The notes under the pieces were generated by a model that was given only the letters and a program-made list of their open reading frames with translations, was not told the origin of the DNA and made no database searches. Made by a program: the position numbers and the translations under genes. DNA of 50,229 bases from a virus. Location of the stretch: positions 1 to 50,229 of the IMG/VR virus record IMGVR_UViG_3300045051_000794. One strand, 5' to 3'. This document shows, piece by piece, positions 1 to 50,229 of the stretch (its first letter is position 1; each line of letters opens with the position of its first letter).

Positions 1-169
1 ATCTTGCGCCGTTTCCCACCGCCACCCCGCGCGTTCAACATATACTTGATTGATTCGATTTTCTCTTCGCGCGGCGCAGTGGCGCGCGGCCTCGTTGCGG
101 CTTGTGAGTGCTCGATTGTGAGTGCGCGCGCACGCTTGACGGATGTCGGCGGCAGCATACATTCGGGGC

Positions 170-2395
170 ATGGCGAAGACACGGAAGGCCGGGCCAAGCG
201 CTCGACCTGCTAAGCGTGCCGACGACGCGGCCGCCAGTCATCCGCCGAAGAGCCCACCCCCGCTCAAGGAATTCGTAGCGCATGGGGGGCACCGCGAGAG
301 CTCTCAGCGATACGAGCGCGAGCAGTCTGCCGCGCAAAAGAACGTAGAGATCCCTCAGCTCTCGCCCGAGCTGCGGGCGAAGCGGGAAGAACTCGAGCGC
401 GACGACGCGGCCTGGCTGCGTTTCTTCTTCGATCGCCCCGACATGTTCTGGTACGACTTCGTCCCCCAGCAGCGGCAGATGATCCGAGCTATTGCGCGCG
501 CGATCGAGTTCGGCGGCGACCAAGCGTTAGCGGCTTCGCGCGGCGAAGGGAAGACAAAGATCTCCGAGCGCATGCTGCTCAAGTACACGCTCCAGGGGAA
601 GCTCTCGTTCAGCGTGCTTTTCGCTGCAACTGGCTCGAAGGCGATCGATTCACTGCGCTCGATCAAGGACGAAGTCGAGTCAAACGATCTGCTCTGCCAA
701 TACTACCCCGAGATTTGCGTGCCTGTTCGGGCGCTCCAGAACACGCCAAACCGCGCTCACTATCAGACGGTATCGGGCTACCGGCACGACAACGGCGAGC
801 GGTTCGAACGACAGTCCTCAAAGTTCACCTGGTGCGGCGCGGAAATCTACTTTCCCAATGTGCCTGGGGCCCCGGCAGCTCGGGCGATCATTGCCACTCG
901 AGGCCTGGACTCCGAGGTCCGGGGCCTGAACAAACTCAATCAGCGCCCGCAGCTCGCCGTGATTGATGACCCCGACACGGAGGAGACGGTCAACTCGGAA
1001 GAGCAGGCGAAGAAGCTCGAAGAGCGCATTGATCGAGGTATTGCCGGATTGGGAAGTCAGCGCCGGCCTGTCGCTCGGGTGATGATCACGACACTGCAAC
1101 GCCGGGACTGCGTTTCGGCCTGGTACACCGATCCTTCGAGAAAGCACTCGTTCAAAGGGCGTCGCTATCGATTCCTGGCTCGGGCGCCGGACCGGCAAGA
1201 CTTGTGGGAGGAATACATCTCGCTTTGGCGAGCAAACCTTCAGGCTCGCGACGAGAACGGCGAGTTCATCGACGAGCATGCTCGCGGCGCGCACCGGTAT
1301 TTTCTCGAGCACTTCGATGCCATGGTGGCAGGCGGAGAAGTGGCGAATCCGCATCGATTCAATCCCCGGCGACTCGAAGACGGTACGCAGCTCGAAGTAT
1401 GCGCGTTGCAGTCGTATTACAACCTGGTCGCTCGCTACGGCCCCGAGGCGGTGCAGACCGAATACGACAATGACCCACCCGAGGAGTCCGGGCCGATCGA
1501 GTCCGGAATCACCGCTCGACGCATCCAAAAGCGACTTTCCGGATATCCGCAGCGAATCGTTCCGCCGGGCTGCACGGTGCTGGTTCAAGGCATGGATATC
1601 AAGAAGCCTGGCGGGCACTGGGTGGTTAGGGCGTGGCGCCCGGACTGCACTGGCTTCACGATCGATTACGGCTTCCACGAATCGCACGGGACCACCTACG
1701 GATCAGAGGACGGGGTCGAGGCGGCCGTCATGCGAGTCATTCTCGAGCGCATGGAGTATGTACGCGAGAATCCCTACCTCGACGTAGAAGGCCATGCTGT
1801 TCCAGTCGCCCTGACCCTCGTTGATTCTGGCTGGAAGTCCCAAGCCGTCTATGACGCGTGCGCACGCGCCGGGCTCGGCATTTTGCCGTCGAAGGGTATT
1901 GGGCGATCCAATGGATGTATCCAGCCCAATTTCCACGACGTGTGGAAGCGCACGCCAGACCGGAAACCCGGCGACGGCTGGTTTATGACTCGGCAGTCTG
2001 GCCGCGTGTGGCTGGTCAACTGCGATACCGACCGTTGGAAGTCGTTCGAGCACGAACGGTGGATGACTTCGATCGAAAAGCCTGGTGCCTTTTCGGTGTT
2101 CGGAGTCGTTCCAGGGACCGAGGGACGATTGAGCGACGACGAGCGCTGCCACCACTCCTACGCGCACCACCTGGTCGCCGAAGTGGAAGTGGAAGAGGAG
2201 ATCAAAGGCAGGATCATTCGCCACTTCAAGGCGAAAAGCACTCGCAACCACTATCTCGACGCAAGTTATCTCACGTGCGTCGCTGCCAACATGAAGGGAA
2301 TCGTGTTACCGACTGCCAGAGGGACGGCGTCTTTAGGCGCGAAGCTCCCCCCGAATTCAAGGCCCTCGATCGCGCAGGTCGCGGGAAGGAAGTAG
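170..2395 (+). CDS. terL: Phage terminase large subunit
   Basis: Packaging motor: the ATPase pumps DNA into the prohead and the nuclease cuts it. A Walker A-like SRGEGKT lies near residues 123-129 and a Walker B-like LAVIDDPD near residues 261-268. The C-terminal half begins an RNase H-like nuclease with GMDIKKPGG, whose Asp is a likely metal ligand. The 741 aa length is long for TerL but within the range of large variants. The ATG at 170 (MAKTRK) is preferred over an in-frame ATG at 143. No separate small terminase gene is recognisable upstream. It heads the structural operon, followed by connector, portal and capsid genes, as in many siphoviruses. Confidence 0.9.
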   Translation: MAKTRKAGPSARPAKRADDAAASHPPKSPPPLKEFVAHGGHRESSQRYEREQSAAQKNVEIPQLSPELRAKREELERDDAAWLRFFFDRPDMFWYDFVPQQRQMIRAIARAIEFGGDQALAASRGEGKTKISERMLLKYTLQGKLSFSVLFAATGSKAIDSLRSIKDEVESNDLLCQYYPEICVPVRALQNTPNRAHYQTVSGYRHDNGERFERQSSKFTWCGAEIYFPNVPGAPAARAIIATRGLDSEVRGLNKLNQRPQLAVIDDPDTEETVNSEEQAKKLEERIDRGIAGLGSQRRPVARVMITTLQRRDCVSAWYTDPSRKHSFKGRRYRFLARAPDRQDLWEEYISLWRANLQARDENGEFIDEHARGAHRYFLEHFDAMVAGGEVANPHRFNPRRLEDGTQLEVCALQSYYNLVARYGPEAVQTEYDNDPPEESGPIESGITARRIQKRLSGYPQRIVPPGCTVLVQGMDIKKPGGHWVVRAWRPDCTGFTIDYGFHESHGTTYGSEDGVEAAVMRVILERMEYVRENPYLDVEGHAVPVALTLVDSGWKSQAVYDACARAGLGILPSKGIGRSNGCIQPNFHDVWKRTPDRKPGDGWFMTRQSGRVWLVNCDTDRWKSFEHERWMTSIEKPGAFSVFGVVPGTEGRLSDDERCHHSYAHHLVAEVEVEEEIKGRIIRHFKAKSTRNHYLDASYLTCVAANMKGIVLPTARGTASLGAKLPPNSRPSIAQVAGRK

Positions 2396-2433
2396 TTGTC
2401 TGTTCGTTTCATTTCACCGAGAAGGAGAGAGAG

Positions 2434-2796
2434 ATGTCTGATCCTAACAGCAGGCCAACGATGGCCGCGGTCGCCGGGCGAGGCGCTCGTGTTGTTTGTC
2501 CAACGTGCGGCGGTACCGACATGCGCCCCCTTGGGGCGTCGCTCGGCCCCAATGGCGAGGTACGTGATCGCCGGCACTGTCGGGCGTGCGGCTGGGCTGG
2601 CGTGGTCGTCGCGCCTGTCGTGGACGCGGAGGAGGACGAGTCAACGGCGCCACCTGAGGCCGAAGGCCAGGATGCGCCGCCGGCGAAGGCTCCCGCCCGA
2701 CGTCGAGTGGCGAAGCCGAAGGCGGTTGAACAGCCGTCGGACGCGACGAGCGAAGATGTTCCCGAAGGTATCCACTTCGCGGAGTCGGATAACTAA
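2434..2796 (+). CDS. Small zinc-ribbon protein
   Basis: A 120 aa protein of unknown role between terminase and portal. Residues about 17-50 carry a CPTCGG...CRACGW pair of Cys motifs, a typical zinc ribbon. A Glu/Pro/Ala-rich tail with a basic RRRVAKPK patch follows. It has a good Shine-Dalgarno (GAAGGAGAGAG) just before the ATG. The stop codon overlaps the next start (TAATG), suggesting translational coupling. It could be a packaging accessory or DNA-binding protein; the sequence does not decide this. Confidence 0.6.
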   Translation: MSDPNSRPTMAAVAGRGARVVCPTCGGTDMRPLGASLGPNGEVRDRRHCRACGWAGVVVAPVVDAEEDESTAPPEAEGQDAPPAKAPARRRVAKPKAVEQPSDATSEDVPEGIHFAESDN

Positions 2797-2999
2797 TGGA
2801 TTCCATTCCCCACGACAACGATGCGGCGTACGAGTGGGCGATGCGCAACAGTCCCATCGTCCACTCGATGATGCGGGCTGGAAGCACGGACAGGCAAATC
2901 ATCGGGGCCCTGATCAGAGCGTATCACGGTCTCATTGAGGAGAACGTCGACCTGCACTTGCGGAGGCGTCGCTTGACAAAACCTGTCAAATCTGAATGA
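2796..2999 (+). CDS. Hypothetical 67 aa protein
   Basis: Its start overlaps the stop of the zinc-ribbon gene. The product is mostly helical by composition, with a basic RRRRLTKPVK end. I do not recognise the family. Its place between the terminase and the terminator-like hairpin at 3092 suggests it is the last gene of a short packaging operon. Confidence 0.5.
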   Translation: MDSIPHDNDAAYEWAMRNSPIVHSMMRAGSTDRQIIGALIRAYHGLIEENVDLHLRRRRLTKPVKSE

Positions 3000-3091
3000 T
3001 TGCCAACATCATCCCAGGGGTGCGACCACGGTTGCACTCGGCACAGCAGGGCCGGCCAGCCCTTCGAGATGCCGCATACATCGAGCCTTTG

Positions 3092-3127
3092 CGGGGTGCG
3101 ATCGTGATCGCACCCCGTTTTCTTTTT
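3092..3127 (+). terminator. Intrinsic terminator
   Basis: A perfect 12-bp inverted repeat, CGGGGTGCGATC and GATCGCACCCCG with a 2-nt centre, is followed by TTTTCTTTTT. This is the clearest rho-independent terminator in the window. It separates the packaging genes from the portal operon. Confidence 0.8.
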
Positions 3128-3143
3128 GGCGGCTCGGTGGCTC

Positions 3144-3353
3144 ATGGCGGACAAGCCGACGACGGTCGAAGAGCAGATCGAACGGACCGCGATCGATGGC
3201 ATTCAAAGTGCCACGACTCAAGGGCAATCCGTTACGAAGCAATCGATCTCGGAGTTGATCGAGGCTGACAAGTACCTCCAGGGCAAGACGGCGCAGAAGC
3301 GTAACCACCTGGGCGTGTTCATGCGCAAGATCGTGCCGGGAGGGTGCGGATGA
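3144..3353 (+). CDS. Small head-tail joining (gpW-like) protein
   Basis: A 69 aa protein directly upstream of the portal, the usual place of lambda gpW-type connectors. The C-terminal part (SISELIEADKYL) resembles the gpW pattern of a short helix before the portal gene. Identification rests on position and size plus that weak similarity. ATG 3144 is chosen because upstream codons lie inside the terminator hairpin's T tract. The stop overlaps the portal ATG (ATGA). Confidence 0.5.
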   Translation: MADKPTTVEEQIERTAIDGIQSATTQGQSVTKQSISELIEADKYLQGKTAQKRNHLGVFMRKIVPGGCG

Positions 3354-6205
3354 TCGCCCCGGCCGCCAATCGCGTGGCTCCATTTCTTGTGGATCAGTAC
3401 GGCGATCCCCTCCGATCTTCGCGCCCCTCTCCAAAGACTCGTCCCGAAGTGGTGCAGGTCCGCCGCACTCGATCGCCCGCCGAAGCCAGGGCCGCGGAAG
3501 TCCACGCGAGCTACGACGCGGCGCGTGACACCGACGAGTTCAAGAACTACTGGGCCAACGCCGACCACCTCGACGCCGATTCGGCCAACAGCAAGCCAGT
3601 TCGCAAGAAGCTGGTATCGCGATCGCGATACGAAGCCGGGTCGAATGGCTTCGTCGATGGCATGTACCAGACCCATGCGAATTACTTGGTTCGCAAGGGT
3701 CCGAAGTTGCGAATGAAGACGATCAGCCGCGAATTCAATACGGCGGTCGAGGCTGAGTTCGCCAAATGGTCGAAGGCCACGCTGTGGCGTCGCAAGCTGT
3801 GGTGCATGGCGCACGCCAAGATCCAGGACGGCGAAGGATTCGGCTTGGTCCAGACCAACCCGAAACTCCGCCACCCGGTCAAGTTGGACGTTTGCTTGAT
3901 CGAGACGGAGCAGTGTTCGACGCCGCAACTGCCGTGGGGCGTCAAGGGCTACATCGACGGGGTCAAGTTCGACGAGTGGGGAAACCCCGAGCACTACGAC
4001 ATCCTGCCGTACCACCCCGGCGGACAGTGGCGGACGATGCAGTACAACCAGCCGGATCCCGTGCCGGCCAAGTTCGTCTTGCACTGGTTCACGCTGCGGC
4101 GTCCTCAACAGCACCGCGGAGTCCCCGAGCTGCGGTCGACGCTTAACGTTGGCGCGGCTTCTCGGCGATGGCGCGAAGCTACGATCGCGGCCGCCGAGAC
4201 CGCGGCTGACTTGTCGATTCTGCTGCGGACGCAGCTCAACCCCAATAGCGACTCCGACCTCGACCCGCTGCGGCCGTTTACTTCGCTCCCGATTGAGAAG
4301 CGCACCATGATGGCGCTCGCTCAGGGTTGGGAACCGTTCCAGATGCGGGCGGAGCACCCTGGCACCGACTATCGCGGGTTCCTGCGAAGCCAGATCAGCG
4401 AGCAATCGCGCCCGAAGTCGATGCCTCACAATCTCGCGGCGGCCGACTCCTCGGACCACAGCTACGCGTCGGGGCGCCTCGACTTCCAGCCCTATTACAT
4501 GGGGCTCGACAACGAGCGCGAAGACGCGAATGAGTTGGTACTCGAGCCGCTCTTCCGGTTGTGGTGGGCGGAGGCCAAGTGGCGTTTCGGGTGGATTGGC
4601 GACGACGAGGAACCGCCCCCGCACGCCTGGGACTGGGGGCCTCACCCGCCGATCGATCAGCTCACCGACGTCCAGGCCAAGGATTCTCGGCTGAAAGACG
4701 GTCTGACGTCGCTGTCCGCTCTCTACGCCGAAGACGGCGAAGACTTCGAGGACGCCCTCGAGGTGATGGCCAAGGACTACGGCAAGACCACCGACGAGAT
4801 GCGTCAGATTTTGTGCGACGCAATCTTCAACGTGCAGGGCCAGCAGGCGACGATGCTCCAGGCGCGCGGAGGCGCCTCGCCTACGCCGAGTGGCGGATTC
4901 CCCGACGGTTTTGGCGATCGACTGGCCGAGCGGCTTGCCGACAATCAAGCGAACTCGGAGGATTCCGCCGCGGGCGCTGATCCTGGGGCCTTGGCCGCCG
5001 ATTACGACCCCCGACAGCCTCGCGACGACGGCGGCCGGTGGACCGAGTCGGGCCGCGGTGGCGGTTCGCGGGGGAAGGCCAATCGCAATCGCAGTGGAGC
5101 ATCGGCGAGATACAACCGAAGTGCTCGCGTTGCGACTCGGTCGACGACTTCGCTTGCGGGCATCGGCAAGATGTCGGCCGATCTTCATACCGTTCGCTCG
5201 CTGAACCCGACTCAATTGCGATCCCCCTTGATCGTCAAGCGAGTCGGGGGGCGGGATTACGTGGTCGACGGACGGCGCCGCGCGGCGGGGATCATGCGTT
5301 GGTCGCTCGAGAACCGCGTCAATCCTTCGAAGATCGACATTCCCGTCCTGGTTGTTCACGACGACCGACTTGCGGCGGATGTCTCGAGCCGCTCGAAGGC
5401 CGTTCGAACGGCGGCGCTGCAAGAGGTCTACAAGGCGGCGAACGAGCCCGAGCCGCGTCAATCGATCGGCCGTCGGGCCGTCGAAAAGCTGAAAAAGATT
5501 GCCGGTAAGGCTGCCCGCGGAACTGCGAGCCTGGCGAAAGATGTGTACCGACAGGCAATCCAAACGACCGTTGAAGACCTCGCAACAGGTCGTTCGAGCG
5601 GGTTTTCCAAGACTTTCGCCAAAGCGGCGACCAATGCCTCGCTTGACCAAGCCAGGGCCCGCGTTGCCAAGGCCGTCGGCGTAAACCTCCAGAAGGTCGA
5701 ACGGGCCGTCCAGCGAGTCGATCGAGTCGATAGCCAACAGGCTCGCGCGATCGAACGCGAGCGGTCGCGGGACTTCAATCAGCAGGCAAGGGAGAAGGCG
5801 ATTGCCGAGCGCCGAGCGGCGGCCGAAGCAGACCGGGCGCAACGCAAAGCCGACTCGGAAAGGCGGCAAGCTGATCGCAAGGCAGCTTCCGAGCAGGCCA
5901 AAGCTGAACGCGAGGCCTCGAGGCAATCGAAGAAGTCTGAGCGGCTGAAGACGATCGCCGAACGCAATGCGGCGAAGAAAGCCGCGAGCGAAGCTCGAAA
6001 GCAAGCGATTGCCGATCGAAAGGCGGCGGCAGAGGCCGAAAAGAGCGCTCGCCGCACTGAGCGACTACAAGGCCGGCTCGTTCGCGCGAAGTTGCTGCAA
6101 GACAAACTCGACAAAAAACGCGAACGGGCCGAACGCATTCGTCGCGAGCGAGAAGAGCGCGCGGCCAAGAAGGCAACGAAGGGGGTGGGCGATGGCAAAG
6201 CGTAA
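3350..6205 (+). CDS. Lambda-type portal protein with ParB-like and coiled-coil C-terminal extension
   Basis: Forms the dodecameric portal vertex through which DNA enters and leaves the capsid. Residues 1-500 match the lambda-family portal pattern (for example RSRYEAGSNGF, then VCLIETEQC and FTLRRPQQHRGVP). The protein is 951 aa, nearly twice the usual portal. Residues about 550-575 hold a QPRDDGGRW motif followed by Gly/Arg-rich sequence. About residues 606-650 resemble a ParB-type nuclease fold with YVVDGRRRAAG. Residues about 800-945 are a very charged Ala/Arg/Glu/Lys coiled coil. Start ATG 3350 overlaps the preceding stop. The extension may be internal scaffold or DNA-binding sequence; that is inference. 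Confidence 0.85.
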   Translation: MIAPAANRVAPFLVDQYGDPLRSSRPSPKTRPEVVQVRRTRSPAEARAAEVHASYDAARDTDEFKNYWANADHLDADSANSKPVRKKLVSRSRYEAGSNGFVDGMYQTHANYLVRKGPKLRMKTISREFNTAVEAEFAKWSKATLWRRKLWCMAHAKIQDGEGFGLVQTNPKLRHPVKLDVCLIETEQCSTPQLPWGVKGYIDGVKFDEWGNPEHYDILPYHPGGQWRTMQYNQPDPVPAKFVLHWFTLRRPQQHRGVPELRSTLNVGAASRRWREATIAAAETAADLSILLRTQLNPNSDSDLDPLRPFTSLPIEKRTMMALAQGWEPFQMRAEHPGTDYRGFLRSQISEQSRPKSMPHNLAAADSSDHSYASGRLDFQPYYMGLDNEREDANELVLEPLFRLWWAEAKWRFGWIGDDEEPPPHAWDWGPHPPIDQLTDVQAKDSRLKDGLTSLSALYAEDGEDFEDALEVMAKDYGKTTDEMRQILCDAIFNVQGQQATMLQARGGASPTPSGGFPDGFGDRLAERLADNQANSEDSAAGADPGALAADYDPRQPRDDGGRWTESGRGGGSRGKANRNRSGASARYNRSARVATRSTTSLAGIGKMSADLHTVRSLNPTQLRSPLIVKRVGGRDYVVDGRRRAAGIMRWSLENRVNPSKIDIPVLVVHDDRLAADVSSRSKAVRTAALQEVYKAANEPEPRQSIGRRAVEKLKKIAGKAARGTASLAKDVYRQAIQTTVEDLATGRSSGFSKTFAKAATNASLDQARARVAKAVGVNLQKVERAVQRVDRVDSQQARAIERERSRDFNQQAREKAIAERRAAAEADRAQRKADSERRQADRKAASEQAKAEREASRQSKKSERLKTIAERNAAKKAASEARKQAIADRKAAAEAEKSARRTERLQGRLVRAKLLQDKLDKKRERAERIRREREERAAKKATKGVGDGKA

Positions 6206-9047
6206 AGTGGAACCGATTCTCGCCTACGATCCGAACCAGCCTCGCGATAGCAGCGGTCGTTTCGGCAGTGGTGGTGGATCGACGGCTTCCAAGATTGGCT
6301 ACGCCGCCGCGGGAGCTGCGGCTGGCGCGGCGGCGGTCGTCGGGGGGATCGCGCTTCGCAAGAAGCTCCGCAAGGTTGCGACTCGGATGCTTCGCAAGGA
6401 CCTGGCGAAGTTCCATCAATCGGCGCGGCGCCAAGATCGCGCGAAGCGGCACGCAATGGGACAGACGGCGAGATGGTCTGGAAGCTTGCCAAGAAAGTCG
6501 TCTCTATGGAAGACGATCGTTGAGAAGAGCGGACTTGCGGCGAACGCAAACGATCCGAACGCCATCCTCGCGTACTCCCGCGATCAGTCTCGTGATCGCG
6601 AGGGGCAATTTGCCTCTGGTGGCGGAAGGTCGCCAACAATTGGCGAGCGAGTCGGGTCGGCCGCGAAGACTGCCGCGGCGTACACGGCCGCTTCCTTGGG
6701 TGGGATGGCTGCGGGCTATGTCGGCGGCCACCTTCTCGGCAAGGCGCTTCGCGCCAAGTTCATGCGGCGGAAGGCCAAAGTTCGGAAGGCATTGGACCGT
6801 GCGTCTGGCGTCGTGCCGGGCAGTGTTTCGTCGTCGACGTGGACGCGTGCGTCTTCCGGCGCCCTGAAGGCCTCCGCGGTCTCGTCGCTCCACGAGATCT
6901 ACGCGGAGGTCGCCGAGGACGTAGTTCTCGAGGCGGCGGCGATTGAGGACGGCAAGCCCGCGGGCCCCCCGAAGTTCAATATCCTGGCGTACAACGGCGG
7001 GCTCTTGTCCGTCGCGAAGTACGATCTCCCGGTCGTGCTCGACATCGACGGGATCACGTTCGCGAAATCGATCTCCGCGAACATGCACCACGACAAAACG
7101 ATGATCGTGGGGCACGTCACCGAAAAGGAAAAGGACGGGAAGCACGTCCGTCTTAAGGGCCTGGTGTCCGGTACCGGACCGGCCGCAAAAGAAGTCTTGG
7201 GGAACGCCGCTAACGGCTACCCCTGGAAGGCGTCGATCGAGGCGGTCCCGACTCGACGCGTGAAGCTGGTGAACGTCGGCGAGACCGCGACAGTCAACGG
7301 GCAGCGGATCGAGGGACCGTTCTACCTCGCGCCGAAGTCGAAGCTGTTCGGGATCGCGTTCACGCCGCGCGGTGCGGACGAGGATACGCAAGTTCAGATC
7401 GCGGCGGCCGCAACGGACGCCCAAGGTAAGGAGGATAGTTCGATGGACTTTGAAGCGTTTTGTCGCGAACAGGGCTTTGATCCGGCCGCGCTGAGCGATC
7501 AGCAAAAGGCGTTCTTGCAGGACGTATTCGACGCCCTTCAGGGCGGTGATGGCGAAGGCGAAGGAGACCCCGGTGCGGGCGGCGCGCCGCCTCCGGCCGG
7601 CGCCAAGGGTCAGCAGATGGCGGCCGATGCGTTCGACGTGGACGACATCAAGGCCGAGCACTCCAACCACATGGCGGAGCTCGAAGCGGTCTTCGCCGAG
7701 CATGAGGGCGACATCAAGGCGGACAAGTTCGCCGCGATTCGCGCCGAAGCGACGTCGAAGGCGAAATCGCTGAAGACGACCGCCCTCAAGGAACGGTGGC
7801 CGACCGTGAGATACCAAGCGGAATTGATCCGAGCGCAAGCCGACACGCGCGTGAAGTTGGTGCAGGCCGAGCGACCGACCGGACCCGCGATTCATGCGGT
7901 CGAGCACGACGTTTCCGGTCCGGTGATCGAGGCGGCGTTGTCCGCGACGCTTGGGCTTCCGGGGTACGAAAAGGCGTACAAGCCGGAAGTGCTCGACATC
8001 GCGCATCGGGACTTCCGGAACATCTCGCTGCACCAAGCGATGATCATCTGCGCGGAGGCCAATGGGTACCATCGCCGGGAATTCCGAGTCACGACGGGGA
8101 ACATCCGCGAGATTTTGCGGTTTTCGATGGCGCCGGAAATTCACGCGGCTTCGACCCTGAGCCTTCCGGGGATCTTGTCGAACATCGCGAACAAGGAATT
8201 GCTGGCCGGGTATGACCTCGGCCCGCAATACTCCGTCTGGAAAAAGATCGCCCGCACCAAGTCGGTGAACGACTTCAAGGCGGTGACTTCGTACCGATTG
8301 AACGACAATTTCGAGTACGAGAAAGTCGGCGCGGATGGTCTAATCAAACACGGCAAGGTGAGCGAGGAATCGTACACCCGCCAGGCCCGTACGTACGCGA
8401 AGATGTTCACCCTTACCCGGCAGAACATCATCGACGACGACTTGGGCGCTCTGGACGAGATTCGCACGCGTCTCGGCGCCGGCTCGGCGCGAGCGTTCAC
8501 GAAGTTGTTCTGGACGACGTTCCTGAGCAATCTTGACCGCAACAGCACGACGTTCTTCAGTGCTGCGCGAGGAAACTACATTAGCGGCTCGACCACCAAC
8601 CTGGGGATCGACGGCGTCGGGCTCCAGCTCGGCATTGACGCGTTCAAGCTGCTGAAGACGCCCGAGGGGCAGCTCGCAGGTTACGAACCGACGATGATCT
8701 TGCACCCGCCGGCCTTGAGCGTTTCCGCGAAGAGGCTGTACACGGAGACCACTCCGACGCAGGCGAGCGAAGTGAACGTGTATGCGGGCAAGTACGAACC
8801 GGTCGAAGTGGTGTGGTTGCAGGATTCGACGATTGCCAACTACAGCACGACGGCTTGGTGGTTGATGACCGACCCGCGCATCATCGCCGCGATCGTTGTC
8901 TCGTTCCTCAACGGGCAGGAGTCGCCGACGGTCGAACAGGCGGAGGCGGATTTCAACACGCTCGGAATTCAGATGCGCGGGTACCACGACTTCGGCGTGG
9001 ACTTCGCCGATTGGCTGGCCGGGCTCAAGAGCAAGGGCGCAGCGTAA
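6192..9047 (+). CDS. Prohead protease / major capsid protein fusion
   Basis: A 951 aa polyprotein. Residues 1-230 contain two copies of a module made of a QPRD/QSRD-type motif, a GGG stretch and an Ala/Gly-rich hydrophobic segment. Residues about 260-400 look like a prohead protease (NANMHHDK-like stretch SANMHHDKTMIVGHV). Residues about 415-560 are a charged scaffold-like linker. Residues about 570-951 are the major capsid protein, resembling the Mu gpT/protease-fusion capsid family. It overlaps the end of the portal gene by 14 bp. A strong internal Shine-Dalgarno and ATG at 7443 could give a separate scaffold-capsid product. Confidence 0.8.
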   Translation: MAKRKVEPILAYDPNQPRDSSGRFGSGGGSTASKIGYAAAGAAAGAAAVVGGIALRKKLRKVATRMLRKDLAKFHQSARRQDRAKRHAMGQTARWSGSLPRKSSLWKTIVEKSGLAANANDPNAILAYSRDQSRDREGQFASGGGRSPTIGERVGSAAKTAAAYTAASLGGMAAGYVGGHLLGKALRAKFMRRKAKVRKALDRASGVVPGSVSSSTWTRASSGALKASAVSSLHEIYAEVAEDVVLEAAAIEDGKPAGPPKFNILAYNGGLLSVAKYDLPVVLDIDGITFAKSISANMHHDKTMIVGHVTEKEKDGKHVRLKGLVSGTGPAAKEVLGNAANGYPWKASIEAVPTRRVKLVNVGETATVNGQRIEGPFYLAPKSKLFGIAFTPRGADEDTQVQIAAAATDAQGKEDSSMDFEAFCREQGFDPAALSDQQKAFLQDVFDALQGGDGEGEGDPGAGGAPPPAGAKGQQMAADAFDVDDIKAEHSNHMAELEAVFAEHEGDIKADKFAAIRAEATSKAKSLKTTALKERWPTVRYQAELIRAQADTRVKLVQAERPTGPAIHAVEHDVSGPVIEAALSATLGLPGYEKAYKPEVLDIAHRDFRNISLHQAMIICAEANGYHRREFRVTTGNIREILRFSMAPEIHAASTLSLPGILSNIANKELLAGYDLGPQYSVWKKIARTKSVNDFKAVTSYRLNDNFEYEKVGADGLIKHGKVSEESYTRQARTYAKMFTLTRQNIIDDDLGALDEIRTRLGAGSARAFTKLFWTTFLSNLDRNSTTFFSAARGNYISGSTTNLGIDGVGLQLGIDAFKLLKTPEGQLAGYEPTMILHPPALSVSAKRLYTETTPTQASEVNVYAGKYEPVEVVWLQDSTIANYSTTAWWLMTDPRIIAAIVVSFLNGQESPTVEQAEADFNTLGIQMRGYHDFGVDFADWLAGLKSKGAA
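7428..7445 (+). promoter_or_regulatory. Internal ribosome binding site and in-frame start inside protease-capsid gene
   Basis: AAGGAGG at 7428-7434 sits 8 nt before an in-frame ATG at 7443, just after the protease-like region and before the scaffold-like linker. An optimal site placed exactly at a domain junction suggests a second product of about 534 aa (MDFEAFC...), analogous to nested protease/scaffold genes in lambda. Confidence 0.6.
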
Positions 9048-9085
9048 CCGTTGCGGCCGCGCAGGCCGCTTGAGAATCCACTCGC

Positions 9086-9110
9086 GGGGCCCTGCGGGGC
9101 CCCTGCTTTC
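9086..9110 (+). terminator. GC-rich hairpin, possible attenuator
   Basis: Arms GGGGCCC (9086-9092) and GGGCCCC (9097-9103) with loop TGCG are followed by TGCTTTC. The T tract is weak, so partial termination after the capsid gene, or mRNA protection, is more likely than full termination. Confidence 0.4.
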
Positions 9111-9148
9111 TCGTTTGACGATTCACTGTATTTCCCGGAGATTTTCCC

Positions 9149-10258
9149 ATGGCCCAGACTCAAGAGCCCGCCCAGATGTATTCGGACGGCGGGACGATCG
9201 ATTACACGCCGGTGTCTCAGGTCTACGGCGGCGACGTTGTCGTTGTCGGCACGATTCCCATGGTCGCCACGGTGGATATCGCCGCCGGCGAGCAGGGTGC
9301 GTTGAAGTACAACGATATCTTCAAGCTGCCGAAGACTTCCGACGCGTTCACCCAGGGCGACGCCGTCTATTGGAACGCGACCGGGAATCCGGTCGGAGGA
9401 ACGGCCGGTACCGGCGCCGCGGATTCTACGACGGGACAATTGGCCGGGTTCGCGGTGGCGGACGCCGCGTCCGGCGACGAATACGTGATTTGCGCCCTGA
9501 CGGCGGCCAAGCGGACCACGACGATCGCCGGTTCGGTGACGGCCGACGACATCACGGGCTCGGACTCGTCGCTTGGGATCTCGGGGCAATCCGCGGCCCA
9601 AGGCGGCGCGATTCTGCTCACGGGCGGAACGTCGAGCACCTCGGGGAACGCCGGTGGAGCAATCACGCTCACGGGCGGTACGCCGGGGGCGACGGGCGTC
9701 GGCGGTGCGGTGACGATCACCGCCGGAGCTGGCGGCTCGACCAGCGGCGCGGGTGGCGCGGTAACGATTGCGGCTGGGGCCGGCACCGCTGGCAACGCCA
9801 ACGGTGGCGCTCTGACGATTCGCGCCGGCGCCAAGCAGGGTTCGGGGGCGGACGGTGCCTTGAGCATCGGGACGACAAACACTGCCTCGATCACGATCGG
9901 CGCGGCTTCGATCGAGACAAAGATCGTGGGCCCGGAAAATCGAACCGTGGGAGCGTCGACGGCGGCCGCCGGGACGACGTTTGCCGATGCGGGGGCCCTC
10001 CCGGCCGGAACGGCGGCGGTCTATCCGACGACCGGCGCCGACGGAACGAAGGGTGTCATCGTCAACGCGTCCGACAAGGTCACGGGCCGCATGATCTTCA
10101 TCGGCAACGGTGTCAGCAACCAGATCCTGAAGGTCTACGGGCCATCGGGCGCGACGATCAACGGCGCCTCCGCGAACGTTGCGTTCAGCGGCGCGAGCGG
10201 TAAGGGTGTCATCATGTACTGCCTCGACTCGACCGCGAACACGTGGTTGGCGTGGTAG
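9149..10258 (+). CDS. Capsid decoration/cement protein (DUF2190-like) with Gly-rich repeat domain
   Basis: The N-terminal 110 residues resemble DUF2190 capsid cement proteins, with VVVVGTIPMVATVDIAAGE and then a beta-rich core with GDAVYWN. Residues about 130-235 are a Gly/Thr/Ala-rich repeat of roughly 18-20 residues per unit (GGAITLTGGT, GGAVTITAGA, GGAVTIAAGA, GGALTIRAGA), likely a beta structure. A C-terminal domain ends in TWLAW. Its place right after the capsid gene supports a head-surface role. The repeat domain is an addition to the normal short protein and may form a surface appendage. Confidence 0.7.
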   Translation: MAQTQEPAQMYSDGGTIDYTPVSQVYGGDVVVVGTIPMVATVDIAAGEQGALKYNDIFKLPKTSDAFTQGDAVYWNATGNPVGGTAGTGAADSTTGQLAGFAVADAASGDEYVICALTAAKRTTTIAGSVTADDITGSDSSLGISGQSAAQGGAILLTGGTSSTSGNAGGAITLTGGTPGATGVGGAVTITAGAGGSTSGAGGAVTIAAGAGTAGNANGGALTIRAGAKQGSGADGALSIGTTNTASITIGAASIETKIVGPENRTVGASTAAAGTTFADAGALPAGTAAVYPTTGADGTKGVIVNASDKVTGRMIFIGNGVSNQILKVYGPSGATINGASANVAFSGASGKGVIMYCLDSTANTWLAW

Positions 10259-10261
10259 TCC

Positions 10262-10630
10262 GTGACGCTTTTTGAGGATGCCGCCGCTTGGCTGGGAGCC
10301 CAGTTGCAAGCGGTGGCCGGCCGCGAGGCCGAGTATTGGCGCCAGTCGCTCAGCACCAAGTTGACGGCGACGCCGGTCGTCGTGACGTACGACGTCGAGG
10401 ACGAGTCTGGAACCCCGACCCAGATTCAGTCCTTCGACTATGTCCTCGTCGCGAACGAGTTGAAGCTCGCGGGGAACGTCATCGAACCCCGCGCGGGCGA
10501 TCAGATTCGGGACACGATCAACGGGCAAGAAGTGGTGTTCGAAGTGCTGCCGATCGGGCGTCGGCCGTGTTTCGAATGGGAGGACGGCGGAGGAATCCTG
10601 TTGCGAGTGCATACGCAGCGAGTCGAGTAA
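10262..10630 (+). CDS. Putative head completion/stopper protein
   Basis: A 122 aa protein starting with GTG 3 nt after the decoration gene stop. Its position between capsid decoration and tail-terminator genes, and its mixed beta composition ending in FEVLPIGRRPCFEWED, fit a head-tail connector. Family assignment is by position mainly. Confidence 0.5.
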   Translation: MTLFEDAAAWLGAQLQAVAGREAEYWRQSLSTKLTATPVVVTYDVEDESGTPTQIQSFDYVLVANELKLAGNVIEPRAGDQIRDTINGQEVVFEVLPIGRRPCFEWEDGGGILLRVHTQRVE

Positions 10631-10633
10631 CCC

Positions 10634-11119
10634 ATGGCCCAACCAATCCTGGCAGATATCGCCGACGCTCTCGTCGCCACCCTGAACGGTGGCACATTCG
10701 AGACGTCGTTTGAGTCGGCCAGGTCTTATGGGGCATGGGACGAGCGGCTCGCGTCGTTTGATAAGCTCCAGGTCGACGTCGTACCCGTCACGGTACCGGT
10801 CCAGGAAGATCAGGGACTCGCCACCCGCGATTCTGTCAAATTCGACTATTCGTTCGACGTCATCGTCCGCAAGCGATTTGGTGCGAACGACCAGGGGGTC
10901 ACTGGATCGATTCCAAACAGCAAGATCGATCCGCTCGTTCGGCTGACGGAGCAAATCGTCACGTTCGTCCCGATGCAGTTTTTGGACGGATACGACGAGG
11001 CGATTTGGCAGTCGACGAAATTGCGATTTGTCGCCTACCGAAAACACCTGCGGGAATGGCATCAGTACACGGGCCTGGTCCGTGTGGCTTACGCCGTCAT
11101 GAGGGACGTCGGCACATGA
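10634..11119 (+). CDS. Putative tail terminator / tail completion protein
   Basis: A 161 aa protein with the order and size of lambda gpU-type tail terminators. Its sequence (long beta strands around VDVVPVTVPVQEDQG, then VKFDYSFDVIVRKRF) is like minor tail completion proteins. It overlaps the next gene by an ATGA junction. Function is inferred from context and general pattern. Confidence 0.5.
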   Translation: MAQPILADIADALVATLNGGTFETSFESARSYGAWDERLASFDKLQVDVVPVTVPVQEDQGLATRDSVKFDYSFDVIVRKRFGANDQGVTGSIPNSKIDPLVRLTEQIVTFVPMQFLDGYDEAIWQSTKLRFVAYRKHLREWHQYTGLVRVAYAVMRDVGT

Positions 11120-11499
11120 TGACCGTTCGTCTCGAAAGCAACGTCGATGGATTCCGCAGGCAAATGCGACGGTTCAAGCGTCGCCTTCTGTCGAAGACCG
11201 CGTATCGCGTCTACGAGGACATGCGGAGTTCGATCCAGTCGGCGCCAGGACCGAGCCGGCCAGGGGAAGCCCCCCACACGCACCCCCGCCTGTTGCGCGA
11301 CGCGGTCGCGTATGCGGTCGAGGACGAGGGGGCTGTCATCGGCCCCCGCTTTTCCGTGGTCGCCGACGTGGGGAACGCCCAAGAGTTCGGCGGCGAGTAC
11401 CGGGGAGAGGATTACCCCGAACGCCCCTTCGCCCGTCCGGCGCTGGAGCGAAACGAGGACTTTTTCGCCGCCAGCGTTGGCGGCTCTTTTGGTGAATAG
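11116..11499 (+). CDS. HK97 gp10-like neck protein
   Basis: A 127 aa protein with the gp10-family pattern: a basic N-terminus, PGPSRPGEAPHTHPRLLRDAV, then an E-F-G-rich stretch ending in YPERPFARPALER. This family sits between connector and tail tube in siphoviruses. Its ATG overlaps the preceding stop. Confidence 0.7.
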   Translation: MMTVRLESNVDGFRRQMRRFKRRLLSKTAYRVYEDMRSSIQSAPGPSRPGEAPHTHPRLLRDAVAYAVEDEGAVIGPRFSVVADVGNAQEFGGEYRGEDYPERPFARPALERNEDFFAASVGGSFGE

Positions 11500-11509
11500 G
11501 AGGTGAGCT

Positions 11510-11935
11510 GTGGGTCAGTCCAAAGCCGGATACGAAGGTCAGTTGTTCTATGGGTTAGCCGGAGCGACGGCGGCGACTCAAGTCACGAACTGCACCGACC
11601 TCGATTACGACCAGCAGCCCCAGCGGGCGCCGACGACGGATCGCGGCGACGGTACGGCCGTAGTCATCGAGACCAGCCAGATCGTTTCGGTGAAGCCCGT
11701 CATCACTTGGACAATGTTCAATCGCCCAGCCGATACGACGCTGCAAGCGCTGATCGCGGCGGCAAAGACGGCGGCTGTTGTCGCCTTGCGGACCAAGGAC
11801 TATTCGGCCGGGAAGGGCTTCGACGGCGATTGCAACGTCTCGTACAAGCACGGCAAGCCACTCAACGGCATGCAGACGCTTGTGTTCACCGCCGAGGCGG
11901 CGCGCGAAGGACGAACCCCGCAACTTTACGTGTAA
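11510..11935 (+). CDS. Major tail tube protein
   Basis: A 141 aa protein beginning GQSKAGYEGQLFYG, followed by a TTDRGDG turn, a TFNRPADTTL-like segment (TMFNRPADTTLQAL) and an ending RTPQLYV. This combination is characteristic of a tail tube family I recognise. It starts with GTG behind a strong AGGAGGTGAG Shine-Dalgarno, consistent with high expression. Confidence 0.75.
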   Translation: MGQSKAGYEGQLFYGLAGATAATQVTNCTDLDYDQQPQRAPTTDRGDGTAVVIETSQIVSVKPVITWTMFNRPADTTLQALIAAAKTAAVVALRTKDYSAGKGFDGDCNVSYKHGKPLNGMQTLVFTAEAAREGRTPQLYV

Positions 11936-12002
11936 TTGCTCCTGCCGTTCCTGCGCCAACCGCCCAATCCCAGGCCATTTCAGCTCGTCTTGGAGAATTC
12001 AA

Positions 12003-12659
12003 ATGCCTAGCGCTCAACTCACTGAGACCTTTGCCCTCGGCGGGCTCAGTTTTTCGGCCGATGTGGACTCGCAATTGATCACGTTCACTCAGCAGCACAC
12101 CTGGGAAATCGCTCTGCCGGCCGGGCAGGCAGTAACGAGCTGGGTCAAAACCGACTCCGACACTGCTGCGTGCAATCTGTCCGCCGGTCACGGTCAAACG
12201 AACGGGAAGTATGACGTTTACTGGACCGAGGCAGGCGTCAAAAAGTGCCGGTACGGCGTCGATGGCACGATCGCGACGAATGCCCTGTCGCTCGATGGTG
12301 GAGCTGGTGACAGTTTCCCGGCTTCGGCCACGACTGGCATCGTGGTGTGCAAACAGGTCAGCGTCGTGGCGTACATCGACGGCGACAACTTGGCGGTGAT
12401 CGGGATCTTTGCCAAGAACGACAGCGACAGCGCTTCGCGGCAGCACTGGGATCTCCAGGACAGCGGCGGATCGTCAATCGAGGCTGGCACTTCGCACGTC
12501 TCGGGCATCAGCAAGATGGACAACTACTATCGCGTCGCGGCGATGGTAGCGGCGGGGGTGTCCAACCCTTTCACCGGGAACGTCATCGAGGTTTGCAAGG
12601 CCAGCAACTCGAGCGTGACGGCCGCCGGAACGCTCTACATTCTCGCTGGCGTCACGTAA
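12003..12659 (+). CDS. Structural protein of unknown role (tail operon)
   Basis: A 218 aa Ser/Thr/Gly/Ala-rich, beta-type protein with no charged helices. It lies between the tail tube and chaperone genes, where some phages place tail decoration (Ig-like) proteins. I do not recognise its family. ATG 12003 is the first start after a noncoding gap of 67 bp. Confidence 0.5.
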   Translation: MPSAQLTETFALGGLSFSADVDSQLITFTQQHTWEIALPAGQAVTSWVKTDSDTAACNLSAGHGQTNGKYDVYWTEAGVKKCRYGVDGTIATNALSLDGGAGDSFPASATTGIVVCKQVSVVAYIDGDNLAVIGIFAKNDSDSASRQHWDLQDSGGSSIEAGTSHVSGISKMDNYYRVAAMVAAGVSNPFTGNVIEVCKASNSSVTAAGTLYILAGVT

Positions 12660-12707
12660 TCGAGTCGACTTGCGGCGATCCGTCGGTAATCTCCAAAGGG
12701 CGATGTC

Positions 12708-13127
12708 ATGGCAAACGAAGGCGAACAGCTCGATGCAGTGAAACACGGCTACGAGCCCATGGAACTGACAACGCACGTCGTTCCTGGCGCTGTCGTGTTC
12801 GATCGCGTGTTCGTCGTGGACGCTTTCACGACTGGCCCTGGAGGCGCGAGCCACCACTACCGAATTGAGCCGTCCGTCGCAGGCGCCTTTGAGCCGATCG
12901 ACATTCGATTCCAGAAGGGCGGCGCGGCCGAGGTCGGCATCAACGGAATGACGGTCGAGGCTTTGCTCGCGATCGTTCGCGATCGGCTCGAAGGCTTCGC
13001 CGCCGGTCCCTTCCCCTCGCCACAAGGAAAAGCCGCGCTGTCGTTCGTCACCGCGGCGATGGAAATGCTCGCGCAGCGCACTCGGGACCGCGTTGCGCGG
13101 CAGGTCGAAGGTTTGCAGAAGCCATAA
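12708..13127 (+). CDS. Small phage helical-hairpin protein; possible Acb2/Tad1-type nucleotide sponge
   Basis: A 139 aa protein. Residues about 45-75 contain a HHYRIE strand and a FQKGGAAEVGINGMT turn. Residues about 84-130 form a helix-turn-helix hairpin: EALLAIVRDRLEGF, then AGPF, then a second helix ending RTRDRVARQVEG. I recognise this as a widespread small phage family and suspect kinship with the Acb2/Tad1 hairpin proteins that sequester cyclic signalling nucleotides. That link is inference; a tail assembly role is the alternative. Neighbours are tail genes. Confidence 0.4.
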   Translation: MANEGEQLDAVKHGYEPMELTTHVVPGAVVFDRVFVVDAFTTGPGGASHHYRIEPSVAGAFEPIDIRFQKGGAAEVGINGMTVEALLAIVRDRLEGFAAGPFPSPQGKAALSFVTAAMEMLAQRTRDRVARQVEGLQKP

Positions 13128-13140
13128 CCAGGAGGTTTGC

Positions 13141-13632
13141 GTGCCCGCTTTCAAAGACGCCAACGGTCGCGAGTGGCTCGTCGCTCTGGACGCGCCAACG
13201 ATCGCCGATGTTCGGCAAGAACTGAAGTTTGATCTGGCGCCACCCGACGGAGATCCGTTCAAGGGCCTGATGGCCGACGTGGTCTTGCGCGTCAACGTGC
13301 TGTACGTCATCTGTCGCGAGCAGTGCCAAAAGCTGAATGTCACCGACCGCGAGTTCGGCCGAGCCCTGAATGGTGACGCGATCGCCAGTGCGACTGAGGC
13401 GTTAGTGGAGGCCATCGGGCTTTTTTCCCACCCCCGAAAACGGGGGCAAATCAAGAGGATGCTGGAACTTCAGCAGGAAGCGGAGACGGCGGCGGTCGAC
13501 CTGGCGATGGAGCGAATGGGCAGTCCGGAACTGAAGCAGAAACTGCTGGCGGCGGCGAAGGATCGAATGGACGCGGAGATCGAAAGGGCCCTGACTGGGT
13601 TGAGGTCTGTTGGAGATATGCCGGCATCCTAG
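13141..13632 (+). CDS. Tail assembly chaperone-like protein (first ORF)
   Basis: A 163 aa protein with GTG start behind an AGGAGGTTT Shine-Dalgarno. An N-terminal beta segment (DANGREWLVALDAPTIADVRQEL) is followed by helices rich in Ala/Leu/Lys/Glu to the end. Position before the tape measure gene and overlap with a second ORF in the -1 frame fit the G/GT chaperone pair of siphoviruses. Confidence 0.6.
   Translation: MPAFKDANGREWLVALDAPTIADVRQELKFDLAPPDGDPFKGLMADVVLRVNVLYVICREQCQKLNVTDREFGRALNGDAIASATEALVEAIGLFSHPRKRGQIKRMLELQQEAETAAVDLAMERMGSPELKQKLLAAAKDRMDAEIERALTGLRSVGDMPAS
13421..13446 (+). other. T6 run plus hairpin, possible frameshift stimulator
   Basis: TTTTTTC at 13421-13427 is followed after 3 nt by a perfect stem, CCCCCG (13431-13436), loop AAAA, CGGGGG (13441-13446). 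This looks like a slippery run with a downstream structure. A P-site TTT slip into the -1 frame is possible, but the heptamer is not in the classic phase, so the role is uncertain. Confidence 0.35.
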
Positions 13633-13634
13633 GG

Positions 13635-13925
13635 TTGTCGGCAAGGGGACGGACGCTTCGCGAACTGACGTGGGCGGTCGAAGCTCGAATCAAGTCCGAG
13701 CGGAGTCGGTTGGTGTCGCTTGCCCAACTGGTTGTCCGGTCATTTACGGATAGTTTCGAAAACTGGGAACTCGAGCATTTCATCGAGACCGGGACGCTTG
13801 GTTCGGATGCCCCCCAAAAACTCCCGCCAAATCCGCTCGTCGATCGGTACGTCCAGGCGATCATCGACAACGGCGGAAAGTTCCTGATGCCGGAGGAGGT
13901 TTTCGGTCATGGCGGACCCGAATGA
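13635..13925 (+). CDS. Tail assembly chaperone-like second ORF (-1 frame, likely frameshift product)
   Basis: Protein-like sequence in this frame begins before any start codon: residues read WVEVCWRYAGILG from about 13596 onward, upstream of the only available start (TTG at 13635). The frame is open back to 13398 and overlaps the previous gene in the -1 frame. The rest (RGRTLRELTWAVEARI) matches the pattern of the second ORF of tail chaperone pairs. I infer that it is made mainly by -1 frameshifting or tight coupling. It overlaps the tape measure start by 17 bp. Confidence 0.65.
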   Translation: MSARGRTLRELTWAVEARIKSERSRLVSLAQLVVRSFTDSFENWELEHFIETGTLGSDAPQKLPPNPLVDRYVQAIIDNGGKFLMPEEVFGHGGPE

Positions 13926-16548
13926 TATTCGCGCGGGCGGGGCGTACGTCGAAATCTATACCCGCGACAATTCGGCGGACGGTCTCGCCAGGTCGACCGA
14001 GACGCTTCGCAACGCGGCTCAGGCGGCCGAGTCGCTGAGCAATGTCGCGGCGCCAGTTGCTGAGTACACGACCTACGCTCTCCTCTTGAAGACGATCCAC
14101 GGGTATTGGGTGCAGATCGTCGCACTCGGAGCGCGGGCGCTGGCTGGGGCCAGCGCTGCCGTTCCTTACGTCGCTGCGATTGCCGCCGCGGTCGCCACGG
14201 TCTACGTCGGCGTCAAGGCGGTGGGGCTCGCGTGGGACGTCGTTACTGGGGCCATTCGCGCGGCGGTCAACCTGACCACGGCCATGGTCACTGGTACCGC
14301 CCGGCTCGCGGCCAATATCACGACGGCCGTCGGCCGAGGAATTGTCGCCGGCGCCGAAGCCGGCTGGAACGTATTCGTCGCCATGGGGCGCGCGGCAATC
14401 GCCACGGTCGCCGGCGGGGCGTCGATCGCCGCACGCGTGGGCAGTGCGATCGCGTCGATCACCGACGCCACCCTCCAGGCGGCACGCCGCACGTACGAGC
14501 AAGTGAGCGCCTTCACGCAGGCGGTGCTTGACCGAGTCGAGTATGTCGGTTCGCGAATGGTCTCGATCGGCCGTTCGATCACTGCCCCCCTCACGGACGC
14601 CGCGAACAAATTCGGCGACGCCGGGGAGGCGGCGGAGAAACTTGCCTCGCGCGCTGGGATCTCCACGCGTTCGATGATGGAGCTCGGCTACGCGGCGCGG
14701 CAGGCAGGAAGTTCCGCGGGGGATGTCGCGGACGCGATTAAAGAGGCCAACGACTCGGTAACGGCCGCCAACAAGTCGGCCGGCGAGCACCGGGAAATGC
14801 TCAACAAACTCGGCATTTCCATGGCGTCGATCTTCTACCTGAATCCGGAGGAGCGATTCTTGAAGATCGGGCACGCGATTTCGGAGTTGGCCTCCGAGGA
14901 GGATCGGGCAGCGGCGGCTTCGGTTCTGTTTGGCACTTCGAGCGAGTCACTGCTCAAGATGTTCGCCGCCGGGCCGGCTGGCTTACGGCAGACGCGGCAA
15001 GAAGCCGAGCGGCTGGGATTGGTGCTCGACGGTCCAGCGGCTAAAGCCGGAAAAGCGTTGGCCGAGTCGTACGCGAAGATCCGCGACGCTTCCCTCGGGC
15101 TCGCGATCCAGATCGGGGCCGCGGTCGCCCCCCGTATCGCTCAATGGAATGACCTGGTCGTCGCGGCGCTGACGGCGGCCACGAACTGGGTCAAGGCAAA
15201 TCAACCCGTGGTGACGATGCTGTTCCGGGTCGCCGACGCGGCAGTCTCGGCGGGTACGGCCATGGTGACACTTTCCTCGGGAATCATTCCGGCGATTCCC
15301 AAACTACTCACGCTGGCGGCGGCGGCGTTCGCGGCGTCCAGTGCCTGGGAGCGGTTTGGCCCGGCAGTCATGCGAGCGATCCAGCCCGCGATCGACACGC
15401 TGCGGTTCCTGTGGGACGAAACCAAGCGAGTCGTCGATGGGATCGAGAACGCGATTCGTGCAGGCGACATCGAGTTCGCGGTTCAAATCGCGTGGGAAGG
15501 CGCTCGGTTGGCGTGGATGCGCGGCTTGCTCTCGATCGCCGAACTCATGCCCGACTGGATGGCCGGGATTCTGGAGGCCCTCGCGGTCGGAGAGTGGGGA
15601 TCCGCGATCGATCAAATCGTCCTGACGGTGCAGATCGGGTTTTCGCACCTCGAGGACATCTTCGACGTTACGTGGGAGTGGATCAAGGCGACGACCGACA
15701 AGGGCATCACGTATTTGCGGCAAGGCTGGAACTCGGTCGTCTCGGACGTCATCAACCAAATTCGCAAGCTTCAGAGCTTGATGACTTCGGTCGCCGCGTA
15801 CGATCCGACCGGCGCCGCTTCGAAGGTAGCGGAAGAGGTCAATGTCGCACTGAATAAAGCGATCTCGGGGGAGCTGTTCACGGACTCGCTCAACGCCGCG
15901 GAATCCGCTGCGCGGAGGGCGGTGCAGATCGCGGCCGATTACGCCGAGAAGATTCGCGCCGGTACCGCCACCGACGAAGACAAGGCGAAAGTCGACGCGG
16001 CGACGCAGGAAAAGGAAAAGGCGTTCGAGCGGCTGTCAGACCGCGAGCGAGTGCTCGCCGAGCGGAATGCGAAACTCGAACAGGAACGAGTTGCTCGCCA
16101 GGAGGCCCGCGACGAAGAGACTGCTCGCCGTCGTCAACGCCGCGCCATGGAAGAGGGCGAGCTCTACGATCGCCGGGAGCGCGAGCGAGGCCGGTTGGGC
16201 GTCTCTGATCGCAAAACGTCGCTCGAGCAGAAGCTTGCCGATTCGCTCGCGGCGGCCGCGGACGCTCGAATCCAAGCCGAAGGCTGGTTTGCCGACAACA
16301 TCGAAGGACCAAAGAAGCTCCAAGCGATCGGCGGCGCCGGCGCGGCGAAAGAGTTTCAGCAGATGCTATTCGGCTCGTTCTCCGCCGAAGCGGTGCGCGG
16401 AATGGGGATTAGCGACGGCAAAGACCGCACCGCCGAGCTGCTCGACGTTCAAAAGCAGATCAAGACGGTCCAGGACAGCTTGCTCACCGTGAATAACGCC
16501 ATGGCGGCAAACATCGCCCGGCTCGTTGCTTCCGGGTTTGGGCCGTAA
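13909..16548 (+). CDS. Tape measure protein
   Basis: An 879 aa protein that sets tail length. It has long Ala-rich hydrophobic helices (residues about 75-190), a typical central phage-minor-tail region (MMELGYAARQAGSSAGDVADA), further hydrophobic segments around 440-470, and a highly charged coiled coil near 660-770. The length predicts a tail of about 130 nm if the usual 0.15 nm per residue applies. It overlaps the preceding ORF by 17 bp. Confidence 0.85.
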   Translation: MADPNDIRAGGAYVEIYTRDNSADGLARSTETLRNAAQAAESLSNVAAPVAEYTTYALLLKTIHGYWVQIVALGARALAGASAAVPYVAAIAAAVATVYVGVKAVGLAWDVVTGAIRAAVNLTTAMVTGTARLAANITTAVGRGIVAGAEAGWNVFVAMGRAAIATVAGGASIAARVGSAIASITDATLQAARRTYEQVSAFTQAVLDRVEYVGSRMVSIGRSITAPLTDAANKFGDAGEAAEKLASRAGISTRSMMELGYAARQAGSSAGDVADAIKEANDSVTAANKSAGEHREMLNKLGISMASIFYLNPEERFLKIGHAISELASEEDRAAAASVLFGTSSESLLKMFAAGPAGLRQTRQEAERLGLVLDGPAAKAGKALAESYAKIRDASLGLAIQIGAAVAPRIAQWNDLVVAALTAATNWVKANQPVVTMLFRVADAAVSAGTAMVTLSSGIIPAIPKLLTLAAAAFAASSAWERFGPAVMRAIQPAIDTLRFLWDETKRVVDGIENAIRAGDIEFAVQIAWEGARLAWMRGLLSIAELMPDWMAGILEALAVGEWGSAIDQIVLTVQIGFSHLEDIFDVTWEWIKATTDKGITYLRQGWNSVVSDVINQIRKLQSLMTSVAAYDPTGAASKVAEEVNVALNKAISGELFTDSLNAAESAARRAVQIAADYAEKIRAGTATDEDKAKVDAATQEKEKAFERLSDRERVLAERNAKLEQERVARQEARDEETARRRQRRAMEEGELYDRRERERGRLGVSDRKTSLEQKLADSLAAAADARIQAEGWFADNIEGPKKLQAIGGAGAAKEFQQMLFGSFSAEAVRGMGISDGKDRTAELLDVQKQIKTVQDSLLTVNNAMAANIARLVASGFGP

Positions 16549-16564
16549 GCGAAAGGCGTAAGGC

Positions 16565-17416
16565 ATGTCGATTCAGTGGTGGGAAAAGCCGGAGTCTCGC
16601 AGAAGCCAGAGCCACACGCCGGGTATTACGCTGGTTTACGGCCTTAGCGGCGAGTCGAACCCGGCAAACGCTCGCGTTACTGCGCAAGGACTGCTGCCGC
16701 TTCAGGTCGCGACGACCATGGGGATCATGCAGCGCGGCAATGTCACGCTCGGCCCTGTCGGTTGGAATCTGTGGCACGTTGAAGCGTTCTATGGACCGCC
16801 AAGCTTGAGCCCTTCAGGAGGCCCCAACCTCCAGCCGGGGCAGTGGACTTGGAATTTCAACACCTCGGGGGGCAGTCGGCATATCGAGAATGTTGGGCAG
16901 GTCGTCAATGGCGCGATCGTTTCGAGCTACAAGTCGCCCACTTCATCCGCGGCCGCGGTACCCGATTCGAACGGTACGATCGGCTGGAACTTCGCCGAGA
17001 AGCGAATCGAAGGCGTCGACATTCGCGCCAAGTCCTTGCAGTTCCAAGTGCAGTTCATGCACCCCCAAGGGCAGGTCACGCCGGCATTTGCCAAGCATCT
17101 GCGAAATTGCACAGCCTGCGTGAACGACGATCCTTTCATGGGTTTCGATCCTGGCGAGGTACTGCTGCTCGGGGCCCAGGGTAGCGACGGCAGCAGCGCT
17201 GACGCGGTCGTGTCGTATCACTTCGACGCGAGCGAAAACGTCTCGGATCTCACGGTCGGCGACATCGTTGGGATCGTGAAGAAGGGACACGATTACCTGT
17301 GGGTGGTCTACAAGGCCGGCAAGAACCAAGATCGGCCGGTGATCATTCCTGAATTCGTCTACGTGGCCCGCGTGTACGAGCGGATTCCATTCAAAACTCG
17401 CCTCGGGTTCGGATAA
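16565..17416 (+). CDS. Distal tail structural protein
   Basis: A 283 aa beta-rich protein immediately after the tape measure, in the position of distal tail proteins. No motif I can name is visible. Gly/Asn/Trp-rich strands dominate. The stop overlaps the next ATG (TAATG), so it is translationally coupled to the following tail gene. Confidence 0.5.
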   Translation: MSIQWWEKPESRRSQSHTPGITLVYGLSGESNPANARVTAQGLLPLQVATTMGIMQRGNVTLGPVGWNLWHVEAFYGPPSLSPSGGPNLQPGQWTWNFNTSGGSRHIENVGQVVNGAIVSSYKSPTSSAAAVPDSNGTIGWNFAEKRIEGVDIRAKSLQFQVQFMHPQGQVTPAFAKHLRNCTACVNDDPFMGFDPGEVLLLGAQGSDGSSADAVVSYHFDASENVSDLTVGDIVGIVKKGHDYLWVVYKAGKNQDRPVIIPEFVYVARVYERIPFKTRLGFG

Positions 17417-18147
17417 TGACCATCGACCGACCGCAACCCGGAACGTCCCTCAGCCGAAACCCATTCCGGTCGGCGCGCACCGTTGGGCGTGTCCTCCAGG
17501 CGACTGAGTTTGTCGAGCGCATGCAGACCGACACTCGGGCGAAACGCGCGGTCATCGGCTCGCGCGGCGAAGTGACGGTCCACAACACTTCGGGTGGCGA
17601 TCTCGATTCTGGCGAAGGACTCCAGATCACCGACAGTTCGTTCGCGACACTCGACCCGCTCAATCTGTGGGTCGAGGGCGATCTTCGAAACGGACCTGGT
17701 CCCTGCGGTATCTTGCTGGCGCCGATCCAAGACGACGACTACGGTCCGATGTTGCTCGCGGGCGTCTGTATCGCTCGCGTCGACATCATCAACGCCAACC
17801 ATACTCACGCATGGTTCAAGACTGGTCAGGCTGAACTCCGCAGCGGCTTCGCCGGGCCGGCGGAGATTCTCTACAAGCCAAGCGGGACCGGGATCAAAGA
17901 GTGCTTGGTGCTCCTCGGAGTGAACCCCCAAGTCACCCGCAAGGCCAAACTCGACGCCGACTTAACTGCCGGCAGTTCGGCCGCGGCGTCGTTCTATGTG
18001 AACGGTCTCGATCGTGGATCGGAAACGGTGTACTTCAATTGGATGGAGGCCGGCTCAACGTCAATACCTTTGGAGACCGAGATTCTCGCGCAATGGTATG
18101 ACGATGAAGAAAAATGGGTCTTCGTTCAACAGGAGTGCGCCGGATGA
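17416..18147 (+). CDS. Tail-associated protein
   Basis: A 243 aa protein coupled to both neighbours by overlapping start and stop codons. It reads as a structural beta protein (GEVTVHNTSGGDLDSGEGL, then CGILLAPIQDDDYGPMLLAG and a CIARVDI strand). Similar proteins are common in planctomycete prophage tails, to my recollection, but without assigned function. Likely part of the tail tip. Confidence 0.5.
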   Translation: MTIDRPQPGTSLSRNPFRSARTVGRVLQATEFVERMQTDTRAKRAVIGSRGEVTVHNTSGGDLDSGEGLQITDSSFATLDPLNLWVEGDLRNGPGPCGILLAPIQDDDYGPMLLAGVCIARVDIINANHTHAWFKTGQAELRSGFAGPAEILYKPSGTGIKECLVLLGVNPQVTRKAKLDADLTAGSSAAASFYVNGLDRGSETVYFNWMEAGSTSIPLETEILAQWYDDEEKWVFVQQECAG

Positions 18148-18893
18148 GAGGCCTCGGCTGCAACTGTTGCAAATGCCCCGACTGTTGCAAAGGCGTGGCG
18201 TTTGAGTGGGACGTCACCATCAACATGGTCGATCGGCCAAAGAACGAGACCGGTCTGCCGACCGGCAACAACTGCAATATCTGCGCGACGGAATTGTCTG
18301 GCGTGTTTTCCTTGTCTGATCGTGGCGGTGCTTTTGGTCGGGGCGGGCCGTGCTCGCGGCGGTACCACACAAACTGGGGCGGCGTGCCGTTCTATTGTCC
18401 CGATGACACATATTGCTATGGCACGGGAAGCCCGCTGCCTGGTGGGGTAAAAGATCCGACCAACGACTCTGGCACCATCTGGGACCCGTGGGGAACAACA
18501 ACAACGGCGGATGCGTGTACCCAAGTCGTTTCGCAAACCGTCGAGGCTTCGGTCTACTGTTCAAGCGACACCGAATACACCGTCGAGGTCGCCGTCACGA
18601 TCGTTTTCTGGCTTCAGATGGAAGATCAAACATTCCATTCGCACCTGACAAATTGTGCCGTCGAAACGCATGAGGAGACAGAAGTCCTCGGAGGTTTGGT
18701 TGGCTTCGTGAACACGTTCTTCTGGCGCCGGACGATCGCCATCGACGACTTGGACTGCGACAGCTTGGCCGACTTCGAGGTCCCCTACGACTCGAAGACC
18801 TGCCGCTGCCTCGACGACTATCCGGCCGACCCGGAGTATTACATTTGCGACCCGGAGATCGGGCCGGGTCCCGTGTACTTGAATTCCGTATGA
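18144..18893 (+). CDS. Cysteine-rich tail-operon protein
   Basis: A 249 aa protein with 18 cysteines, six of them in the first 15 residues (CNCCKCPDCC). The rest are spread singly or in CRC and CNIC pairs. There is no signal peptide. The N-terminal cluster suggests metal binding. The remaining beta-rich part fits a tail tip or adhesion protein. The start ATG overlaps the preceding stop. Confidence 0.5.
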   Translation: MRGLGCNCCKCPDCCKGVAFEWDVTINMVDRPKNETGLPTGNNCNICATELSGVFSLSDRGGAFGRGGPCSRRYHTNWGGVPFYCPDDTYCYGTGSPLPGGVKDPTNDSGTIWDPWGTTTTADACTQVVSQTVEASVYCSSDTEYTVEVAVTIVFWLQMEDQTFHSHLTNCAVETHEETEVLGGLVGFVNTFFWRRTIAIDDLDCDSLADFEVPYDSKTCRCLDDYPADPEYYICDPEIGPGPVYLNSV

Positions 18894-20329
18894 GTCACTG
18901 CGTGTTCGACGGGTTGACGTGCATCTACTGCGGCTGGAAGGCTCGCGTCGCCGGTACGAAGCGCGTCTGCCCAAAGCTGGTCGGTAAGCCAGGCACCTTC
19001 GAAGCTCAAGTGAGCCGCTACGCATCGGAGCTTGGGGCGTGGATCGCAGCCGGCTCTCCCAAGCGAACCGACGGCCAGGTCGACGAGCTGCATGTGATTT
19101 GCAGTTCAAACGACTGCGGCAAGTTTGAGGATGGGCGCTGTGGCGCCTGCGGGTGCGCGATCAACAAAAGCCGATTCGGTTGGGCAAACAAACTCCGCAT
19201 GGCGACAACGCGTTGCCCCCTCCCGGTCCCGCGTTGGGTCGAGTCGGCCGGGCCCGTGCCTGAAGGCATGCGAGTTGGTCTGATCCTGCCCAACCTGCTG
19301 TCGGGCGGCGTGGAACGCTGGGCGGTGACGCTCGCGAAGTATCTCGCGTCGGGCGAGCTCGGGGCGCGAGTCTCGGCGCTCGCGTTCGTTGGGCGCGAAA
19401 GCCAAGCGGTCGAGTCGCTGGCGAGCGAGTTCTCGCAATATGCCCCCATCGTCGCCAGCTTCGAGGCCCCGTGGGCGTACCGCGTTCCGTCGCCGGCCGA
19501 GACGATTCGAGCTGTGGCGCTCGGCTCTGACATCCTGGCCGTGTGGGCCGTCACTGGCGAGCTGCTGCGGGCGGTGCGCGCGACGGGAAAGCCGATCGTA
19601 GGCGTTGCTCACTGCGCGGCCGAATGGTGGGCGAAGGACTCCTCCGAGGCGGTCGATCATTGGGTTGCCGTGGCTGATGCCGCCTTGCCGGCGATTCCCG
19701 GGGAAAAGGCGACCGTCATTCGAAACGGGATCGACCTCGATCGACTAATCCCGACGGAGTCGCTAGAGGCGACCCGGGACGCGGCGGGCATTCCCCGGGG
19801 CTGCAAGGTCGCCGTGTCGATCGGGAGGTTCGCGCGCGAGAAACGGCTCGACCTGGCGTGCCAAGCACTGGAGCACCTGCCAGCCGACTGGCGGCTATGG
19901 CTGGTCGGCGACGGGAATCAGGAATGGACGTGCCGCGCGGCGGCCGGCGCCCACGCCGACCGCCTGATCGTGAGCCCCGCGCGGCAGGACATTGGCAACG
20001 TCCTCGCGGCCGCGGACGTGGCCGTCCTGACGTCGGCCGCGGAAGGGTACGGGTTGGCACCGGTCGAGGCGATCGCAGCCGGCATCCCGCTTGCGGCGAC
20101 TCGCGTGGGGGTTCTGCGCGAGTTTCCGAGTTACGCGGCCGAATGGATCCCACTGGAATGCCAGCCGGCCGAAGTTGCCAACGCTGTTCTCTCAGCGTCT
20201 CTGCGGCATCGGGAAACGCTCAGCGCTCTGGCTGATTTCGCGCGGATGGAGCACTCGGGCGCGGCGATGGCATGCCGTTGGACGCAGTTTCTGATGTCGG
20301 TCATCAAGCTGCAGCAGGCCAGAAAATAG
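18890..20329 (+). CDS. Glycosyltransferase family 4-like (GT-B) with N-terminal Cys-rich zinc module
   Basis: Predicted to transfer a sugar from a nucleotide sugar to an unknown acceptor. Residues 1-115 hold a Cys-rich part (C4, C11, C14, C27, then a CGACGC cluster). The GT-B core starts at MRVGLILPNLLSGGVERW and contains the linker RNGIDLDRLIP, the GRFAREKRLDLA donor-site strand and the E-x7-E motif EGYGLAPVE near residues 385-393. It overlaps the tail gene upstream (ATGA), so it is expressed with the virion genes. Likely acceptors are tail or capsid proteins, or host surface glycans. Confidence 0.8.
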   Translation: MSHCVFDGLTCIYCGWKARVAGTKRVCPKLVGKPGTFEAQVSRYASELGAWIAAGSPKRTDGQVDELHVICSSNDCGKFEDGRCGACGCAINKSRFGWANKLRMATTRCPLPVPRWVESAGPVPEGMRVGLILPNLLSGGVERWAVTLAKYLASGELGARVSALAFVGRESQAVESLASEFSQYAPIVASFEAPWAYRVPSPAETIRAVALGSDILAVWAVTGELLRAVRATGKPIVGVAHCAAEWWAKDSSEAVDHWVAVADAALPAIPGEKATVIRNGIDLDRLIPTESLEATRDAAGIPRGCKVAVSIGRFAREKRLDLACQALEHLPADWRLWLVGDGNQEWTCRAAAGAHADRLIVSPARQDIGNVLAAADVAVLTSAAEGYGLAPVEAIAAGIPLAATRVGVLREFPSYAAEWIPLECQPAEVANAVLSASLRHRETLSALADFARMEHSGAAMACRWTQFLMSVIKLQQARK

Positions 20330-20404
20330 TAAGGATCGCGACTTGCGGCAGCATGTGTCTCTGGACAAAGATACGGCTGAATTGCCCATTGAGTACGGTG
20401 AAAA

Positions 20405-21103
20405 ATGCCATCTATCGCATCGTGCCCGCACTGTTCGCAGATTTGCGAAGTCGACGAGAACACCGCCGGACGCGAGGTAATTTGTCCACGCTGTGCCAAA
20501 TCATTTTCTTCGCCAATTCAGTCGCCAGACGTCCTCGATACTCGCCGCGGTTCTGTCGTGGTGTCACAAGCCGCAAGACCGGAGACACACCTCGGACCAG
20601 TGCCACAGTACGTTTCCGGCCCGATCCTTATCAATGCTGCTCCGATACCTCAGGAGCGTCTTGATGCAGGTGGTTGGTTTTTGCGGTCCTTTTCAACAAC
20701 CATGGGCATCGTCGTTGCAATTGTGGCAGTGCTTGGATCAGTATCTGCGCTTGTTTGCGGAGGTTGCCTAGTGATCTCCGGTTCGATTCTTTCGGCCACG
20801 CGACCTTCAACCGCGAGGGTCGATCTGTCGTCCACCGAGATTGCCAAGAAAATCGCACTTCCGTACCTCTCAAAACATGGGATTGATGAACTCGACGACT
20901 CGACTGCGCTTGTTTCATCGCCAACGGAGATTCAGTTGGTTGGAAGTTCGAAAAATACGTCGTGGGGACAGCGGATTTGGTTCAAGGTGGATTTTGATGC
21001 CGAGGCGTATAGTCGAAGCGGGAAACTCGAATTGAAGTCGGTCTCGATCGACGGAAAGGTTGTTTACGACAAGGCGTCCGAAAGTCCTCTCAAAGGTGAG
21101 TGA
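20405..21103 (+). CDS. Zinc-ribbon membrane protein
   Basis: A 232 aa protein. Residues 7-32 form a CPHC...CPRC ribbon of the type very common in planctomycete membrane proteins. A single transmembrane segment (about residues 98-130, GIVVAIVAVLGSVSALVCGG) follows. The C-terminal domain is soluble and beta-rich. Lower GC and AT-rich third positions differ from the tail genes, suggesting a separately acquired moron. Function unknown. Confidence 0.6.
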   Translation: MPSIASCPHCSQICEVDENTAGREVICPRCAKSFSSPIQSPDVLDTRRGSVVVSQAARPETHLGPVPQYVSGPILINAAPIPQERLDAGGWFLRSFSTTMGIVVAIVAVLGSVSALVCGGCLVISGSILSATRPSTARVDLSSTEIAKKIALPYLSKHGIDELDDSTALVSSPTEIQLVGSSKNTSWGQRIWFKVDFDAEAYSRSGKLELKSVSIDGKVVYDKASESPLKGE

Positions 21104-21579
<476 letters not shown>

Positions 21580-22824
21580 ATGGCCAAGTCTACCCGCGCC
21601 GCCGCGCGCCGGAAACCCCGCGCCACGCTTTGGCTGCATTCCGGCTCGGGACAATGGGCGAAGAAGATCCGGGGGAAGGTCTACTACTTCGGCACAAACT
21701 TTGACGAAGCCCTCCGTCGGTACATGCGGGTCAGGGATGATCTCGAGGCCGGCCGACCGTTGCGGAGCTGGTCGACGGCAGACATCGACGGTCTGACGTT
21801 GATCGAGCTGTGCAATCACTTCGCCGCCCACAAGAAGCACCAGGTGGCGATCGGCGAGTTATCTCCGCGGTCGCTCGCGGATTACGTGGCGACGTGCGAA
21901 CGGCTCATGTCCCACTTTGGAAAGGGAGTAGTGGTCGACCAACTACACCCCTCCGATTTGCTTGCCTACCGCCGCGTCATTGCCGAGAAGTGGGGAATCC
22001 ACGCCTTGGGAAACGAGGTGGCCAGGGCTCGCGTAGTTTTGCGGTTCGCCTTTGAAGCGGGACTCATCAAGCATCCCATCCGCTTTGGCGAGTTCCGGCG
22101 CCCGAAGAAGGCCGCGATCCGGAAAGAGCGCGACGCCGCCGGCGAGCGAATGTTCGAGTCCGCTGAGCTGCGGCAGATCATCGAGGCCGCAGGGCCACAC
22201 CTGAAGGCCATGATCTTCCTTGGGCTCAACTGCGGCTTTGGCAATGCCGACTGCGGAACGCTTCCCCGGTCGGCCCTCGATCTCGACACCGGCTGGATTA
22301 CTTATCCGCGGCCCAAGACGGGTGTCGTTCGACGAGCAAAGCTCTGGCCAGAGACCGTCGAGGCTCTTCGGAAATCGCTCGAGCTGCGCCCGCAGGAAAG
22401 GACAACGGAGGACGAGGGGATTGTTTTCCTCACTCGTCGGCGGGCTCGCTGGCACAACGGTGCCGAAGGTTCGGCCCAATCAGCACTGTCCCTTGAGTTC
22501 CGCAAGTTGCTGCTCAAGCTGGGGCTCTATCGCAAGGGGCGTTCGTTCTACACGCTTCGGCACGTGTTTCAGACGGTCGGCGACGAGACAGGCGATGAAA
22601 CTGCCGTGCGGATGATCATGGGGCATGCGGACAACTCGATGTCCGCGACGTACCGCGAGCGGTTTCCAGACGCGAGATTGACGCTGGTCGCCGAACACGT
22701 GCGGGCGTGGTTATTTCCAAAATCGCACGACTCGGAAATTACCTCCCCGACAGCAGGGCCGACGAACGTGGAGCGTGCGACAGAGGCGATTGTCGCAGCG
22801 GCCAAGGCGGGCGCAAAAGAGTAG
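21580..22824 (+). CDS. int: Tyrosine recombinase / integrase
   Basis: Integrates the phage into the chromosome by site-specific recombination. It is 414 aa. An N-terminal DNA-binding part opens with a GSGQWAKKIRGKVYYFG segment typical of planctomycete integrases, followed by a SAM-like core-binding domain. The catalytic part shows YTLRHVF (box II Arg and His), MGHAD (His) and the nucleophile Tyr in SATYRERF. The usual box I Arg (GLR) is replaced by NCGFGNADCGTLP, a feature I associate with this planctomycete subgroup. It lies 155 bp downstream of the tRNA half-site. Confidence 0.9.
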   Translation: MAKSTRAAARRKPRATLWLHSGSGQWAKKIRGKVYYFGTNFDEALRRYMRVRDDLEAGRPLRSWSTADIDGLTLIELCNHFAAHKKHQVAIGELSPRSLADYVATCERLMSHFGKGVVVDQLHPSDLLAYRRVIAEKWGIHALGNEVARARVVLRFAFEAGLIKHPIRFGEFRRPKKAAIRKERDAAGERMFESAELRQIIEAAGPHLKAMIFLGLNCGFGNADCGTLPRSALDLDTGWITYPRPKTGVVRRAKLWPETVEALRKSLELRPQERTTEDEGIVFLTRRRARWHNGAEGSAQSALSLEFRKLLLKLGLYRKGRSFYTLRHVFQTVGDETGDETAVRMIMGHADNSMSATYRERFPDARLTLVAEHVRAWLFPKSHDSEITSPTAGPTNVERATEAIVAAAKAGAKE

Positions 22825-22872
22825 GGGCCAGCCAAATCGGACTCGAACGCAGATTATCGAGTTGCGCCAAGT

Positions 22873-23604
22873 TTACGCGGTCGCCTTGATCTTTCGTCGC
22901 GAACGAAGCTGCTCCTGAATTCTCGCCCAGTCGCACTCGCCGGAAATCCGAAAGCTGCAAAAAAGCTCATCGCAAACGTAGTTTTTTGCGCACCGTTTGG
23001 AGCGAAGCACTCCACGAACGAGGGTTTCGACAATGCGGGCAGTGACCAAGTCGATCGGCCAGTGGCCGTCGATTTTGACAACCTCCGAACGACTTTCGAG
23101 GAGCGAAAAGGCTTTGCGAACCGCCGTTAGCAACTCGACCTTTTCGAATTCGTTCGGGATCTCTCCGCGACCCGATGACACGCGTGAAACGCCCACGCGA
23201 GGGTCGACGTCGATCAAAAATACAACGTCCGGAACAGGGGCGAATTCAAGCATCTGCTGGAGCACAACCTCTGGGTTTCCACCTCGAGCGCCTTGGTACG
23301 CGACCGTCGAGTAGAAATAGCGATCCAGGACGACAATTTTGCCGGCGTTCAACGCGGGGCCGATCACTTCCGCGACGTGTTGACGCCGATCCTGCGAAAA
23401 CGCCTCAAGTTCTTCCGCTAGTGGAAGTCTTCCGGTCGTTGCGGACGCGCGCACTTTTTGCCCCCAGGGGCCGTCTGTAGGTTCTTTGGACTGAACCACA
23501 TCCTCCCCAGACGCTCGAAGAGCAGCAACGAGCCAGTCCACTTGCGTGGTTTTGCCAGCTCCGTCGATTCCCTCGAAGACGATGAAGATTCCCGGTGCGC
23601 TCAT
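22873..23604 (-). CDS. tmk: Thymidylate kinase
   Basis: Phosphorylates dTMP to dTDP for DNA synthesis. The protein of 243 aa has P-loop GIDGAGKTT near residues 12-20, a DRYFYSTVAYQGA segment (DR[YF] motif) and a lid region with SRVSSGRGE. The C-terminus is about 40 residues longer than usual and basic. Start ATG 23604 (MSAPGIF) is chosen because homology-like sequence begins there. It converges with int, and it is the last gene of the leftward group. Confidence 0.85.
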   Translation of the reverse strand: MSAPGIFIVFEGIDGAGKTTQVDWLVAALRASGEDVVQSKEPTDGPWGQKVRASATTGRLPLAEELEAFSQDRRQHVAEVIGPALNAGKIVVLDRYFYSTVAYQGARGGNPEVVLQQMLEFAPVPDVVFLIDVDPRVGVSRVSSGRGEIPNEFEKVELLTAVRKAFSLLESRSEVVKIDGHWPIDLVTARIVETLVRGVLRSKRCAKNYVCDELFCSFRISGECDWARIQEQLRSRRKIKATA

Positions 23605-23731
23605 GGCGGCGATGGTAGCGAGTGTTAACGTCACGGGCAACGGCGAAGACAAAACGCGACTTATAAATGGATTCCGATCTAAAATCCCGGGCCCCCTCCC
23701 TGAGGCCCGGTTTGCTCCTCGCCCACCCTTC

Positions 23732-24220
23732 CTATCGCGTTGCGGCCTCAAAAGCGGGCACGGATTTCCGAGATTTCTTCGGAACGACCGCAAATAGCCC
23801 GAACGCTCGCAGGTGATCCTCTGATTGCTCGGCCGCGATCCGAAGGACGTCCTTGGCCAGCCGCAGGTCCTCGGCCGAGTCGGTCAGCACAGGGCCGAGC
23901 AAATCCACAGGCCTGGTCAGGTCCAACGGGTCGTAGGCGCCAATCCGAAACACCGGCACTTCGAGCTCGCGCACCGATCGCGCCGAGTCGAGGTAGAACA
24001 TCCGCCTGGCTCTTAGGTCCAAGTCGTAGCCCGACGCGAGAAACCGACCGCGGCGGAGCCAGGGGTTGAGCCAGATCGTGATCGGGTCGAGCGGGTCCTC
24101 CTCGAGATCGCGAACCGACTCAATCGCCAGGCGCCGACGCCTCAGGCGCGTCCGGGCTCCAATCCGATTGTCGGTCGGGTAACTGAACGAGAGCACGGTC
24201 CCAGCAGAATACGGGGCCAT
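23732..24220 (-). CDS. WYL-like small protein
   Basis: A 162 aa protein with the strand pattern of a WYL ligand-sensing domain: FSYPTDNRIGARTR, then IESVRDLEEDPL, then FLASGYDLDLRARRMFYLDSA. It has no HTH, so it is a stand-alone sensor-like domain. Single-domain relatives occur in planctomycetes. It follows a good promoter and a long leader. Role unknown, possibly regulation. Confidence 0.5.
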   Translation of the reverse strand: MAPYSAGTVLSFSYPTDNRIGARTRLRRRRLAIESVRDLEEDPLDPITIWLNPWLRRGRFLASGYDLDLRARRMFYLDSARSVRELEVPVFRIGAYDPLDLTRPVDLLGPVLTDSAEDLRLAKDVLRIAAEQSEDHLRAFGLFAVVPKKSRKSVPAFEAATR

Positions 24221-24331
24221 CGTGAGCCTCCCAGAACGGGAGCTTCCCTGCCAACGCAGCACGTCCTGCTGCCGGATGACGGACCGGCGGGCCGGGTTCC
24301 ACCGCCTACGCGGCTTGGGTGACGGCGGCGG

Positions 24332-24359
24332 ATTGTAGTGTACGGAATGGCAGTGTCAA
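24332..24359 (-). promoter_or_regulatory. Sigma70-type promoter with structured leader
   Basis: On the minus strand, TTGACA (24359-24354), a 16-bp spacer and TACAAT (24337-24332) are present. Transcription would start near 24325, leaving a leader of about 105 nt before ATG 24220. The leader contains CCGG-CCCG-CCGG, CAGCA-GGACG-TGCTG and CTCCC-GTTCT-GGGAG hairpins. It probably drives the WYL-like gene and dTMP kinase. Confidence 0.6.
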
Positions 24360-24423
24360 GCTGCATCGCAAGTCGATTCTTGGCAGCCTAAAGGGCCATG
24401 CTTTGAAACTGCCTCGCTGACGC

Positions 24424-25332
24424 CTAGGGCTCAGAGTCTAAAATCGCGTCCCAATAGTCGTGTTCGTGCACGATAAGAATTGGCGTCCCCTTCCTGCGAA
24501 GCGTCACCGCCTGTTCGACCTTTCTTCCGTAGCAGCAATAGGTCCAGCATGGATTTCCGTCGGCACCGATCACCAGATAGTTGACCGCTTTCGTGACAGT
24601 CTTCGAAAAACGTCCGCCTCGCGACGCTACTTGCGCGGCAAGTTGATCTCGTGAAACGCGTTCCGATTTCCCGGTAAAACAAAACGTACGATCCTCGAAG
24701 ACAATTTCGGGGCAGACGGCGCAGACTCCGCCAACCAGTGAATCTTCTTGATCATCTGATGGCAGTTCAATCGTTTTGCTATTGCCAGGGAGATCTGTGA
24801 AATCCTGAAAGAATGCCATCATTTGCGCATGTTCTTTCTGGTCAATCTTCCCGTCCCGAAGAACTGTCATGAGCAGTGACTCAAATTCGTCGTACGGCCA
24901 AAGTGTACGTAAGTGCTGGTGCTGATCGATCCAAGCTTGAAGCCCGACGAGCTCCTTTTCATTCAATTCGCCATCTGCCGTGATACCGCCGCAGATCGCT
25001 TGAAGTCGCTGCATGTCAGACGTCACATCATCGAAGAATCTGTTTGGGCTCGTGTATTTTCCACAGAGCCACAGAATATCTGCCTTTTCTTCTTCGTCGA
25101 TTGCTCCGTCCTGAATAATGTCCAATACCTTGTCAACTACCTCGTTGAAAGGATGGACGTTAGCGTACACGCGGTACTCGTCCATCCATTGGCTAATTGC
25201 GCCTACCTCAATGTCGTTCACCTTGCCATCCATCGCAACACCTCGAAGCAAGCCTTCGAGCGTATGAATAGCACGGTCAAGTCGAGATCGACTTGTGAAT
25301 TTCAGGTATTTCTTATTGTCTGAGTTTAGCAT
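24424..25332 (-). CDS. TerB-like/BRCT domain protein
   Basis: A 302 aa protein. The first 180 residues contain two TerB-like helical repeats, each with a DGxxxxxE element (MDGKVNDIEVG, RDGKIDQKEHA). Residues about 210-300 form a BRCT domain (FCFTGKSERVSRDQLAAQV, then GGRFSKTVTKAVNYLVIG) like that of NAD-dependent DNA ligase. BRCT domains bind DNA ends or nicks and phosphopeptides. No ligase catalytic domain is present. Base composition is less GC-rich than the structural genes, suggesting an accessory acquisition. Confidence 0.75.
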   Translation of the reverse strand: MLNSDNKKYLKFTSRSRLDRAIHTLEGLLRGVAMDGKVNDIEVGAISQWMDEYRVYANVHPFNEVVDKVLDIIQDGAIDEEEKADILWLCGKYTSPNRFFDDVTSDMQRLQAICGGITADGELNEKELVGLQAWIDQHQHLRTLWPYDEFESLLMTVLRDGKIDQKEHAQMMAFFQDFTDLPGNSKTIELPSDDQEDSLVGGVCAVCPEIVFEDRTFCFTGKSERVSRDQLAAQVASRGGRFSKTVTKAVNYLVIGADGNPCWTYCCYGRKVEQAVTLRRKGTPILIVHEHDYWDAILDSEP

Positions 25333-25398
25333 TTGAACCCGCCATCGAAGATTCGCGTATCGGAGTTGTGTCCAGAGGCTGCCTTGACGGCGGCGACA

Positions 25399-25839
25399 TC
25401 ACTTCTTCGGCTTCGACCGCGTGTGCGGCTGGACGTAGGTGCCGTCCTTACGGTAGTAGCCCTTCACGTGCACCTCGGTCCCCGGCGTCTTTTTGTTTGA
25501 CGACGTCGATGGTCTCGGCGCGTAGGCGATCGCAGGCGTTTCCCGCTTCGTTGAAGGCTTGATTTCGGGGGCGGAACTCAGCGTCGAGGCAAGCGGTTCC
25601 TTGTCTTCCACTTGGCTAAGCAGCCACTTTGCCAAGTAGCGGCGATCGTCGTCGCTCAGGTTGTCCATCAGGATCGAGGCGGTCGAGCCGTCGTCCTTAA
25701 CGACCTTCACGCCAAGGTTTGCCAAGCGGGCGACAGTCTTCTCTCCGGACTCGCGGTCAGTCCAAACGTGGTTTGGCTCCACCGCGAACGCAGGCGCGCA
25801 CAACGAGACAGCCACCAGTAGAAGCAGGGGCAGACGCAT
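25399..25839 (-). CDS. Secreted SHD1-like protein
   Basis: A 146 aa protein with an N-terminal signal peptide (MRLPLLLLVAVSLCAPAFA). Next is an SHD1-type segment (WTDRESGEKTVARLANLG...LSDDDRRYLAKW), typical of planctomycete secreted proteins. The C-terminal motif HVKGYYRKDGTYVQPHTRS is also widespread in bacteria with this architecture. No enzyme motif is visible. Possibly a lysogenic-conversion protein. Confidence 0.7.
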   Translation of the reverse strand: MRLPLLLLVAVSLCAPAFAVEPNHVWTDRESGEKTVARLANLGVKVVKDDGSTASILMDNLSDDDRRYLAKWLLSQVEDKEPLASTLSSAPEIKPSTKRETPAIAYAPRPSTSSNKKTPGTEVHVKGYYRKDGTYVQPHTRSKPKK

Positions 25840-25860
25840 GATAGGGCTCCAAAAGTCAGG

Positions 25861-26367
25861 TTACTTCGATCGTTTCGAAACCTTGTTTTTGGGCAGTTTT
25901 GGCGGCGACGATGTTTTCTCGCGACGCGTCGCCTCGTCGCCAATCTCGGCCGTGATCTCTTGGGCAGTCCGCGGCTTCGCCTTCGGCTTCGCTGGTGGCG
26001 CGTCTCCAAGCTCCGCGCGCCGCAGCTCCGCCATCTTCGCGTTGATCTCCACCTCGCTGGCGCCCGCCGGCAACGCGGCGCTTGCCCGCTCGCGTAGCTT
26101 GGCGGCCTCGAACTCGACGAGGGCAATTCGAAACTCATCTTCATCGGGACGGAGCTTCTGACCGCGGCGGGCCGGAAGAAGCATGCCCTTCTCGATCAGA
26201 GATTGTTCGAACTCCTCTCGTTTGTCGCGGGGAATTGCCCGCAAGGCGGTCATGAATCGACCGTGATGCATTTCGCAGAGCCCTCGTCGTCGCGACGGCT
26301 TGGGTTCGTCGCAAAGAATGCATTTTCCGGCTCGATCGCGTTCTGTCGCCAACTGCTCTGGAGTCAT
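25861..26367 (-). CDS. Small zinc-finger protein (left member of divergent pair)
   Basis: A 168 aa protein. Residues about 13-60 hold CILC...RRGLCEMHHGRF, a C-x2-C-x10-C-x2-H finger, then a helical segment AIPRDKREEFEQSLIEKGMLL. The C-terminal half is charged and Ala/Pro/Lys-rich. The first 60 residues closely parallel the protein of the gene transcribed in the opposite direction at 26603. ATG 26367 (MTPEQL) is preferred over an in-frame ATG at 26403. Position beside the divergent control region suggests a regulator. Confidence 0.6.
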   Translation of the reverse strand: MTPEQLATERDRAGKCILCDEPKPSRRRGLCEMHHGRFMTALRAIPRDKREEFEQSLIEKGMLLPARRGQKLRPDEDEFRIALVEFEAAKLRERASAALPAGASEVEINAKMAELRRAELGDAPPAKPKAKPRTAQEITAEIGDEATRREKTSSPPKLPKNKVSKRSK

Positions 26368-26387
26368 GTTCTGAAGTTTTTCCGAAA

Positions 26388-26471
26388 TTGTTCCGCAACG
26401 CAAGGCTATTCACAACAAATACTTGCGTCGCGACAATGCGAGGACAACGGAACAACGGAAGAACAATGCGA
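26388..26471. repeat. Operator-like repeats in divergent control region
   Basis: The inverted pair TTGTTCCG (26388-26395) and CGGAACAA (26448-26455) and the direct repeat ACAATGCGA (26433-26441 and 26463-26471, 30 bp apart) lie between the two divergent genes. Spacing of about three helical turns suits cooperative repressor binding. The binding protein is unknown. Confidence 0.5.
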
Positions 26472-26499
26472 TTGACACGGGAGAACGACGCGATAACAT
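26472..26499 (+). promoter_or_regulatory. Rightward early promoter
   Basis: TTGACA (26472-26477), 16-bp spacer, TAACAT (26494-26499). It starts directly at the end of the second ACAATGCGA copy, so a protein bound there would block the -35 element. It would drive the genes from 26603 onward. Confidence 0.55.
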
Positions 26500-26602
26500 C
26501 TCGGCACGTGACCGCAAGGATTGCTGAATCGGATTCGGTCGCGGGATTTGTTCGCATCGGACGTGGGACGGACCTGCAACTCAAGTGAGGAGGCACCGTC
26601 CG

Positions 26603-26905
26603 ATGCTTGCACAGATGTCGAGGTTCTTATCCATGTCGAGCATTACCGCGAAACCGTCTGTTCGCGAGAAGGTTCGAAGCCGAGTGATTGCCGGTGAGTG
26701 TCTCATCGACGGATGCGCGAAGTGCGGAGAGCGTCGCAGAGGACTTTGCGATAGCCACTACACGGCATTCCTCCGGGAACTCAATTCTCGACCGCGAGCT
26801 GAGCGGGCGGATTTTGAGGCGCAGGCGATTCGAGAAGGCCTGATCCTCGCCGTTGGTGAGACCAAAGAGATTAAATCCCCGTCCCCCTTCGCGAACGTCG
26901 GGTGA
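26603..26905 (+). CDS. Small zinc-finger protein (right member of divergent pair)
   Basis: A 100 aa protein. It contains a CxxC...RRGLCDSHYTAF finger followed by RPRAERADFEAQAIREGLIL, aligning with the left divergent protein. Start ATG 26603 lies 9 nt after AGGAGG (26588-26593). It is the first gene of the rightward early operon, as cro is in lambda. Function as a regulator is inferred from position only. Confidence 0.6.
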   Translation: MLAQMSRFLSMSSITAKPSVREKVRSRVIAGECLIDGCAKCGERRRGLCDSHYTAFLRELNSRPRAERADFEAQAIREGLILAVGETKEIKSPSPFANVG

Positions 26906-26908
26906 CGC

Positions 26909-27157
26909 GTGGCAAAGCAATTTCACACACCGTCGGAGATTGCCGATCGCTGGGCGTGCAGCGTGTCGGTAGTGCTCGACCACATACGCCGCGGCCGCCT
27001 TCCGGCGTTGAACGTTGGTGGTGGCAAGCGAGCTATGTACAGGATCAAGACGGCCGACTTGGAAGCGTTTGAACGCGAGCGATCGGCAACGCGATCGGAA
27101 CCGATTCGCCTTCCACGTCGACGTCGACTGCCGTTCGTCGAACCAACGTTCGTGTAA
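26909..27157 (+). CDS. Excisionase/MerR-type HTH DNA-binding protein
   Basis: An 82 aa protein with GTG start. It has the winged-helix pattern of helix-turn-helix 17/excisionase proteins: TPSEIADRWACSVSVVLDHIRRGRLPALNVG, then a wing with YRIKTADLEAFE. A basic tail follows. Probable roles are excision with the integrase or early regulation. It is placed directly after the zinc-finger gene, separated by 3 nt. Confidence 0.7.
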   Translation: MAKQFHTPSEIADRWACSVSVVLDHIRRGRLPALNVGGGKRAMYRIKTADLEAFERERSATRSEPIRLPRRRRLPFVEPTFV

Positions 27158-27300
27158 CTGCCCACCGCAGTCGTCCGGTCCGCCACTGCCCCGGCGGCCG
27201 GACGCTGCGGCCCCCAATACCCACAACACCGATCGGCTCGTTGCCGCTCGGGCGACCTCCGCGCGGTCCTTTCGCGGAGGCACGTACACGGAGGATCGCG

Positions 27301-27939
27301 GTGGAAGCGACGCGGTTTCAAGTCGGCGATCGGCTCTACGACATCAAGAACGATGCGTGGGCGCGTGTCGTCGACGCATCCGAGGATCAGGTTCGAATCC
27401 AATTCGATTATTGCTTCGCGGCATGGATGCCGCGTGTTACCGCGGAAAAACGTTTCCGCACAGAGAAAAAGTGCGCGAGCAAAATCTTCGAGCCGCAACC
27501 CGGCAAGATGATTGCGCTTCCCGACGGGTATCAGATATTGCAAGTTAAAACGTCGCGGTATGTGTGGGATCTGGGCCAAGAGATCAGCGCGAAGCCGTTT
27601 TGGGAGACGAGTTCCGCTTGCTTCGGTGCTTTCAGTTCGTCGACGCCTTTCGGAGTAGTAGATCTGGAGCACGGCAAGATCGTGCGGGGATGGATCGTTG
27701 GCGAATGGTATGAGGCGTCGCTTAAGACCGTGTCGCTCACCTACGACATCGACCTGCTAGGCCGCTACGCCTCGCACGTGTGCCGCCTACGCGAGTACTG
27801 GTCAGAAAGCCTTTACGCACAGAACTTTCTTGCCGCCTCGTTCTTCAACGAGGCTAACGACGCATCAGCTTGGCTTCGACTTGTCGAGGACGCGACAACG
27901 CATTTCCTGGAACCGCCGCGGGTGACGCTATGCCAATAG
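27301..27939 (+). CDS. Hypothetical protein
   Basis: A 212 aa protein with GTG start at 27301. The N-terminal part is a small beta-barrel-like stretch (VGDRLYDIKNDAWARVVDASEDQVRIQFDY), and the rest is mixed. I do not recognise a family. It overlaps the following 27-codon membrane peptide by 10 bp, which suggests one transcript. Confidence 0.5.
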   Translation: MEATRFQVGDRLYDIKNDAWARVVDASEDQVRIQFDYCFAAWMPRVTAEKRFRTEKKCASKIFEPQPGKMIALPDGYQILQVKTSRYVWDLGQEISAKPFWETSSACFGAFSSSTPFGVVDLEHGKIVRGWIVGEWYEASLKTVSLTYDIDLLGRYASHVCRLREYWSESLYAQNFLAASFFNEANDASAWLRLVEDATTHFLEPPRVTLCQ

Positions 27940-28013
27940 TGTGGTTCTGGGCTGTGTGTGGACTGATCGGCGGACTGCTGATTTCTTGGCTTGAATGGAG
28001 GCTAATTCGATGA
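27930..28013 (+). CDS. 27 aa single-pass membrane peptide
   Basis: This tiny ORF encodes a peptide with a Trp-rich hydrophobic core (WFWAVCGLIGGLLISW) and a basic RLIR end. It overlaps the gene upstream by 10 bp and its stop overlaps the ATG downstream (ATGA). Both junctions support real translation. It may anchor, or couple translation of, the CAP-domain protein. Confidence 0.45.
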   Translation: MPIVWFWAVCGLIGGLLISWLEWRLIR

Positions 28014-28498
28014 GACGCGACGATCGATGGTGGATTCTTGGCGGCATCATGGCTGGCTTGGTGCTGTGCCACATGGTATGGACGCGAGCCCTGCGCGGCG
28101 ACGAACTGGACTCGCTCAGCGATCGCCAGGTACAGCTTCACACCGAGGCCCAGCGGCACCGCGTGGCCCACGGCCGCGAGCCGCAAAAACTCGACGCGGA
28201 GCTGTGCGGCGTGGCCCAGCGATGGGCGGAGACGATGGCCTCGCGCAACTCGATGTATCACGGTGGCGGCGAGCAGATCATCGCCTATGGCACTCGCTCG
28301 GCTCCCGCCACAGTGGCCATGTGGATCGGCTCCGCGCCACACAACGCGTGGCTCTTGTCGAGCTGCACGCAAGCGGGCTGGGGAGCGGCGCAGTCGCGCT
28401 CGGGCACGTGGTTTTGGGCGGGGGCGTTTCGCGGTGGAAGCCCGGCCAGTGGTGGCGGGACGTATACAGCAAGGCGGTTCAGGTTTTTTCGAAGGTAG
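28010..28498 (+). CDS. CAP/SCP-superfamily membrane-anchored protein
   Basis: A 162 aa protein. An N-terminal membrane segment (residues about 8-25) is followed by a CAP domain: HTEAQRHRVAHGREP, then LCGVAQRWAETMASRNSMYHGGG, then a FWAGAF strand. CAP-family His and Glu positions appear present (H in MYHGGG, E in GGGEQ). Such extracellular proteins are frequent in planctomycetes. In a phage it may be a lysogenic-conversion or envelope factor. Confidence 0.75.
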   Translation: MRRDDRWWILGGIMAGLVLCHMVWTRALRGDELDSLSDRQVQLHTEAQRHRVAHGREPQKLDAELCGVAQRWAETMASRNSMYHGGGEQIIAYGTRSAPATVAMWIGSAPHNAWLLSSCTQAGWGAAQSRSGTWFWAGAFRGGSPASGGGTYTARRFRFFRR

Positions 28499-28691
28499 CT
28501 ACACGTTCGCCGTCCAGCTTGAGGCGTCCCGTCGTGCCGTACGGCAGCGTCTGGAGCCGATCGCTGGAGTCTGGATCGTCAGGGCCGAGCGTTCCGAGGG
28601 GCGCGCGGTACAGCGATCTGGTAGGCACCAAAACGGCTCCACATACCCGGCTCTGTGTGGGGCACCGGTTCACTTATCACCAAGGAATCCC

Positions 28692-29573
28692 ATGGCCACC
28701 TATAAAAAAGCGTCCTACGAAGAGCGAGCGCTACTCGATCATGCGTTCGAGAAGTACCACGATCGCCTAAAGGTATACGGCGTGACAGTGGACCTGATCG
28801 TTGCCTTCGCTCCGCGTACGGAGGAGGGCAAGATCCGAGGCGTGGCGATTATGGCCGGGGGCTATCCGGCCCTTGCCCAAGTCAAGATCACTCCGCTCAA
28901 GCAACGGGTGCAGGGAATCGCCGACGCGACGATCACGTTGGATGGCGATCGGTGGGGCGACCACGAGCGTGAGCAGCAGATCGCCATTCTCGACCACGAA
29001 CTGTGCCACCTCGAGACGATCGAGGACGAGGAGGCGGTCGCGCTGGTCGAAGCGATCAAGTCGGATGACGAGAAATCTCCGCCGCCGGACCGGACCAAAG
29101 AGGCACCGCGGCCGATCAAGCTCGACGACATCGGGCGCCCGAAGCTTCGAATTCGCAAGCACGATCATCAGTTCGGCTGGTTCGACGACGTCGTCCGAAG
29201 ACACGGTCGCAGCTCGATCGAATGGAGCCAGTTCGACGCGTTCAAATCGAACGCGCTCAAGCAGACCTGGTTGCCGGGCCTCGGCCCAGACGACGCGATC
29301 GACCAGGACGTTGCTGCCGCGGCGAGCGATCCCAACTCGCATGGAGTTGACCCGGAGCCGGAGGAGGCGATCGAAGATTTCGCAAAGCGGATGGAAGCGA
29401 GCGGACTGAGAGAAACGAAACGCGACATCCGCCTTCATCGATCCGCCGTAGACCGTGAGCAGCTCGCCGAGCTGCAGAACAAATCGAAGAAGGCACTCGA
29501 CCGAATGGGCGTCGTCGCCAAGGCGCCGGGCGTGACCAAAACGCGAAGGAGGAAGGCGGCGGCGACGGGATAA
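28692..29573 (+). CDS. Putative phage metallopeptidase (PhageMetallopep-like)
   Basis: A 293 aa protein. The zinc motif HELCHLE lies near residues 102-108, preceded by KITPLKQRVQGIADATI, the pattern I associate with the phage metallopeptidase family. The C-terminal half is a charged region, ending in a Lys/Arg-rich RRRKAAATG tail. Substrate unknown. It lies 193 bp after the CAP gene with no strong terminator between. Confidence 0.7.
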   Translation: MATYKKASYEERALLDHAFEKYHDRLKVYGVTVDLIVAFAPRTEEGKIRGVAIMAGGYPALAQVKITPLKQRVQGIADATITLDGDRWGDHEREQQIAILDHELCHLETIEDEEAVALVEAIKSDDEKSPPPDRTKEAPRPIKLDDIGRPKLRIRKHDHQFGWFDDVVRRHGRSSIEWSQFDAFKSNALKQTWLPGLGPDDAIDQDVAAAASDPNSHGVDPEPEEAIEDFAKRMEASGLRETKRDIRLHRSAVDREQLAELQNKSKKALDRMGVVAKAPGVTKTRRRKAAATG

Positions 29574-29588
29574 GGATTGACGCGAATC

Positions 29589-29666
29589 GGCGTGGCGAGG
29601 CCCGGCGTGGCGAGGCATGGAACGGCCTGGCGTGGCGAGGCACGGCAAGGCAAGGGAACTGAGTTC
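29589..29666 (+). repeat. GGCNN pentamer array 1 with palindrome
   Basis: 14 consecutive 5-nt units starting GGC or GG (GGCGT GGCGA GGCCC...), in unbroken register, end in GGCAAGGCAAGGGAACTGAGTTC. The last 11 nt are the palindrome GAACT-G-AGTTC. The array precedes gene 29683 by 16 nt. The same structure recurs at 30334 and 30941. Confidence 0.85.
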
Positions 29667-29682
29667 AAACAGAAAGAAACCG

Positions 29683-30321
29683 ATGCAAGTTGAATTTGTA
29701 CTGACTGGAACGCGTCCGCTCCTAATGCACCGCGACAGCGTTGACGAGGCGGATCGGCTGATGAATTGGCAGCGTGATCCGAATAACAAGGGCAAGTCCG
29801 TACCTGGTGATGATCGCTCGCCAGCGTGGACCTGGCAGACCTATCTGTATCACGACGGAAAGAACGTCGCGATGGAATGGATGAATATCATGGGCGCAAT
29901 CCGTGCCGCAGCAACGCAAATGATCTGGAGGAAGCAGAAGACATTTAAGGAAGTTAGCCAGTCTGGAATGACAATCGTCGAAGATTTTTGCGACTTCTTT
30001 GTTCAAGGAAAGCAAATCTCGATGGACTCGATCGTGCCGCTCAGGGAACTGGACTTCTCCGAGCAATCCAACGCGGTTCGCGATCTCGGCTTTCAACTAT
30101 TTGTCAAGCGCGCTCGAGTTGGAACGTCGAAACGTGTCCGCGTCCGCCCGCGATTTGATTCGTGGAAGATTCGCGGCACGCTTGACGTATCTGCAGAAGA
30201 ACTCACGAAGCCAGTCTTAGCGCAAATGCTGACAATCGCTGGAAAAAAGGGGATAGGTGATTGGCGACCGAGTTCGCCGTCGCCAGGTGCGTTTGGGCAG
30301 TTCGACGCGAAGATCGTGTAG
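29683..30321 (+). CDS. Conserved phage protein with RAMP-like sequence features
   Basis: A 212 aa protein. An N-terminal strand FVLTGTRPLLMHRDS and C-terminal elements RVRVRPRFDSW and GKKGIGDWRPSSPSP are features of a phage family I recall as common and of unknown function. The opening strand and Gly-rich end recall RAMP/Cas7-type folds, which bind RNA; that is inference. It lies as a single-gene cassette between two pentamer arrays, with lower GC than the flanking operons. Confidence 0.55.
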   Translation: MQVEFVLTGTRPLLMHRDSVDEADRLMNWQRDPNNKGKSVPGDDRSPAWTWQTYLYHDGKNVAMEWMNIMGAIRAAATQMIWRKQKTFKEVSQSGMTIVEDFCDFFVQGKQISMDSIVPLRELDFSEQSNAVRDLGFQLFVKRARVGTSKRVRVRPRFDSWKIRGTLDVSAEELTKPVLAQMLTIAGKKGIGDWRPSSPSPGAFGQFDAKIV

Positions 30322-30333
30322 CAGACCTTACAC

Positions 30334-30406
30334 GGAAAGGCTTGGCGCGGCCAGGCAAGGCCAGGCAAGGCTTGGCGCGGCATGGCAAGGCAAGGGAACT
30401 GAGTTC
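30334..30406 (+). repeat. GGCNN pentamer array 2 with palindrome
   Basis: 13 units in register (GGAAA GGCTT GGCGC GGCCA GGCAA...) end in GGCAAGGCAAGGGAACTGAGTTC. The palindrome occupies 30396-30406. The array begins 13 bp after the stop of the gene at 29683 and ends 16 bp before the next start, ATG 30423. Confidence 0.85.
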
Positions 30407-30422
30407 AACGGGAGCATGAAAC

Positions 30423-30935
30423 ATGGGGCGAATTAGCACAAAGCAGCCGGATCAAGTGACGCGAGAAGTGTTGTCCCAGTGGGAGTCACGCTGGCCAGCA
30501 CTGAAGGCGTTGAATGACGCGACACTCTGCATGAAACGCGGCGAAGCGATCGAAGTTGAGAAGTGTCATCGCATTTGCGGCGACAAGGAGCAATTCAAGA
30601 AGGTCGCGTCGAAATGGAAGCAGGGCATTCTCGGAGTGCTGGGCATCATGGTGCGGTTTCGGCCAAAGCCGCTTCCGGCCTATGAGTTTGTCAGCGTGGA
30701 CTATCACCTGGGCAAGCATCACGACCGCACGTTAGCGCGGGCCGAGAAGATGCACCGATCCGAGTCGCTGAAGCTCGCCATGATGCACGACGACGACCTG
30801 GCGACGGACCACCAAAAGCGTCTGAGACTGTTCCAGCGCAATCAGCACTCCGACGCGGCGGGAAAGATCAACTCGCTGCGGGATTACAACCGGATCGCAA
30901 TCGAGCGGCCCGAGACGATGCCAAAAATTGGATGA
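30423..30935 (+). CDS. Hypothetical cassette protein
   Basis: A 170 aa basic protein lying alone between pentamer arrays 2 and 3. It opens with an acidic-basic helix (TREVLSQWESRWPALKALND) and has many His/Lys/Arg residues in the middle (YHLGKHHDRTLARAEKMHR). No family recognised. Shared arrays suggest regulation with the gene at 29683 or exchange as a unit. Confidence 0.5.
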   Translation: MGRISTKQPDQVTREVLSQWESRWPALKALNDATLCMKRGEAIEVEKCHRICGDKEQFKKVASKWKQGILGVLGIMVRFRPKPLPAYEFVSVDYHLGKHHDRTLARAEKMHRSESLKLAMMHDDDLATDHQKRLRLFQRNQHSDAAGKINSLRDYNRIAIERPETMPKIG

Positions 30936-30940
30936 GGAGT

Positions 30941-31018
30941 GGCTAGGCTCGGCTCGGCTCGGCCTGGCAAGGCAAGGCTCGGCCCGGCACGGCACGGCAT
31001 GGCAAGGGAACTGAGTTC
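30941..31018 (+). repeat. GGCNN pentamer array 3 with palindrome
   Basis: 14 units in register (GGCTA GGCTC GGCTC GGCTC...) end in GGCATGGCAAGGGAACTGAGTTC, palindrome 31008-31018. Unlike the others it is not followed by a gene at once but by about 350 bp of structured noncoding sequence. Confidence 0.85.
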
Positions 31019-31182
31019 ACGTGCGGATTGTGAGATTTTGAAATACCTAAGCCGGGTCACGACAGGCCCCTGGGGAGCGTCAGGCGCATCACATGTTTTC
31101 GAGCGACCCGCGCAAGCGATAGCTCGACGTCAGCCCAGTCAAGTCGAGACGGTACTGCCCAGGAGAGAGTGCCAGGGCGCTA
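31019..31182 (+). ncRNA. Noncoding region with local hairpins
   Basis: No convincing gene. It contains pairable segments: CGGGTC (31053) with GACCCG (31105), CGAGC (31100) with GCTCG (31122), CTCGAC (31123) with GTCGAG (31143) and GCCC (31157) with GGGC (31175). Some compete, which is typical of a folded or switching RNA. It continues into the cloverleaf at 31183. Confidence 0.35.
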
Positions 31183-31252
31183 GGTTGGGTCGTGAGAGGT
31201 TCACACGTCGGGCTTCGGCCTGACGGCGAAGGTTCGAGTCCTTCCCCGGCCA
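31183..31252 (+). ncRNA. tRNA-like cloverleaf without standard anticodon arm
   Basis: Acceptor GGTTGGG pairs with CCCGGCC (31245-31251; two G-U pairs), with discriminator A31252. A first arm is GTGA-GAGGT-TCAC. A second arm is an 8-bp stem CGTCGGGC/GCCTGACG capped by UUCG (31206-31225). The T arm is GAAGG-TTCGAGT-CCTTC (31228-31244). No 7-nt anticodon loop with U33 is possible, so it cannot act as an ordinary tRNA. Alternatives are a degenerate class II tRNA whose UUCG hairpin is the variable arm, or a YrlA-like tRNA mimic. Confidence 0.55.
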
Positions 31253-31255
31253 CTT

Positions 31256-31347
31256 GGCCGCCATCCGTTGGACTGTAGCGGCGCGGATAAGAGCAGCAGC
31301 CGGGGTGTAGCAGCCCCAATGAATCCATCCGCGCGAAGATGGCGGCC
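31256..31347 (+). ncRNA. Nested three-tier RNA hairpin
   Basis: The outer stem GGCCGCCATC (31256-31265) pairs with GATGGCGGCC (31338-31347). The middle stem GCGCGGAT (31281-31288) pairs with ATCCGCGC (31327-31334). The inner GGGGT pairs with GCCCC (31302-31317). All arms are perfect apart from the innermost G-U. It starts 3 nt after the cloverleaf and ends 18 nt before ATG 31366, leaving that ribosome site free. Confidence 0.6.
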
Positions 31348-31365
31348 TCAAATCAGGAGTCTTGT

Positions 31366-31632
31366 ATGGGCAGCGGAGTGCCAAATTTAACCCCTTGCCC
31401 ACGTTGCAAGGACGGTCGTGGATACGAGCACGAAAGCCAGTTCTGCACGTGCCTCGATTGCGGCTTCATCTGGGAGGACGGGCATGCTCAGCGCGCGAAT
31501 GATCGTCCAAGAAAACCGGTCCAGGCTCGTCCTGCACAAGCGAAGCCGCGAGCGACTGCGGACGGTCCAAAAGGACCTCGCCGAGTTCTCGCGCCTCGCG
31601 GGCGAATCGGTGGAAGGGGACGCCGCACGTGA
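31366..31632 (+). CDS. Small zinc-ribbon protein
   Basis: An 88 aa reading frame after a good CAGGAGT Shine-Dalgarno. Residues 11-35 form a ribbon CPRCKDGRGY...CTCLDCGF. The last 48 codons overlap the start of the next gene in another frame and are Arg/Pro/Ala-rich, so the true functional part may be only the first 40 residues. Role unknown. Confidence 0.45.
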   Translation: MGSGVPNLTPCPRCKDGRGYEHESQFCTCLDCGFIWEDGHAQRANDRPRKPVQARPAQAKPRATADGPKGPRRVLAPRGRIGGRGRRT

Positions 31633-31747
31633 GGCGGCCGAGTGGCTCGACGCGTTCCTAGTGCGATGCCACACGACTGCGCGCGAAGTCAGTAAGTCGA
31701 GCAGCGTGTCTAAGAAGGATCGGCAGCTTCCGGTGGGAGACAGGTGA
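31484..31747 (+). CDS. Small helical protein
   Basis: An 87 aa protein starting inside the zinc-ribbon ORF after GGGAGGACGGC. It is mostly helix (ERLRTVQKDLAEFSRLAGES, AREAAEWLDAFLVR). Not recognised. The next gene follows after 4 nt, so it is in the same operon. Confidence 0.5.
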   Translation: MLSARMIVQENRSRLVLHKRSRERLRTVQKDLAEFSRLAGESVEGDAAREAAEWLDAFLVRCHTTAREVSKSSSVSKKDRQLPVGDR

Positions 31748-31751
31748 GCAA

Positions 31752-32336
31752 ATGATTCGAGATCTGATATCGAAAGTCGGAGACATGCTGTTCGGCCCGA
31801 ATATTGAGCCGCGTTGGTATGTGTCCCGGCTTAGCGAGCGAGACGCATTGCCCGCACAAATTATCGTCGCCAGCGAGCGGCAGTCCCCGCTCCCCGAGTT
31901 CTTTCACGGAATCGCCTCGCGCGGCGCAAACTTCGTCGCATTCAATGTCGCGTGGAACATGTGGGGAGCATTCTCCGCCGACGGTGAACTTATTGGTGTT
32001 GTCCTGTTCACCGAAGTCGCCGGTGCAAAGAACATTGACTTGGTCGACCTGGTTGTCCTCCCAGCGTGGCGTGGATTGGGAGTTGGTTCGGCGCTTCTAG
32101 CGAAAGCCCTGGAACGAGCAGAAGAAACTGATCGCTTCGTGACCGGCATGTTCCGGTCTCGCGACTTCACAGGGCTCCGATGGCTGAAGAATCGAGGCTT
32201 CACAGTCATGCGGTGCGGCGATCGCCCGCTGATCGTCGACGACTTGTTCGGGCCGGGAGTCGATGGGTACGGGATGGCTCACACCAACGGGATGGTTCAC
32301 GCCAGCGATTGCATCGTTGCGAGGATTGCCGAATGA
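31752..32336 (+). CDS. GNAT-family acetyltransferase
   Basis: A 194 aa protein. The acetyl-CoA-binding motif A is clear: LVDLVVLPAWRGLGVGSALLAKALE (R-G-x-G-x-G/A loop near residues 107-112). A strand GELIGVVLFTEV precedes it, and RWLKNRGFTVMR follows as in GNAT C-termini. Substrate unknown; phage GNATs may modify host proteins or the phage's own. Its stop overlaps the next ATG. Confidence 0.85.
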   Translation: MIRDLISKVGDMLFGPNIEPRWYVSRLSERDALPAQIIVASERQSPLPEFFHGIASRGANFVAFNVAWNMWGAFSADGELIGVVLFTEVAGAKNIDLVDLVVLPAWRGLGVGSALLAKALERAEETDRFVTGMFRSRDFTGLRWLKNRGFTVMRCGDRPLIVDDLFGPGVDGYGMAHTNGMVHASDCIVARIAE

Positions 32337-32605
32337 GCAATGGTAACCCTCTCGAACCGTGGTCCCAATTTCCTTCAGGCGCCGTCGTGAGCGTTCGATG
32401 CGACCGGTGGATAGGCCAGAAGGGTGTCGTTGTCGAGAAGCTCGACGACGAGATCACTGGGTATGCCCGCTACGGCGTGCGACTTGAGGACCCCATTGGA
32501 TCAGACCGGTTCGTAGTGACGGATTTTTCGCGGTGCCAACTGAAGCGAGTCCGCGTTGGAAATGGACCGCGACGCAGGGCCAAGCGAGTAAGGATTGCCC
32601 AGTGA
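32333..32605 (+). CDS. Small SH3/KOW-like hypothetical protein
   Basis: A 90 aa beta-rich protein (SGAVVSVRCDRWIGQKGVVVEKLDDE, then VRLEDPIGSDRFVVTDF) with a very basic end. The layout resembles small SH3-like barrels such as KOW domains that bind nucleic acid. Start ATG overlaps the acetyltransferase stop. Confidence in fold is low. Confidence 0.4.
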   Translation: MSNGNPLEPWSQFPSGAVVSVRCDRWIGQKGVVVEKLDDEITGYARYGVRLEDPIGSDRFVVTDFSRCQLKRVRVGNGPRRRAKRVRIAQ

Positions 32606-33084
32606 TCGCCAATCACCACGCGCTAAACCTGATGATCGCCTGGCAGTGCTGCGGATTCAGTAGTCGCTACGACCTGAGTATTCCGCGGCGAATCGGCGAC
32701 AGGGTTTACGCCACTGACGCAATGCGGGCCGTGGAGATCGAGGCGACGCAGTGTGCCGAGATTATGGTGTCGCGCCCCAAAGGCATCGGCGGAGAGTTTC
32801 CGAACGTCGCCTGGACGTTTTCGCAATACGACTTCTGCGGCGGATGGACCGGGATAACGCCGATTGCACGGCGCGACGACCTCGGATTCGCGGACGGAAC
32901 TGGCGACGACACGGTGGACCGTTTCGAGGAGATCAACTACCTCACGGTGCGCGTCAATCGCGAGCTGATTTGGATGTTCACCGTGATTCCGTGCTGCGAA
33001 GCAAAGTCGGATCGCGGCGCGGTGTTGTTTCGTTGGCCGGGCGGACGGGCCGTTGTCCTTGGAATGAAAGGCTACGACGCATGA
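32602..33084 (+). CDS. Hypothetical protein
   Basis: A 160 aa protein, GTG start overlapping the preceding stop (GTGA). It has Cys-rich points (AWQCCGFSS, VIPCCEAKS) and beta-type segments. No family recognised. It belongs to a run of four overlapping small genes, 32333-34051. Confidence 0.45.
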   Translation: MIANHHALNLMIAWQCCGFSSRYDLSIPRRIGDRVYATDAMRAVEIEATQCAEIMVSRPKGIGGEFPNVAWTFSQYDFCGGWTGITPIARRDDLGFADGTGDDTVDRFEEINYLTVRVNRELIWMFTVIPCCEAKSDRGAVLFRWPGGRAVVLGMKGYDA

Positions 33085-33536
33085 GCGACGAATTGCGAGC
33101 GGCGGCAGCCGAGCGGTATGCGAAATTCAAAGCTCGAACCGACGGCGAGATCCAAATCTGGGAGGTGATACAAGCCATCGAAGATCGAGCTGTCTTGGCC
33201 GACGCATATATCGACGACATCGCCCGCAAAGCCGCCGAGAAAGCGGATCGCGAGAAGCCGATCGACGAGGAGTGTTGCGCTCGCCTCGGGATGCTTCCTG
33301 ATGGCGACGAAGAAGCAGGGGAGTTTGCCGCAACGATTTGGAACGTTGGAGAAAGTGAGATTCAACACACCGATGGGGAGCCGAGAATTCACCTGGTCGT
33401 CGCTACTGGTGATGGGTCGATTTGGCTTGAGGCGTACGGCGAAGGGAAGTCGCTCGCTCTCGTCGAGATTGCGCGAAATGCGACAGCCGCACGGTTACTC
33501 GCGATTCTCAGCGCACTCAGAGGCGGTGCCGCATGA
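33081..33536 (+). CDS. Hypothetical protein
   Basis: A 151 aa protein. The first half is helical and charged (RYAKFKARTDGEIQIWEVIQ). The second half ends in a strand-rich region and a C-terminal ARLLAILSAL helix. Overlapping start and stop with both neighbours. Family unknown. Confidence 0.45.
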   Translation: MSDELRAAAAERYAKFKARTDGEIQIWEVIQAIEDRAVLADAYIDDIARKAAEKADREKPIDEECCARLGMLPDGDEEAGEFAATIWNVGESEIQHTDGEPRIHLVVATGDGSIWLEAYGEGKSLALVEIARNATAARLLAILSALRGGAA

Positions 33537-34051
33537 TCCTCGACGAAGAAAAGAGCGTTCCATTCCCGCCGCGTTGGCCTCCGCACCGCATCGTCTTCAT
33601 GGACGACGGGTTCGCGTACCGCGGTACCGAGCAGCTCGGGCCCTGGACTCGCGAGCGTCCGACGTCGGAGACGGAGCTGTCTCCCGAGGCGTTTGAGGCG
33701 GCGTACATCGGCGACTTTTGCGTGCGGGTCGACGGCGTCATCCGCGTCGCGTCTCTGCTCGAGATGCGGGCCCACGCCGCCTGGCTCGATGCGAAGGACG
33801 TCGAGCGGTACCGGCGCGAAGGATGTTGCGGGCAACGCAAGCCGAACGGCGAATGCGGCTGCCGAGCGGTGGAGATCGAGTTGCGGGTCGAGCGGTACTC
33901 GCGCGGTATGAGCGCAATGTCGCTCGCGGCCGTCGGTTCACTCTGTCCGCTTTCTGAATGGTGGATCGCCTACGACCTCACGCGCGACGCTGGCGCCGTG
34001 AGAGAGGTTCGTCTCAGCGATTTCGTGTTGGAAGAAGAGGAGAACGGCTGA
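33533..34051 (+). CDS. Hypothetical protein with Cys cluster
   Basis: A 172 aa protein, acidic at the end (EEEENG). The middle holds CCGQRKPNGECGCR, a four-Cys cluster that could bind zinc. No family recognised. The stop overlaps the start of the annealing-protein gene, so it is co-translated with recombination genes. Confidence 0.45.
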   Translation: MILDEEKSVPFPPRWPPHRIVFMDDGFAYRGTEQLGPWTRERPTSETELSPEAFEAAYIGDFCVRVDGVIRVASLLEMRAHAAWLDAKDVERYRREGCCGQRKPNGECGCRAVEIELRVERYSRGMSAMSLAAVGSLCPLSEWWIAYDLTRDAGAVREVRLSDFVLEEEENG

Positions 34052-35265
34052 TGGCAGGTGGAAATCAAAATGCGGTGGCGAATCGTCCCCAAGGGCAACA
34101 GGCGAAACAGCAACCAACCAAGCTGACGCTCGCCGAGTCGGAGGAACGGCTCGAAAAGGCAATTGTGGAGTTTGGATCGGCGAAGGGGCGGCTTGGAAGA
34201 GTCGTCGCGATCGCGAGCGCCATGCGGACGGCTCGCGACATGGTAGCGAGCCATTGGCAAGACTTTGCCACCCTGCGTAACACGAAACTGGGTTGGTTCA
34301 CCGACAAGGAGTACTCCGACGAAGTGCTTCAGACCGCCCTGACGCAAGCCCTGCTCAAGGGCGCGCTCCCCGTCAACAACGAGATCGGGGTGATCAGCGG
34401 CGGAATGTATCTCCAAAAGACGTATTTCGAGCGGCAGTTTCGCGAGCGGCCGGAGATCAGCGACGTTCGCATTACGCTCGACGTCCCGGAGTATTCGAAT
34501 GGGCGGGCGCTAGTCGGCGGCGAAATCTCCTGGCGTATCGACGGCAAGGAGGATCGTATCGTCTGCCGAAAATCGCAGACTGGCGACCAGCGGATCCCGG
34601 TTCGAGTCAACGCGGGCCAGTCGGATGACCAAGTCCTAGGTAAGGCGACCCGCAAGATTCTCGCGCGAGCCCTTGGTCGCATTGATGGATCCCAGCCGTG
34701 GGAGGAGTTGGCGGGCGACGAAACCGGGGGGGCGACGGTCCAGGGAACGGCCGAGACCGTGACGAAGCCGGAGGCCTCGGCGGCCGAAACGCCGAAGACC
34801 GAGCCGCAGAACCCGCCCGCGAAGCCGACGCGCGAGCAGCTTCAAGTGATGTGGCGGCAGTTCAAGGCAGATCTCTTTGCTGCGGCATCGAACGAGCAGG
34901 TCGATGCGCTAATCGAGGCTTGGAAGGGCGGAACGGTGTTCCCCGAGAAGGGGCAAGCCGAGTTCGCCAAATGCGTGCTTGCCAAGCGGAAAGAACTGGA
35001 GTGGACGCCAGCCGAGCAGGGCGACGGGGCCCCAGCCGCCGAGCAAGCCGCGCCCACTGAACAGCTCGCGGCACCGGTCGAATTGCCGGAGGGCGACTGG
35101 AACGCGTTCGTCCAGGGCATGATCGCCAGCGACGACCCGAAGGTGTTTGGCAAGGTCTATGACGCCCACTTCGGCAAGGACGCGATGTTCCGCTGGACGC
35201 CCGAGCAGGAAGCGAAAGCCGGGGCGTTCTACCAGGAGCGCGTATCGGAGTGCCGTCCGAAGTAG
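34051..35265 (+). CDS. Single-strand annealing protein-like (RecT/Erf-type)
   Basis: A 404 aa protein. Residues about 40-215 show the pattern of phage annealing proteins: LLKGALPVNNEIGVISGGMYLQKTYFERQF, a YSNGRALVGGEISWRIDG strand pair, then RIPVRVNAGQSDDQVLGKATRKILARAL. The C-terminal half is an Ala/Glu/Pro-rich linker followed by a further small helical domain. It would anneal complementary strands in phage recombination. Next to a 5'-3' exonuclease gene, the pair resembles lambda Red in arrangement. Confidence 0.65.
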   Translation: MAGGNQNAVANRPQGQQAKQQPTKLTLAESEERLEKAIVEFGSAKGRLGRVVAIASAMRTARDMVASHWQDFATLRNTKLGWFTDKEYSDEVLQTALTQALLKGALPVNNEIGVISGGMYLQKTYFERQFRERPEISDVRITLDVPEYSNGRALVGGEISWRIDGKEDRIVCRKSQTGDQRIPVRVNAGQSDDQVLGKATRKILARALGRIDGSQPWEELAGDETGGATVQGTAETVTKPEASAAETPKTEPQNPPAKPTREQLQVMWRQFKADLFAAASNEQVDALIEAWKGGTVFPEKGQAEFAKCVLAKRKELEWTPAEQGDGAPAAEQAAPTEQLAAPVELPEGDWNAFVQGMIASDDPKVFGKVYDAHFGKDAMFRWTPEQEAKAGAFYQERVSECRPK

Positions 35266-35300
35266 TTCTGGACGTCGATCATTTTCATAGGGCTCGAATC

Positions 35301-36095
35301 ATGGCGAAGGACATCGTCTTGGCGATCGACGGAACGAATCGCGTACACCGCTTGTGGCACGTGACGCACGACGGCGAGCAATGCGTGCGGCAGTTCGTGC
35401 GCGATTTGTCGACGTTGACCGATTACTACTGTTGCCCCTCGGCGATGGTCGTTGCGTTTGACTCGCAACGGTGTTTCCGCCGCGAGATCGAGCCCACGTA
35501 CAAGCTTGGCCGAGCCGCGAAGGAGCAGGGCCTAATCGAGGCGCTCCAGCGGGCGTTTGATGAGGCGGGACGAGGGTTCCCTTGTATCGCGGTCGATCAA
35601 TTCGAGGCCGACGACATCCTCGCCACGGCGGCCGCGGTCGCCTGCTACGAGGGCCTGCGCTGCGTGATCGCGAGCCCCGACAAGGACCTGCGGCAGTGCC
35701 TGATCCCCGACCGCGTCACGATTCTGAAGGGGTGGAAGGGGATCGCACACAACTTCCGCCCTGAGTATCTCACGGCAGCGGCGCTCGAGGCGGAATACGG
35801 TATCGGTCCCGACCAGTGGATCGACTACCAGTGCCTGGTGGGCGACGCCACCGACGGCATTCGCGGCGCCGATGGCATCGGCGACAAGACGGCCCGCAAG
35901 TGGTTGTTCGAGGGCGGATCAATTGAGGCAATCCTCGGCAATCGATGGCTGATTCCGAAGATGACCGAAAGGCAGTGGGCGGCTCTTGGCGAGCTGGCGA
36001 AGCGACTCGACACCGTGCGGCAGCTCGTGACGCTCCGCAAGGACGCTCCGGGCGTCGCGGATCTCATTCGGCACCAAATTCATCAGGAGGTTTAG
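35301..36095 (+). CDS. 5'-3' exonuclease (FEN/T5 type)
   Basis: A 264 aa protein like the 5'-3' exonuclease domain of DNA polymerase I. Motifs: AIDGTNRVHRLWH, FDSQRCFRREIEPTYKLGR, FEADDILATAA, IASPDKDLRQCL and GDATDGIRGADGIGDKTA (helix-hairpin-helix). Acidic metal ligands are present. Start MAKDIV at 35301 follows TAGGGCTCGAATC. It partners with the annealing-like protein to generate ssDNA for recombination, or it removes RNA primers. Confidence 0.85.
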   Translation: MAKDIVLAIDGTNRVHRLWHVTHDGEQCVRQFVRDLSTLTDYYCCPSAMVVAFDSQRCFRREIEPTYKLGRAAKEQGLIEALQRAFDEAGRGFPCIAVDQFEADDILATAAAVACYEGLRCVIASPDKDLRQCLIPDRVTILKGWKGIAHNFRPEYLTAAALEAEYGIGPDQWIDYQCLVGDATDGIRGADGIGDKTARKWLFEGGSIEAILGNRWLIPKMTERQWAALGELAKRLDTVRQLVTLRKDAPGVADLIRHQIHQEV

Positions 36096-36098
36096 GTC

Positions 36099-36452
36099 GT
36101 GGAATACAGCGAAATGGTTCGAGCGCTTGCCAAGCCCGGCGACGCGATCGCTCGCGAGCTGAGCGGCGAGGATGCGCACCTGCTGCACATGGCGATCGGC
36201 GTCAGTGGGGAGGCGGGCGAGCTGCTCGACGCGGTCAAGAAGGCCACGATCTATCGCAAGCCGCTCGACGTGGACAACGTCGTCGAAGAACTCGGCGACC
36301 TCGAGTTCTACATGGAGGGAATACGTCAGAGCCTCGGACTGAGTCGCGAGGAAGTGCTCGCCGCGAACAAGGAAAAGTTGAGCACGCGATACGCCGGAAT
36401 CAAGTACTCCGACCAGGCCGCGCAGGACCGCGCGGACAAACAGCAAGGGTAA
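36099..36452 (+). CDS. MazG-like nucleotide pyrophosphohydrolase
   Basis: A 117 aa protein with GTG start behind CAGGAGG. Metal-binding helices typical of MazG: GEAGELLDAVKKATIYRK, then VVEELGDLEFYMEG (the EExxD signature appears as EELGD). MazG-type enzymes hydrolyse nucleoside triphosphates, and phage versions may alter (p)ppGpp or clean the nucleotide pool. It lies in the recombination/replication operon. Confidence 0.75.
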   Translation: MEYSEMVRALAKPGDAIARELSGEDAHLLHMAIGVSGEAGELLDAVKKATIYRKPLDVDNVVEELGDLEFYMEGIRQSLGLSREEVLAANKEKLSTRYAGIKYSDQAAQDRADKQQG

Positions 36453-36455
36453 GAC

Positions 36456-36839
36456 ATGGCGCCGCCCGTCGATCCGAAGTCGCTCGAAACTCAGCTCCTT
36501 GCTCGCGGGTTCAAACCCGATGAGCTTGCGGAGCCCGAGGGCATGCCCGAGCAGCTCGTGCTCTCAGCGTGTGCGACGCCGGGAATCTCCTATCCGGATC
36601 TCATGCGCGAGCCGTGGTTCGCGCGTCAGCCGAGGCGGTGCACGTTGGCGTTCGAGCGACTCAAGCGGACGGGCCGGATCGATTTTGGGCACGGGTTTGG
36701 CGAAGTCTGGATCGCGGTCGAGGCGATCGAGCAGAAGAAGGTGATGGAAGCGGCGGTCGCGGAAGCGGCCAAAAAGGCGGCGTCGATGGCGGTCGCGTTG
36801 TCGAAGCCCCCGGCGGTAAAGCAGCGGTCGCTTTTTTAG
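36456..36839 (+). CDS. Hypothetical protein with C-terminal beta-clamp-binding motif
   Basis: A 127 aa protein. The middle has WFARQPRRCTLAFERLKRTGRI, which looks like a small winged-helix. The last five residues, QRSLF, match the bacterial sliding-clamp-binding consensus (QLxLF). The preceding Ala/Lys helix may act as a linker. The protein probably docks on host DnaN during replication; that is inference from the motif. Confidence 0.5.
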   Translation: MAPPVDPKSLETQLLARGFKPDELAEPEGMPEQLVLSACATPGISYPDLMREPWFARQPRRCTLAFERLKRTGRIDFGHGFGEVWIAVEAIEQKKVMEAAVAEAAKKAASMAVALSKPPAVKQRSLF

Positions 36840-36850
36840 GAGATCGTTCG

Positions 36851-37138
36851 GTGAAGCACTTCAAGAGATACAAGCCTTACATCCGTCGCGCGAACGGACG
36901 CGAGAAAGCCGAGTCGCTACGGATCGCTTTTCGACTTGCGTTCTATCAGGAGATGGGAAGGCCGTTCTACGTGATGGTCCAGCGGGGCTGGCCGAATTTG
37001 GCGATCGCCGTTGGGAAGTCGAAGCGAGAACTGAAGCGGACTCCGATCGGGGTGCGTTTGAAAAAGATGAGTTATCGGACATGGTCGCGACACATTCAGC
37101 GATGCGCCTCAAAGAGGAATTTTAAGGTCTCGCTATGA
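36851..37138 (+). CDS. Basic hypothetical protein
   Basis: A 95 aa strongly basic protein (many Arg/Lys, RRANGREKAESLRIAFRL, KKMSYRTWSRHIQR). GTG start 36851 follows TAGGAG. Composition suggests nucleic-acid binding; no family recognised. Confidence 0.45.
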   Translation: MKHFKRYKPYIRRANGREKAESLRIAFRLAFYQEMGRPFYVMVQRGWPNLAIAVGKSKRELKRTPIGVRLKKMSYRTWSRHIQRCASKRNFKVSL

Positions 37139-37578
37139 ACCGCAGCGGATACATCGAGGATCTGGCCAGTGATGACGTGCTCGCCTTCGGCCGCTGGCGT
37201 GCGCAAGTCAAGAACGCGATCCGCGGCAAACGTGGCCAGGCGTTTCTGCGAGAGCTCGCGCAGATCATGGACGCGACTCCGCCAGAACAGCGTCGACTGA
37301 TCGCGAATGAGCTAATCAACGAGCGTGGCGAATGCTGCACGATCGGCCTCGTGTGCAGGTCGCGCGGCGTGGATGTGTCGCGCGTGGACATCGAGGACAC
37401 GCGGGCCGTCGGTGAGGCGGTTGGGATCGCGTTCCAGCTCGTGGCCGAGATCGAATTTGAAAACGACGAGGGCGCGCTCTTCCCAAGAAATGAGACGAGT
37501 GAGGATCGCTGGGTTCGGATGCGAGCTTGGGTGGAGAGGCGGATTGCGAAGGGCGAATCGGAAGGCAGTGCGTCATGA
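37135..37578 (+). CDS. Conserved phage hypothetical protein
   Basis: A 147 aa protein of a family I recognise as frequent in prophages of many phyla: RSGYIEDL near the start, AIRGKRGQAFLRELAQIMDA, CTIGLVCRSRGVD and an ending RMRAWVERRIAKG. No function is established to my knowledge. The ATG overlaps the preceding stop. Confidence 0.65.
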   Translation: MNRSGYIEDLASDDVLAFGRWRAQVKNAIRGKRGQAFLRELAQIMDATPPEQRRLIANELINERGECCTIGLVCRSRGVDVSRVDIEDTRAVGEAVGIAFQLVAEIEFENDEGALFPRNETSEDRWVRMRAWVERRIAKGESEGSAS

Positions 37579-37904
37579 CAGACACAGGATTCGTCGAGGT
37601 CCAGCCAGACCCGAACTTCGTGCGACGCGGCGCTGAGCTGGGCTCGACGAATATTCGCGTTCTGGAGCGCAAGCGGCGTGGCGTTCTCGTGCGCGTCATC
37701 GCCTCGACCGATCCCAGTGGCCCCAAGGGCGAGTTGGAGGAGCACGCGTCGGTAACTACGGACCAGGGGAAGGCTCGCGAGCCCACGCCAGGCGAGGTAC
37801 GCGACGCATTGCGGGCCCTGGGGTGGGAGCGCGGGACCTATCACATCATGCGGCATGGCGGATTGGTCGCGCACGTCTACAAGATTCGGAAAGGCGGTGC
37901 GTGA
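37575..37904 (+). CDS. Hypothetical protein
   Basis: A 109 aa protein with a beta-type first half (FVRRGAELGSTNIRVLERKRRGVLVRVIAS) and a helix-strand end (DALRALGWERGTYHIMRHGG). Not recognised. Overlaps both neighbouring genes. Confidence 0.45.
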   Translation: MTDTGFVEVQPDPNFVRRGAELGSTNIRVLERKRRGVLVRVIASTDPSGPKGELEEHASVTTDQGKAREPTPGEVRDALRALGWERGTYHIMRHGGLVAHVYKIRKGGA

Positions 37905-38143
37905 TGATGACTAACTGGGGCAATCGACCTCCTGTTGCGGCGGTTCAGTCGGCTGACGGCGTGGTGAAAGTTACCTCGATTCGCGAGGGCGATTCCGGCG
38001 AGCTGTCGATTCGACTTTCGCTGGAGCCGGAAATGTGCGACGCCCCAATCGCGCGTGGCTGTGCGGTGCGGATGACGGCGGCGACGGCGCGAATCATCGC
38101 CGAGGCGCTGAAGGCGGCTGCCGAGAAAGGCGGTGGGGCGTGA
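37904..38143 (+). CDS. Hypothetical protein
   Basis: A 79 aa protein. It reads as beta strands followed by one Ala-rich helix (TARIIAEALKAAAEK). ATG 37904 overlaps the upstream stop; GTG 37901 is an alternative start. It overlaps the Gp37/Gp68-family gene downstream. Family unknown. Confidence 0.4.
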   Translation: MMTNWGNRPPVAAVQSADGVVKVTSIREGDSGELSIRLSLEPEMCDAPIARGCAVRMTAATARIIAEALKAAAEKGGGA

Positions 38144-39297
38144 GCGAGAACACAAAGATTCAATGGGCCGACCATACATTTAACCCATGGCGCGGATGTA
38201 CGAAGGTCGCGCCCGGCTGCGCGAACTGTTATGCCGACGCGCAGTCGAAACGCAACCCCGCCACGCTCGGAATCTGGGGGCCGAACGGCACTCGCGTTGT
38301 CGCGTCCGAGGCGATGTGGCGCGAGCCGGTGAAGTGGGACCGGGCGGCGCGACTCGCCCGCGCGGAGCATGGCGAACGAGTTGCGGAATTGGATATGCCA
38401 GCTCCTCCGCCTGGACCGCATCGCCCCCGCGTCTTCTGCGCGAGCCTCGCGGACGTGTTTGATGATTGGCGCGGGCCGATGGTCGATGCACACCAACGCC
38501 GCCTGTACCTCGACGACTCCCTCGCGTGGACCGCGAATTCGTCAATCGACGAGTACCCGTTTTCGCTTCCTGCCGTGGCGATGGGTGACGTTCGCGCTCG
38601 CCTGTTTCGGCTGATCGACGCGGCGCCGAATCTCGACTGGCTGCTACTGACTAAACGACCGGAGAACGTGCGGCGGATGTGGCCCGCGTACCAGAACGAC
38701 GGCAATGGAAATCGCGACTTCTCGCCACGAGTCGAAGGTGTGCTGCACGGTGGACTGCGGATGGAAAACGTCTGGCTCGGCACCTCGATCGCGTGCCAAG
38801 AAGACGCGGACCGCAACGTGCCCGAACTGCTCAAGTGTCGCGATCTATGCGCGAAGCTGTTTCTGTCGATCGAGCCGTTAATTGGGCCGGTCGATCTCAC
38901 GCGACTCGACAACGGAGGCGGCGAGCGCTATGACGCCTTGCGCGGCGAAGTGCGGACAGTCGGAGGGAACAAGTTTCGCGCGTCAGATGCAGATCCGATC
39001 GACTGGGTCATCGTCGGCGGCGAGAGCGGGCCGAACGCGCGGCCGTGCAATATCGAGTGGGTTCGCGCGATCGTGCGGCAGTGTCGCGCTGCGGGCGTGC
39101 CAGTGTTCGTCAAACAGCTCGGCCGAAAGGTCTATGACAACGATGGCGTGGCGCGGTGCGGCTGGCCCGGTCTCACGCAATTTCAGCATCACAATGGCGA
39201 TGCGGATGATGAGTGCCAAGTGATTCTGCGAGACCCCAAGGGCGGCGATCCGTTCGAGTGGCCGGAAGATGTACGAGTGCGCGAGGTGCCGGCATGA
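38140..39297 (+). CDS. Phage Gp37/Gp68 family protein (DUF5131-like)
   Basis: A 385 aa protein. It begins KIQWADHTFNPWRGC and has a CTKVAPGCANCYA cluster, like an iron-sulfur site, at residues about 20-32. Further family pattern: FCASLADVFDDW, LDWLLLTKRPENVRRMW, WLGTSIACQEDADRNVPELL, DWVIVGGESGPNARPC and VFVKQLG. The family is described from mycobacteriophages and others, with no firm function. GTG start overlaps the preceding stop. Confidence 0.85.
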   Translation: MSENTKIQWADHTFNPWRGCTKVAPGCANCYADAQSKRNPATLGIWGPNGTRVVASEAMWREPVKWDRAARLARAEHGERVAELDMPAPPPGPHRPRVFCASLADVFDDWRGPMVDAHQRRLYLDDSLAWTANSSIDEYPFSLPAVAMGDVRARLFRLIDAAPNLDWLLLTKRPENVRRMWPAYQNDGNGNRDFSPRVEGVLHGGLRMENVWLGTSIACQEDADRNVPELLKCRDLCAKLFLSIEPLIGPVDLTRLDNGGGERYDALRGEVRTVGGNKFRASDADPIDWVIVGGESGPNARPCNIEWVRAIVRQCRAAGVPVFVKQLGRKVYDNDGVARCGWPGLTQFQHHNGDADDECQVILRDPKGGDPFEWPEDVRVREVPA

Positions 39298-39515
39298 GCC
39301 AGACACTCCTCGACGACTATCTCGATCTCGAACCATCAATCCTGCGGGACTTCAACGCGTGGTTCGCGTGGTGCCTACGGCGCCATGATCCAGCGGCTCG
39401 CGAAGAGCATCGACTCCGCACGCTGGCAGCGATGGGTGACGTGATTCGAGACGCGATGGGGCAGGTCGAGCGTGATTTAGAGTGGGCGTGCATCATGGGC
39501 GGGAGGCCGAGATGA
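39294..39515 (+). CDS. Hypothetical protein
   Basis: A 73 aa helical protein (YLDLEPSILRDFNAWFAWCLRRHD...). It bridges the Gp37/Gp68 gene and the methyltransferase with overlapping starts and stops on both sides. No family recognised. Confidence 0.4.
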   Translation: MSQTLLDDYLDLEPSILRDFNAWFAWCLRRHDPAAREEHRLRTLAAMGDVIRDAMGQVERDLEWACIMGGRPR

Positions 39516-41170
39516 GAATTAGGAAATATCGGGAGCTTGTTATCGATTCATTCGCCGGCGGCGGCGGTGCTTCGCTGGGCATCGCGTGGGCATTGGGTCG
39601 CTCTCCTGACATCGCGATCAACCACTGTCCGGCGGCGATCGCGATGCACGAAGCGAACCACCCGAGCACGAAGCACGTTCGGGAGGACGTTTGGAAAACC
39701 GATCTGCGAAAGTTGGTCGGAGGTCGGCCTGTCGGTCTGTTGCACGCGTCGCCCGACTGCCGTCACTTCAGTCGCGCGAAGGGCGGTAAGCCGGTTTCGA
39801 AGTCAGTGCGTTCGCTCGCCTGGATTATCTGCAAGTGGGCCGAGCAGGTGCGGCCTCGCATCATCACGATGGAGAACGTCCGTGAGTTCCAAGAATGGTC
39901 GCCGATCGTCCCCCGCTGGGTTTGTGGCGACTGCGGATGGAAGGGGACGGAGGGTCAAGCGACGCTCGTCCGCACCCGCCGGAAGTGCCCCCGCTGCGAA
40001 TCGCGATCGCTCCGTAAGACTGACGACATGATCCCCGATCCGGCACGCAAGGGACTGACGTTCAAGCGGTGGCTCGGTCGTCTGCGTAATCTTGGCTATG
40101 CGGTTCAGCATCGCGTGCTCGACGCGGCCGACTTCGGAGCCCCGACGCATCGCAAGCGGTTGTTCGTGGTGGCACGGCGAGACGGCCAGGCGATCCAGTG
40201 GCCGGAGCCTACTCACGGCCCGCCGGACAAGCTCAACGCTATGCCGTTGTTTGGTCGTCTGAAGCCGTACCGCACGGCGGCCGAGTGCATCGACTTTTCA
40301 ATCCCGTGTCCGTCGATCTTCGATCGCAAGAAGCCACTGAAGGAAAAGACGCTGCGTCGCATCGCGGAGGGGATCAAGCGGTACGTGCTCGAAGCGGCCG
40401 AGCCGTTCATCCTGCCGACGACTCATGCTGGTGAGCGTCGTTCACATCCGACCGACGAACCGTTTCCGACGGTGACGGGAGCGAATCGAGGCGAGTTCGC
40501 GCTGGTGGCGCCGACGTTGATGCAATACTACGGCAAGAAGTCAGAAGGCGACGTTCGCACCACGTCGATGGAAGACCCGGTTCCCGTGATTCCTACGGAA
40601 AACCGGCACGCGTTGGTGTCCGCCTTCCTCGCTCGCCATAACTTTGAGCAGACCGGCCAATCGATCGATGCTCCGGCCCCGACGCTCGTGTCTCGTGGCA
40701 CACAAACGCAACTCGTCGCCGCGAACCTCGTCCATATGAACCATGGCGAGAAACAGTGGAGCGATTTGCGAGAGCCGCTGCGAACGATCACAACCGGGGG
40801 TCAAGCCGCGTTGGTGTACTCGTTCATGATTCGCTACTTCGGTCAGTCGATCGGCCAGTACGTCACCGAGCCGCTGTTCACCATTACAGGAAAGGATCGC
40901 TTCGGCCTGGTGCTCGTCCACGTCGCCGGCGAGCCGTACGCGATCGTCGACATCGGCCTGCGGATGCTGAGCCCGCGCGAGCTGGCGAACGCCCAGGGCT
41001 TTCCGTCAACGTACGTCCTGACCGGCACGAAAACGTCTCAGGTCGCGAGGCTAGGGAATTCGGTGTGCCCGCAGGTTGCAGCGGCCCTCGTGCGAGAGAA
41101 TCTCGCTTCTGGTGCTGCCAGCGTCCGGCCGGCCAAAACGCGCCGGCGAGCACGGAGTGCGGCCTTATGA
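39512..41170 (+). CDS. DNA (cytosine-5) methyltransferase
   Basis: Methylates cytosine C5, protecting phage DNA or mimicking host marks. It is 552 aa. Motif I is DSFAGGGGASLGI; motif IV is SPDCRHFS (PDC rather than PPC before the catalytic Cys); motif VI is MENVREF; motif VIII is HRKRLFVV; motif X is GNSVCPQVAAAL. A four-Cys zinc ribbon (CGDCGWKG...CPRCESRS) is inserted after motif VI. The target-recognition part contains five tandem P-x-x-T-type repeats at about 40450-40920. No restriction partner is nearby, so it appears orphan. Confidence 0.9.
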   Translation: MRIRKYRELVIDSFAGGGGASLGIAWALGRSPDIAINHCPAAIAMHEANHPSTKHVREDVWKTDLRKLVGGRPVGLLHASPDCRHFSRAKGGKPVSKSVRSLAWIICKWAEQVRPRIITMENVREFQEWSPIVPRWVCGDCGWKGTEGQATLVRTRRKCPRCESRSLRKTDDMIPDPARKGLTFKRWLGRLRNLGYAVQHRVLDAADFGAPTHRKRLFVVARRDGQAIQWPEPTHGPPDKLNAMPLFGRLKPYRTAAECIDFSIPCPSIFDRKKPLKEKTLRRIAEGIKRYVLEAAEPFILPTTHAGERRSHPTDEPFPTVTGANRGEFALVAPTLMQYYGKKSEGDVRTTSMEDPVPVIPTENRHALVSAFLARHNFEQTGQSIDAPAPTLVSRGTQTQLVAANLVHMNHGEKQWSDLREPLRTITTGGQAALVYSFMIRYFGQSIGQYVTEPLFTITGKDRFGLVLVHVAGEPYAIVDIGLRMLSPRELANAQGFPSTYVLTGTKTSQVARLGNSVCPQVAAALVRENLASGAASVRPAKTRRRARSAAL

Positions 41171-41526
41171 CTCAACGCGAACTGAATTTCGCCGACGCTG
41201 ATCGGCGTCCGGTGCTCGTGCGTTACATCCCGTCGGATATCGCGCTTTTCGCGATGACTCCGGTCACGAAGTTGCCACGCTCGGTCCTGATGGAGTCGCG
41301 AGCGCAACGGGTCGGCGCGACGCTCGACGAAATGCGCGCGATGCGGTCGTACGACCTTGCTCGCGAACTGGCGGATGAGACAGCGATCCTGGGGTTAGGA
41401 CCGCTCGACAAGACATGCCGAGTGCCTGCAACCAGGCTGAACGAGGCCACGCTGGACGCGGCCGCCAAGCGGATGGCTGCCGAGCGTGCGAAGGACTGGC
41501 AGGAGTTCTTGGCGGCGAAAAGATAG
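41167..41526 (+). CDS. Hypothetical protein with N-terminal clamp-binding-like motif
   Basis: A 119 aa protein. It begins MTQRELNFADAD, where QRELNF matches the QxxLxF form of the sliding-clamp motif. The rest is helical (ESRAQRVGATLDEMRAMRSYDLAREL). It overlaps the methyltransferase stop (ATGA) and precedes the replication initiator-like gene. It could be a DnaN- or helicase-associated accessory. Confidence 0.45.
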   Translation: MTQRELNFADADRRPVLVRYIPSDIALFAMTPVTKLPRSVLMESRAQRVGATLDEMRAMRSYDLARELADETAILGLGPLDKTCRVPATRLNEATLDAAAKRMAAERAKDWQEFLAAKR

Positions 41527-41559
41527 CCGCAGGAATCAAGACGGAAGCAAGGAAGTGGT

Positions 41560-42576
41560 ATGGCCGGCGATTGGATCAAGTGGAGCAAAGGATTGGCAGC
41601 GCGGCGCGAAGTCGTGCTGCTTGCGTCCCTGCTCCAGCGGGACAGACACGAGATCGCCGGCCGTTTGATGGTGCTTTGGGAGTGGCTGGACGACAACGTC
41701 GCCGATTCGGAGATCGACGAGGTGTCCCTCGATGCGTCCCTGTTTGTCGGGGACAAGCCTTTCACTTTTTTGGATGCTCTGGTGGGCCTTCCTGGGTTCG
41801 CTGACGCGTTGGCCTCCGACGGAGTCCGCTGGTTATCAGCTCGCTCCGGCGGCCGCCTCACGTTCCCGCACTTTGGCCGGCACAACGGAACCACAGCTAA
41901 GACAAGGGCTTTGGAATCGAGGAAGAAGCAGCGACAGCGCGCCAGCAAGAAGGAGTCGTCCCGTGAAACGTCCCGACAAGAGCGGGACATTATCGGGACC
42001 AGAGAAGAGAAGAGGAGAGAAGAATATATATCACCGTCATCGTCCTCTCCTATTTCTGGGGTACCGCCTCCGTCGCAAGCCGACTCAAAGGCGACGACGA
42101 CGAGGACGGGGGATTTTGCTTCGCAGGAGCCAAGACGGGGGGGGGCGTCCGCTGAAGCCGATTGGCGGAACTGCGAGATCACCTTGCGGCAGCTCGGCGT
42201 CGCCGAAGCGGCTCCAGCGTGCCAGGCGGCACGCGAGAACGGTGCGTCGCCGGGAGACGTGCTCGCGGTGGTCGAGCACTTCACGAAGGCCAAAGCCTGG
42301 AAGCTCGGGGCCCTCGCGTGGCGCGTCAAAGCGTGCGCGCCGGGCCTGAAGCCTCAAGACGGCTGGCCGCCGCGGGAGGCGAGCGCCAGGGCCGCTGCGA
42401 AGCCCGAGACGGACGAGCAGCGGGTCGAACGCGAGAACTTCGACGCAATGCAGATCGTGAGGGCTGGGCGCCGGGCGAAGAAAACCGACGACGAGATCGA
42501 GCGGGAGATTCGAGCGAAGGGGCTCGGCGCCGCTGGTGCGCGGCTTGGCTGGCGTTTGGAGAGAGTCGAGTCATGA
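41560..42576 (+). CDS. Phage replication initiator-like protein
   Basis: A 338 aa protein. The first 100 residues follow the winged-helix pattern of phage replication (O/DnaD-type) proteins: WIKWSKGLAARREVVLLASLLQR, GRLMVLWEWLDDNVAD, then a TFPHFGRHNG strand. A long low-complexity linker (residues about 115-200) follows, then a helical C-terminal domain. It is the most likely origin-recognition and helicase-loading protein; no helicase or primase is visible in the window. Confidence 0.7.
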   Translation: MAGDWIKWSKGLAARREVVLLASLLQRDRHEIAGRLMVLWEWLDDNVADSEIDEVSLDASLFVGDKPFTFLDALVGLPGFADALASDGVRWLSARSGGRLTFPHFGRHNGTTAKTRALESRKKQRQRASKKESSRETSRQERDIIGTREEKRREEYISPSSSSPISGVPPPSQADSKATTTRTGDFASQEPRRGGASAEADWRNCEITLRQLGVAEAAPACQAARENGASPGDVLAVVEHFTKAKAWKLGALAWRVKACAPGLKPQDGWPPREASARAAAKPETDEQRVERENFDAMQIVRAGRRAKKTDDEIEREIRAKGLGAAGARLGWRLERVES

Positions 42577-42590
42577 CGCGAGGAGATGCC

Positions 42591-43043
42591 ATGAGCAAGG
42601 CGGCTGATTTACGAATGCCAGAAATTGGCGAAACGGTGCGGTTGGTTGGGAGGCTCGTCGAGATCCAAGACGTGACTCCGCCACCACCGCCGAAGGAACT
42701 CGACTACATCTTCCTCGAGACGACGGCCACCGTGCAGATTCGAGCGAATGGTCACATCATTTCAAATGAGGTGACGATGAACGATTTATATGGCTCAGCC
42801 GTGGAGTCCGCTATCAACGAGGCGAGAAAGTTCGTCAAAAAACTCGGCCCCGGTGTCGAGATCGTTGTGGTAAGGCACGATAAGCATTACCGCGCTCGCC
42901 CGAGCGGCCGCCAAGATTTCTACAACCAAGGATTGATGGGGTTCGATCGACTGGGTGACGGCGCCAAGCGAGGGCTTCCTGACGACGTCAACACGGTCGT
43001 GTGGTCCTCTTTCACCGACCAAGGTGCTGGGGGTCAGACATGA
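42591..43043 (+). CDS. Hypothetical protein
   Basis: A 150 aa protein. A strong GAGGAG at 42580-42585 favours ATG 42591, though ATG 42573 overlaps the upstream stop. Sequence is beta-alpha-beta (ETVRLVGRLVEIQDV, YIFLETTATVQIR, GVEIVVVRHDKHYRAR). No family recognised. Confidence 0.45.
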   Translation: MSKAADLRMPEIGETVRLVGRLVEIQDVTPPPPPKELDYIFLETTATVQIRANGHIISNEVTMNDLYGSAVESAINEARKFVKKLGPGVEIVVVRHDKHYRARPSGRQDFYNQGLMGFDRLGDGAKRGLPDDVNTVVWSSFTDQGAGGQT

Positions 43044-43276
43044 ACCCCCACGACCTCGACCTGATTGGTACCTGCTGCGCGATCGAGGCTCTGGCCGAGT
43101 GCGACACGAGTCACTGGCCGGAAGGCGCGCAGGTACTGCTCGGCTACGCGTTGGACCTGGCGAGACAGGCCCGCCGTGAAAACAGGTGCAAAAATAACCT
43201 CGCTGACATGGTCGCGCGCTACATCCAGAAGTGCTACCAGCTTCAGGCGGTGCTGGAGTTTCAGGGCTCGAACTAG
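43040..43276 (+). CDS. Small helical hypothetical protein
   Basis: A 78 aa protein rich in Cys/His/Ala helices (GTCCAIEALAECDTSHWPEG). It overlaps the preceding gene's stop. Not recognised. Confidence 0.4.
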   Translation: MNPHDLDLIGTCCAIEALAECDTSHWPEGAQVLLGYALDLARQARRENRCKNNLADMVARYIQKCYQLQAVLEFQGSN

Positions 43277-43287
43277 GGAGGCGGTCC

Positions 43288-43557
43288 GTGTCATTCAAGA
43301 TTTTGGACTTGATGCCGATTCGCGGCCAAGTGTTTCGCGTTGCGCAGATGGATGGCATGGTCTGTCGTCGGGACCTGTGGTGTCGAGTTGCGTTTCGCGA
43401 CGACGCGTGGGCGGTGACGCTGTACCGGTACGAGCGACAGGCCGAACACGACTGGGAGCCGATGACATCGATCCCGGAGGGCTATCTCGATTTGGCGGTC
43501 GAGGCGATTCGAAAAGCGCGGGAGTTCATTGTGATCGAGGACGGTGAATCTTCGTAG
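43288..43557 (+). CDS. Hypothetical protein
   Basis: An 89 aa protein with GTG start behind AGGGAGGCGG. It reads as a small beta sheet plus helix (FRVAQMDGMVCRRDLWCRVAFRDDAWAVTLYRYERQ). Not recognised. Confidence 0.4.
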   Translation: MSFKILDLMPIRGQVFRVAQMDGMVCRRDLWCRVAFRDDAWAVTLYRYERQAEHDWEPMTSIPEGYLDLAVEAIRKAREFIVIEDGESS

Positions 43558-43603
43558 TGAACGCTAGCCCATTAGGTTTTTAGACCACCGTCGGGTTACA
43601 AGG

Positions 43604-43813
43604 ATGGCACGACCAACGATTCGAAGCGAGGAACTGCTTCCGGTGCGGCGGGCGATTGCCGCCGGTATGTCGATCCGTCAAGCGGCTCGTGAGTTTCGGA
43701 TCGCGAGGATGACGATCTACAAGTACCTGCGAAAGGAATCTCATGCGCCCCCTTCTGATGCTTGCCGCGCTGCTGACGCTTCTGACTCTGACGCCGAGCC
43801 TCCCCGCGAGTGA
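43604..43813 (+). CDS. Resolvase-type HTH protein
   Basis: A 69 aa protein. Residues 1-45 form a helix-turn-helix of the resolvase/transposase type: VRRAIAAGMSIRQAAREFRIARMTIYKYLR. The tail is Ser/Asp-rich. It is placed at the end of the early operon before lysis-type genes, so it could activate late transcription. It overlaps the next ORF by 71 bp. Confidence 0.6.
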   Translation: MARPTIRSEELLPVRRAIAAGMSIRQAAREFRIARMTIYKYLRKESHAPPSDACRAADASDSDAEPPRE

Positions 43814-43931
43814 CTGCGCGAGCGGCAATTGCCGCGTCGAGCGAAGCCGCAAGGTCGAGCGCTACCGCAAGGTCGAGCGCGAAACGAAACGCGAGCGCAC
43901 CGTAATCCGCCGCGGGTCGTTGCGGCGCTAG
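43743..43931 (+). CDS. Small secreted basic protein
   Basis: A 62 aa ORF with a strong signal peptide (MRPLLMLAALLTLLTLTPSLPAS), a DCASGNC loop and a short repeat RKVERYRKVERETKRER. It overlaps the HTH gene in another frame. A CASGNC-type secreted peptide pattern is seen in planctomycetes. Possibly lysis-related, but unproven. Confidence 0.4.
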   Translation: MRPLLMLAALLTLLTLTPSLPASDCASGNCRVERSRKVERYRKVERETKRERTVIRRGSLRR

Positions 43932-44070
43932 TCGTGGGCTCGCAGTCGAAGGGCGGTTGGAGTCGGCCGGAACGCGGCGAGCTGCGATTCGAGCAGCGTA
44001 AGTCCTGGCGGCATGTAAAGTCGCTGGTCTGTCCGCGGCGGCGGAAGAAGTCGAGGCGGTGGAGGCGGGC

Positions 44071-44274
44071 ATGAGTGAGCAGCAAAAGTATCCGATCCTC
44101 GCGTATTTCAGGTGGGAACATCTCCCACCGAAGCTGCAAGCGGTTTCGCGCCCATTTGGCGAGCTTGCCGCAAAGCTGGCGGAGGATCTGAAACCTGGCG
44201 CGGAAGTTTCGGCCGCTTTGCGGAAGCTGCTTGAGGCGAAGGATTGTGCCGTCCGAGCGGCACTTGATAGTTAG
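44071..44274 (+). CDS. Conserved small phage protein
   Basis: A 67 aa protein of a family I recognise: YFRWEHLPPKLQAVSRPFGELA followed by ALRKLLEAKDCAVRAAL. It is often found near lysis genes of tailed phages. No function is known to me. Start ATG 44071 follows GGAGGCGGGC. Confidence 0.7.
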   Translation: MSEQQKYPILAYFRWEHLPPKLQAVSRPFGELAAKLAEDLKPGAEVSAALRKLLEAKDCAVRAALDS

Positions 44275-44301
44275 TTGGCGCTGGTTGGCGACGGGGTGCG
44301 C

Positions 44302-44331
44302 GCCCGCCGCGAGTGACAGCTCGCGGCGGGC
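44302..44331 (+). terminator. Strong hairpin, probable terminator or mRNA boundary
   Basis: A perfect 12-bp stem, GCCCGCCGCGAG (44302-44313) and CTCGCGGCGGGC (44320-44331), with a 6-nt loop. The following sequence TTCTCCC has only a short T run, so termination is likely partial. It separates the early operon from the lysis-like genes. Confidence 0.5.
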
Positions 44332-44358
44332 TTCTCCCGCAGGTCGAAAGGTCAGGGC

Positions 44359-44928
44359 ATGAGATCGCTAATCGCAATCGCGGTGCTCCTCGTTGCGGCG
44401 CCACTCGCCGCGCAGGAGCAGGCCCCGCCCTCGATACCGTACACGATGGAAATCCCGGCCTCAGTGCGGGAGTGGTATCGGAACCCGGACGGGAGCTGTG
44501 TCCAGTGCAGCATCGGCCTGTGTGGGATTTGGCAACTCCAGCCCGCGGCCGCGGCGCTGCTTTGGGACTCGCCCTTTGGACCGAAGGTCCGCGGCGGATC
44601 GGGGCCGAGTCGCGTCGACGCGTATTGTGAATCGCGCAAGATTCCTGTTTGGAACATCACCGGCGCGAACACCTGGGATTGGATGAAGTGGGCCGCTCGC
44701 ACCAGACGATTCGCCGCGATCGGCGCGGGGCGCATTCACTTCCAGACGCTCTATGGGTGGGACCCGTCCAGCAACACCTGGTACGTCGAAAACAACAACT
44801 CTCCCCAGCGGGTCGATTCGTACTCCTGGGAAGAGTTTCGCAGATTGCATCTTAGCTCGGGGCAGTGGGTCGTAGTTCTCGACTTGCCGCCCCCGGCTCC
44901 TGTCCCTCAATACGTTCGCTGGTGGTAG
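44359..44928 (+). CDS. Secreted cysteine-peptidase-like protein, candidate endolysin
   Basis: A 189 aa protein. A signal peptide (residues 1-18) is followed by GSCVQCSIGLCGIWQ, where a Cys may be the nucleophile, and later RIHFQTLYGW (possible catalytic His) and a YVENNNSP loop. The pattern fits a papain-like (C39/C70-type) fold. A role in peptidoglycan or protein cleavage at lysis is inferred from the secretion signal and the location near holin-like membrane proteins. Confidence 0.5.
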   Translation: MRSLIAIAVLLVAAPLAAQEQAPPSIPYTMEIPASVREWYRNPDGSCVQCSIGLCGIWQLQPAAAALLWDSPFGPKVRGGSGPSRVDAYCESRKIPVWNITGANTWDWMKWAARTRRFAAIGAGRIHFQTLYGWDPSSNTWYVENNNSPQRVDSYSWEEFRRLHLSSGQWVVVLDLPPPAPVPQYVRWW

Positions 44929-44941
44929 GAGGTACCACGCC

Positions 44942-46081
44942 ATGAAAAGGATCGCGGTTCTGATCGCGACGGTGCTTGCGCTGTCGCCGCTGTTCGAATT
45001 ATATGCTGACCCTGGCCCCGGTCGCCCGCTCTTTCGACGGCTATCCCCGGCGGCGCCGACGCAGAGTAAGACTCCGCAACTCCCTGGTCCGAAGCAAGAC
45101 GCCGCGAAGGATGATCGCGCCGTAAAGCCCGCAGAGAATGTGACGTCGGAGGCAACTAGCGGTGCTGAGGTTGACGTCGCCGAGGTCTTGCGACGCGGCG
45201 ACCGAGTCACTCGCTCTGGCGCTGGCCCGATGAGTGTTCCCGATCGGCTGATCGGTGACGCGATGGCTCCCCCGCCGGACGACAGTCATAAGTGGTTTCT
45301 GTCCATTCTCGTCGATGATGGCAAAGAGTCTCAGTCGCTACTGTACGACTTGAGGCACTCGCAGCATTTGCGCGCGTGGGTCGATCTCGACGAACCCCGA
45401 CAATCGTGGGCACATGCAACGATCTACCGGTACGGCGACGAGAGCCAGGACTGGCGCTGGAAGAACCTGAAGATCAGCCGCTTACCAGTGATGATCTTGC
45501 AACCTCCTGCGAAGCTGCTCGACGAACGCGATCCTAAGTCGTGGGAGTGGGGTGATCCGAAAGTCGTGGTCTGGCAATGGGACGGATACGACTCGACCAA
45601 TCCGGCTCGGGCCCAGCTCCGATCGGACGCCGTCCGCAAGGCGCTCACCGCGTACGTTGCCTCCATTCAATCAAAGCGATTCGATCGGCGGCTTGCGGGT
45701 CCCCAGTCCGAGGCACCTCCCCCCACACCCGGCGCGAAACAAGCATCGACGCCAGGCAGCAAGCAGGAAGGACAAGTCGCCGCACCGAGTATCCCAGTCG
45801 TCCCGAGCGTTCCCTCGTCGAATCCGGTGTTTCCGGCGGACCCTTTGATTCCCTCGGCGCCAATCGTGTCGTCGGGGGGCGCGTCGCTGGTGCTCACGGG
45901 TCTGAGCCTATTGGCGGGCGGATCGGGCACGACGAACCTGCTGCTGCTCACGATTGGGGTGCTCTCCGCGATCCGAACATGGAAGACCGTGCGCGGGAAG
46001 GCGAAGCTGCTCGACGACACCTCTTTCGCCGCCCTGACCGACGGCCTGAAAGCGATCGCGGGCCAAGCGAAACAGACGTAG
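44942..46081 (+). CDS. Secreted/membrane protein of the lysis region
   Basis: A 379 aa protein. Signal peptide (residues 1-20), a Pro/Ala-rich linker, a domain of mixed fold around 115-235 (KWFLSILVDDGKESQSLLYDLRHSQHLRAWV), a long Pro/Ser linker, then a hydrophobic segment (about 315-340) and a C-terminal helix. The central domain resembles a thioredoxin-like fold without the CxxC active site; that is weak. It follows the peptidase gene by 13 bp. Confidence 0.45.
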   Translation: MKRIAVLIATVLALSPLFELYADPGPGRPLFRRLSPAAPTQSKTPQLPGPKQDAAKDDRAVKPAENVTSEATSGAEVDVAEVLRRGDRVTRSGAGPMSVPDRLIGDAMAPPPDDSHKWFLSILVDDGKESQSLLYDLRHSQHLRAWVDLDEPRQSWAHATIYRYGDESQDWRWKNLKISRLPVMILQPPAKLLDERDPKSWEWGDPKVVVWQWDGYDSTNPARAQLRSDAVRKALTAYVASIQSKRFDRRLAGPQSEAPPPTPGAKQASTPGSKQEGQVAAPSIPVVPSVPSSNPVFPADPLIPSAPIVSSGGASLVLTGLSLLAGGSGTTNLLLLTIGVLSAIRTWKTVRGKAKLLDDTSFAALTDGLKAIAGQAKQT

Positions 46082-46104
46082 ACCGAGCCCCGCGTTTTCC
46101 ACGG

Positions 46105-46251
46105 GTGCGCTCGTTGTTCGAGCACACCTTGGACGCGCTGATCGGATGGCTGGAGATCGCCTCGCTGGCACCCATCGCGATCAAGATTTCCTGGGCAGTT
46201 GCGATCTTTCTTGCTGGACTGGTTGGGATTCGGCTAGTTCGGCGGACGTAA
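46105..46251 (+). CDS. Putative holin-like membrane peptide
   Basis: A 48 aa protein, GTG start. Two hydrophobic segments (ALIGWLEIASLAPIAI and WAVAIFLAGLVGIRLV) and a basic RLVRRT end. Size and position after the secreted lysis-region genes fit a holin. Evidence is topology only. Confidence 0.4.
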   Translation: MRSLFEHTLDALIGWLEIASLAPIAIKISWAVAIFLAGLVGIRLVRRT

Positions 46252-46273
46252 TCGAATCACGGAGAGAACGATC

Positions 46274-46465
46274 ATGGGTGGGGGGCGATTCAAACTGTAC
46301 CGCGACGCAAAGCGGGAATGGCGATGGACGTTCGAGGCGAAGAATGGCGAGTCAATCGCCGTTTCGAGCGAGGGGTACAAGCGAAAGTCCGATGCCGTTG
46401 AAGGCATTCGGATGATCGCCAATGCGTCGCGGATCTCGGCGGACGATTTGATCGACGAAGAGTAG
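46274..46465 (+). CDS. DUF1508 (YegP-like) protein
   Basis: A 63 aa protein with the family signature FKLYRDAKREWRWTFEAKNGESIAVSSEGYKRKSDA. DUF1508 proteins are small, widely spread and of unknown function; E. coli YegP is a tandem copy. In a phage this is an accessory gene. Confidence 0.8.
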   Translation: MGGGRFKLYRDAKREWRWTFEAKNGESIAVSSEGYKRKSDAVEGIRMIANASRISADDLIDEE

Positions 46466-46474
46466 TCACAAGCA

Positions 46475-46843
46475 ATGAGTGACGTGATCGAAATCCTCGA
46501 CTTCGAAGGCCGCGGAAAGATGGCCTTTTTTGCGTGTCCAGGATGTCGCGAAAATCATTGCATACCAGTGGAAGGATGCTTCGCGGCATGGCAATGGAAC
46601 GGCGACAGGGAGCGCCCTACGTTCTCGCCGTCGATTCTTGTCCGCGCGACCAAGATGACGCCGCTTGGAGAGCAGCAATACCGCGAGTGGATGAACGGCA
46701 TTAAGCCATGTCCGGAGCAATTCGACAGCGTGCCGACGGTGTGCCATTCGTTCGTTCGCGACGGAAAGATCGAATTCCTGTCGGATTGCACGCACGAACT
46801 GAAGGGCAAGACCGTTGATTTGGAGTCGGTGGAGTCGACATGA
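46475..46843 (+). CDS. DUF6527-like protein
   Basis: A 122 aa protein. Cys pairs CPGC, a W-x-W-N-G-D turn, PTFSPSI, then CHSFVRDGKIEFLSDCTHELKG. This pattern matches the DUF6527 family, whose function is unknown to me. The Cys and His residues may bind a metal. The ATG lies 9 bp after the DUF1508 gene. Confidence 0.7.
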   Translation: MSDVIEILDFEGRGKMAFFACPGCRENHCIPVEGCFAAWQWNGDRERPTFSPSILVRATKMTPLGEQQYREWMNGIKPCPEQFDSVPTVCHSFVRDGKIEFLSDCTHELKGKTVDLESVEST

Positions 46844-47124
46844 GCCTGGAGCCGGAAGCCCGAACCGCGAACGAGTACCGCGCAGCGTGCGGCGATCACT
46901 GCGCGCAACCGGGCGAGCTCGCGCGGCAAATGAGCGAGCTGCATGGGCGGGAGCAAATGGCGGCCGAAGCGCTGAGCAGCAAGGACGAGCTCATCGAGAC
47001 GCTCCGGGCCGACAATGAGCGACTGCGAGAGGAACTGCGGAGAGTTCGGAGCGGCGAGCGGCGCGAAACCCAAACGCGGCTCAACGAAATGATCATCGGC
47101 GGTCCGCCGATTGGTGATCAGTAG
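46840..47124 (+). CDS. Coiled-coil protein
   Basis: A 94 aa protein, mostly one long coiled coil (SSKDELIETLRADNERLREELRRV). Possibly a spanin or scaffold; no signal peptide is visible. ATG overlaps the preceding stop. Confidence 0.45.
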   Translation: MSLEPEARTANEYRAACGDHCAQPGELARQMSELHGREQMAAEALSSKDELIETLRADNERLREELRRVRSGERRETQTRLNEMIIGGPPIGDQ

Positions 47125-47157
47125 GGATTGGATGGCAATTTCACAGAGGGATAGCGA

Positions 47158-47472
47158 ATGAGCCAGGACGACTTCGAAGCATGGGTGAAAAGCACCGGAA
47201 CCGATCCGGCAAGTCTCGATGAAACGCAGCGAGTGCTGCTGCGCAAAGCGTTCGACGCGACGCGGCCAAAGGCCCCGGCGATTACTCCGCCGCGGTACCA
47301 AGACGGCGCCGAGGCCAAGGCTGGCGACAAGGTTGTCTTGCGGGGCACGGTAATCGAGGTCGGCGCGGGCGACGACCACGCAAACGTCATCGTGTTGCTC
47401 GACGAACGGACTCCTCCGGAGATGACGGAGTATCGAATCGGTCTCAACTCGCGGCAGTGCGAGCGAGCGTAG
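47158..47472 (+). CDS. Hypothetical protein
   Basis: A 104 aa protein. A helical first part (FEAWVKSTGTDPASLDETQRVLLRKAF) is followed by a small beta part (AGDKVVLRGTVIEVGAGDDHANVIVLL) resembling a small barrel. Not recognised. Confidence 0.45.
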   Translation: MSQDDFEAWVKSTGTDPASLDETQRVLLRKAFDATRPKAPAITPPRYQDGAEAKAGDKVVLRGTVIEVGAGDDHANVIVLLDERTPPEMTEYRIGLNSRQCERA

Positions 47473-47521
47473 CGATCCGAGCGGCCTGATCGAGTTGGCA
47501 TTCGACGACGAGGAGGGGGCG

Positions 47522-48322
47522 ATGAGCGGTGACATGGTGGTAATCGGTCGGGGATCGGACTCCTTCGGCGGACGAGTTAATGCGCGGTGCGGATTGCGGG
47601 GCATCTCTCGCGCCGCGGGGCATTGGTGCGTCTCGGCAGTCTCGCCGTTCCAGGTCGCGGACCCCGAGCGCGCGGCCCTCGTGCTGCCATCGGGGTTCGA
47701 CCGTCGCCTATTATTCGGCGCCGGATTGCTGCACGCCTCGTACGTCGAACGCCTGATCAATCCTCTTGTCCGTGGCTTTCGACACGTCCATCCTGGAGAC
47801 GTTTACCGCGCCGTCGCTCAGCGTGCGGGCGACCGGATGCGTCGCTTGCTCGACGAACTGATCGTCGGCGGTGGCGACGTGGCGTGGTCTGACGCTTACG
47901 ACAATCTGATCGTCAACACGGGCCTCGACGACTATCTCGACAAGTACTACAAGGGCTCGGCGTACACGGCTGCCCACTATGTCGGACTGACATCGTCCAG
48001 CCCGACCGTCGCGGCCGCTGACACCATGTCGTCGCACGGAGGATGGACCGAGTCGACAAGCTACTCGGAATCGACGCGACAGGCGTTCACGCCTGGATCG
48101 GTATCGAGCCAAAGCGTCTCGAATTCCGCGTCTAAAGCGGCATTCAGCATCAACGGGACCGTCACCGTCGGCGGCGCGTTCCTGACGACCAGTTCGACGA
48201 AAAGCGGAACGACGGGAACGCTGGTCGCCGCCGGGGCCTTCACCGGCGGAAATGCGGCGCTCCAGAACGGCTGGACGCTCAACGTGCAAGCCACGTTCAC
48301 GCAAGCGGACGACGGAGTCTAG
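47522..48322 (+). CDS. Tail fibre-associated protein
   Basis: A 266 aa protein. The N-terminal part (FRHVHPGDVYRAVAQRAGDRM) is helical; the C-terminal 130 residues (VGLTSSSPTVAAADTMSSHGG...) are Ser/Thr/Gly-rich beta sequence typical of fibre or baseplate-edge proteins. ATG 47522 is preceded by GAGGAGGGGGCG and preferred over TTG 47495. It starts the receptor-binding gene group. Confidence 0.55.
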   Translation: MSGDMVVIGRGSDSFGGRVNARCGLRGISRAAGHWCVSAVSPFQVADPERAALVLPSGFDRRLLFGAGLLHASYVERLINPLVRGFRHVHPGDVYRAVAQRAGDRMRRLLDELIVGGGDVAWSDAYDNLIVNTGLDDYLDKYYKGSAYTAAHYVGLTSSSPTVAAADTMSSHGGWTESTSYSESTRQAFTPGSVSSQSVSNSASKAAFSINGTVTVGGAFLTTSSTKSGTTGTLVAAGAFTGGNAALQNGWTLNVQATFTQADDGV

Positions 48323-48324
48323 CT

Positions 48325-48783
48325 ATGCTGTCGGCCGAACAAATGGCGGCGCTCGTCGCCGAGCTGCGGAAGCCTACGTATGCAAACCTCACGGAGGCGC
48401 AGGCGTTCGACGCGCTGCACAACGGGCCGATCATTGAAGATTCGGAGACGCGGCCCAAGCCATTTGCCTCGGCTGATCTGCTGACACTCCTGTCGGACGC
48501 TTCAGCCGCGAAGCTTGTGGCGTGTCCAAGCCTGCCGAATATCCGCGCGGACATCGCGGCGCAGGATCGCACTGCCCTCGCCGTGTGGGTGGCGATGTTA
48601 AAGCGCGGCGGCATTTTGACGGACTCCGAGGCGACGGCGATCGGCGGTGTGCTCGCGGCGACGGAAACCATCACCACGCAGCGGAGGGGGCACGCACCGA
48701 TTCGCGGTGGGACCTTCTTCTCGATGCCGAATCGCATCGAAGACACCGACTTCCATCTCGCCTACGAAGCTTCCAGGAGCTAG
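48325..48783 (+). CDS. Hypothetical protein of fibre operon
   Basis: A 152 aa protein, helical in its first half (MAALVAELRKPTYANLTEAQAFDALHNGP), resembling proteins found next to phage fibre genes. No motif identified. Follows the previous stop by 2 nt, and the next gene follows by 2 nt. Confidence 0.45.
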   Translation: MLSAEQMAALVAELRKPTYANLTEAQAFDALHNGPIIEDSETRPKPFASADLLTLLSDASAAKLVACPSLPNIRADIAAQDRTALAVWVAMLKRGGILTDSEATAIGGVLAATETITTQRRGHAPIRGGTFFSMPNRIEDTDFHLAYEASRS

Positions 48784-48785
48784 TT

Positions 48786-49568
48786 ATGAAGCTCGGTGTG
48801 CTCAAGTCGCCTGATAATCACCTGGTCACGATCAAGCTGCTCGGCATCTGCCGCAAGTGCCGACACCACCATCGCATCGAGGCCGCGCCTGACTCGCTTG
48901 GTAGGCTTGCGTTCGACTGGCAGCACAAGCACCGGCTCTGTGAGCTTGAGTCGCCAGGGTCTGTCGAATTTCTTTCGACAGAGCGGTTGATCCCCCGAGG
49001 CTTCGACGATCGGGTCTTCGAGGCCGCGGGCGTCGGTCCCCAATGGCTCGATTGGAAGCACAACGCCGACGTGAAGCTCTCTTATGCGGCCGACGCGGCG
49101 ATTACGATGGATCTTTCGGCATTAGCAGGATTGACATCTAACAATTTCCTTCAGGGCCGTGAATCGACGAGCGTTTCGAACTCGTCGAACTATCTCGACA
49201 TCCGTATCAGCGGAAAGTACATCAGCGGCACCACCCCAACTACTCCTGCCGAGTCGCGACTGTACCTTGTTACTCCCTGCGATGACACTCCAACTTGGCC
49301 TGACGTGTTCGACGGCACTGATAGCGCAGAAACAATAACCAACACGAATATCCTCGATTCACTGCCACTGATTTGGAGCGGGACAGTTAGCTCTTCGTCG
49401 AATGTTACGTATCCCATCGTGGGAGCTTTGACGCTGGCTCAAACGATCGGCTTCTGTCCGAAGGAATTTGTCCTCTTCTTTGCGCACGCCCACACCGCGG
49501 CCCTGAAGACTGACGCGGGTAACACGAACTCCCTGTACTACCAGGGCCTCTATGCGACGGTGATCTAG
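48786..49568 (+). CDS. Fibre/appendage protein
   Basis: A 260 aa protein. An N-terminal Cys/His-bearing part (GICRKCRHHHR) precedes a Ser/Thr-rich beta sequence from about residue 110. Probably a virion surface component. Its stop overlaps the GTG of the next gene. Confidence 0.5.
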   Translation: MKLGVLKSPDNHLVTIKLLGICRKCRHHHRIEAAPDSLGRLAFDWQHKHRLCELESPGSVEFLSTERLIPRGFDDRVFEAAGVGPQWLDWKHNADVKLSYAADAAITMDLSALAGLTSNNFLQGRESTSVSNSSNYLDIRISGKYISGTTPTTPAESRLYLVTPCDDTPTWPDVFDGTDSAETITNTNILDSLPLIWSGTVSSSSNVTYPIVGALTLAQTIGFCPKEFVLFFAHAHTAALKTDAGNTNSLYYQGLYATVI

Positions 49569-50229
49569 TGATCGCCACGGCAGTTCGAAGGCTCGGGGTT
49601 AATCCATCGCATCCGCTCAATCGCGGGCTCGTGTCGCACTTCATTTGCATGCCGGGTGAGATGGGTGGCGCAAGACTTCGGAACCAAGTCGCTCCACACC
49701 GATACGCTCGTTTCGTTACCAATACGACGAGGCCTTCGTGGTGGTCGTCGTTCGGTCGGTCCGGCGGCGCTGGATCGATCAAGTTCCAGCATAGCAGCAC
49801 GAACGGCGGTTATCTCGACCAGGACTACACGGGAATCTCCGGGTATCCGTTATCGCTCGCGGCGTGGGTGTATTGCGGAGGAATCACCGATACGTTCTAC
49901 CGTTCGATTTTGACCGTCGGCTCAGACGGGGCGAATCGTGGCTGGTGCAATATCGTCGTTCGCGGGACCACATCGACAGCGATGCGGTTTGGGATGACGA
50001 CAGACAACAACGACGTAGGTGGTGGAACGGCAACCGATACAAACACGACGAACTATTCTTCGGCGTGGCATCACGTGATTGGGGTCTGGCGGTCGGCGAC
50101 ATCGCGCGAACTGTACGTTGACGGGGTGCTGCTTGCGACCTATACGTCATCGGTGACGCTGGCCACGGGCATCGCAACAGGTTCAACGTGGCTCGGTGCT
50201 CAGAACCTTCGCGGGTCTGTCTCGGGCAA
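49568..50229 (+). CDS. LamG/concanavalin-like receptor-binding protein (5' part)
   Basis: The reading frame is open from GTG 49568 (overlapping the previous stop) to the window edge, giving at least 220 residues. Residues about 95-215 match a LamG-like jelly-roll: GYPLSLAAWVYC, WHHVIGVWRS, LYVDGVLLATY, WLGAQN. Such domains bind carbohydrates, so this is a candidate receptor-binding fibre. The 3' end is not in the window. Confidence 0.75.
   Translation, partial: MIATAVRRLGVNPSHPLNRGLVSHFICMPGEMGGARLRNQVAPHRYARFVTNTTRPSWWSSFGRSGGAGSIKFQHSSTNGGYLDQDYTGISGYPLSLAAWVYCGGITDTFYRSILTVGSDGANRGWCNIVVRGTTSTAMRFGMTTDNNDVGGGTATDTNTTNYSSAWHHVIGVWRSATSRELYVDGVLLATYTSSVTLATGIATGSTWLGAQNLRGSVSG

Follow-up and report, generated by a model that had tools for sequence, protein, structure and literature searches.

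Arrays and genes of the locus

The DNA analysed here, called the window below, is the whole of a 50,229-base viral contig (IMG/VR record IMGVR_UViG_3300045051_000794) with a GC content of 0.615. The record carries terminase, portal, capsid-protease, tape measure and tyrosine integrase genes, and its source is therefore, judged by gene content, an uncultured temperate tailed phage. On one strand of the window, three arrays of GGCNN pentanucleotides alternate with two small genes (Table 1).

Table 1. Features of the candidate VIPR locus, with variable dinucleotides in order
Feature	Position	Strand	Remarks	Variable dinucleotides
Candidate vrRNA1 repeat tract	29589..29655	+	13 GGNNN units (12 GGC, one GGA = GGAAC), then GG	GT GA CC GT GA AT AC CT GT GA AC AA AA
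Candidate vrRNA1 3' tail	29656..29666	+	GAACTGAGTTC; predicted hairpin GAAC-UGA-GUUC	
Predicted vipr gene	29683..30321	+	212 aa; phrog_4652; predicted RAMP fold; between arrays 1 and 2	
Candidate vrRNA2 repeat tract	30334..30395	+	GGAAA + 11 GGC units (12 pentamers), then GG	(AA) TT GC CA AA CA AA TT GC AT AA AA
Candidate vrRNA2 3' tail	30396..30406	+	GAACTGAGTTC; predicted hairpin GAAC-UGA-GUUC	
Putative VIPR accessory gene (vap position)	30423..30935	+	170 aa; basis is position only	
Candidate vrRNA3 repeat tract	30936..31007	+	edge unit GGAGT (30936), 13 GGC units from 30941, then GG	TA TC TC TC CT AA AA TC CC AC AC AT AA
Candidate vrRNA3 3' tail	31008..31018	+	GAACTGAGTTC, same 11 nt; 42-nt segment alone folds into a competing structure	

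Each array holds 11-13 GGC units plus edge units in an unbroken 5-nt register, the NN series being different in each, and all three end in GGCAAGG followed by GAACTGAGTTC, a palindrome whose only exact copies in the window are these array ends. The best 13-unit register of the window contains 13 GGC units, compared with a maximum of 6 in 100 whole-window dinucleotide shuffles; a reversed-pattern control found none, and the minus strand of the window has no comparable GGC run. The arrays are intergenic, starting 15, 12 and 0 nt past stop codons (arrays 1, 2 and 3, respectively), and the start codon of each gene lies 16 nt past the palindrome before it. No gene follows array 3 within approximately 300 nt. 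An earlier sequence-only reading had described the arrays, their common end and the 16-nt spacing, and had concluded that the structure is selected while the unit content varies; all of this holds, since register, GGC and end sequence are kept and NN is free. The arrays have 13, 12 and 13 pentamers, so its count of 13-14 units is slightly high for array 2.

Within the locus, no promoter- or terminator-like sites were seen, the promoter consensus used being of the sigma-70 type only. Neither cas nor other defence families were found at the genes scanned. When the arrays and tails were compared with the curated Rfam models no match was obtained, the only Rfam match being a tRNA at 31183-31252. 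This tRNA gene (31183-31253; Rfam 38 bits) lies 165 nt past array 3 in a stretch that is otherwise gene-free, and ARAGORN reports its anticodon as incomplete ('tc'). Elsewhere in the window, a gene on the minus strand (24424-25332) encodes a 302-aa protein that has a BRCT-like domain and belongs to phrog_3989 (E 1e-80), a well-conserved phage family.

The Vipr homologue and its linkage to arrays

The 212-aa gene that separates array 1 from array 2 belongs to phrog_4652 (E 1.5e-19). A profile built from 63 relatives matched PDB 36pp, 'SUSP1 Vipr protein', with an E-value of 3.6e-38, and the single sequence matched the same entry with an E-value of 8e-9. By tblastn, the protein aligned over 97% of its length to positions 28474-29061 of SUSP1 (E 2e-5, 24% identity), a gene that adjoins a second small gene (28031-28471) and has GGY arrays, mostly GGT, in the gaps on both sides, in agreement with the preprint on VIPR. 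The AlphaFold2 model of the protein has a pLDDT of 88.5, and a Foldseek search with it retrieved type VII and type III (Csm) CRISPR RAMP subunits (E ~1e-4, probability 1.00). By homology and predicted structure, the gene thus encodes a Vipr homologue, a small relative of the SUSP1 protein with a RAMP fold.

VIPR (Viral Interference Programmable Repeat) has been described very recently as a CRISPR-like, phage-encoded system made up of a RAMP protein, Vipr (~20 kD), one or more vap genes, and vrRNAs (PMC13142463, bioRxiv 2026). According to the preprint, each vrRNA has 9-16 tandem repeats of YNNGG (GGY/NN), in which NN is hypervariable, followed by a structured 3' tail that does not vary; in the SUSP1 clade this tail is a conserved structure that includes a pseudoknot. 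The vrRNAs are located in intergenic regions around the phage RAMP gene (PMC13142463). The homologous Vipr protein loads SUSP1-type arrays as guides, and the NN of these arrays specify double-stranded DNA with one base skipped per unit (xNN), so that a phage would find the DNA of its rivals by means of a small protein and repeat-coded RNAs; the system is also proposed as an ancestor of CRISPR (PMC13142463). The sequence-only reading knew no established name for the arrays; the name to use is vrRNAs of VIPR. Our searches of the literature on GGCNN, GGCAAGGC or pentanucleotide repeats returned unrelated papers only.

Loci were collected both by array and by protein. Among the matches listed from a 7-unit GGCNN scan of IMG/VR viral contigs, 256 of 269 arrays had heterogeneous NN, compared with 14 of 137 in a 9-unit scan of cellular genomes, where nearly all the rest were homogeneous microsatellites; as the two scans differ in unit number, the comparison is approximate. 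BLAST of the array against isolated phages gave no match. Across 112 loci with 381 heterogeneous arrays, 85 of which have at least two arrays, none carries arrays on both strands among the matches listed. The commonest departure from GGC is GGT (178 of ~400 among the matches listed), and since off-consensus units are mostly of this kind, the repeat motif is GGY. In the variable dinucleotide, again among the matches listed, the second base is uniform (25% each) and the first is purine-rich. When loci were chosen by array, Vipr was present in 83 of 113 heterogeneous viral loci (median distance 406 nt) and in none of seven homogeneous ones, and array and Vipr shared a strand in 326 of 336 cases, all among the matches listed. 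In addition, phrog_4652 was found in 30 of 41 whole records and in none of 14 control genomes.

A single-sequence scan found no close relatives of either the 212-aa or the 170-aa protein; an alignment-based scan yielded 80 loci with Vipr relatives. Of these loci, chosen by Vipr sequence alone, 79 contain heterogeneous GGY/NN arrays, and all 382 of these arrays share the strand of Vipr, none being on the opposite one. Strand was scored relative to Vipr, crude ORF calls being uninformative since the arrays are open frames themselves. Redundancy does not explain the linkage, because clustering of the 80 loci leaves 55 groups at 90% identity and 42 at 70%. Many arrays in these relatives sit between other arrays or after vipr, away from gene starts.

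Tail hairpins and the second gene

The 11-nt tail is identical in all three arrays of the window, and would form a hairpin with a 4-bp stem and a 3-nt loop. Thermodynamic support is weak: hairpins 1 and 2 are predicted at -2 to -4 kcal/mol, no better than shuffles, and fold 3 is a competing structure. As the predicted stability is low, the protein probably contributes to it. Among relatives, a perfect 4-bp stem at offset 0 is present in 51 of 75 distinct G-starting tails, compared with a mean of 4.8 when stem arms are swapped (maximum 11 in 1000). Stems of at least 4 bp occur at half of all array ends, at 11% of upstream flanks and in 5% of shuffles. There are 24 different stems in the relatives, and at each of positions 2-4 all four Watson-Crick pairs occur; a single locus (L097) has GGCU/AGCC, GGCC/GGCC and GUUC/GAAC. 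Because pairing is kept while the sequence is free, beside strand-locked tracts, the palindrome points to an RNA tail hairpin of the guide. In relatives the arrays are present beside Vipr. A search of viral contigs for the exact tail GGCNNGGCNNGGGAACTNAGTTC gave no match, which the turnover of the tail sequence among relatives explains.

Array ends in the Vipr clade of the window (L277-L356) are of two kinds. In 38 loci the hairpin comes right behind the final GG; in 27 loci there is a GGAACNNGG-like junction without a hairpin, which lies between closely packed arrays and may correspond to the 'staggered' arrays of the preprint. In 15 array-rich loci, neither hammerhead ribozymes nor other Rfam RNAs were found at gathering score. 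A T-arm-like hairpin with a 5-bp stem and a TTCGANN loop was observed 20-40 nt past arrays in three Vipr-bearing loci (L114, 1399-1800; L029, minus strand near 4313-4600; L012, 3711-3830), with each of the three arrays of L114 having one. Among the 814 arrays as a whole, T-arms are equally frequent downstream and upstream (8 and 8); the vrRNAs of L114, L029 and L012 possibly have tRNA-like tails, only the repetition within L114 and L029 being suggestive.

The 170-aa gene is a putative accessory gene by its position, a vap-like gene being present downstream of vipr in 60 of the 80 related loci. The protein has no database match. Against the vap-like family, hhalign gave E-values of 0.15 and 0.0046 at low probability and HMMER gave no hit; part of the protein can be aligned to the family (G..I..E...F..V...W) with weak statistics. 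Its single-sequence structure prediction is unusable (pLDDT 42).

A probable VIPR locus and alternative readings

We read the stretch as a VIPR locus of a temperate tailed phage, arranged as vrRNA1, vipr, vrRNA2, putative vap and vrRNA3 in a one-strand operon, whose guides would act against competing DNA, with a probability of about 0.93. Its three arrays are most likely three guide RNAs, having repeats, variable NN, a common structured 3' tail and intergenic positions flanking vipr as published for vrRNAs. By analogy with the SUSP1 and P. fulva systems, each array would be transcribed and the transcript cut or trimmed to a guide RNA; the layout suggests release from a single operon transcript. 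The three RNAs would end at or near the GAACUGAGUUC hairpin, so that each guide would close with the short hairpin GAAC-UGA-GUUC. One GGC triplet would be bound per Vipr subunit, and the variable NN, with one target base skipped (xNN), would steer the filament of Vipr and RNA to a double-stranded DNA target, which most likely belongs to a competing phage, prophage or satellite and whose transcription would be blocked. RNA production, loading, the skip rule and repression of the DNA target are all modelled here on the published SUSP1 and P. fulva systems.

It is improbable that the arrays serve instead as an RNA leader or attenuator, in which 5'-UTR elements regulate the two genes behind them by binding either Vipr or a ring-like protein of the TRAP type, which recognises NAGNN at 5-nt intervals. 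TRAP-binding leaders consist of (G/U)AGNN repeats with a fixed triplet in a period of five and two free bases. The window follows the same period-5 plan, 16 nt separate arrays 1 and 2 from the start codons behind them, no separate promoter was seen, and autoregulation by Vipr could coexist with a guide function. However, the triplet of the window differs, the neighbouring gene encodes a RAMP homologue, no gene closely follows array 3, and in relatives arrays also lie outside leaders. NN is saturated and different in every array, as guide content would be, and a homologous protein is reported to load SUSP1-type arrays as guides (PMC13142463).

The sequence-only reading had offered an RNA leader as one of three options, and of this option the RNA part was right. 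The two others, recombination linkers and protein-binding tracts with an operator, are both very unlikely in this family. As linkers or hot spots, the arrays would allow exchange of single-gene cassettes by the annealing protein of the phage, and they do bound single genes and share an end sequence. However, such arrays are not scattered around arbitrary cassettes: they follow one gene family in 79 of 80 loci under a strand lock of 382 to 0. Moreover, their tails vary in sequence with pairing kept, GGC with random NN is needless for a recombination tract, and a guide-RNA function has been published for the homologous system (PMC13142463). As for the operator, GAACTGAGTTC, read as DNA, forms a perfect inverted repeat, but its loop bases are not symmetric, and one regulator would need one sequence, whereas more than 20 different stems occupy the same place in relatives (three within L097 alone), self-complementarity alone being kept. 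Microsatellite slippage or low-complexity noise can practically be dismissed: GC-rich bacterial genomes often contain homogeneous GGCNN repeats, but slippage predicts homogeneous units without gene linkage, and both predictions were tested and neither was seen, nor would the strand lock follow from it.

For the VIPR reading, possible targets of the guides were searched for. The target pattern of vrRNA1 derived from the published xNN rule is GTNGANCCNGTNGANATNACNCTNGTNGANACNAA. Arrays 1 and 3 have no exact match of 9-10 dinucleotides in viral contigs under this rule, and guides 1 and 3 have no match with up to three mismatches in 50 related records. Seven exact hits of array 2 were rejected as chance-like, being in AT-rich phages (GC 0.29-0.39) and in three protein families with non-matching flanking dinucleotides. 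Within the window, the best xNN self-matches are 17/24, 16/22 and 16/24 letters, none of them strong, which is consistent with a lack of self-targeting. Skip rules of 0-3 nt were not separated in ~1.9 Mb of loci, a test without power. As the searches yielded no convincing target for any of the three guides, the 1-nt-skip rule at this locus is carried over from the published work (PMC13142463). Between two other loci, a minus-strand array of L079 (~2379) matches the VIPR-bearing contig L055 at 948 in 19 of 20 letters over 10 units with a 1-nt skip; over 12 units the match is 21 of 24, near chance level.

Compared with SUSP1 VIPR (Vipr, Vap1 and vrRNAs; PDB 36pp; PMC13142463), the window likewise has a phage-encoded small RAMP, same-strand GGY/NN tracts in intergenic gaps, a structured 3' tail and a small gene next to vipr. 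In contrast to SUSP1, its units are nearly pure GGC rather than mostly GGT, its predicted tail is a single short hairpin rather than the pseudoknot-containing structure reported for the SUSP1 clade (PMC13142463), vipr and the second gene are separated by an array, and the second gene has no detectable similarity to known families. Closer counterparts are IMG/VR loci of the same clade (L277, L278, L097, L069 and L066), with Vipr 41-54% identical and arrays before and/or after vipr. Three of them (L277, L278 and L097) resemble the window in having a hairpin right after the last GG, with different stem sequences. In L097 and L066 a 154-161-aa gene follows vipr, and the second gene of the window is not detectably in that family. 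The RAMP backbones of Class 1 CRISPR systems (Csm3/Cas7, type VII Cas7) share the fold and, according to the preprint, the guide-RNA filament logic (PMC13142463). Unlike CRISPR, with its identical repeats of tens of nt, unique spacers and cas genes, the window has 5-nt units with two free bases, and no CRISPR array was seen at the locus.

VIPR as a kind is thus already known, though very recently, and the phage of the window adds one more member. It is conceivable, if rather doubtful, that the locus represents a compact layout absent from the main text of the preprint, with minimal-hairpin guides cut from an operon transcript (one per gap, without promoters of their own), an accessory protein that may be new, and a first guide whose place in the vipr leader possibly couples guide processing to Vipr synthesis. 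If the VIPR claim is true, phages possess an RNA-guided, non-contiguous DNA code. The metagenomic data support its predictions at the sequence level, namely near-perfect linkage of heterogeneous arrays to Vipr, a complete strand lock in one clade, tolerance of GGY, and tails that keep pairing rather than sequence. They also extend VIPR to a clade of uncultured phages that comprises at least 80 loci and shows two distinct tail architectures. As a rule, such loci can be sought by their heterogeneous GGYNN runs, homogeneous GGCNN microsatellites being a different thing. Among 120 genome loci, Vipr was found only in three (L145, L154 and L223), all with heterogeneous arrays. Their contigs had been binned to bacterial genomes (a Fibrobacteres MAG, a Patescibacteria MAG and one more) and probably derive from phages or prophages; for CPR phages, the one from Patescibacteria would be of interest.
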